A stretch of 32,384 nt of DNA, taken from positions 1 through 32,384 of the forward strand of contig JAJRVD010000085.1 in the NCBI GenBank assembly GCA_024277375.1, given 5' to 3'. Below are positions 1 to 32,384 of this stretch, in pieces (position 1 is the stretch's first letter; the number at the start of each line of letters is the position of its first letter). The translations under genes and the position numbers were made by a program. The notes beneath the pieces are model-generated. The model was not told the DNA's origin, searched no databases, and saw only the letters and a list, made by a program, of their open reading frames with translations. Source of the stretch: Candidatus Omnitrophota bacterium. GTDB taxonomy: Bacteria; Omnitrophota; Gorgyraeia; Tantalellales; Tantalellaceae.

Positions 1-119
1 ATGTGACAATAGACGTAGAACTCATAACACCGGTAGCGATCGAGAAAGAACTCAGGTTCGCTATAAGAGAAGGCGGCCGTACGGTAGGTGCCGGTGTAGT
101 TTCGGAAATAATAGAATAA
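1..119 (+). CDS. tuf: Elongation factor Tu, C-terminal end (partial)
   Basis: Only the last 38 complete codons are present (first full codon at position 3, TAA at 117-119). The visible end, containing [18 protein letters not shown] followed by SEIIE, is the characteristic C-terminus of domain 3 of EF-Tu, the GTPase that delivers aminoacyl-tRNA to the ribosome. The rest lies left of the window. The stop is 10 bp before rpsJ, the usual tuf-rpsJ junction of bacterial str/S10 superoperons, so transcription probably enters the window from upstream. Identification is by recognition of the conserved tail. Confidence 0.95.
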
Positions 120-129
120 CGAGGATAAA

Positions 130-450
130 ATGGCTAAAAAAACAAAACAGGCTCAAAAAATCAGGTTGCGATTAAAATCATTTGATCATAATATTCTGGA
201 TGTGTCGATGGCAGAGATAGTTGAAACTGTCAAAAAGACAGGAGCGGTGTTAGTGGGACCGGTGCCGCTACCGACAAAGCGTGAGATCTTTACTGTTTTG
301 AGGTCACCGCATGTTGACAAAAAATCCAGAGAGCAGTTTGAGCTTAAGACACACAAGCGCTTGCTTGATATTCTGGATCCTACGGCAAAGACCATAGACG
401 CGTTGCGGAAACTGGATTTGCCCGCGGGTGTGGATGTTGAAATTAAATAA
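130..450 (+). CDS. rpsJ: 30S ribosomal protein S10
   Basis: This 106-residue protein has the S10/NusE fold signatures: [15 protein letters not shown] near the N-terminus, [29 protein letters not shown] in the middle (given here only as the PLPT and [13 protein letters not shown] blocks), and a [13 protein letters not shown] end. The length is normal for the family. S10 assembles into the 30S head and also acts as NusE in transcription antitermination. The ATG is preceded by GAGG (121-124) at good spacing. It is the first gene of the S10 part of the superoperon, 10 bp after tuf. Confidence 0.98.
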
Positions 451-490
451 TTGAAGAGTGGCCAGTGGTCCACTACTCGAATATACGGGT

Positions 491-518
491 CACGAGACAC
501 GAGGCACGAGACACGGAG
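491..518 (+). repeat. Four tandem 7-mers of consensus CACGAGR upstream of rplC
   Basis: Four adjacent heptamers read CACGAGA, CACGAGG, CACGAGA and CACGGAG. They sit in the 74-bp gap between rpsJ and rplC. The last unit contains the GGAG that serves as the rplC ribosome binding site. A related array in the opposite orientation lies at 12485-12512. The function is unknown. Confidence 0.75.
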
Positions 519-524
519 AAGAAA

Positions 525-1310
525 ATGGTACCAGGAATACTAGGAAAAAAATTAGGAATGACTCAGATCTTCGACGGTGAAGGAAAAAAGACGCCTATAA
601 CGCTTTTAGAGGTGGGCCCCTGTACGGTTCAGGCTGTAAGGACAGAAGCGAAAGACGGATATTGTGCTGTGCAGCTTGGATATGACGACACTAAAGAGAA
701 AAGAGTGAAGAAACCACAGCGTGCGTATCTGAAGGCAAAAAGTCTGCCGGCTAAAAAGATGGTTAGGGAGATCAGGTGCACTGAGGATCCGGGTGTGGAA
801 ATCGGTTCAGAGATAACGAACTCAATGATCCAGGTAGGTGATTATCTGGATATAACGGGTGTGTCTAAGGGTAAAGGTTTTCAGGGCGGGGTAAAAAGGC
901 ACGGTTGGGCTGGCGGTAATGCCAGCCATGGCGGGAAGTCAACACTTCGCGCGCCGGGTTCGATAGGTCAAAGTTCATATCCTTCTCGTGTTTTCAAGGG
1001 AATGGGTATGCCAGGACACATGGGTAACCAGAAGGTTACGACTCAGAACATTGAAGTAATTGACGTTGATCTTGAGAACCATACGGTAGCTGTAAAGGGT
1101 TCGGTTCCCGGGAGCAAGGGCACATATTTGATGATCCGTTACGCGCTGAAGAAACCACTCGCCGAGCGTGTTGCAATTGAAGAGCCGGAAGTTGAAAAAG
1201 ATTTAGCGCCGGAAGAGGCAGCAGAGCGGAAAGAAGAAGCGGTCGCACCAGTAGAAGCAATAGAAAAGGTTGAGGAAGTTGATGTGTCGGCTGAAGAGAA
1301 AGATAAATAA
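525..1310 (+). CDS. rplC: 50S ribosomal protein L3 with acidic C-terminal extension
   Basis: L3 is recognised from [13 protein letters not shown] at the N-terminus, [17 protein letters not shown] around residues 112-128 and [13 protein letters not shown] around 163-175. It binds 23S rRNA near the peptidyl-transferase centre. An upstream in-frame ATG at 465 would add 20 residues unlike L3, so the ATG at 525 is chosen. It has GGAG at 515-518 and gives 261 residues. The core ends near residue 215. The remaining ~45 residues are rich in Glu, Ala, Val and Lys and look disordered, whereas most L3 proteins are about 205-215 residues. The tail is the only unusual part. Confidence 0.97.
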
Positions 1311-1324
1311 GGAAAATATCAGAG

Positions 1325-1975
1325 ATGAAAAAGAAAAAGAAGGAACAAATAAACACAAAATTGCCGGTTTACGATCTTGAGGGTAAGGTTGTTGACAATG
1401 TACAGCTGAATGAGGACCTTTTCGACGGCCGTGTTAACAAAGTGCTACTGTATGAGGCTAAAAAAATGTACGAAGCCAATATGCGTAAGGGTACGGCCTC
1501 GACCAAGACAAGAGCCGAGGTTTCCGGAGGCGGAGCAAAGCCATGGAGGCAGAAAGGGACTGGGCGTGCTCGTGTTGGGTCATCAAGGAATCCGATATGG
1601 AGACATGGTGGCGTTGTGTTTGGGCCGAAACCGCGAGATTACAGCTATAGCATGCCCAAGAAGGCCGTAAGAGGAGCTCTTTTGTCCGGGCTTAATGCCC
1701 GACTGAGAGAAGACGCGATAAAAGCTGTAGTGAAACTGGAAGTTAAAGAGCCGAAAACGAAAGAATTTGTTTCTATCGTTGATAATCTTAAGCTCCAGGG
1801 TAAGATACTTGTGATCGTTGAAGCTATGACTGACCAAATTAAGCGTTCTTCTCGGAACCTTAAGAAGGTGAGCTTAAAAGAAAGCTGTAATATTAATGCT
1901 AGAGACGTTTTGTTAAATGAAACGCTGGTCATTGAAAAGGGAGCGTTAGTTAAATTGGCAGAGAGGTTAAAATGA
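1325..1975 (+). CDS. rplD: 50S ribosomal protein L4
   Basis: This 216-residue L4 shows the conserved GTASTKTRAEVSGGGAKPW and QKGTGRARVGSSRNP stretch of the extended loop that reaches into the exit tunnel, followed by the globular Rossmann-like domain. L4 contacts 23S rRNA and in some bacteria represses its own operon. The N-terminus begins with a run of lysines (MKKKKKEQ) before the usual LPVYDLEG start of the family. A downstream TTG within that block lacks a well-spaced ribosome binding site, so the ATG at 1325 is kept. The 3' end overlaps rplW by 4 bp (ATGA), suggesting translational coupling. Confidence 0.97.
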   Translation: MKKKKKEQINTKLPVYDLEGKVVDNVQLNEDLFDGRVNKVLLYEAKKMYEANMRKGTASTKTRAEVSGGGAKPWRQKGTGRARVGSSRNPIWRHGGVVFGPKPRDYSYSMPKKAVRGALLSGLNARLREDAIKAVVKLEVKEPKTKEFVSIVDNLKLQGKILVIVEAMTDQIKRSSRNLKKVSLKESCNINARDVLLNETLVIEKGALVKLAERLK

Positions 1976-2250
1976 GAACTTCGTATGATGTTATAGAGAG
2001 ATTGGTGCGCACCGAAAAAGGTTCGGAAATGTTAACTCAAAATAAATATGTCTTTAGGGTTGATAGAAGGGCTAACAAGATCGAAGTTAAGAATGCGGTA
2101 GAAGATCTTTACAAAGTCGCGGTGGATGCCGTTCACATAATGGTCGTGAAAGGCAAAAAACGCCGTGTTCGTTATAGGGAAGGGATGACCGCTTCCTGGA
2201 AGAAAGCGATTGTTACTTTGAAACCAGACAATAGAATAGAGGTTACTTAA
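1972..2250 (+). CDS. rplW: 50S ribosomal protein L23
   Basis: This 92-residue protein matches L23 in length and layout. It has an N-terminal [14 protein letters not shown] segment, the [21 protein letters not shown] block, and the basic [12 protein letters not shown] loop, ending in a beta strand. L23 sits at the polypeptide exit and docks trigger factor and SRP. The start overlaps the rplD stop (ATGA), and the stop is one base before the rplB ATG, so translation is probably coupled on both sides. Confidence 0.97.
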
Positions 2251-2251
2251 A

Positions 2252-3082
2252 ATGGCTATACGAAAATACAAACCAAGAACGCCCGGGACTCGTCACGCGA
2301 GTGTTTCACAGTTTGACGAGATAACCAAGAGCAAGCCCGAAAAATCACTTACGAGAGCGCTTCATAAAACGGGCGGACGTAACAATAGGGGACGCAAAAC
2401 GGTGAGTTCGAAAGGTGGCGGGCATAAAAGGCGTTATCGTTTGATCGATTTTAAATATGAGAAGAAAGGTGCCGCCGGTATTGTCGAGGCTATTGAATAT
2501 GATCCGAACAGGTCCGCGCGTATCGCTCTTATTCAGTATGAAGACGGGGATAAAAGGTATTCAATCGCGTCAGTCGGGCTGAAACCCGGCACAGGTATCC
2601 AATGCGGTCCCGACGCTAAGATAGAGGCGGGCAATTCAATGCCGCTAAAAAATATACCCCTTGGGTCCGAGGTGTTTTGTGTGGAATTGGATCCGGGGCG
2701 TGGCGCGAAGATAGCGAGGTCTGCCGGTAACAGCGCGTCTTTAGACGCGAAGGATGGTAAAAACATACATTTAAGAATGCCCAGTGGGGAGGTACGCCTT
2801 GTATGTGAGGATTGTTATGCCACAATCGGGAAAGTGGGAAATATAGATCATGAAAACATCTCATTAGGCAAGGCTGGCAAATCACGCCATTTAGGACGAA
2901 GGCCTCATTCACGAGGTGTAGCTAAAAACCCTGTCGATCACCCGATGGGCGGTGGAGAAGGTAAGTCTTCCGGAGGAAGACACCCCACCACTCCATGGGG
3001 CAAAATAACGAAGGGATTGAAAACCAGAAAGAAAAATAAGGCGTCTAGCAAAAAGATAATTAAAGGACGCAAGAGTAAATAA
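2252..3082 (+). CDS. rplB: 50S ribosomal protein L2
   Basis: L2 is recognised from [20 protein letters not shown] near the N-terminus, the [21 protein letters not shown] block, and the C-terminal [20 protein letters not shown] segment. The first His of that segment matches the catalytically important His229 region of E. coli L2. The protein is 276 residues, normal for the family, and ends in a strongly basic tail. L2 bridges the subunits and supports peptidyl-transferase activity. It starts 1 bp after rplW. Confidence 0.98.
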
Positions 3083-3105
3083 GCGGAAAAAAAGAGGAGA
3101 AGCAT

Positions 3106-3390
3106 ATGTCGAGGTCGATCAAAAAAGGACCTTTTGTTGATGAAAGCCTGATGAAGAAGATAGATCGGATACAACAAAGCGGAAGTAAAAAGCCGATCAA
3201 AACATGGTCAAGAAGATCGGTAGTGTTGCCGGATTTTGTTGGGCTTACAATATCGGTGCATAACGGCAAAAAGTTCTTTCCACTATTCATAACAGAGAAT
3301 ATGGTTGGACATAAGCTAGGCGAATTCGCGCCGACTCGTACTTTTAGAGGGCACGGAGCGGCAACTAAGCAAACATCAGAAAAGACGTAA
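3106..3390 (+). CDS. rpsS: 30S ribosomal protein S19
   Basis: This 94-residue S19 begins [18 protein letters not shown]. It carries the [23 protein letters not shown] block and the [16 protein letters not shown]-terminus typical of the family. S19 pairs with S13 in the head of the small subunit. The ATG follows a purine-rich GAGGAGAAGC ribosome binding region. Spacing to rplB is 23 bp and to rplV 19 bp. Confidence 0.98.
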
Positions 3391-3409
3391 TAAACTGGAG
3401 GAGAGCAAA

Positions 3410-3793
3410 ATGCTTGCGAAAGCAGAAGTAAAATACATAAGATTATCGGCGAGAAAAACAAGATTGGTTATCGATCTGATCAAGGGAAAAACAGTTGAAG
3501 AAGCAAATTTCATTCTTGATAGCGTCAACAAAGGAGCATGTCAGCCGTTAAAAAAGATTTTGGGGTCAGCTTTTGCGAACTTAAATCAGAATGGGCAGGA
3601 CCAAATGCTTTCAAAAGATGTAATCATTTCGAAGATAAAGGCGGATGGTGGTCCGACACTTGAGAGGTATCGCGCCGCTACCATGGGAAGGGCGACCCCT
3701 ATCAGGCACAGGACAGCACATTTATACGTCGAGTTAGATAAAGCCGTTGAAAAAATTTCGAAAAAACGAAAGAATAAAAGCAGGAGTAAATAA
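3410..3793 (+). CDS. rplV: 50S ribosomal protein L22
   Basis: L22 (127 residues) shows KYIRLSARKTRLVIDLIKGK at the N-terminus, and the tail of the tunnel hairpin as LERYRAATMGRATPIRHR, followed by HLYVEL. L22 binds 23S rRNA and lines the exit tunnel, where macrolide-resistance changes occur in other species. A lysine/arginine-rich C-terminal extension follows VELDKAVEK. GGAGG lies upstream of the ATG, and the stop is 1 bp before the rpsC ATG. Confidence 0.97.
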   Translation: MLAKAEVKYIRLSARKTRLVIDLIKGKTVEEANFILDSVNKGACQPLKKILGSAFANLNQNGQDQMLSKDVIISKIKADGGPTLERYRAATMGRATPIRHRTAHLYVELDKAVEKISKKRKNKSRSK

Positions 3794-3794
3794 T

Positions 3795-4484
3795 ATGGGA
3801 CAAAAAGTTCATCCAGTTAGTTTTCGTATGGGAGTTATACGGGGATGGAATAGCTGTTGGTATGCTACAAAAGAAGAATTCCCGATAAGAGTACTTCAGG
3901 ATGCCAAGATCAGGAAGTGGATAGAAAAAAACATGTCTATGGCATCGGTGTCAAGCGTTAAGATCGAAAGAGATACTAAGCGCATCAGGGTCATAATCCA
4001 TTCGGGCCGCCCCGGGGTGATAATAGGGCGAAGAGGAGCTCAGATAGAGGAGTTAAAGGAACATATTCAAAATATTGTAGGTGAAGAGTGTAAATTGTTC
4101 ATTGACGTCAAGGAAGTACGTAATACGGCGATGGATGCCAGGATTGTTGCTGATGGGATAGCGTTTCAGCTGCTCAAAAGGATCAATTTTCGTCGTGCGA
4201 TAAAAAAAGCTATTCAAAGTTTAAAAGAAGCCGGTGGAGAAGGGATTAAAGTAAGGTGTGCCGGTCGTTTAGGTGGCGCCGAAATAGCGCGTGCTGAATC
4301 ATATAAATGGGGGAAAATACCCCTTCAGACCATTCGTGCTGATATTGATTATGGGTTTACGGAGGCAAGGACCCCATATGGCATTATCGGCATAAAAGTT
4401 TGGATATATAAAGGTGAAAAGTACAATAAGGGTACGATCGACAGAAGTTCATCAGAAGAAGTAAAAGAAAAAACCAAGGAGTAA
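3795..4484 (+). CDS. rpsC: 30S ribosomal protein S3
   Basis: S3 of 229 residues starts [18 protein letters not shown]. Its KH RNA-binding domain has the GRRG (GxxG) loop at residues 78-81, and the C-terminal domain includes GGAEIARAE and [13 protein letters not shown]. It helps form the mRNA entry channel. A longer frame beginning at 3747 inside rplV gives a non-S3 lysine-rich prefix. The ATG at 3795 is chosen because AGGAG (3782-3786) precedes it and the MGQKVHP start is invariant in the family. Confidence 0.98.
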
Positions 4485-4491
4485 GATAGCC

Positions 4492-4905
4492 ATGGCGTTG
4501 ATGCCGAAGAGAGTAAAATTCAGGAAACAGCAGAGAGGAAGACGTAAGGGCAAAAGCTCATCCTCTAATACTTTGAATTTTGGAGAATTTGGATTAAAAG
4601 CTCTGGAAACCGCATGGATCACTGACAAGCAGATCGAAGCGGCCAGGGTTGCTGTTATGAGAGAAACCGGAAGAGCGGGAAAATTATGGATACGAATGTT
4701 CCCAGATAAGCCCGTTACTAAACAGGCGGCGGAAACGCGTATGGGTAAAGGAAAAGGATCTCCGGCCGGTTGGGTGGCTGTCGTGAAGAAGGGTAGGATA
4801 ATGTTCGAGATAGAAGGCGTGCCTCAGGATATGGCGCGGGAAGCTTTCAGGTTGTCTGCCTACAAATTTGCGATAAAGACCAAATTTGTATCAAGAGGAG
4901 GATAG
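4492..4905 (+). CDS. rplP: 50S ribosomal protein L16
   Basis: This 137-residue protein contains [18 protein letters not shown] at the start, [10 protein letters not shown], and the [22 protein letters not shown] segment that organises the A-site tRNA region in L16. The length is normal. The ATG used adds MAL before the common MPKRVK start, and AAGGAG lies about 8 bp upstream. It ends 2 bp before the TTG start of rpmC. Confidence 0.98.
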
Positions 4906-4907
4906 TT

Positions 4908-5102
4908 TTGAAACCGAGTGAAATAAGGAATATGACAGAAGTGGAAATTGAGCAAACAGTACTTTCTTTGAAAGAAAAGTTGTTTGGGATCAGAAGTGAG
5001 AATGTAACCGATCGCATTGAAAGGCCGCATAGAGTAAGGCAGATGAAACGCGATATAGCCAAGTGCTATACCATCTTAAAGGAGAAAGAAAGTGAAAGAT
5101 AG
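4908..5102 (+). CDS. rpmC: 50S ribosomal protein L29 (TTG start)
   Basis: A 64-residue L29 beginning KPSEIRNMTEVEIEQ after the initiator. It forms the two-helix hairpin expected of the family and carries a basic RPHRVRQMKRDIAKC region. L29 sits beside L23 at the exit port. The start codon is TTG at 4908, supported by a strong GAGGAGG at 4895-4901 with a 6-nt gap. Its last 11 bp overlap the GTG start of rpsQ. Confidence 0.96.
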   Translation: MKPSEIRNMTEVEIEQTVLSLKEKLFGIRSENVTDRIERPHRVRQMKRDIAKCYTILKEKESER

Positions 5103-5358
5103 TAAACCGAATAAGAAGATCGTGATTGGTACGGTTGTAAGCGATAGGATGGATAAGACCGTTACAATCCAGTGGGAAGTCCGTAAAAGGCACCCCATAT
5201 ATAAGAAATTCGTAAAACAGCATACGAAATTAAAAGCTCATGATGAAAAGAATGAAGCCGGTCTCGGTGATCTGGTAAAGATCAAGGAGACACGTCCGAT
5301 ATCTAAGGATAAATGCTGGAGAGTAATTGAAATTTTGGAAAAAGCACAAAGGGGTTAA
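5092..5358 (+). CDS. rpsQ: 30S ribosomal protein S17 (GTG start)
   Basis: S17 (88 residues) with the OB-fold sequence [17 protein letters not shown], then [20 protein letters not shown], and [16 protein letters not shown], all diagnostic for the family. It is a primary 16S rRNA binding protein. The GTG at 5092 lies inside the end of rpmC, with GGAG at 5081-5084. The 11-bp overlap suggests that ribosomes finishing L29 re-initiate here. Confidence 0.97.
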
Positions 5359-5363
5359 CAGCC

Positions 5364-5732
5364 ATGTTGATAATGGGAAGCATATTAGATGTAGCCGATA
5401 ATACCGGAGCGAAAAAAGCCTCTATGATAGGGGTTATAGGACGCTCAGGCAAACGTGTAGCAGCAGTGGGAGATATTATAACCTGCAACATTAAGGAATC
5501 CGCTCCGACAGCCGATGTGAAAAAGGGTGAAGTGGTAAAGGGTGTTATTGTGCGAACAGCTTATCCTATACTTAGGAAAGACGGCACCGTTTTGAAATTC
5601 GACCACAATGCCGTGGTTATTATCGATAAGGATGGCAACCCGCGAGGCACACGTGTATTCGGGCCGGTGGCTCGTGAGCTGCGCGGAAAAAAATTCATGA
5701 AAATTATATCGCTTGCGCCAGAGGTTCTGTAA
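5364..5732 (+). CDS. rplN: 50S ribosomal protein L14
   Basis: L14 of exactly the usual 122 residues, with [40 protein letters not shown], and the [17 protein letters not shown]-terminal signature. It forms bridge B8 between subunits and, in other bacteria, is the binding site of the silencing factor RsfS. The ATG is 5 bp after the rpsQ stop. Confidence 0.98.
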
Positions 5733-5745
5733 GGAGGAGAAATAA

Positions 5746-6057
5746 ATGTTTCACGTAAAGAAAAATGATACGGTAAAAATACTTGCCGGTAAAGATAAGG
5801 GAAAAAGCGGAAAAGTTTTAAAGATATATCCTGACAGGAACAGAGTAATCGTGCAGGGAGTGAACTTCGTGACTAAGCATGCCAGGAAAAGAAAACAGGA
5901 AGAGCAGGGCGGTATTATACAGAGAGAGGCGACTGTGGATATTTCTAATTTGGCGGTTGTCTGTAAAGGCTGCGCGCAGGCTGCGCGTATAGGGATCGAT
6001 GTATTGAAAGATGGTTCGAGGGTGCGTTACTGCAAGAAATGTAAAGAGGTATTGTAA
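5746..6057 (+). CDS. rplX: 50S ribosomal protein L24
   Basis: L24 (103 residues) has the KOW motif region HVKKNDTVKILAGKDKGKSG near the N-terminus. GVNFVTKHARKRKQ follows, then a C-terminal four-cysteine arrangement (Cys73, Cys76, Cys96, Cys99) like that of L24 proteins with a zinc-ribbon tail. L24 starts 50S assembly. AAGGAGGAG lies just upstream of the ATG. Confidence 0.97.
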   Translation: MFHVKKNDTVKILAGKDKGKSGKVLKIYPDRNRVIVQGVNFVTKHARKRKQEEQGGIIQREATVDISNLAVVCKGCAQAARIGIDVLKDGSRVRYCKKCKEVL

Positions 6058-6081
6058 AGATATTCAAGGAGAAAGATCAGT

Positions 6082-6624
6082 ATGGCAGGACTTAGAGATG
6101 AATATATGAAGAACGTTATGCCGAGCTTGATGGAAAAGTTCGGATACAAGAATGAAATGGAAGTTCCCGTTTTGCAGAAAGTCGTGGTTAACGTTGGAAT
6201 GGGTGAAATGGCGCATCAGAAAGATCTCATTGATCCGATCAGGGAAGAGCTGGCTACAATTACGGGACAGCGTCCCGTATTAACGAAGTCCAGAAAATCC
6301 ATTTCAAACTTTAAGATCAGAGATGGTGCTCCTGTGGGTTACAAAGTGACGTTGCGCAGAGAAAAAATGTATGAGTTCGTAGACAGGCTTATAAATTTTG
6401 TGATACCCCGTATTCGCGATTTCAGGGGGGTCTCCAGTACCGCTTTTGATCAGAATGGTAACTATACGCTGGGGATAAAGGAACAGACGATATTTCCGGA
6501 ATTGGAATTAGACAAGGTCCCGGTGACGCATGGGATGGACATTTGTTTTGTGACAACAGCAAAAACCAAAGCAGAAGCATTCGGGTTGTTAGAGGGTTTT
6601 GGCATGCCGTTCGCTAAGAAATAA
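6082..6624 (+). CDS. rplE: 50S ribosomal protein L5
   Basis: L5 is 180 residues, as is typical. Diagnostic segments are [50 protein letters not shown], and the [20 protein letters not shown] block. It binds 5S rRNA and P-site tRNA in the central protuberance. AAGGAG precedes the ATG. Confidence 0.98.
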
Positions 6625-6635
6625 AAGAGGAAAAC

Positions 6636-6821
6636 ATGGCAAAAAAAGCACTTATTGAAAAGTCGAAAAGAGAACCGAAGTTCAGCACGAGAGTTATCAC
6701 CAGGTGCCAGATCTGCGGCAGAAAAAAAGGGTACATGAAGCGGTTCAAATTGTGCCGTATATGTTTCAGAGAAATGGCATCTCGCGGAGATATCCCGGGT
6801 ATGAGGAAAGCAAGCTGGTAG
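6636..6821 (+). CDS. rpsN: 30S ribosomal protein S14, zinc-binding (type Z)
   Basis: This short 61-residue form of S14 has four cysteines at positions 24, 27, 40 and 43 in two CxxC pairs. The C-terminal [19 protein letters not shown] is invariant in type-Z S14. Zinc-free S14 paralogs are about 90-100 residues and lack these cysteines. A 6-bp inverted repeat with a 4-nt loop overlaps the stop codon (6813-6828), but it is too weak to call a terminator. Confidence 0.97.
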
Positions 6822-6852
6822 ACCAGCTGTAAGAAAAACTAGGAGAATGTAA

Positions 6853-7251
6853 ATGAGTGTTACAGATTTGATAGCTGATCAGTTGACGGTGATCAGAAAC
6901 GCGATAATGGCCGGAAAGAAAACGGTTATTATTAAAAGATCGGGAATGTTAGAAGGTATACTGAAAATCGCCGAAAAAGAAGGTTTTGTAGCGAATCATA
7001 AAGTCATTGAGGACAATAAGCAGGGCAGGATCAAGGTTTACTTGAAGTACCTTGAGGATGAGACTCCTGTGATGGAAGCGCTTAAAAGGGTCTCGAAGCC
7101 CGGACGCCGGTATTATGTGCCCACTAAGGACATTAAAAGTGTTATGGGAGGGGTAGGAGTATCTATTCTTTCCACCAGCAAGGGGCTCTTAACGGGTAAA
7201 GAAGCAAAAGAGCAAGGAATAGGCGGAGAGCTTATTTGCCAGATCTGGTAA
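6853..7251 (+). CDS. rpsH: 30S ribosomal protein S8
   Basis: S8 (132 residues) begins with the family pattern DLIADQLTVIRNAIMAGK and ends with the RNA-contacting GVSILSTSKGLLTGKEA and GGELICQIW segments. It nucleates the central domain of 16S rRNA and, in E. coli, represses the spc operon. AGGAG precedes the ATG. Its last bases overlap no real gene, because the following rplF starts at 7266. Confidence 0.98.
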   Translation: MSVTDLIADQLTVIRNAIMAGKKTVIIKRSGMLEGILKIAEKEGFVANHKVIEDNKQGRIKVYLKYLEDETPVMEALKRVSKPGRRYYVPTKDIKSVMGGVGVSILSTSKGLLTGKEAKEQGIGGELICQIW

Positions 7252-7265
7252 AGGAGAAGATAAAG

Positions 7266-7802
7266 ATGTCAAGAGTTGGAAGACGACCAATAAATATTCC
7301 GAACGGAGTAAAGATAGCGATAGAAGGGCGGACGGTAAAGATCGAAGCGAAAGGAAAGACGCTTGAGCATGAGATCCCTTACGATTTTGTTGTCGAGGAA
7401 AAGGATAAAGTCCTTGTAGTAAGCAGACCCTCTGACTCTCGTATCAATAGATCATTGCATGGGACAACAAGAAGTCTTTTGCAGAATATGATAACGGGGC
7501 TTACAACCGGCTTTGAGAAGAAGCTGCGGATCCAGGGTGTAGGATATAAAGCTACTATGAAGGGCAAGACACTTGTGCTTGATATAGGTTTTTCGCATAG
7601 CATAAGTCACACCCCTCCGGAAGAAATAACAATAGAGGCTACGACAGCGACTGAGATATTAGTAAAGGGTATAGACAAGCAGAAAGTCGGTGAAGTCGCG
7701 GCGGAAATAAGAGATTACTATCCTCCTGAGCCGTACAAAGGGAAGGGTATTAGATATGTTGATGAGTATGTCAGACAGAAACAGGGAAAAAGTATAGCAT
7801 AA
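7266..7802 (+). CDS. rplF: 50S ribosomal protein L6
   Basis: L6 of 178 residues with MSRVGRRPINIPNGVKI at the start, LHGTTRSLLQNMITGLTTGF in the first domain, and PPEPYKGKGIRYVDEYVR near the end. It sits near the sarcin-ricin loop. A frame extending back to 7236 inside rpsH adds ten residues not found in L6. The ATG at 7266 has AAGGAG at 7251-7256 and is preferred. Confidence 0.98.
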   Translation: MSRVGRRPINIPNGVKIAIEGRTVKIEAKGKTLEHEIPYDFVVEEKDKVLVVSRPSDSRINRSLHGTTRSLLQNMITGLTTGFEKKLRIQGVGYKATMKGKTLVLDIGFSHSISHTPPEEITIEATTATEILVKGIDKQKVGEVAAEIRDYYPPEPYKGKGIRYVDEYVRQKQGKSIA

Positions 7803-7817
7803 TTAGACGAGGTAAAG

Positions 7818-8180
7818 ATGGATAAGATACAGAGAAGAACGAGAAGGAAAAAATCTATAAGAAAGAAAATCGCCGGTACGACCGAAAGGCCGAGGATGTG
7901 TGTGCACAAGACCAATCGGAATATAAGTGTCCAGGTGATTGATGACGTCGAGGGGAAAACTTTATGCGGCACATCCACACAGTCGTCGGCGTTAAGAGGC
8001 AAGGAGGCAAGCGAGACATATTCTAACGTGAATTCCGCCGAAAAGGTGGGGGAAGCGATAGCTAAAGCAGCCACTGAAAAGGGGATAAAAAAAGTAGTGT
8101 TCGACAGGGCCGGGCATAAGTATCATGGAGTGATCAAGGCTCTTGCTGACGCGGCGAGGAAAAACGGATTAGAGTTTTAA
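7818..8180 (+). CDS. rplR: 50S ribosomal protein L18
   Basis: L18 (120 residues) shows a basic N-terminus, then IAGTTERPRMCVHKTNRNI, VQVIDDVEGKTL, and the C-terminal VVFDRAGHKYHGVIKALADAARKNGLEF block that binds 5S rRNA. Length and order match the family. It starts 15 bp after rplF, with GACGAGG upstream. Confidence 0.98.
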   Translation: MDKIQRRTRRKKSIRKKIAGTTERPRMCVHKTNRNISVQVIDDVEGKTLCGTSTQSSALRGKEASETYSNVNSAEKVGEAIAKAATEKGIKKVVFDRAGHKYHGVIKALADAARKNGLEF

Positions 8181-8192
8181 GGGAGAAAAAGC

Positions 8193-8861
8193 ATGACAAA
8201 CGAAGAAAACAAGAATATGAAAACATCGGAACCGCAGGAAAATAAAGATCCTGTGGAAGAACAGCAGGCGCCAAAAGAGACTCCATCTGCTCCTGAGGTT
8301 GCAGAGGATAAACCTGCAGAGGCTCCAGCTCCAGCTGCTCCTTCGGATAGAGGCGCGGGAAATAGACCTGACAAAAGAAAGAAGAAGCCCTTTCGCGCTC
8401 TCAAGAAAAAGCAGAGAGAAGAAGGGGAGCTTATTGAAAGCGTTATAAGGATAAATCGAGTATCCAAGGTTGTTAAGGGGGGAAAGAACTTCTCCTTTAA
8501 CGCGTTGGTCGTGACCGGAGATGGCAACGGTAAAGTTGGGATGGGGTTTGGCAAATCGAACGAGTTGGTTGAGGCTATTACAAAGGGATCTTCCAAAGCT
8601 AAAAAGACTTTGGTTGACATTAATCTGCAGGGGAATACGATCCCTCATGAGATCATAGGCAGATTTAAGGCCACAAGAGTGCTTCTCAAGCCGGCGGGCC
8701 CGGGTACCGGGGTGATCGCGGGGGGGCCGGTAAGAGCTCTATGTGACGCGGTTGGAATAAAAGATATTCTTACGAAGAGCCTTGGGTCGAGGAATGCTAT
8801 TAACGTAGTAAGAGCGACGATCGATGGTTTTCAGAGATTAAGATTGGAACGAAGGAAGTAA
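8193..8861 (+). CDS. rpsE: 30S ribosomal protein S5 with long N-terminal extension
   Basis: The S5 core begins near residue 78 ([17 protein letters not shown]). It continues through [20 protein letters not shown], then [20 protein letters not shown], with the double-stranded-RNA-binding and S5 C-terminal domains intact. S5 affects decoding accuracy. Ahead of the core lie about 75 residues rich in Glu, Pro, Ala and Lys that look disordered, making 222 residues in total against the usual 165 or so. AGGGAG precedes the ATG. Next comes rplO only 39 bp later, leaving no room for the expected rpmD (L30). Confidence 0.97.
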
Positions 8862-8900
8862 GCTCAGGGATAGGTAAGAGCGAAAAAAAAGGATATAGAA

Positions 8901-9362
8901 ATGGGATTAAAAATAGAAGATATAAGAAAACCGAAAACCAGGGGCAACAGAAAGCGGAAGGGCAGGGGTATAGGGTCCGGACGTGGTAAAACCTCAGGAA
9001 AAGGTCACAAGGGCGCGAAAGCAAGATCAGGCGGAGGCACCTATAATCCGGGTTTTGAAGGCGGACAGATGCCTTTGATCAGACGTCTTCCCAAGAGAGG
9101 GTTTACTAATAAGTGGGCTATAGAGTGGAATGTGGTCAACATCGGAACATTCCAGAGAGCGGATATTGTAGAGGATGGTACGGTCGTTGACAAAGAGTTT
9201 TTAGTCGCGAATAGAATTATAAAGAAAAAAAGACTCCCATACAAGATCCTTGGTAAAGGAAAGCTAAGCAAGTCTATAACGGTCAAGGCAAATTCCTTTT
9301 CAGAAAGCGCGAAGAAAGCTATTGAAGACGCGGGCGGTAAAGTTGAGGTTGTTAAAAATTAG
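8901..9362 (+). CDS. rplO: 50S ribosomal protein L15
   Basis: L15 (153 residues) has the glycine/basic N-terminal [20 protein letters not shown] segment and [21 protein letters not shown]. It ends with the globular domain containing [21 protein letters not shown]. It is a late-assembly protein linking several 23S rRNA domains. The stop is TAG. The gene runs straight into secY with a 15-bp gap, which is conserved in spc operons. Confidence 0.98.
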
Positions 9363-9377
9363 AACCTTAGGAGATGT

Positions 9378-10730
9378 ATGTCAATAGAAGCAATACGTAA
9401 TTTGTTTAAGATACCGGACCTAAAGAAAAAAATATTATTTACGCTTGGTTTGATAGCTGTTTACAGGGTAGGAGCTTTTATCCCGACCCCCGGAATAGAC
9501 GGAGCCAAATTAGCGCAGTTCTTTGACAATATAGCCAGGACGCAAGGTGGAACTTTATTCGGTCTCATGAATATGTTCTCCGGCGGCGCTATGAGAAGGC
9601 TGACGATATTCGCTTTGGGTATCATGCCTTACATATCAGCGTCAATTATCTTGCAACTTTTGACAACGGTAGTTCCGGCTTTGGAACGTTTGGCCCGGCA
9701 GGGGGACGAAGGTCGTAAAGCTATAACACAATATACCCGATACGGAACGATCGGGCTTTCGATCGTTCAGTCGTTCTTTATCGCGTTGTGGCTTGAAAAT
9801 CCGGCACGATTCCAGGGGTTGCAGATCGTGCAATATCCCGGGTGGGGCTTCAGGATACTTACGGTTATTACGCTTACTACCGGTACGGCGTTAATAATGT
9901 GGTTAGGTGAGCAGATCCAGGAAAAAGGCATAGGTAACGGGATCTCACTGATCATTACGGCCGGTATTATTTCAAGACTTCCGTCAGCTGTGTTCCAATT
10001 GGTATCGTTAATGACTCCGGGAGCGTCAGGGGAAGCCCAGATTGATCCTTTTAAAGTGATTTTGTTGCTTTTTATGTTTGTCGCGGTTATTGTGGCGGTA
10101 GTTGTGATAACTCAAGGTCAACGAAAAATTCCTGTTCAATACGCGAAACGTGTCGTGGGCAGAAGAATTTATGGCGGTCAGAGCACGTATATCCCGCTTA
10201 GGGTAAACCAGGGCGGTGTTATCCCTATAATTTTCGCTCAGTCTCTACTGATGTTTCCCGCTACAATAGCGGGGATAGTTCCGAACAGGGCAATTCAGGG
10301 AGTCGCAAGCGCTCTTATGATGGGTAGACCACTGTATTATGTTATTTATTCACTTTTGATACTATTTTTCTGTTATTTTTACGCCGCCATTAGTTTCAAT
10401 CCGATCGATATGGCCAATAATATGAAAAGATTTGGCGGGTTTGTTCCGGGAATACGTCCCGGCAAACAAACGGCGGAATATCTGGATTTTATTATGACCC
10501 GGATAACATTGCCGGGTGCTATTTTCTTAACAGTTATAGCTACTTTGCCGAGCGTTGTGAGTAGTCAGCTCGGGATTCCGTATCTTGTCGCGAGTTTCTT
10601 TGGTGGTACGGGGCTTTTAATCGTTGTCGGGGTTATGCTCGATACGATGCGTCAGATCGAATCGCATATGTTGATGAGACATTACGAAGGGTTTATGAAA
10701 AAGGGAAGAGTAAAGGGACGGTTGTCATAA
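9378..10730 (+). CDS. secY: Protein translocase subunit SecY
   Basis: SecY (450 residues) is the channel of the SecYEG translocon in the inner membrane. The sequence has the expected ten hydrophobic helices. It also has the plug/TM2 region with GGAMRRLTIFALGIMPYISA, the LWLGEQIQEKGIGNGISLII segment, and the cytoplasmic loop QRKIPVQYAKR used in SecA and ribosome contact. It ends with MRHYEGFMKKGRVKGR. Length is normal. The TAA overlaps the adk ATG by one base (TAATG). Confidence 0.98.
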   Translation: MSIEAIRNLFKIPDLKKKILFTLGLIAVYRVGAFIPTPGIDGAKLAQFFDNIARTQGGTLFGLMNMFSGGAMRRLTIFALGIMPYISASIILQLLTTVVPALERLARQGDEGRKAITQYTRYGTIGLSIVQSFFIALWLENPARFQGLQIVQYPGWGFRILTVITLTTGTALIMWLGEQIQEKGIGNGISLIITAGIISRLPSAVFQLVSLMTPGASGEAQIDPFKVILLLFMFVAVIVAVVVITQGQRKIPVQYAKRVVGRRIYGGQSTYIPLRVNQGGVIPIIFAQSLLMFPATIAGIVPNRAIQGVASALMMGRPLYYVIYSLLILFFCYFYAAISFNPIDMANNMKRFGGFVPGIRPGKQTAEYLDFIMTRITLPGAIFLTVIATLPSVVSSQLGIPYLVASFFGGTGLLIVVGVMLDTMRQIESHMLMRHYEGFMKKGRVKGRLS

Positions 10731-11419
10731 TGGCGAGAGATGGATTTAAAATGGTTCTTTTAGGGCCTCCGGGAGCTGGAAAAGGTACGCAGGCGGCGAT
10801 GCTGACTAAGGCCTACAATTTGTTGCATGTTTCTACCGGGGATATGTTGCGCGCGGCGATCAAAGACGGAAGCGATGTCGGGAAAGAAGCACAGAATTAT
10901 ATGAATAAGGGAGAGCTTGTTCCTGACTCGATCGTAACGCAAGCCGTGATTGAGAGGTTAGGTAAGCCAGACGCGTCCGGCGGCGTTATCCTGGATGGAT
11001 ATCCCCGTACCCGCGCGCAGGCAGAATCGCTTGATGAGTCTCTGAAGAACAATAATAACGCTCTTGATGTTGTATTATACTTTAAAACATCTGATGAAAC
11101 CGCGATACAAAGGCTTTCAGGGCGAAGGGTATGTACCGAATGCGGGAAGAATTATCATGTAAGCAATATCCCACCGCAAAAAGAGGGAATTTGCGATACA
11201 TGTCAAATAGATCTTATTCAGCGCGATGATGATCAGCCGGAAACGGTAAAAAATCGTTTGGTCGTATATAAAAATAGCACGAAAGACCTTATCTCGTACT
11301 ATAAAGAGAAAAGTTTGTTACGAGAAGTTGATGGGAATCTTTCCGCGGAAGAGCTGTTTAGCAATATAGGCGCTCTTTTTAACGCGGAGGGGCTGATAAG
11401 TGACGATTCTAAAGAGTAA
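10730..11419 (+). CDS. adk: Adenylate kinase with zinc-type lid
   Basis: Adenylate kinase (229 residues) interconverts ATP + AMP and 2 ADP. The P-loop GPPGAGKGT occupies residues 12-20, STGDMLRAAI (35-44) is the AMP-binding segment, and DGYPRTRAQ (89-97) is also conserved. The lid holds Cys135, Cys138, Cys155 and Cys158 in two CxxC pairs, as in zinc-stabilised long-form adenylate kinases. The start overlaps secY by 1 bp and the 3' end overlaps map by 20 bp. Confidence 0.97.
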   Translation: MARDGFKMVLLGPPGAGKGTQAAMLTKAYNLLHVSTGDMLRAAIKDGSDVGKEAQNYMNKGELVPDSIVTQAVIERLGKPDASGGVILDGYPRTRAQAESLDESLKNNNNALDVVLYFKTSDETAIQRLSGRRVCTECGKNYHVSNIPPQKEGICDTCQIDLIQRDDDQPETVKNRLVVYKNSTKDLISYYKEKSLLREVDGNLSAEELFSNIGALFNAEGLISDDSKE

Positions 11420-12143
11420 AGAGGATATCAGGAAGATAAGGGAATCGGGGAATATCCTCAAAGAGATCTTTGAATGGATTGAAAGTGTGGTCGCCGAAGG
11501 TATTTCTACGGGTGAGCTTGATCGGAGAACGGAAGACATTATTCGATCAAAAAATGCGAAACCGGCGTTTAAAGGATACAGAGGGTATCCAGCAAGCATT
11601 TGCGCCTCGGTCAACGAAGTGGTTGTACATGGTATTCCTTCAGATGATATTATTTTGTCAGATGGAGATATCATCGGGATAGATATCGGCGTTGAGAAGG
11701 ATGGTTTTTTTGCGGACTGTGCCAGGACTTATGCTATCGGTACTGTTTCAGAAGAAGCAAGACGACTTATGGAAGTAACTAAGGCCTGTCTTGATGCCGG
11801 AGTGAAAGAAGCTGTGTCGCGGAATAAGATATTTGATATTTCAAACGCTATACAGACGACTGCGAAAAATGGAGGCTTTCAGGAAGTAAGGGCATTTGTC
11901 GGTCACGGTGTGGGTAGACAGTTGCATGAGCCTCCGGAAGTCCCTAATTGGGGCGAAGCGGGAAAAGGTCTTCCCTTGAAAGAGGGCTTGGTGTTAGCTA
12001 TCGAGCCGATGATCAACGCGGGAACACGGGATGTGGAAATAATGTCTGACGATTGGACGGCGGTTACGCGAGATGGCAAGTTGTCGGCACACTATGAAGA
12101 TACGATAATTATCGGAAAAGATAAAGCTGAGAGGATAACATGA
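11400..12143 (+). CDS. map: Methionine aminopeptidase type I (GTG start)
   Basis: This 247-residue enzyme removes the N-terminal methionine from new proteins. The metal ligands of the pita-bread fold are visible: Asp95 (IGIDIG), Asp106 (FFADCART), His169 (VGHGVG), Glu202 (AIEPMI) and Glu233 (HYEDT). The substrate-site His77 is in VVHGIP. No N-terminal SH3-binding or zinc-finger extension is present, so it is the short bacterial type Ia. The GTG at 11400 lies inside adk, with GGAGG at 11386-11390. The stop overlaps infA by 4 bp. Confidence 0.97.
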
Positions 12144-12361
12144 GCCCAAAAGAAGAACCTATTGTAGTTGAAGGCGAAATAGTTGAGACTTTACCGAACG
12201 CTATGTTCAGGGTTAAACTGGACAACGGGCACGTAATGCTGGCTCATGTTTCAGGTAAAATGAGAATGTATTTTATACGTATTGTACCGGGGGACAAAGT
12301 GACGGTGGAGATGTCTCCATATGACCTGGACAGAGGAAGAATAATACAAAGAGAGAAATAA
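12140..12361 (+). CDS. infA: Translation initiation factor IF-1
   Basis: IF-1 (73 residues) is a single OB-fold protein, recognised from [38 protein letters not shown], and [19 protein letters not shown]. It occupies the ribosomal A site during initiation. The ATG overlaps the map stop (ATGA), and the gene is followed 2 bp later by rpmJ, the standard alpha-operon layout. Confidence 0.98.
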
Positions 12362-12363
12362 TT

Positions 12364-12477
12364 ATGAAGGTTAGACCTAGCGTAAAAAAAATGTGTACAC
12401 ATTGTAAGATCGTGCGGAGAAAAGGCGTAGTCAGAGTCATATGCACAGATCCCAAGCACAAGCAGAGACAAGGATAA
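12364..12477 (+). CDS. rpmJ: 50S ribosomal protein L36, zinc-binding (C+) form
   Basis: A 37-codon frame starting ATG at 12364 translates as [14 protein letters not shown] followed by a basic stretch and ending KHKQRQG. Cys11, Cys14, Cys27 and His32 make up the zinc site of the C+ form of L36. Length, position between infA and rpsM, and the KVRPSVKK start make this secure despite its small size. Confidence 0.97.
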
Positions 12478-12484
12478 TACCGTA

Positions 12485-12512
12485 ACTCGTGGCTCGTGGC
12501 CCGTGTTTCGTG
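12485..12512 (-). repeat. Inverted copy of the CACGARN 7-mer tandem repeat
   Basis: The + strand reads ACTCGTG, GCTCGTG, GCCCGTG, TTTCGTG. On the - strand these are CACGAAA, CACGGGC, CACGAGC and CACGAGT. Unit length and core match the array at 491-518. It occupies most of the 65-bp gap between rpmJ and rpsM. No function can be assigned. Confidence 0.7.
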
Positions 12513-12542
12513 TATGCAGATGAAATTAAGGAGAAATAAGTT

Positions 12543-12950
12543 ATGCCAAGGATAATAGGTGTTGATATACCAAATGAGAAGAGAGTTGAAATTGCGCTGA
12601 CGTATATTCATGGTATTGGGAATACAGTGGCGAAAAACATACTGGTGGAAGCCGAGATATCACCGGATAAGAGGTCTAAAGATCTTACCGACCAGGAGAT
12701 AGCGTCTATTACGCATATTGTTCAGGAGAAGTATCAGGTTGAAGGTGATTTGCGCAGGCTTGTGACGGGGAATATTAAAAGGCTTATGAGTATAGGCGCT
12801 TACAGAGGGTTGCGTCACAGAAGAAGTCTTCCTGTCAGGGGGCAGAGAACGAAAACGAATTCCAGGACAAGAAAAGGTCCGAAACGAACGATAGGGGCAT
12901 TTAAAGATAAAGCCGCCAGGAAAGCGTTAGCGGCGAAGCAGAAAGCGTAA
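12543..12950 (+). CDS. rpsM: 30S ribosomal protein S13
   Basis: S13 (135 residues) has the N-terminal [20 protein letters not shown], the helix-turn region with [14 protein letters not shown], and the C-terminal [20 protein letters not shown] that reaches towards the P-site tRNA. It ends in an Ala/Lys tail. S13 forms inter-subunit bridges B1a/B1b. AAGGAG precedes the ATG after a gap containing the heptamer repeat. Confidence 0.98.
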
Positions 12951-13017
12951 TTAGCTATAAACTGTATGTTTTAAGCTATGAGTGATCTATAACAAAGGGA
13001 CAATTCAAGGAGAATAT

Positions 13018-13413
13018 ATGGTATCGAACAAAGGAAAGTCCAAGCGGCGAAAAAAAATAACAAGAAAAGTATCCAGTGGGAAGATCTATGTCCACGCTAC
13101 TTTTAATAATACGATAGTAACTGTTGCCGATAGTGAAGGTAAAGTGCTGTGTTGGAGCTCACCCGGGACTACAGGGTTCAAAGGTTCAAGGAAATCAACT
13201 CCTTTCGCGGCAAGTATCGCGGCAAAAGAAGCGGTAAAAAAAGCCAGGGCACACGGTATGCAGGAAGTAAGAGTATATGTTAAAGGTCCGGGTGCGGGTA
13301 AAGAGAGCGCGGTAAGGAGCATTAAGACCGAAGGGATGATGGTCAAGAGTATTTTGGACCTAACGCCGACACCTCATAATGGGTGCAGGCCTAAAAAAAG
13401 AAGAAGAGTATAA
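13018..13413 (+). CDS. rpsK: 30S ribosomal protein S11
   Basis: S11 (131 residues) is recognised from GKIYVHATFNNTIVTVADSE, SSPGTTGFKGSRKSTPFAAS, VYVKGPGAGKESAVRS, and the DLTPTPHNGCRPKKRRRV end. It lines the mRNA exit (platform). A frame opening at 12982 adds 12 non-conserved residues. The ATG at 13018 is chosen because AAGGAG (13007-13012) is correctly spaced and the basic N-terminus then matches S11. Confidence 0.98.
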   Translation: MVSNKGKSKRRKKITRKVSSGKIYVHATFNNTIVTVADSEGKVLCWSSPGTTGFKGSRKSTPFAASIAAKEAVKKARAHGMQEVRVYVKGPGAGKESAVRSIKTEGMMVKSILDLTPTPHNGCRPKKRRRV

Positions 13414-13430
13414 ATAAGGAGTGGAGTTAA

Positions 13431-14060
13431 ATGGCTAGAAGAACAACGGCATCTTGTCGTCTTTGCAGGAAAGAGGGTGAAAAATTATTCTTAAAGGGGG
13501 AGAGGTGCGTCGCTGATAAATGCGCGTTTGCCAGGAGAGAATACGGGCCCGGTGAACACGGGCAGATGAGAAGAAGAAAGCCTTCAAACTATTCTATACA
13601 GCTTAGGGAAAAACAGAAAACCAAGAGGGTGTATGGACTTTTAGAGACGCAGTTTAAAAATTATTTCAAGAAGGCCGAGAGGATGAAGGGAGTTACCGGT
13701 GAAATTCTTCTGCAACTTCTCGAAAGGCGTCTTGATAACGCGGTATACAGAGCGTGTTTTGCTGAATCTAGAGCGAAGGCGCGTCAGGTGGTCAGGCACA
13801 GATTTGTAAAGGTCAATGGCCGCAAGGTGGACATTCCGTCGTATCTTCTGAAATCCGGCGATGAGGTCGAAATTACAGGTTCAGACAGCCAGATCAAGAT
13901 GTTCAAGGAGACTACGAAAGTTCTTGGAGATCGTGGGGTGCCTGAATGGATGGAAGCTTCCGGGGATAATTTGTTGTTTAAAGTAGTAAGATTGCCTGAG
14001 AAAAAAGATATTGGTATGGTAATAGAAGAGAACCTCATAGTCGAATTGTATTCAAAATAA
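13431..14060 (+). CDS. rpsD: 30S ribosomal protein S4, zinc-binding form
   Basis: S4 (209 residues) nucleates 16S rRNA assembly. Four cysteines at residues 9, 12, 26 and 31 match the spacing of the zinc-binding N-terminal domain known from Thermus S4. FARREYGPGEHGQ follows, then LLERRLDNAVYRACFAESRAKARQ and the S4 RNA-binding domain (VRHRFVKVNGRKVDIPSYLL). AAGGAG lies upstream of the ATG. Confidence 0.98.
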   Translation: MARRTTASCRLCRKEGEKLFLKGERCVADKCAFARREYGPGEHGQMRRRKPSNYSIQLREKQKTKRVYGLLETQFKNYFKKAERMKGVTGEILLQLLERRLDNAVYRACFAESRAKARQVVRHRFVKVNGRKVDIPSYLLKSGDEVEITGSDSQIKMFKETTKVLGDRGVPEWMEASGDNLLFKVVRLPEKKDIGMVIEENLIVELYSK

Positions 14061-14098
14061 GGTTTAGATCGAGATAAATCAGTAGGGGGTAATGCGTA

Positions 14099-15082
14099 AT
14101 GGGAATTAAGCTTAAGAATTTTGAATTGCCAAAGAATATAGTTTTTGATGATAAGTCCTATGAAGCGACCTATGGTCGAGTTGTGGCGGAGCCATTTGAG
14201 AAAGGATACGGTATAACCGTGGGGAACTCTTTAAGAAGAGTGCTCCTTTCGTCGATCGAGGGTACGGCGGTTACACAGATAAGGATTGAAGGCGCTTTGC
14301 ACGAATTTACCGCGATCCCGGGTGTTCTGGAGGATGTTTCGGAGATCATAATGAATGTTAAAGGGTTGGTTTTAAGATCCCATTTTAAGGCTCCTAAACC
14401 AATATTTTTAAGCGTAGATAAAAAAGGCGCTGTGACGGCTAAAGATATTAAGACTGACGACACAGTGGAGGTGATCAATCCGGATCATCATATTGCCACG
14501 TTGACTGAAAACGTTAAATTGGAAATAGAGATGAAGGTCGAACGTGGAAGGGGTTATGTGCCCTCTGAAAGGAACAAGACGCCGGAGGACTCCGTGGGCG
14601 TTATTGCGGTAGACGCGCTTTTTTCGCCGGTAAGAAGGGTTAACATTGATGTTGAAAATACTCGAGTTGGACACATTACGGATTATGACAAGTTAATACT
14701 TGAAGTTTTTACTAATGGCAGCATGGAGCCTAAGGATTCTCTCCTTTATGCCGCGAATATTTTACAGAGACATTTAGATGTGTTTTTGGGAATAGGCAAC
14801 TTGGCGGAAGACATGGAAGAGGAGGAAGAGGAGACTAAAGAGAAAAAAGATCTTCTTAAAAAACTGAGCAAACCGATCTCCGAGTTGGAATTATCCGTTC
14901 GAAGCGCGAATTGTCTGGCAGAAGCCAGTATTCATACCATAGGTGATCTTGTGGAAAGAAAAGAAACTGAGATGCTGAAATATAAAAATTTCGGAAAGAA
15001 ATCTCTAACGGAGATAAACAATGTTCTGTCTTCGATGGGGTTGCATCTGGGCATGGAAATAGATAAAGAACTCGAAGACTGA
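14099..15082 (+). CDS. rpoA: RNA polymerase subunit alpha
   Basis: RpoA (327 residues) shows the dimerising N-terminal domain with [40 protein letters not shown], and the insert domain. A glutamate-rich linker (roughly residues 240-258) leads to the C-terminal domain with [20 protein letters not shown] and [19 protein letters not shown], which contacts UP elements and activators. Length is normal. AGGGGG about 10 bp before the ATG is the likely ribosome binding site. Confidence 0.98.
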
Positions 15083-15099
15083 TAAGGAAGGGACGATAG

Positions 15100-15720
15100 A
15101 TGAGACACTGTAAGAAAAAAGGAAGGATATCCAGAAGATCCAGCTGGCGTAAAGCGACTTTAAAAAGCATGGCGAAGGATCTATTCACGTTTCAGCGTAT
15201 AGAAACAACAAAGGCAAAGGCGAAGGCTCTTAGTGTTTTCGCGGAACCTTTAATAACGCTCGCGAAAAATAAATCGGATTCAGTCGCGGCGAGGAGGCAG
15301 GCTTTTCAGAAACTTTGTGATAAGACTGTCGTGAAGAAGTTATTTGATGAGTTGGCTCCTTTGTATAAGGATACCCCCGGAGGATACACACGTATCATGG
15401 GCGCCGGCAATCGTAAGGGAGATGGGGCACAAATGGTTGTAATAGAGCTGACAAAGCGGACTATCTCCGACGAAGACCTTCTCGGTGCTCCGAAGAAAGA
15501 ACTCGCTAAAAAGAAAAAGGCAAAAGCGACTAAGAAGGGATCTGCCGAAAAAGAAGGCGTTGAGGGTTCTGAAAAAGGCAAAGTCGCTCCGGATGTAGCC
15601 GCGGAAAAAGCAGAGGAACGCGCTGTTGAGGATGTCCGAAAAGAGAAAGCTAAAAAAGAGCAGAAAAATGTATCGAAAAAAGGTATTTTTAAGCGGTTTC
15701 GGAGAAAATCAATTGGATAA
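15100..15720 (+). CDS. rplQ: 50S ribosomal protein L17 with lysine/alanine-rich C-terminal extension
   Basis: The L17 core (about residues 1-120) is clear from MRHCKKKGRISRRSSWRKA, LFTFQRIETTKAKAKAL, and GGYTRIMGAGNRKGDGAQM followed by VVIEL. L17 lies at the exit-tunnel opening. About 85 more residues rich in Lys, Ala and Glu follow, ending KRFRRKSIG, so the protein is 206 residues instead of about 120. It is the last gene of the alpha operon, followed by a hairpin terminator. Confidence 0.96.
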   Translation: MRHCKKKGRISRRSSWRKATLKSMAKDLFTFQRIETTKAKAKALSVFAEPLITLAKNKSDSVAARRQAFQKLCDKTVVKKLFDELAPLYKDTPGGYTRIMGAGNRKGDGAQMVVIELTKRTISDEDLLGAPKKELAKKKKAKATKKGSAEKEGVEGSEKGKVAPDVAAEKAEERAVEDVRKEKAKKEQKNVSKKGIFKRFRRKSIG

Positions 15721-15769
15721 TTGAGTAGACAGCTAATATGGTTCAGAAACCAGATAAAATATAATATAA

Positions 15770-15808
15770 AAAAGGGGCGTGTTCATTGAATATGCCCCTT
15801 TTGTTATA
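15770..15808 (+). terminator. Rho-independent terminator after rplQ
   Basis: A 9-bp perfect stem pairs AAAAGGGGC (15770-15778) with GCCCCTTTT (15794-15802) around a 15-nt loop, followed by a T-rich run. It closes the ribosomal superoperon 50 bp after the rplQ stop. Confidence 0.85.
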
Positions 15809-15810
15809 TT

Positions 15811-15833
15811 GTGGGCATCATATGAGTGCCCAC
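15811..15833 (+). promoter_or_regulatory. Short inverted repeat in the mutS leader
   Basis: GTGGGCA (15811-15817) pairs perfectly with TGCCCAC (15827-15833) around TCATATGAG. The structure ends 1 bp before the GGGGAG ribosome binding site of mutS (15835-15840). It could be an RNA hairpin that affects mutS translation or a protein-binding palindrome. Neither role is shown. Confidence 0.4.
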
Positions 15834-15846
15834 CGGGGAGAGTCAC

Positions 15847-18453
15847 ATGACAAACGACCTTACCCCCATGATGCGACAGTATCTTGAGATCAAAGAAGAC
15901 GTGAAAGACGCTATTCTTTTTTTCAGGTTGGGGGATTTTTATGAGATGTTTTTTGAGGACGCCGCTGAGGCCACGCGGATATTGCATATTACTCTTACAA
16001 GCCGGAGTGGAGGTAATGGCAAAAAGATCCCTATGTGCGGGGTTCCGCATCACGCGGCAAACAATTATATCGCGCGGCTCATAAGACACGGCAAGAAAGT
16101 TGCCATATGTGAACAAGTGGAAGAACCTTCTCCCGGCAAAAAGATCGTAAAAAGAGCGGTTACGAAAATAATTACTCCGGGCACTTATATCGCCGATGAG
16201 CTCTTAGGTGAGGCGATCAACAACTATATCCTTTCTTTGAATGTTAAGGGAAATAATATTGGAATGGCATACGCGGATATATCGACCGGAGAATTCAGGG
16301 TTACCCAAGTAGACAATAAAGAGGATTTTTTGTCGGAACTATATAAAATATCTCCGTCAGAGTGCATGATGCCGGAGAGCCTTTCCGCCGACGAGAGTTT
16401 TCAGAGTTTTGCTGACGTCAATCTGGGGACGGTAACTCTAAATGATGACTGGATGTTTGATTTTGAGTTGGGAGTTAAAGAGATAAAACAGCAGTTTTCT
16501 GTAAAAAACCTTGATGGTTTTGGATGTCAGGACTTACCCCTTGCTGTTGGCGCTGCCGGGGCGCTTCTTAAATATCTCAAAAAAACTCAAAGGAACCGTT
16601 TAGATAACCTGGGTGCCATATCCACGTACAGATCAAGCCAATTTCTGGTCATGGACTGGAACTCGCATCGAAATCTTGAACTTATACAGAACATGGAAGA
16701 CCTTTCTTCCAAGGGGACGTTATTTGAGGTGCTTGATGAGACGCATACTCCTATGGGAAAAAGAGGGCTTAAACGATGGATATTGAATCCGCTTCTGGAC
16801 GTAAAATGCATAAAGAAAAGGCAGGAAGTCGTTCAATACTTTTATGAGAAAACTGAGGAGCGAGAGAAGATACGTAAAATATTGGTTGATGTGTATGACA
16901 TTGAGCGTCTTTCTAATAAGATCAGTTTGGGGACGGCAAACGCGCGTGATATGCTTGCGCTCGCGAATTCACTGAAAAACATAAAACTGTTGAAAAAAAT
17001 TTTAAAAGGAACCATATCCGGTGTGCTGAAGGATATTGTCGCGGGGATGGACGATTTTGTGGATGTTATCGGGTGGATAGAAGAATGTCTGGACGATGAA
17101 CTACCCGTCGCGGTGAAAGAAGGCGGCTTTGTGCGACTCGGGTACGATCCTGAAGTTGATGAGTTACGTGATCTTATTTCAAACGGTAAAGACTGGATAG
17201 TGAGTTTGCAGAAGAAGGAGATAGAAAGGACAAAAATAGGCTCGCTCAAAGTTGGTTTTAACAAAGTGTTTGGTTACTATATCGAGGTTACCAAAACAAA
17301 TCTTGATTCTGTCCCATCGGATTATATCCGTAAACAGACTCTGGTAAACGCGGAGAGATATATCACCCGGGAACTTAAGGAGCATGAGTCGAAGATAATT
17401 GGCGCTAAGGATAGGATAAAAGATGTAGAATACGCGATATTCTGCAGACTTCGCGAAAAAGTGGGATATCGTATAGAGAGCTTAAAAAGAACCTCGGACA
17501 ATCTGGCGGACCTTGATGTTCTCTCGGCGCTTGCGGAGGCCGCGGTCAAAAACAGGTATGTTTGCCCTGAAATAAAAAAGACGAATGTTTTTAATGTGAA
17601 AAACGGGCGCCATCCTGTTTTAGAAAGGATATTGAAGGATAAAGAGTTTGTGCCGAATGATATTCGCATGGATGCTGAAAAGAACAATATTTTTATTATT
17701 ACCGGTTCAAATATGGCTGGTAAATCTACGTTTATTCGACAGATCGCGCTAATGGCGATCATGGCCCAAATTGGTAGTTTTGTGCCCGCGTCCGAGGCTG
17801 AAATTGGAGTACTGGACCGCATTTTCACGCGTGTAGGGGCCTCTGACAGACTGTACAGGGGGATGAGCACTTTCATGGTGGAAATGGTAGAAACGGCAAA
17901 TATACTTAATAATGCCACAGGACGAAGTTTGATAATACTGGATGAAATAGGCCGGGGAACGAGTACCTTTGACGGAGTGTCTATAGCCTGGGCGGTAGTG
18001 GAATTTATACATAAAAATTGTCCAGGGGCCAAGGCGTTATTCGCGACACATTATCATGAGCTTACGGAGCTTTCACGTATTTTGCCAAGGGTGAAAAACT
18101 TTCATTTGTCTATTCAAGAATGGAAGGACGAGGTTATTTTTCTTTATAAAGTTGAGGAAGGCAGTTGTGATGAAAGTTTTGGGATTCATGTCGCTAAATT
18201 GGCTGGGATGTCCGCTGAGGTCGTAACAAGAGCGAGGGACATATTGGACAATCTCCAGAAGGATTCATTTTTGGGGAACATACGCTCCAGGTTTTCGGAA
18301 GAAAAAGAATTGCCGGAAAAACAGTTGGATATGTTTGATGGGACTTTTAAGGAGCACCCTGTTGTTGATAAACTAAAGAAGCTAAACGTTGACAATATAA
18401 CACCGATAGATGCCTTGAAAAAACTTGCGGAATTGAAAGAGGACGCGGAATAG
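15847..18453 (+). CDS. mutS: DNA mismatch repair protein MutS
   Basis: MutS (868 residues) recognises base mismatches and small loops. The mismatch-wedge motif Phe31-Tyr32-Glu33 lies in RLGDFYEMFFEDA. The ATPase has Walker A GSNMAGKST at 620-628, Walker B LIILDEIGRGTSTFDG with Asp699-Glu700, and the FATHYHELTEL segment. Length is typical of true MutS1. A frame opening with GTG at 15826 would add 7 residues, but the ATG at 15847 has GGGGAG 6 bp upstream and matches the family start. It is the first gene after the ribosomal operon terminator, and mutL follows after 180 bp. Confidence 0.98.
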   Translation: MTNDLTPMMRQYLEIKEDVKDAILFFRLGDFYEMFFEDAAEATRILHITLTSRSGGNGKKIPMCGVPHHAANNYIARLIRHGKKVAICEQVEEPSPGKKIVKRAVTKIITPGTYIADELLGEAINNYILSLNVKGNNIGMAYADISTGEFRVTQVDNKEDFLSELYKISPSECMMPESLSADESFQSFADVNLGTVTLNDDWMFDFELGVKEIKQQFSVKNLDGFGCQDLPLAVGAAGALLKYLKKTQRNRLDNLGAISTYRSSQFLVMDWNSHRNLELIQNMEDLSSKGTLFEVLDETHTPMGKRGLKRWILNPLLDVKCIKKRQEVVQYFYEKTEEREKIRKILVDVYDIERLSNKISLGTANARDMLALANSLKNIKLLKKILKGTISGVLKDIVAGMDDFVDVIGWIEECLDDELPVAVKEGGFVRLGYDPEVDELRDLISNGKDWIVSLQKKEIERTKIGSLKVGFNKVFGYYIEVTKTNLDSVPSDYIRKQTLVNAERYITRELKEHESKIIGAKDRIKDVEYAIFCRLREKVGYRIESLKRTSDNLADLDVLSALAEAAVKNRYVCPEIKKTNVFNVKNGRHPVLERILKDKEFVPNDIRMDAEKNNIFIITGSNMAGKSTFIRQIALMAIMAQIGSFVPASEAEIGVLDRIFTRVGASDRLYRGMSTFMVEMVETANILNNATGRSLIILDEIGRGTSTFDGVSIAWAVVEFIHKNCPGAKALFATHYHELTELSRILPRVKNFHLSIQEWKDEVIFLYKVEEGSCDESFGIHVAKLAGMSAEVVTRARDILDNLQKDSFLGNIRSRFSEEKELPEKQLDMFDGTFKEHPVVDKLKKLNVDNITPIDALKKLAELKEDAE

Positions 18454-18562
18454 CGAAACAGAATAGTGTGGACTGTCCCCATTTTTAATTGACCAGTTTT
18501 CTCGCTCATCGACGGCCTGTATGGGCATATAAACAAGCTTTAATTACAGGTTATATTCTTTA

Positions 18563-18591
18563 TTGTCATTTTGCGCAAGAGCTGATAGGAT
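18563..18591 (+). promoter_or_regulatory. Putative sigma-70-type promoter for mutL
   Basis: TTGTCA (18563-18568, 5 of 6 to consensus) is separated by 17 bp from TAGGAT (18586-18591, 4 of 6). TG sits one base before the -10, giving an extended -10. The mutL start is 43 bp downstream. Found by eye only. Confidence 0.45.
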
Positions 18592-18633
18592 AACTTTTAT
18601 ACATAATGGTCGGAATAAAGTTTTGGAGGAGAT

Positions 18634-20394
18634 ATGGGTGACGGCAAGATTAATATACTGACTGATGAGGTTGTGGGCAAGATATCCGCGGGTGAGGTGG
18701 TAGAACGTCCGGCATCCGTTGTTAAAGAGCTTGTTGAAAATGCCATTGACGCTAACGCGGATAGCATTGAGATCGAGATACAGTCCGCGGGACAGGCATT
18801 GATCCGTATAGCTGATAATGGAGATGGCATGATGGTTGAAGACATGAAGATCGCCTGTCTTCAGCATTCGACCAGCAAACTGAAAGATATAGACGATCTT
18901 GAAGAAATAAAAACATTCGGGTTTAGGGGAGAGGCTCTTTCAAGTATTGCCGCCGTATCGCATTTAGACCTGATAAGTCATACGGGATCCAATGATGCGG
19001 GAACGCATGTAAGTCTGGAAAGTTCGCAATTGCAGAAGATGCAACCTGCCGGGCGCGAGAAGGGTACGACGGTGGAAGTCAGGAATCTTTTCTTTAACGT
19101 GCCCGCGCGAAGAAAATTCCTGAAAAAAGAATCCACAGAATTAGCTGAGATCGTCAGTATTGTCGGCAGATTTATTGTTTCGTATCCTGATATTGAATTT
19201 AAATTAACGCATGATGATAGACTGCTTTTGCACGCGGCCAGGAAGCTCTCCCGCCTTCAAAGGATAAAACTTGTTTTGGGGGCGGATATCGCAGAACATA
19301 TGGTACGCCTTGAGTATAATGACGGGAAATACGCTGTTTCAGGGTATATTAGCCGCCCTTCCAGCACCCGCAAAGACAAGCGGGCCCAGATATTTTTTGT
19401 TAACAAAAGATTTGTGAAAAGTAAAGTTTTAGCGGAAGCGGTACAGAACGCTTACAAAAGTCTTTTGGAAAGAGGACGGTATCCTTCGGCAGTATTATTT
19501 TTAGATACTCCTCCTTCGGAAGTTGATGTAAATGTGCACCCTGCGAAATTGCTTGTGAAGTTTGATGAGGACCGTGTAGTCGCGGAGGTTGTTAGGTCCG
19601 CTATAAAAAAGAGTTTTGAGGAGGTAAAAACAGCGGAGGCGAAAAAAACAGAACATATTATTATGCCTGACCAAATGTCGAATAAGCCGGAAGAAGCCCT
19701 TGTTCCGGAGGATTCCGAGGTTCAGACAGAATTTGCTTACGATATTAAAAAGATACCGTTACAGGTCTCTACACAACCGGAGAAGATATCATTTTCCGGT
19801 TGTGTCTCCGAGACGATCTCGGAGACAAAGAATGGTGATCTTTTTCAGATAAAGGATTGTTACATCGTGCAATTAGGAGATGAAGGCTTGGTCATTACCG
19901 ATCAGCACGCGGCGCATGAAAGAATACTGTATGAATTTTTCAGCAAGATCGCGGCGGACGCTCCTGTGGATGTTCAGAACTTATTGTTCCCGGTTCGAAT
20001 AGATCTTTCTGCCTCTGAGGCGGTGATAATGGACAAAATAATCGATAAATTTGCCACTTTGGGGTTTCAGGTAGAACACTTTGGAGACGGATCGTATGTC
20101 GTTCAGGCTGTTCCCGCTGTGTTGGAAAACAGGGATATTAAGACAGTCGTTTATGATATTATTTTAGAGCTCTCCGCGAGAGATCTGAAAAAAATTGATT
20201 TTACCGATGAGTTGATCAAGATGACAAGCTGTCGGGCGGCTATCAAATCTGGTGAAAAGCTAACGCGGCAAGAAATGATAGTTCTGCTTGAAAAGCTGAC
20301 TAAGTGTGATCTTCCGTTCACGTGTCCGCATGGGAGACCTACGGTACTGGATATTACGGTAGATGAATTAGAAAAACGGTTTAGACGGAAATAA
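18634..20394 (+). CDS. mutL: DNA mismatch repair protein MutL with endonuclease motif
   Basis: MutL (586 residues) links MutS to downstream repair. The GHKL ATPase motifs are ELVENAIDANA (ATP-Mg), DNGDGM and GFRGEALSSIAA, and NVHPAK lies in the transducer domain. The C-terminal domain carries the metal-binding endonuclease motif DQHAAHERILYE (residues 423-434, DQHAx2Ex4E). A conserved Cys533 (SCRAAIK) and CPHGRP (564-569) complete the site. This is the nicking type found in bacteria without MutH. GGAGGAG precedes the ATG. The middle third is a poorly conserved linker. Confidence 0.98.
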   Translation: MGDGKINILTDEVVGKISAGEVVERPASVVKELVENAIDANADSIEIEIQSAGQALIRIADNGDGMMVEDMKIACLQHSTSKLKDIDDLEEIKTFGFRGEALSSIAAVSHLDLISHTGSNDAGTHVSLESSQLQKMQPAGREKGTTVEVRNLFFNVPARRKFLKKESTELAEIVSIVGRFIVSYPDIEFKLTHDDRLLLHAARKLSRLQRIKLVLGADIAEHMVRLEYNDGKYAVSGYISRPSSTRKDKRAQIFFVNKRFVKSKVLAEAVQNAYKSLLERGRYPSAVLFLDTPPSEVDVNVHPAKLLVKFDEDRVVAEVVRSAIKKSFEEVKTAEAKKTEHIIMPDQMSNKPEEALVPEDSEVQTEFAYDIKKIPLQVSTQPEKISFSGCVSETISETKNGDLFQIKDCYIVQLGDEGLVITDQHAAHERILYEFFSKIAADAPVDVQNLLFPVRIDLSASEAVIMDKIIDKFATLGFQVEHFGDGSYVVQAVPAVLENRDIKTVVYDIILELSARDLKKIDFTDELIKMTSCRAAIKSGEKLTRQEMIVLLEKLTKCDLPFTCPHGRPTVLDITVDELEKRFRRK

Positions 20395-20416
20395 TTTAGG
20401 GACAGATTTGACGCTG

Positions 20417-20476
20417 AAAGGAGCGCTGGTATACTCCTACCAGGTTTCCCTGTACGGAGCATACCAGCGCTCCTTT
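20417..20476 (+). terminator. Long hairpin downstream of mutL, possible terminator or repeat
   Basis: AAAGGAGCGCTGGTAT (20417-20432) pairs perfectly with 20461-20476 over 16 bp. Weaker pairing (CTCC with GGAG, CAGG with CCTG) continues inwards to a 4-nt loop. The 3' side ends in CCTTTTG, so it may terminate mutL transcription, although the T-run is short. It could instead be a palindromic repeat unit. Confidence 0.55.
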
Positions 20477-20512
20477 TGATTAAAAGATGTAACGCCGTTT
20501 TATCGTTATTCA

Positions 20513-20627
20513 GACTCTGTCATAATGTAGGGGCTTGATTCATCAAGCCCGTTATATCGGGTTCGATGAATCAAACCCCTACATTATATTGTAGGCGGCC
20601 ATCCGCAAAACAAATTACGACAGAGCC
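20513..20627 (+). repeat. Palindromic element with TGTAGGGG tips
   Basis: The inner hairpin pairs 20522-20551 with 20558-20587 (27 of 30 positions, one further G-U) around a 6-nt loop. It starts ATAATGTAGGGG and ends CCCCTACATTAT. An outer imperfect inverted repeat (GACTCTGTCATAATGT at 20513-20528 against 20612-20627, 13 of 16) brackets it. The tips resemble the palindromes at 21401-21428 and 31070-31099. Confidence 0.65.
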
Positions 20628-20629
20628 TG

Positions 20630-20733
20630 ATTGCGAGGAAGGAGCGAAGCGACTGACGTGGCAATCTCCATAACCTGTTATATCTATTGAGATTGTTTCG
20701 TCGTCACTCACTCCGTTTGTTCCTTCCCGCAAT
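20630..20733 (+). repeat. ATTGCGAGGA-type imperfect inverted repeat
   Basis: The left arm (20630-20668) begins ATTGCGAGGAAGGAGCGAAG and ends GGCAATCTC. The right arm (20689-20733) begins GAGATTGTTTCGTCG and ends TTCCCGCAAT. They are inverted with small indels. This resembles the dispersed GCGAGGAGCGAAGCGAC-type elements seen in many bacterial genomes, which I recall only as a general pattern. No open reading frame lies inside. Confidence 0.6.
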
Positions 20734-20768
20734 GACGAAAGGTTTATTTTGGATAACCCTATTAAAAG

Positions 20769-21398
20769 ATGAATAAAAATACGGCTAAAAAGATATATGA
20801 CATTCTGAACAGGGAATATCCGGACGCTACGGTCGCGTTGGAACATAAGAACGCTATGCAGCTTTTGGTTGCCACGATACTTTCTGCGCAGTGTACGGAT
20901 AAGCGCGTGAATATTGTAACGAAGGATCTATTTAAAAAATATAAACAGGCTGGAGATTTCGCTAAGGCAAAACTCTTGGATTTTGAACAAGAGATACGTT
21001 CTACCGGATTTTACAAAAACAAGGCAAGAAATATTATCGCGTCAGCAAAGACGATCGTTGGAGAATTCGAGGGTAAAGTTCCTGAAACGATGAAAGAGCT
21101 TATAACTCTTCCTGGTGTAGCGAGAAAAACCGCCAACATTGTTTTGTTCCATGCTTTTAGTAAGAACGAAGGCATTGCGGTAGATACACATGTCAAGCGT
21201 CTTAGCGGCCGGTTGGGGCTAACCGAGAATGATGATCCTGCCAAAATAGAGATAGATCTTATGGGGCTTTATGGCGAAGAGAAATGGGGTTCTTTATCTG
21301 ATCTTTTGATCACGCACGGGCGTACTGTCTGTGACGCGCGCAGGCCGAGATGCGAGGGGTGTTCTCTTAAGCGAATTTGTCCCGAGGCGATAACTTAG
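20769..21398 (+). CDS. nth: Endonuclease III (base-excision DNA glycosylase/AP lyase)
   Basis: Nth (209 residues) removes oxidised pyrimidines and cuts abasic sites. The helix-hairpin-helix is LPGVARKTANIVL with catalytic Lys120, and the second catalytic residue is Asp139 in AVDTHVKRL. The C-terminal iron-sulfur cluster ligands are Cys188, Cys195, Cys198 and Cys204 with exact Cx6Cx2Cx5C spacing. The ATG at 20769 falls at the edge of the repeat-rich interval and has no strong ribosome binding site, so the insertion may have changed its leader. A palindrome begins 2 bp after the TAG. Confidence 0.97.
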   Translation: MNKNTAKKIYDILNREYPDATVALEHKNAMQLLVATILSAQCTDKRVNIVTKDLFKKYKQAGDFAKAKLLDFEQEIRSTGFYKNKARNIIASAKTIVGEFEGKVPETMKELITLPGVARKTANIVLFHAFSKNEGIAVDTHVKRLSGRLGLTENDDPAKIEIDLMGLYGEEKWGSLSDLLITHGRTVCDARRPRCEGCSLKRICPEAIT

Positions 21399-21400
21399 GA

Positions 21401-21428
21401 GCAGGGGCACGGCATGCCGTGCCCCTGC
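21401..21428 (+). repeat. 28-bp perfect palindrome with GGGGCACGGC core
   Basis: GCAGGGGCACGGCA and its exact reverse complement meet with no spacer. It begins 2 bp after the nth stop and ends 8 bp before the next ATG. It matches the 31070-31099 palindrome except at the central dinucleotide pair and the tips. In RNA it would form a strong hairpin, but no T-run follows. Confidence 0.8.
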
Positions 21429-21436
21429 ATAACAAT

Positions 21437-22222
21437 ATGATAAAAAAAGCACAGATATTATTATCAATAGTTGTTGCAACTTCTTTTCTCACAATAGGTT
21501 GCGAGCGAGATGCCGACAGCGCTTCCTCCGCGAAAAATGAGTATTTTGTAAAGAATATTGTCGATGGGGATACTCTGGAATTGTTGAATGGAAAACGTGT
21601 TCGTTACATAGGAATAGACACTCCGGAGACTATGAAGCGTAAAGGAGGCACTTGGTTTTTTGATCCGGAGGAATATGGTGTTGAAGCAAAAGAATACAAT
21701 CGTCGGCGTGTTTCGGGGAAAAGAGTGCGATTGGAGTTTGATGTTCAAAAAGAAGATAAATTTAATAGATGGTTAGCGTATGTTTATCTCGAAGACGGAG
21801 GGATGGTCAATCTGGAATTAGTCGAACAGGGATATGCTTCGCTGTACACATTTTATCCGAATGTTAAATACTTTGATGTTCTCGCCGAGGCGCAGGAAGA
21901 AGCATATACGGCCAAGCGGGGATTGTGGGAGAACATTAAAGTTGTGGATGCTGAGGTAGCGTATCTAGAGGTTGGAAAGGTAAGGATCGTCAGGGGGAGG
22001 ATTTCAGGGGTGTATGCCTCTCCAAATAAGATAACTTTGGAATTTCAAGATAGCCGTTTGACCGGAATAATCTATAGCGGTAACATCCCACTGTTTACCA
22101 AAAAAGGGATAGACCCCTACAAAGATTACGAGGGAAAAGAAATTGAGATCGTCGGTAAGATCCGCGACCGTAATGGACCCCAGATCATTGTCGACAATCC
22201 ATCGCAAGTCATATTGTCATAA
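21437..22222 (+). CDS. Thermonuclease-family lipoprotein with C-terminal OB-like domain
   Basis: The 261-residue product starts with a signal peptide ending LTIGC, so Cys22 is the probable lipid-anchor site, though Thr at -3 is not ideal for a lipobox. Residues about 35-168 are a staphylococcal-nuclease domain. Asp43/Asp45 (VDGDT), Arg56, Asp61 and Glu64 (RYIGIDTPE) and Arg111 (DKFNRWLAYVY) line up with the Staphylococcus calcium and catalytic residues, so activity is likely. Residues about 180-260 (KVRIVRGRISGVY through GKIRDRNGPQIIV) look like an OB-fold. A frame extending to TTG 21377 inside nth reads through the palindrome and would destroy the signal peptide. No clear ribosome binding site precedes the chosen ATG. 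Confidence 0.88.
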   Translation: MIKKAQILLSIVVATSFLTIGCERDADSASSAKNEYFVKNIVDGDTLELLNGKRVRYIGIDTPETMKRKGGTWFFDPEEYGVEAKEYNRRRVSGKRVRLEFDVQKEDKFNRWLAYVYLEDGGMVNLELVEQGYASLYTFYPNVKYFDVLAEAQEEAYTAKRGLWENIKVVDAEVAYLEVGKVRIVRGRISGVYASPNKITLEFQDSRLTGIIYSGNIPLFTKKGIDPYKDYEGKEIEIVGKIRDRNGPQIIVDNPSQVILS

Positions 22223-22253
22223 AGACATACCAAAATATTCCTAATTTTACCCC

Positions 22254-22282
22254 TTGTAATAGTAATAATAGTGTGATATGTT
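22254..22282 (+). promoter_or_regulatory. Weak candidate promoter before the aminotransferase operon
   Basis: TTGTAA (22254-22259), 17 bp, TATGTT (22277-22282) with TG one base upstream of the -10. It lies 55 bp before the aminotransferase ATG in the 115-bp gap after the nuclease gene. This is a visual match only. Confidence 0.3.
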
Positions 22283-22337
22283 AATAGTCACCATAGCGCG
22301 GAATAGGCGCGATATACCGCAAGTTGAGGAGAATAAT

Positions 22338-23501
22338 ATGAAGATCGCAAAGAAGATTTTGGGGGTTAAACCCTCCGCTACATTGACCATAACCGCCAAA
22401 GCCAAGGCCATGAAGGCCTCTGGGGAAGATGTCATTGTGCTTGCGGCCGGGGAGCCTGCGCACGATACCCCTGATATTATAAAAGATGCCGCGATTAAAG
22501 CGATTACCGATGGTTTTACCAAGTATACGCCAGCAGCGGGTACTGCGTCTCTAAAAGAGGCTATTTGCTGTAAGCTGAAGAATGACAATGGGTTAGATTA
22601 TGATGCTAGTGAGGTGGTGGTCTCGAACGGGGCTAAGCATTCATTGTTTAATGTCTTACAGGTGATAGTCGAGGAAGGAGATGAAGTAATTGTAGTACAC
22701 CCCTATTGGGTAAGCTATCCCGAAATGATCAAATTGGCGGGAGGGCAGCCAAAGATAATAACTACTTCTATTTCAAATGGTTTTAAACTTCGCCCTCAAG
22801 AATTGAAATCCGCCATAAATGAAAATACAAGAGCCATAATAATTAACAGCCCTTCTAATCCGGCAGGTGTTGTCTATGATCAAAAGGAGCTGGAAGAGCT
22901 CGCTAAGGTGTGTGTTGAAAACAATATCACGATTATAAGTGACGAAATATATGAAAAGATAATTTTTGAAGGGAAGGCACATTTTTCTATTGCCGCAGTT
23001 TCTGAAGGAGCTAAAGCCGTGACGATCGTAGTAAATGGGCTTTCTAAAAGTCATTCAATGACCGGATGGCGAATTGGATATATGGCGGGTGACAAGGAAG
23101 TGGCAAAGATGGTATCTACATTGCAAGGGCAGTCGACTTCAAATCCGTGTTCAATCAGTCAGGTCGCGGCCGAATGTGCTTTACGCGGCAATATGGAAGA
23201 AGATTTTAGCCGGAATTGTGAAGGTTTTCAAGAGAGAAGAGATTTTCTGATGGGGACTTTATCTCAAGAGGAGCGGATAGTTCCGTTGAAGCCGGAGGGC
23301 GCGTTTTATCTCTTTTGTGATATATCAAAGTGTGGATTGGATTCTTTGACATTCGCGAAGAAGCTTCTTGAAGAAAAAAAAGTAGCGGTCATTCCGGGGG
23401 GGCCCTTTGGGGATGATCGTTATATACGCATTAGTTTTGCTTCCGATATGGAAACGATCGAAGAAGGTGTAAATAGGATTAAAGACTGGGTGGGGCATTA
23501 A
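22338..23501 (+). CDS. Class I aminotransferase, aspartate aminotransferase-like
   Basis: This PLP-dependent fold-type I aminotransferase has 387 residues. Visible landmarks are the substrate-side LAAGEPAHDTP (about 36-46), KYTPAAGTASLKEAI, NSPSNPAGVVY, ISDEIYEKIIF with the PLP-binding Asp and Tyr, and the Schiff-base lysine Lys237 in LSKSHSMTGWRIGY. The pattern is closest to bacterial/archaeal aspartate aminotransferases of the subgroup with a TGWRIGY ending. Substrate remains uncertain, as such enzymes may also use aromatic amino acids or prephenate. GAGGAG at 22326-22331 supports the ATG at 22338 over an earlier in-frame ATG at 22278. leuC-like and leuD-like genes follow. Confidence 0.9.
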   Translation: MKIAKKILGVKPSATLTITAKAKAMKASGEDVIVLAAGEPAHDTPDIIKDAAIKAITDGFTKYTPAAGTASLKEAICCKLKNDNGLDYDASEVVVSNGAKHSLFNVLQVIVEEGDEVIVVHPYWVSYPEMIKLAGGQPKIITTSISNGFKLRPQELKSAINENTRAIIINSPSNPAGVVYDQKELEELAKVCVENNITIISDEIYEKIIFEGKAHFSIAAVSEGAKAVTIVVNGLSKSHSMTGWRIGYMAGDKEVAKMVSTLQGQSTSNPCSISQVAAECALRGNMEEDFSRNCEGFQERRDFLMGTLSQEERIVPLKPEGAFYLFCDISKCGLDSLTFAKKLLEEKKVAVIPGGPFGDDRYIRISFASDMETIEEGVNRIKDWVGH

Positions 23502-23525
23502 CGGCATGATAAAGAGGAGCGTTGT

Positions 23526-24791
23526 ATGAGGCAAACCATTGCGGAAAAAATACTGTCGGATCATTCGGGCAATACGGTTAAAAGCGAGGATGTTGTTGTC
23601 GCGAATGTAGATTTTTGTTTTGGCCAGGATATTACAAGTAGCGAGATAATCGATAGCTTTCGAAAAATAGGCGTTAAGGACATTTTCAATAAGGAGAGAT
23701 CTTGTATGGTTCTTGACCATTCATGTCCAAGTCCTAATATAGAACTTTCGGAGGTGCATAAAAAAATACGTAATTTCACTTCTGAATATGATATGAAGAT
23801 CTTCAGTTCCGGAGAAGGAGTCAGTCATCAGGTAATTATCGAGTCGGGCAATATTACGTGTGGGGATATTGTTGTTGGCGCCGATTCTCATTCATGCATA
23901 TTTGGGGCCTTGAATGTCATGGCGATGGGTGTGGGCACAACGGATCTGGCTATAGCGTTGGCTACCGGTAAGAGTTGGTTCATTGTTCCTGAGACAGTGA
24001 AAGTTATCCTTGATGGACAATTGTCTAAGGGAGTATTTGCTAAAGATGTTATGCTGCATGTGATAGGCAATGTAGATAAGGCCTGCACGGCCTCTCGTGC
24101 AATTGAGTTTTATGGAGACGTAATTGGTGAGATGTCCGTTGACGCACGGTTTACTGTTTCCAGTGTGGCGGCAGAGATGGATGCCAAGTGTGGGATAATG
24201 CCAGCGGATAAGAAAACGATCCAATGGGCTAAGAAGTATTCCGTGAGGGAGCCGCGTCCGGTGGAAGCGGATCCGGATGCCCATTATTCTGAGATTTATG
24301 AATTTGATGTCTCCGAACTTTCTCCGCAAGTCTCCAGACCGCATGACATTCGTGAGGTTTGTGACATAGAAGACGTTGAAGGGACGGAAATAGATCAGGT
24401 TTGTATCGGATCTTGTGCTAATGGACGATTGGAAGATATTGAAGTTGCCTCAAGGATATTGAAAGGGAAAAAAGTGGCGCCGGGAGTTAAGCTTATAGTT
24501 ACGCCAGCGTCTCGAAAAATATATGTAGACGCGATGAAAAAGGGATACCTGGAGGTGCTTGTCGGGGCCGGGGCAATAATAAATAATCCCGGATGCGGAC
24601 CCTGTTCGGGGACACATCAAGGCGTTCTGGCTGATGGCGAAAACGCATTTTCTACGTCAAACAAGAATTCGAAGGGACGGATGGGGAATGTGAACGCGAA
24701 TATTTATCTTGGAAGTCCCGCTGTCGCGGCCGCGACAGCGATAGCGGGAAAAATAGCGGATCCACGGGAGTATAAGAGAAGGTTAACGTAA
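23526..24791 (+). CDS. leuC: Isopropylmalate/homoaconitate hydro-lyase family, large subunit
   Basis: A 421-residue aconitase-superfamily large subunit. The 4Fe-4S ligands are Cys297 (CIGSCANGR) with Cys357 and Cys360 (NPGCGPCSG). VVGADSHSCIFGALNVMAMG and NVNANIYLGSPAVAAATAI are also diagnostic. The ~420-residue length is that of the LeuC2/HacA-like branch rather than the ~465-residue E. coli LeuC. The reaction is isomerisation of a 2-hydroxy-tricarboxylate-type substrate by dehydration and rehydration, but isopropylmalate, citramalate and homocitrate cannot be told apart from sequence alone. It sits directly before its small subunit, with no leuA or leuB in the window. Confidence 0.88.
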   Translation: MRQTIAEKILSDHSGNTVKSEDVVVANVDFCFGQDITSSEIIDSFRKIGVKDIFNKERSCMVLDHSCPSPNIELSEVHKKIRNFTSEYDMKIFSSGEGVSHQVIIESGNITCGDIVVGADSHSCIFGALNVMAMGVGTTDLAIALATGKSWFIVPETVKVILDGQLSKGVFAKDVMLHVIGNVDKACTASRAIEFYGDVIGEMSVDARFTVSSVAAEMDAKCGIMPADKKTIQWAKKYSVREPRPVEADPDAHYSEIYEFDVSELSPQVSRPHDIREVCDIEDVEGTEIDQVCIGSCANGRLEDIEVASRILKGKKVAPGVKLIVTPASRKIYVDAMKKGYLEVLVGAGAIINNPGCGPCSGTHQGVLADGENAFSTSNKNSKGRMGNVNANIYLGSPAVAAATAIAGKIADPREYKRRLT

Positions 24792-24805
24792 AAAAGGAGA
24801 AAGAC

Positions 24806-25309
24806 GTGCCAAATTTTTCACATAGAGTACGGAAACAGAATGATATCACGACCGATTGTATCCTTCCTGAGAAATACAAATTTAATACGTGGACTGAAAA
24901 AGAATTGGCACAACATGTTTTTGAAAATACGGAAGAGGCTTTTCACGAAAAAGTAAAAGAAGGCGATTTTTTTGTAGCCGGAGCGAATTTCGGATGTGGT
25001 CCCTCCCGTGAACAGGCAGCATTGGCGCTTAAGGCAACGGGATTGAGGGCGGTTATCGCTAAGAGCTATGACAGAATATTTTATCGCAATGCCGTTAACG
25101 CGGGGTTGTGCCTTCTCGAATGTGAAACTAACTATATTGATGACATGGATGAGCTGGACTTGGATGCCGAGAAAAACATTCTTTTTAACAGGTCTAAGGG
25201 TGTTAACTTTGAAGTCAAGCCTATGCCTGTAATCATGAGAAAATTTATGGCATCCGGTGGGGTAATTGAATACCTTAAGCAATACGGTGATTTTGAGGAT
25301 TTAGTCTAG
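24806..25309 (+). CDS. leuD: Isopropylmalate/homoaconitate hydro-lyase family, small subunit (GTG start)
   Basis: The 167-residue swivelling-domain subunit has NDITTDCILPEKYKF near the N-terminus and the conserved GANFGCGPSREQAALALKA (about 58-76), then AKSYDRIFYRNAVNAGL. It forms the active site with the preceding large subunit. The segment after the TDxIxP motif, which in relatives begins YL and helps select substrate, reads YKFNT here, so the usual IPMI and homoaconitase loop signatures do not apply directly. GTG at 24806 has AAGGAG 6 bp upstream. The TAG shares one base with the lipB GTG. Confidence 0.87.
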   Translation: MPNFSHRVRKQNDITTDCILPEKYKFNTWTEKELAQHVFENTEEAFHEKVKEGDFFVAGANFGCGPSREQAALALKATGLRAVIAKSYDRIFYRNAVNAGLCLLECETNYIDDMDELDLDAEKNILFNRSKGVNFEVKPMPVIMRKFMASGGVIEYLKQYGDFEDLV

Positions 25310-25962
25310 TGCGAATCCGTGACTTGGGAATAGTCGGATATAAAGACGCGATCGATCTTCAGGAAAACGTGTTAAGGCGACGTATAGAAAATGAAATTTC
25401 CGATACGTTGATTCTTTTAGAGCATGATCCGGTGCTTACGCTGGGGCGGATGGAAAGCGAAGCCAGCATTATTGATAGGGCTTTCTTCGATAAAAAAAAC
25501 ATACCGGTTATTTTCTCGGATCGAGGAGGTAAGATTACCTACCATGCTCCGGGGCAGTTGGTGATCTACCCCATAGTGGACCTTAGGGAAAAGAAGCGCG
25601 ACGTCTCAAGGTATATCGATTTTCTGGAGAAGACCATGGTCAGAGCTTTTGATGGGCTTGGAGTCGCCGCGGAACGCATTGCGGATCGACGCGGAGTGTG
25701 GATCGGAGGAAAGAAGATAGCGTTTATTGGCGTGGGTGTAAGAAAATGGGTTACGTTTCATGGCGCTTGTATTAATATTAACAACGATATCGCGCCGTTC
25801 TCACGCATACATCCCTGCGGGGAAGACTGGATAAAGGTAACTTCCGTCCGGGAAATTCTAGGGCGTGCAATAGAGATGGATATGGCAAAGAAGGTTTTTG
25901 CGGATCAGTTTATAAAGGATCTTGAGGCGGAATATGGAATTAAAAATGCCGGAAATATCTGA
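25309..25962 (+). CDS. lipB: Octanoyl-[acyl-carrier-protein]-protein N-octanoyltransferase (GTG start)
   Basis: LipB (217 residues) moves octanoyl from acyl carrier protein to the lysine of lipoyl domains, the first step of lipoate synthesis. Conserved parts are LLEHDPVLTLGR, SDRGGKITYHAPGQLVIYPI, the catalytic Lys136 in GGKKIAFIGVGVRKWVTFHG, and the catalytic Cys170 in RIHPCG. The GTG start overlaps the preceding TAG by one base. The 3' end overlaps the next gene, a lipoyl domain that is a plausible substrate, by 29 bp. lipA is not in the window. Confidence 0.96.
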   Translation: MRIRDLGIVGYKDAIDLQENVLRRRIENEISDTLILLEHDPVLTLGRMESEASIIDRAFFDKKNIPVIFSDRGGKITYHAPGQLVIYPIVDLREKKRDVSRYIDFLEKTMVRAFDGLGVAAERIADRRGVWIGGKKIAFIGVGVRKWVTFHGACININNDIAPFSRIHPCGEDWIKVTSVREILGRAIEMDMAKKVFADQFIKDLEAEYGIKNAGNI

Positions 25963-26173
25963 GACCACAGAGGCGGCAGTAATTACTCTTTGGCACGTTG
26001 CTGAAGGTGCACACGTGGCTAAAGACCAGGATATCCTGGAGGTTACGACGGATAAGGCCACACTTGATATAGCGTCCCCTTATGACGGGGTTTTAATCAA
26101 GATAAGCAAAAAAGCGGGTGAAAAGGTTGAAAAAGGTGATGTTATCGCCGAGATACAAGAGAGAGGGAGATAG
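25934..26173 (+). CDS. Free-standing single lipoyl-domain protein
   Basis: The 79-residue product is one complete biotinyl/lipoyl-type domain and nothing else. ELKMPEISETTEAAVITLWH opens it, the lipoylation hairpin is EVTTDKATLDIASP with Lys41 in the DKA motif, and GEKVEKGDVIAEIQ closes the barrel. DKA rather than MKM points to lipoate, not biotin, and the sequence resembles the first domain of 2-oxoacid dehydrogenase E2, not GcvH. No E3-binding or acyltransferase domain follows, since a stop is reached and the next gene starts 1 bp later. ATG 25934 follows GAGGCGG inside lipB. A start at 25946 is also possible. Its partner enzymes are unknown. Confidence 0.88.
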   Translation: MELKMPEISETTEAAVITLWHVAEGAHVAKDQDILEVTTDKATLDIASPYDGVLIKISKKAGEKVEKGDVIAEIQERGR

Positions 26174-26174
26174 G

Positions 26175-27359
26175 ATGCAAGAGTCAAACAGAATGAAACG
26201 ATTGCCAAAATATTTGTTTACTATCATAGATGGCTTGAAGGCAGAGGCGAAGGCTACGGGTATAGATATTATAGACCTTGGGATGGGTAACCCTGACCAG
26301 CCGACTCCAAAACATATTATTGATGAGCTTTGCGCTAGGGTAAAAGATCCTGAAAATCATGGATATTCCAGGACGATAGATAATGTTGAAGTTGAATTCA
26401 GGCAAGCAATTTCCGGGTGGTATAAATCTAAGTTTAACGTTGATCTTGACTCGGAGTCTGAGGTTTTACCTTTGATCGGATCCAAAGAGGGTATAGCGCA
26501 TATCTCACTTGCCATACTTAATAATGATGATATGGCTCTGGTTCCAAACCCGGCATATCCCGTGCATTTCAATGGAGTATTAATTGCCGGGGGGATCCTC
26601 CATAACATGCCGGTAAGTGAAGAAAACAATTATTTGCCTGATTTGGATGCTGTGCCGGAAGACGTGATTGAAAAAGCTAAATTAATGTTTTTGTGCTATC
26701 CAAGTAACCCTACGTGTGCTGTTGCTCCCAGGAGCTTTTTGGCGAAGGCGGTTGCTTTTGCCAGGAAACATGAGATCATATTGGTACATGATCTCGCGTA
26801 TTCTGATCTGGCTTTTGATGGATATGAAGCGATCAGCATTCTACAGATCCCGGGAGCAAAGAATGTATGTGTAGAGTTTCATTCTTTAAGCAAATCATAC
26901 AATATGGCCGGTTGGCGTGTTGGACTTGCTGTTGGGAATGCGGAAGTTTTGGCGTCTCTTTCTAAAACAAAAGGTTATATTGATTTTGGGATGTTCAAGC
27001 CGGTACAATACGCGGCCATAAAAGCTTTAACGGGACCGCAGGATTGCGTCACAAAACAGGTGGCGATCTATAAGAAGCGACGAGATTTTATGATCGATGC
27101 CCTGGAAGAAGCCGGGTGGAAAATACCGAAACCGAAAGCGACTTTTTATCTATGGGCAAAGATCCCCGATAAGTATAGCGCGTTAACATCAGTGGAGTTT
27201 ACAGCGCTGCTTATCAGAGAGGTGGGGGTAGTGGTGTCGCCCGGAGCGGGGTTTGGGGACAATGGCGAGGGTTTTGTCCGGTTTGCATTAGTTGAAAACA
27301 TCGACAAACTGCGTGAGGCGGCAAAAAGAATTAAAAAAGTTCTTAATATGAAAGCATGA
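26175..27359 (+). CDS. alaC: Alanine/glutamate-pyruvate-type aminotransferase (AlaC-like)
   Basis: This fold-type I PLP aminotransferase (394 residues) has RLPKYLFTIIDGLKAEA at the N-terminus, IIDLGMGNPDQPTP, PLIGSKEGIAHISLAIL, CYPSNPT, HDLAYSDLAFDG, and the PLP lysine Lys240 in LSKSYNMAGWRVG. Compared from memory with E. coli AlaC, these blocks agree closely, so pyruvate/glutamate transamination to alanine is the best guess. LL-diaminopimelate aminotransferase is the main alternative. ATG 26175 is one base after the lipoyl-domain stop, within AGAGGGAGATAGG. A frame opening at 26118 is an artefact of the overlap. Confidence 0.88.
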   Translation: MQESNRMKRLPKYLFTIIDGLKAEAKATGIDIIDLGMGNPDQPTPKHIIDELCARVKDPENHGYSRTIDNVEVEFRQAISGWYKSKFNVDLDSESEVLPLIGSKEGIAHISLAILNNDDMALVPNPAYPVHFNGVLIAGGILHNMPVSEENNYLPDLDAVPEDVIEKAKLMFLCYPSNPTCAVAPRSFLAKAVAFARKHEIILVHDLAYSDLAFDGYEAISILQIPGAKNVCVEFHSLSKSYNMAGWRVGLAVGNAEVLASLSKTKGYIDFGMFKPVQYAAIKALTGPQDCVTKQVAIYKKRRDFMIDALEEAGWKIPKPKATFYLWAKIPDKYSALTSVEFTALLIREVGVVVSPGAGFGDNGEGFVRFALVENIDKLREAAKRIKKVLNMKA

Positions 27360-28477
27360 AAAAAAATGTTTTGATCTGTTACATCTCAAAGTATTCCGGG
27401 CATTTTCACGCCGCTGAGGCTATCGAAAAAGGGTTGGCCGAAGTGTGGGGTGATGTGAATGTCAAGAAGATAGATGCTCTTGAATATACCAACCCCATTC
27501 TTGGCAAGGTCATAAATAAGGCTTATCTGGAAGTCATCAAAAAGAAGCCGCAGTTGTGGGGGGAGATGTATGACAACCCGTCTGTAATGAAAAAAACCGC
27601 GAAGGCGAGGGAAGCGCTTAATCGATCCAACCTGACCAAGATAAAAAAACTTTTCGATGAATTTTCACCCGATGCTGTATTTTGCACTCAAGCTTTTCCA
27701 TGTAGCATGATAGCGGATTATAAGAGAGCGTATGGTAAAAAAACCCTACTTGTTGGCGTTTTGACGGATTACGCGCCTCATTCATACTGGTTGTTTGATG
27801 AAGTGGACTATTATGTTATGCCGTCAGAAGAAACCGCGAAGGTGTTTACCGAGAGGGGTGTTCCGGGTGAAAAGATCAAGCTCTATGGTATTCCGATAGA
27901 TCCCGGGATACGGATAGAGAAAGAAAGAGACAAGATTCGCGAGAACTTAAACTTTTCGGCTGAAAAACCAACTATTCTTGTTATGGGTGGAAGCCAGGGT
28001 CTGGGTTCGGTGGAGGACGTAGTTGGATCGTTATTACAGGATACCGAGCATAATTATCAACTCTTGGTCGTGTCCGGGACTAATAAAAAGTTGTGTTCTC
28101 GGCTTACAAAGATCGCGCGAAGTGAAATAGGCCGAAACATGAGAGTTTTTTCTTATGTCGAGAATGTCGATGAGTTGATGGAAATATCGGATGTGATTAT
28201 TACCAAAGCCGGGGGATTGACAACTGCGGAGGCATTGGCAAAGAGGCTCCCCATCTTGATAGTTTCACCTATCCCCGGGCATGAACGCATGAATACTGAT
28301 TTTCTGGTGAAAAATGGAGCGGCCATTGAGATATCTGTTTTTTTAGATACACACAAAATACTAAATGAGTTGTTTGATTCCGAAGATCGCATGAAAAAGA
28401 TGAGGGCGTGCGCGGAAGTGCTTTCCAAGCCTAATAGTGCTGTTGATACCGCTAAATTGACGCGCCGGGATTGCTGA
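27356..28477 (+). CDS. GT28-type glycolipid glycosyltransferase (MGDG synthase-like)
   Basis: The 373-residue product fits the MGDG-synthase/UgtP group. The N-terminal acceptor domain starts with a SGHFHAAEAIEKGL motif, and VKKIDALEYTNP and VFCTQAFPCSMIADY follow. The C-terminal nucleotide-sugar domain has PTILVMGGSQGLG (about 205-217), SDVIITKAGGLTTAEALAK, and PIPGHERMNTDFLVKNGAA. Members add sugars to diacylglycerol or, as MurG relatives, to lipid-linked precursors. The sugar cannot be deduced. The ATG overlaps the previous stop (ATGA), and an acyltransferase follows 2 bp after the stop, indicating envelope lipid assembly. Confidence 0.85.
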   Translation: MKKNVLICYISKYSGHFHAAEAIEKGLAEVWGDVNVKKIDALEYTNPILGKVINKAYLEVIKKKPQLWGEMYDNPSVMKKTAKAREALNRSNLTKIKKLFDEFSPDAVFCTQAFPCSMIADYKRAYGKKTLLVGVLTDYAPHSYWLFDEVDYYVMPSEETAKVFTERGVPGEKIKLYGIPIDPGIRIEKERDKIRENLNFSAEKPTILVMGGSQGLGSVEDVVGSLLQDTEHNYQLLVVSGTNKKLCSRLTKIARSEIGRNMRVFSYVENVDELMEISDVIITKAGGLTTAEALAKRLPILIVSPIPGHERMNTDFLVKNGAAIEISVFLDTHKILNELFDSEDRMKKMRACAEVLSKPNSAVDTAKLTRRDC

Positions 28478-28479
28478 TA

Positions 28480-29343
28480 ATGTTATTAAAATTGCTTTAT
28501 GTCATAGGGATTTTTTTCGCCAGAAACCTGTCGATCAGGAAGGCGTATGGTGTTGCTGAAGCCAGTGCGCGGTTTTATTATAAATTCGCCGAAAGGGATA
28601 AAAGAGAGCTGAAAGCTAATCTCAAAGTAGTTCTGGGGGAAAACGTCCCCGACGATGTGTTGGAGCGACACAGAATTGAGATCTTTAAGAACTTCGCGAA
28701 ATATCTGGTAGATTTTTTTAGATTTCCCAATCTTACAAAAGAGTATTTGGAAGAGCATATTGATACAGAGAATATTGATTGCATAAATAAGTGTTTAGAG
28801 GAGAAGAAAGGTGTAATCCTTCTTACTCTTCATCTCGGGAACTGGGAGCTGGCCGGAGCTGTTATCGCAAACGCGGTAGGCCCTGTCAACGCGATTGTTT
28901 TGGAACATTCCAGTAAAACAATAAACAATTTTTTCATACATCAAAGAGCTATTCGGGGGGTGAAGTCCATCCCCCTGGGGGTGCAGATAAAAGAATGTTT
29001 TAAAGTGCTTAAGCGTAACGAGCCGTTGGCCATAGTGGGGGATAAAGATTATACCGACAGTGGGACTAGCATAGATTTTTTTGGTAAAAAAGCCCTGGTG
29101 CCTAAAGGTCCGGCAGCTTTTGCTTTAAGAACGGGAGCTCCTGTAATCTTTACTGTATTAACCCGCGAAAAGAATGACAGGTTTAAGCTGCATTTTGAAG
29201 AACCCTTGAGATATTCACCTACGGGGGATTTTGAAAAAGACGTGAAATGTTTGATGAGTAAATACTTGGAAAGTTTCGAGAAATATATTCGTAAATATCC
29301 GGACCAGTGGTATGTTTTCAGGGAAATATGGAATCAAAAATAA
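28480..29343 (+). CDS. LpxL/HtrB-family lysophospholipid or lipid A acyltransferase
   Basis: The 287-residue protein begins with a hydrophobic helix (LLYVIGIFFA). It carries the catalytic Hx4E motif as HLGNWE (His118, Glu123), then GDKDYTDSGTSIDFFG, VPKGPAAFALRTGAPV, and PDQWYVFREIW near the end, all family signatures. These enzymes transfer an acyl chain from acyl-ACP to lipid A or related glycolipids at the inner membrane, which points to an outer membrane. The ATG at 28480 is preferred to the overlapping TTG at 28471, but the ribosome binding site is weak for both. Its end overlaps the next gene by 16 bp. Confidence 0.9.
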   Translation: MLLKLLYVIGIFFARNLSIRKAYGVAEASARFYYKFAERDKRELKANLKVVLGENVPDDVLERHRIEIFKNFAKYLVDFFRFPNLTKEYLEEHIDTENIDCINKCLEEKKGVILLTLHLGNWELAGAVIANAVGPVNAIVLEHSSKTINNFFIHQRAIRGVKSIPLGVQIKECFKVLKRNEPLAIVGDKDYTDSGTSIDFFGKKALVPKGPAAFALRTGAPVIFTVLTREKNDRFKLHFEEPLRYSPTGDFEKDVKCLMSKYLESFEKYIRKYPDQWYVFREIWNQK

Positions 29344-30017
29344 ACAATACAATAGTAGTTATCCCTTCGTATAACGAAGCCAAAACGATAGGCAGCGTTG
29401 TCCGCGATATTGTTGGGATGGGGTTAAGCGTCCTGGTTATCGATGACGGGTCTTTTGATAATACTGAGCGGATCGCGCTTGATAGTGGGGCAATGGTACT
29501 GCGTCACAAAAAGAACCTAGGTAAGGGACTTTCCATACGAGAAGGCATTAAACATGTCATGGAAAAAACGAAATATGAATGGATGATAATGATGGACGCG
29601 GATGGTCAGCACCACCCTGAAGATATTCCCGGATTGATGGACGCGACATGTCGTGGGGATATTGACATCATAAACGGAAATCGTATGGGGCAAACCAAAA
29701 GCATGCCGAGGGCAAGGTATTGGACGAACAGGTTTACTTCATGGGTTCTCTCACGTATATGCGGCCAACATATACCGGATTCCCAGTGTGGGTTCAGGTT
29801 GATGAAAGTAAGTGCTTTGGCAAAATTGAAATTGACCTCTGAAAAATATGATATTGAGTCGGAGATCCTTATACAAGCAGCGGAAGGCGGAATGGTTATA
29901 AAGTCGGTTCCGGTTAGGACAATATATGGTGAAGAGGTTTCAGAGATCCATCCGGTTCATGATACGATCAGATTTTTTTCTCTAGTTTCGAAGTATGGAC
30001 CAAAACGCAAAGGGTAA
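29328..30017 (+). CDS. GT2 glycosyltransferase, dolichol-phosphate mannosyltransferase-like
   Basis: A 229-residue GT-A enzyme without membrane helices. VVIPSYNEAKTIGSVV opens the fold, VIDDGSFDNT holds Asp39-Asp40, and the metal-binding DxD is Asp90-Ala-Asp92 in MMDADGQHHPEDI. GNRMG and DSQCGFRLM follow. It probably moves a sugar from a nucleotide sugar to a polyprenyl phosphate or lipid. Neighbouring glycolipid and acyltransferase genes agree with that, but donor and acceptor are unknown. ATG 29328 lies within the acyltransferase gene, preceded by AGGGAA. The next gene starts 2 bp after the stop. Confidence 0.88.
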   Translation: MESKINNTIVVIPSYNEAKTIGSVVRDIVGMGLSVLVIDDGSFDNTERIALDSGAMVLRHKKNLGKGLSIREGIKHVMEKTKYEWMIMMDADGQHHPEDIPGLMDATCRGDIDIINGNRMGQTKSMPRARYWTNRFTSWVLSRICGQHIPDSQCGFRLMKVSALAKLKLTSEKYDIESEILIQAAEGGMVIKSVPVRTIYGEEVSEIHPVHDTIRFFSLVSKYGPKRKG

Positions 30018-30019
30018 AT

Positions 30020-30514
30020 ATGCTCGAACAGATAACAAATACACTTGTATCGGTAAATAAGGAAGCGGCGGTTGTGATCTTAGCGGCTTTGCCGATATCC
30101 GAGCTTAGGGGCGCTATTCCTTTGGCTCTTTCGATGGGGTTTTCCCCGCAAAAAGCGTATATTTTATCTTTCGTTGGGAATGTGTTGCCAGTTTGTCCTC
30201 TACTGTTCTTGTTGCGGCCAATTTCAGAGAGATTACGACATTTTCCTGTTTTTGAAAGATTTTTTAACTGGCTGTTTGAGCGAACCAGAAAAAAAGCGAC
30301 GTTGATAGAAAAGTTTGAGGCGTTTGGACTTATTCTATTTGTCGCGGTCCCCTTGCCCATTACGGGAGCTTGGACAGGCTGTGTTGCCGCGACTCTTTTT
30401 AAAATACGCTTTCGTTACGCCTTTCTCGCGGTTCTTTTCGGAATAGCTATAGCAGGCCTGGTGGTTATGGGAATTTGTTTAGCGGGGCAGGGTGTGTTGG
30501 CAAGGTCTCATTGA
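30020..30514 (+). CDS. Small multidrug-export-type membrane protein (COG2426-like)
   Basis: The 164-residue hydrophobic protein has about four membrane segments and two conserved-looking motifs, ISELRGAIPLALSMGF (about residues 26-41) and PLPITGAWTGCVAATLF. These recall the family named putative small multi-drug export protein (PF06695/COG2426), whose real substrate is not established. It ends the packed gene run. The TGA overlaps the -35 element of the next promoter. Family assignment is from memory of the motifs. Confidence 0.75.
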   Translation: MLEQITNTLVSVNKEAAVVILAALPISELRGAIPLALSMGFSPQKAYILSFVGNVLPVCPLLFLLRPISERLRHFPVFERFFNWLFERTRKKATLIEKFEAFGLILFVAVPLPITGAWTGCVAATLFKIRFRYAFLAVLFGIAIAGLVVMGICLAGQGVLARSH

Positions 30515-30539
30515 CATATACGGAAATTTGGGGTAAGAT
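30511..30539 (+). promoter_or_regulatory. Sigma-70-type promoter before the DUF6580-like gene
   Basis: A perfect TTGACA (30511-30516) lies 17 bp from TAAGAT (30534-30539, 4 of 6). The expected start near 30546 is just before AGGAGG (30550-30555), so the leader would be very short. It marks a transcription unit separate from the preceding operon. Confidence 0.6.
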
Positions 30540-30560
30540 TTGTTATAACAGGAGGATAAA

Positions 30561-31064
30561 ATGATAGTATACGCATTGATAGTTCTTGGTTTTATGATGA
30601 GGCTCTTGCCGCATATGCCGAATATGGTGCCTGTGGCTGCGATCAGTCTTTTTGCGGGAGCGTATCTCAACAAGAAAATGGTACCCTGGGTGCCTCTTCT
30701 GATAATGGCGGTGAGCGATCTTTTTTTGGGGTTACACGAGGTGTTTCTGTATACGTGGGGATCTTTTATTCTGGTCGGATTTGTAGGGGTATGGTTGAAA
30801 TAGCGTAGAACGCCCGCGAACATTTTAGGGGCAACAATATTTTCAGCTTTAATGTTTTTTATCATAACGAATTTTGGGGTATGGCTGGCATGGTATCCCC
30901 ATACTGTTGCGGGATTAACAACATGTTATGTCAAAGCTTTGCCATTTTTAAGGAATACATTCGTAAGCAACATTGTATTTACCGCTATACTTTTTGGTGC
31001 TTATGAATTGATCAGGAAGGCAGCAGGACAGTTTCGGTATAGAGCTGTTCTTATTGCGGAATAA
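30561..31064 (+). pseudogene. DUF6580-like membrane protein interrupted by one in-frame TAG
   Basis: Reading frame 30561-31064 is open except for TAG at 30801-30803 (codon 81). The 80 codons before it and 86 after it are in the same frame and read as one ~167-residue multi-pass membrane protein of the expected family length. Before the stop come MRLLPHMPNMVPVAAISLFA, MAVSDLFLGLHEVF and GSFILVGFVGVWLK. After it come RRTPANILGATIFSALMFF, FGVWLAWYPHTVAGLTTCY and FVSNIVFTAILFGAYELI. I recognise the pattern as the DUF6580 putative transport family. AGGAGG and a good promoter precede it. Other genes here (rplP, rplO, mutS, nth, leuD) end in TAG, so general amber reassignment is unlikely. A recent nonsense mutation or a sequence error is the simplest reading. 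Confidence 0.75.
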
Positions 31065-31069
31065 ATATA

Positions 31070-31099
31070 TGTAGGGGCACGGCGCGCCGTGCCCCTACA
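31070..31099 (+). repeat. 30-bp perfect palindrome TGTAGGGGCACGGCG and complement
   Basis: The two 15-nt halves are exact reverse complements with no spacer. It begins 5 bp after the stop of the interrupted membrane-protein gene and ends 11 bp before the riboswitch. It belongs to the same group as 21401-21428 and shares its TGTAGGGG tip with 20526-20583. Confidence 0.8.
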
Positions 31100-31110
31100 A
31101 CTTAATAACC

Positions 31111-31254
31111 ATACAGGAAAGAGGGAAGTCCGTGAGAATCGGACGCGGTCCCGCCGCTGTAACCGGAGACGAAAGCTTCAGTAAGGTCACTGTCTGATAG
31201 ATGGGAAGGCCGAAACGAGTAGGAAGACCCGGGAGCCAGAAGACCTGCCTGTGT
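31111..31254 (+). ncRNA. Cobalamin (B12) riboswitch aptamer
   Basis: The conserved core is readable: GGGAAGTCCGTGAGAATCGG, then ACGCGGTCCCGCCGCTGTAA, and the B12 box AGCCAGAAGACCTGCCT at 31234-31250. A 7-bp P1 stem pairs ATACAGG (31111-31117) with CCTGTGT (31248-31254). Binding of adenosyl- or another cobalamin normally switches off the downstream gene, here by the terminator at 31309-31363. Which form of cobalamin is bound cannot be told by eye. Confidence 0.95.
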
Positions 31255-31308
31255 GCTAATAGTGTCGGTGAGAGCTCGCGGAAGCTCGTCGGACCATATA
31301 GGACTTTT

Positions 31309-31363
31309 AAAACGGGGAGTTCTTGGCATTTATGATAGTGCTGAGGGCTCCCCGTTTTTTTTT
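31309..31363 (+). terminator. Riboswitch-controlled intrinsic terminator
   Basis: AAAACGGGGAG (31309-31319) pairs with CTCCCCGTTTT (31348-31358), and the T-run of nine continues to 31363. It sits between the cobalamin aptamer and the receptor start codon, where the expression platform is expected. I could not identify the anti-terminator with confidence. Confidence 0.9.
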
Positions 31364-31395
31364 GTAAATAGTTAAGGGTAGACAGGAGGAGTATA

Positions 31396-32384
31396 GTGAA
31401 AAAAGTAGTATTGTTGACGGTATTGGTAAATCTGATATTCGCGGGGACAGTTGTTCTCGCGGAAGATGTAAAGAGTGATAAAGAAAAGATGAAGCTTACC
31501 GATCTGGTAAAAAAACCGCTTCACATTATATTGGATCCAATCGGCGGAGGGGGTTTTGCGGATCTGATCATGTTTCCCGTAGAAACAGTTACACGTCCGC
31601 TTTTTGATCTTGGCGATGTTGTAATAACCCCGGGAAGAACCAGGGAATATGTGTATAACATAAACAAAAGTATCAGCGTTATCGATAGTGAAGATATGGA
31701 ATACACGAACTATCGGGATGTTGGCCAGGCGCTTACTCACCATTCGGGAATTGTAAGCAGCGGATATTTTGGGAACGAAAAGGATGCGCAGGTCGCAATA
31801 AGGGGTTTTGGTGAAACGGGACTTATGAATTATCTTGTTTTAGTCGATGGCAGGCGGACAAACCAGATAGACATGTCTGGAGCGGATCTTGCCCAGGTAG
31901 ATATTTCTTCTATCGAAAGGATTGAGATCATAAAAGGCGGTAATTCTGTGCTCTATGGTGACAATGCTACCGGCGGAGTTATCAATATTATAACGAAAGA
32001 AGGAAAAGAAGGGCATCATGTTAAATATGAACAACGATTAGGAAGCTATCAAAGCCACAAAGAGTATGTTTCTACAAATGGATCGGAAAAATTTCTTGAT
32101 TATTTCGCCAGCTATTCTTTTCAGGATTCAGATGGATACAGGTTGAATAACGCGTATGAGGCGAACGATGCTTTTGCAAGCATCATGGTGAAACCTGACG
32201 ATTTTCTGGATGTACATTTTTCATCGGGCTATCATAATGATTGGTATGGTCAGCCGGGAGCACTATATGACGGCAATATCCAGAGCGACGGGCGAGAAGG
32301 CTCGCGATTTCCGGATGATAAAGCGAAGACAGAGGATTACTATTTCACTATGACACCAAGGCTTTTTGGAGAAGTAGAAGGGCA
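31396..32384 (+). CDS. TonB-dependent outer-membrane receptor, probable corrinoid transporter (partial)
   Basis: An open frame from GTG 31396 (AGGAGGAG upstream) runs past the right edge, giving 329 complete codons. A signal peptide of about 22 residues ends TVVLA. About 50 residues later DVVITPGRTRE resembles a TonB box. The plug domain follows, with GQALTHHSGIVSSGYFG, VAIRGFGETGLMNYLVLVDG, IERIEIIKGGNSVLYGDNAT and GGVINIITKEGKEG, then the first barrel strands. Control by a cobalamin riboswitch makes B12 or another corrinoid the likely ligand (BtuB-like). The barrel end, needed to confirm this, is outside the window. The segment between signal peptide and TonB box (KLTDLVKKPLHIILDPIGGG) is unusual for BtuB. 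Confidence 0.9.
   Translation, partial: MKKVVLLTVLVNLIFAGTVVLAEDVKSDKEKMKLTDLVKKPLHIILDPIGGGGFADLIMFPVETVTRPLFDLGDVVITPGRTREYVYNINKSISVIDSEDMEYTNYRDVGQALTHHSGIVSSGYFGNEKDAQVAIRGFGETGLMNYLVLVDGRRTNQIDMSGADLAQVDISSIERIEIIKGGNSVLYGDNATGGVINIITKEGKEGHHVKYEQRLGSYQSHKEYVSTNGSEKFLDYFASYSFQDSDGYRLNNAYEANDAFASIMVKPDDFLDVHFSSGYHNDWYGQPGALYDGNIQSDGREGSRFPDDKAKTEDYYFTMTPRLFGEVEG

Follow-up and report, generated by a model that had tools for sequence, protein, structure and literature searches.

A free-standing E2-type lipoyl domain encoded with LipB in Omnitrophota: a probable lipoyl carrier without an E2

We suggest that the small protein encoded directly behind lipB in this Omnitrophota genome, a lipoyl domain (LD) and nothing else, is very probably an independent lipoylated carrier. 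With less assurance, we favor a fuller account in which this LD acts without any E2, receives octanoate from LipB and sulfur from LipA, and is cycled by Lpd. A role mainly in dithiol or electron transfer is our tentative choice for its function, and carriage of acyl or aminomethyl groups in concert with an unrecognised enzyme seems somewhat unlikely. The textbook hosts of lipoate are the 2-oxoacid and acetoin dehydrogenases and glycine cleavage, to which LbpA has to be added; if our proposal is true, an E2-type lipoyl protein that is found across a bacterial class, and in genomes that have none of these hosts, would mean another job for lipoate.

The window, that is, the whole stretch of 32,384 nucleotides analysed here, forms contig C73 in an assembly of 2.07 Mb and 108 contigs with a tool-estimated completeness of 95.7%. 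The genes around the LD are these:

22335-23501, + strand: aminotransferase 1, first gene of the conserved cluster (PF00155, 1.1e-71; synteny)
23526-24791, + strand: aconitase/3-isopropylmalate dehydratase (IPMD) large subunit (NF001614, 520 bits, above cut-off), syntenic upstream
24806-25309, + strand: aconitase/3-isopropylmalate dehydratase small subunit (TIGR02087, above cut-off)
25309-25962, + strand: lipB, octanoyl-[ACP]:protein N-octanoyltransferase, GTG start, 217 aa (PF21948, 3.9e-46)
25934-26173, + strand: standalone E2-type lipoyl domain (LD), 79 aa (PF00364, 4.5e-20)
26175-27359, + strand: aminotransferase of LL-diaminopimelate/alanine type (NF006756, 532 bits, cut-off 507)
27356-28477, + strand: MGDG-synthase/GT28-type glycosyltransferase (PF06925, 2.8e-28), conserved downstream
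28471-29343, + strand: LpxL-type lipid acyltransferase (PF03279, 2e-42), conserved downstream

The LipB product scores 159.5 bits against the NCBIfam model TIGR00214, above its cut-off of 83.55, and Lys136 and Cys170, which we take to be the likely catalytic residues, are near-invariant among the 16 relatives compared. The stop of the dehydratase small-subunit gene and the start of lipB have one base in common, the LD ATG at 25934 lies within lipB, with GAGGCGG (read by eye) directly upstream of it, and the LD stop codon TAG (26171-26173) is separated by one base from the aminotransferase ATG (26175-26177). An earlier, sequence-only reading of this DNA had put the overlap of lipB and LD at 29 bp and the gap to the aminotransferase at 1 bp; both figures are exact to the base (overlap 25934-25962).

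That reading had also described the 79-residue product as a lipoyl domain alone with a DKA lysine, and the profile search agrees: the PF00364 match spans residues 2-74, and Lys41 (codon 26054-26056) stands within a TDKA motif and is one of five positions invariant in a 27-row alignment of LDs. The AlphaFold model is all-beta (mean pLDDT 92.1), and its closest counterparts in the PDB are E2 lipoyl domains such as 2l5t and 1ghj. Fold, length and the TDKA lysine motif are thus common to LD and the lipoyl domains of the E2s SucB, AceF and AcoC; the E2s differ in that LD is a whole protein, devoid of cysteine and lacking both a subunit-binding domain and a catalytic acyltransferase core, and in that its genome encodes no E2 detectable by profile search. 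Among NCBIfam models, none represents the LD as a family, and the best matches are E2 models scoring far under their cut-offs. In being a small lipoyl carrier that stands alone and works with Lpd, LD would resemble GcvH, but the window LD does not match GCV_H (PF01597, about 122 positions) and a true GcvH coexists with it on C9, in keeping with the earlier remark that GcvH-like carriers have a different sequence and length. The biotin carboxyl carrier protein was considered as an identity and rejected, the motif being TDKA and not MKM, which we take to be the biotin motif, and AccB being encoded elsewhere, on C3.

Searches of the window's own genome with PF00364 gave three strong sites. One is AccB, beside AccC on C3, and the other two are standalone LDs, that of the window and one on C88. 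The 2-oxoacid dehydrogenase core (PF00198) was not found by profile search. GcvP lies on C9 with GcvH, and Lpd on C85 and C71. The sequence-only reading had proposed a search for lipA as well as gcvH, and both are there: LipA, at C103:860-1726, was found with a profile built from relatives (E 1.7e-103) and confirmed by NCBIfam TIGR00510 (336.0 bits against a cut-off of 310.25). The presence of this gene led us to reject a LipA-less carrier bearing octanoate only. We note that this LipA escapes the Pfam model LIAS_N (PF16881), and absence calls that rest on LIAS_N alone are unsafe.

The LD was then followed through 59 genomes of the class, the window's own included, of which 19 belong to family f1 and 40 to 35 other families. 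When searched with the window LD, 47 genomes gave a match; two of these (G035 and G044) were dropped from the count, their lipoyl domain lying only within an ordinary E2, which leaves 45 of the 59 with a standalone LD, spread over at least 26 of 36 families. The 45 include G050, whose LD shares one frame with LipA, and the frames are mostly intact, at 76-130 aa. In f1 the gene order is aconitase/IPMD large subunit, small subunit, LipB, LD, aminotransferase (absent in some members), GT28 and LpxL. Outside f1 the cluster starts with an aminotransferase, aconitase-type subunits, IDH, MDH, Lpd, LipB and often LipA, and ends with LD, often a second aminotransferase, and then GT28, LpxL and GT2. Relatives with identical neighbours exclude chance as the source of the lipB-LD arrangement, and where both genes occur they lie within 4 kb on one contig in 36 of 40 genomes, so that the pairing the sequence-only reading had wished to see checked in relatives is conserved. 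They are on separate contigs in G022, G031, G056 and G057, and in G022 and G031 LipB adjoins glycine-cleavage genes, away from LD. The aminotransferase often directly follows LD, other phyla included (e.g., L007, L010, L161, L166), and at many LDs it is not adjoining (L040, L042, L044, L052).

Several local variants of the cluster were seen. An Lrp/AsnC-type regulator stands between LD and aminotransferase at L176:10242-10724 (where PF01037 confirms it), L130:7278-7760, L133:7526-8005 and L049:4281-4781, and in several families a gene that looks by eye like a PilT twitching ATPase separates the genes for the large and small aconitase/IPMD subunits (L044, L052, L053). G002 has a second standalone LD (L139:7556-7795, - strand), between porin-like and formate/nitrite-transporter-like genes, with genes for a formate-dehydrogenase-like oxidoreductase and a regulator resembling Rex close by (all named by eye). 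In G050, lipA and LD form a single open frame of 366 aa (L137:2226-3323, + strand), for which the AlphaFold model gives a pLDDT of 90.4 and a pTM of 0.76. The DNA just upstream of the internal LD ATG holds a strong ribosome-binding-like stretch, AAAGGAGGAAAG, which weakens the reading as a LipA-LD fusion; the LD is likely translated separately.

The family to which the window belongs encodes Lpd and LipA outside the LD cluster, and every f1 genome with LD also has GcvH, so that LipB and LipA of the window's own organism could serve GcvH as well. In the f1 genomes looked at, Lpd closes a biotin operon containing bioB, F, C, D and A as well as a gene resembling cobalamin adenosyltransferase (L189 and L190, by eye), and frame lengths at L191 and L192 match this context; the setting of the f1 Lpd was for that reason rejected as a clue to the partner of LD.

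Eleven LD genomes, 90-97% complete, are without strong GcvH, GcvP or E2 matches (G019, G029, G032, G033, G036, G039, G049, G050, G051, G052 and G055), yet LipB, LipA and Lpd are retained in every one of them. The absences depend on metagenome assemblies that are incomplete and on how sensitive the profiles are. G021, which also has LD without GcvH, is not counted among the 11 because of a GcvP fragment at a contig end. GcvH acts with GcvP and GcvT, whereas LD persists in these 11 genomes without GcvP and GcvH, and LD as a stand-in for GcvH in a GcvH-less glycine cleavage system was rejected, GcvP being missing too. Among the PF00364 matches listed, which reach down to E of about 3e-4, those other than LD are in nine of the 11 a frame of 150-200 aa, AccB-like judging by its length, some genomes having also weak matches in frames of about 300 aa. 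A further LD-like stretch occurs in G051 (a second, E1-linked LD) and in G032 (a partial frame). A true E1 alpha is present in two of the 11 and absent from nine. The undescribed carrier that figured among the options of the sequence-only reading gains support here, LD being kept with LipB, LipA and Lpd where GcvH, GcvP and E2 are missing; in such genomes the lipoyl machinery seems to serve one client alone, which makes the job of LD searchable. Four further genomes (G025, G028, G042 and G048; 91-95% complete) are without LD, LipB, LipA, GcvH, GcvP and strong Lpd alike, and three others without LD, GcvH or E2 (G008, G016 and G046) are uninformative at 71-77% completeness.

The LipB profile is positive in 40 of 59 genomes, and LipB never occurs without LD: 40 genomes have both, five have LD only, none has LipB only and 14 have neither (Fisher p 8.7e-10; with one genome per family 21/5/0/10, p 1.2e-5), relatedness being not fully corrected for in either test. 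LipB shows no association with GcvH on the same count (28/12/11/8, p 0.39). Each of the five LD genomes without LipB has GcvH, and another transferase must serve LD there, if LD is modified. Both LD and LipB are lost in G041 and G058, in which Lpd, LipA and aminotransferase are still adjacent. Strong matches to LipA (E<1e-80) were found in 51 of 59 genomes, to Lpd (E<=1.5e-69) in 50, G037 being scored absent despite split pieces, and to GcvH in 39, a 40th match, in G028, standing at 4.7e-4; GcvP was found in 41, partial in G007, G008 and G021. LD and LipA occur together in 42 genomes, and the three with LD and no strong LipA match (G006, G007 and G018) are f1 assemblies 85-92% complete. Lpd is present in 44 of the 45 LD genomes, and the Lpds of LD clusters retain the CxxxxC pair and the C-terminal His/Glu. 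In the glycine-cleavage clusters LipA usually goes with GcvT, GcvH and GcvP, and an LplA- or LipM-like gene closes several of them, f1 included; the gene at L103 is LipM-like by eye, on its conserved Cys region, NCBIfam placing it only in the lipoate-ligase superfamily. From these sequences, we read the pattern as two putative lines of lipoylation, with LipB serving LD and LplA/LipM-like enzymes serving GcvH.

A lipoyl transferase, LipA and Lpd form the recurring set with LD, and the pathway we propose is the following. LipB, made from the overlapping gene, would move octanoate from ACP to Lys41; LipA, encoded elsewhere in the window's genome and adjacent in some relatives, would insert two sulfurs; and Lpd would cycle the resulting dithiol with NAD(H). 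Known systems that pair a lipoyl domain with Lpd need a third enzyme, which either loads an acyl or aminomethyl group or accepts electrons, and here such an enzyme would swap with the lipoyl arm either electrons, which we slightly favor, or an acyl or one-carbon group. Three steps of this scheme are inferred: the modification of Lys41, the part played by Lpd as redox partner and the exchange with a third enzyme. Our lean towards NAD(H)-linked dithiol transfer and away from acyl carriage is slight and comes from the lack of a true E1 in nine of the 11 genomes discussed above.

The opposite weighting, in which LD carries acyl or aminomethyl groups for an unrecognised PLP- or ThDP-dependent dehydrogenase or lyase and thereby permits E2-free oxidative decarboxylation, possibly at the 2-oxoglutarate node, is the most substantial of the alternatives, and we regard it as doubtful. 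The cluster outside f1, in which aminotransferase, aconitase, IDH, MDH, Lpd, LipB and at times LipA lead up to LD, presents a slot that fits 2-oxoglutarate dehydrogenase, and the LD of G039 scores best against the SucB model. GcvP is a PLP enzyme that works with a lipoyl carrier, and the PLP aminotransferase that is commonly the next gene recalls that pair. However, this neighbor scores as an LL-diaminopimelate/alanine type and is often not adjacent, and a true E1 alpha (PF00676, E<1e-50) was found in no more than 15 of the 59 genomes, among them the two GcvH-less LD genomes already counted, with no association between LD and E1 (p 0.74); the other PF00676 matches are weak and lie in frames of transketolase-like or DXS-like length, apart from a partial frame in G029 (1.8e-17). 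A lipoyl relay, which the sequence-only reading had raised, would have LipB and LipA build lipoate on LD and an LplA- or LipL-like amidotransferase then transfer it to GcvH, in the direction opposite to that of the Bacillus route. Its ingredients are in place, in that the window's genome has GcvH (C9) and LipA (C103), an LplA-like gene ends several f1 glycine-cleavage clusters and GcvH occurs in 33 of 45 LD genomes; yet the 11 genomes without a receiver, whether GcvH or E2, still keep LD, LipB, LipA and Lpd, which argues against such a relay as the general role of LD. Moreover, GcvH can do without LD, as shown by five genomes that keep GcvH and LipA and have neither LD nor LipB, and the LipM-like gene of some clusters (L103, by eye) would octanoylate GcvH directly. 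We therefore consider the relay improbable as a general role; as a side role of LD where GcvH exists, it is possible.

Two further readings are, in our judgment, very improbable. LD could be one half of a split E2, as the sequence-only reading had also suggested, parted from an acyltransferase core encoded elsewhere, and the likeness of its sequence and fold to E2 lipoyl domains would be explained. This is contradicted, at the sensitivity of the profile search, by the absence of PF00198 from the window's own genome and from 56 of 59 genomes in all; the three E2s found (G035, G037 and G044) have a lipoyl domain of their own, which leaves LD with no acyltransferase core to complement. LD might equally be a decaying relic of a lost 2-oxoacid dehydrogenase, E2 and E1 being gone from most of the class. 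The sequence-only reading had held that LD would better be seen as a relic if its pairing with lipB were not conserved and a complete E2 existed elsewhere, and neither is the case, the pair being kept as described and the genome having no E2. A relic would not be expected in 45 of 59 genomes and at least 26 of 36 families with mostly intact frames, nor with five residues invariant in 27 aligned rows, the lysine included, and LD stays linked to LipB and is lost jointly with it, not at random. We return to the autonomous carrier as the preferred reading.

The nearest published free lipoate protein is LbpA of the sHdr sulfur oxidation system, a GcvH-like protein (PMC6067878, PMC10332631). As described there, LbpA shares with LD its standing outside the classical complexes and attachment machinery encoded nearby; it differs in being GcvH-like, usually with two conserved cysteines and LplA-like ligases, whereas LD is E2-type, has no cysteine and goes with LipB and LipA (PMC6067878, PMC10332631). 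No sHdr genes were recognised among the neighbor genes of LD that were inspected. A precedent for the electron-transfer version of our proposal is established in peroxide reduction, in which Lpd and a lipoylated E2 (SucB) feed AhpD or Ohr/OsmC (PMC8945050). By analogy, Lpd and LD could likewise form an NADH-driven dithiol donor, the difference being that the lipoyl domain of that system belongs to a full E2 (PMC8945050). Phrase searches of the open PMC literature yielded no account of free-standing E2-type lipoyl proteins, of an LD-type lipoyl protein in Omnitrophota, or of a lipoyl domain with a hexapeptide/NeuD acyltransferase.

A scan of wider genomes with one short pattern returned 45 loci, some of them evidently contigs of the class genomes already surveyed. 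Most are titled Omnitrophota, and the other metagenome titles are Auribacterota, NPL-UPA2, Nitrospirota, Poribacteria, Sumerlaeota, Brocadiia, Planctomycetota, UBP3, Abyssobacteria and simply bacterium. Loci of Brocadiia and Auribacterota have LipB and LipA genes upstream of the LD; by eye, the order is LipB-LipA-LD in Sumerlaeota (L174), and Lpd-LipB-LipA immediately precedes the matched stretch in Brocadiia (L180). The same aminotransferase comes after LD (by eye) in NPL-UPA2 (L157) and Poribacteria (L166), and behind it stands homoserine dehydrogenase, directly in L157 and with one gene between in L166. In its broadest form our proposal, which we offer as a serious possibility short of a preference, is that Omnitrophota and several other uncultured phyla have a relay from NAD(H) through Lpd to a lipoyl carrier that is free of both E2 and the glycine cleavage system, in which a bare LD with its own LipB and LipA would be a dedicated dithiol or acyl carrier and, in some genomes, is the only client of lipoate found.

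A second lipoyl system was observed in glycan gene clusters. That of the window's own genome, on C88 (L005:160-3801, - strand), comprises E1alpha, E1beta, a polysaccharide deacetylase, a hexapeptide acyltransferase and an 82-aa standalone LD, and further examples lie at L140:7189-10173 (+), L142:7969-9489 (+) and L141:7374-10165 (+). This looks like an E2 whose core has been swapped for a sugar acyltransferase, and its gene content would suit an acyl-lipoyl group acylating a glycan. In G023, E1alpha and E1beta are followed by a 360-aa protein that joins a lipoyl domain, PglD_N and a hexapeptide acyltransferase, and G056 encodes a 507-aa lipoyl and hexapeptide protein.
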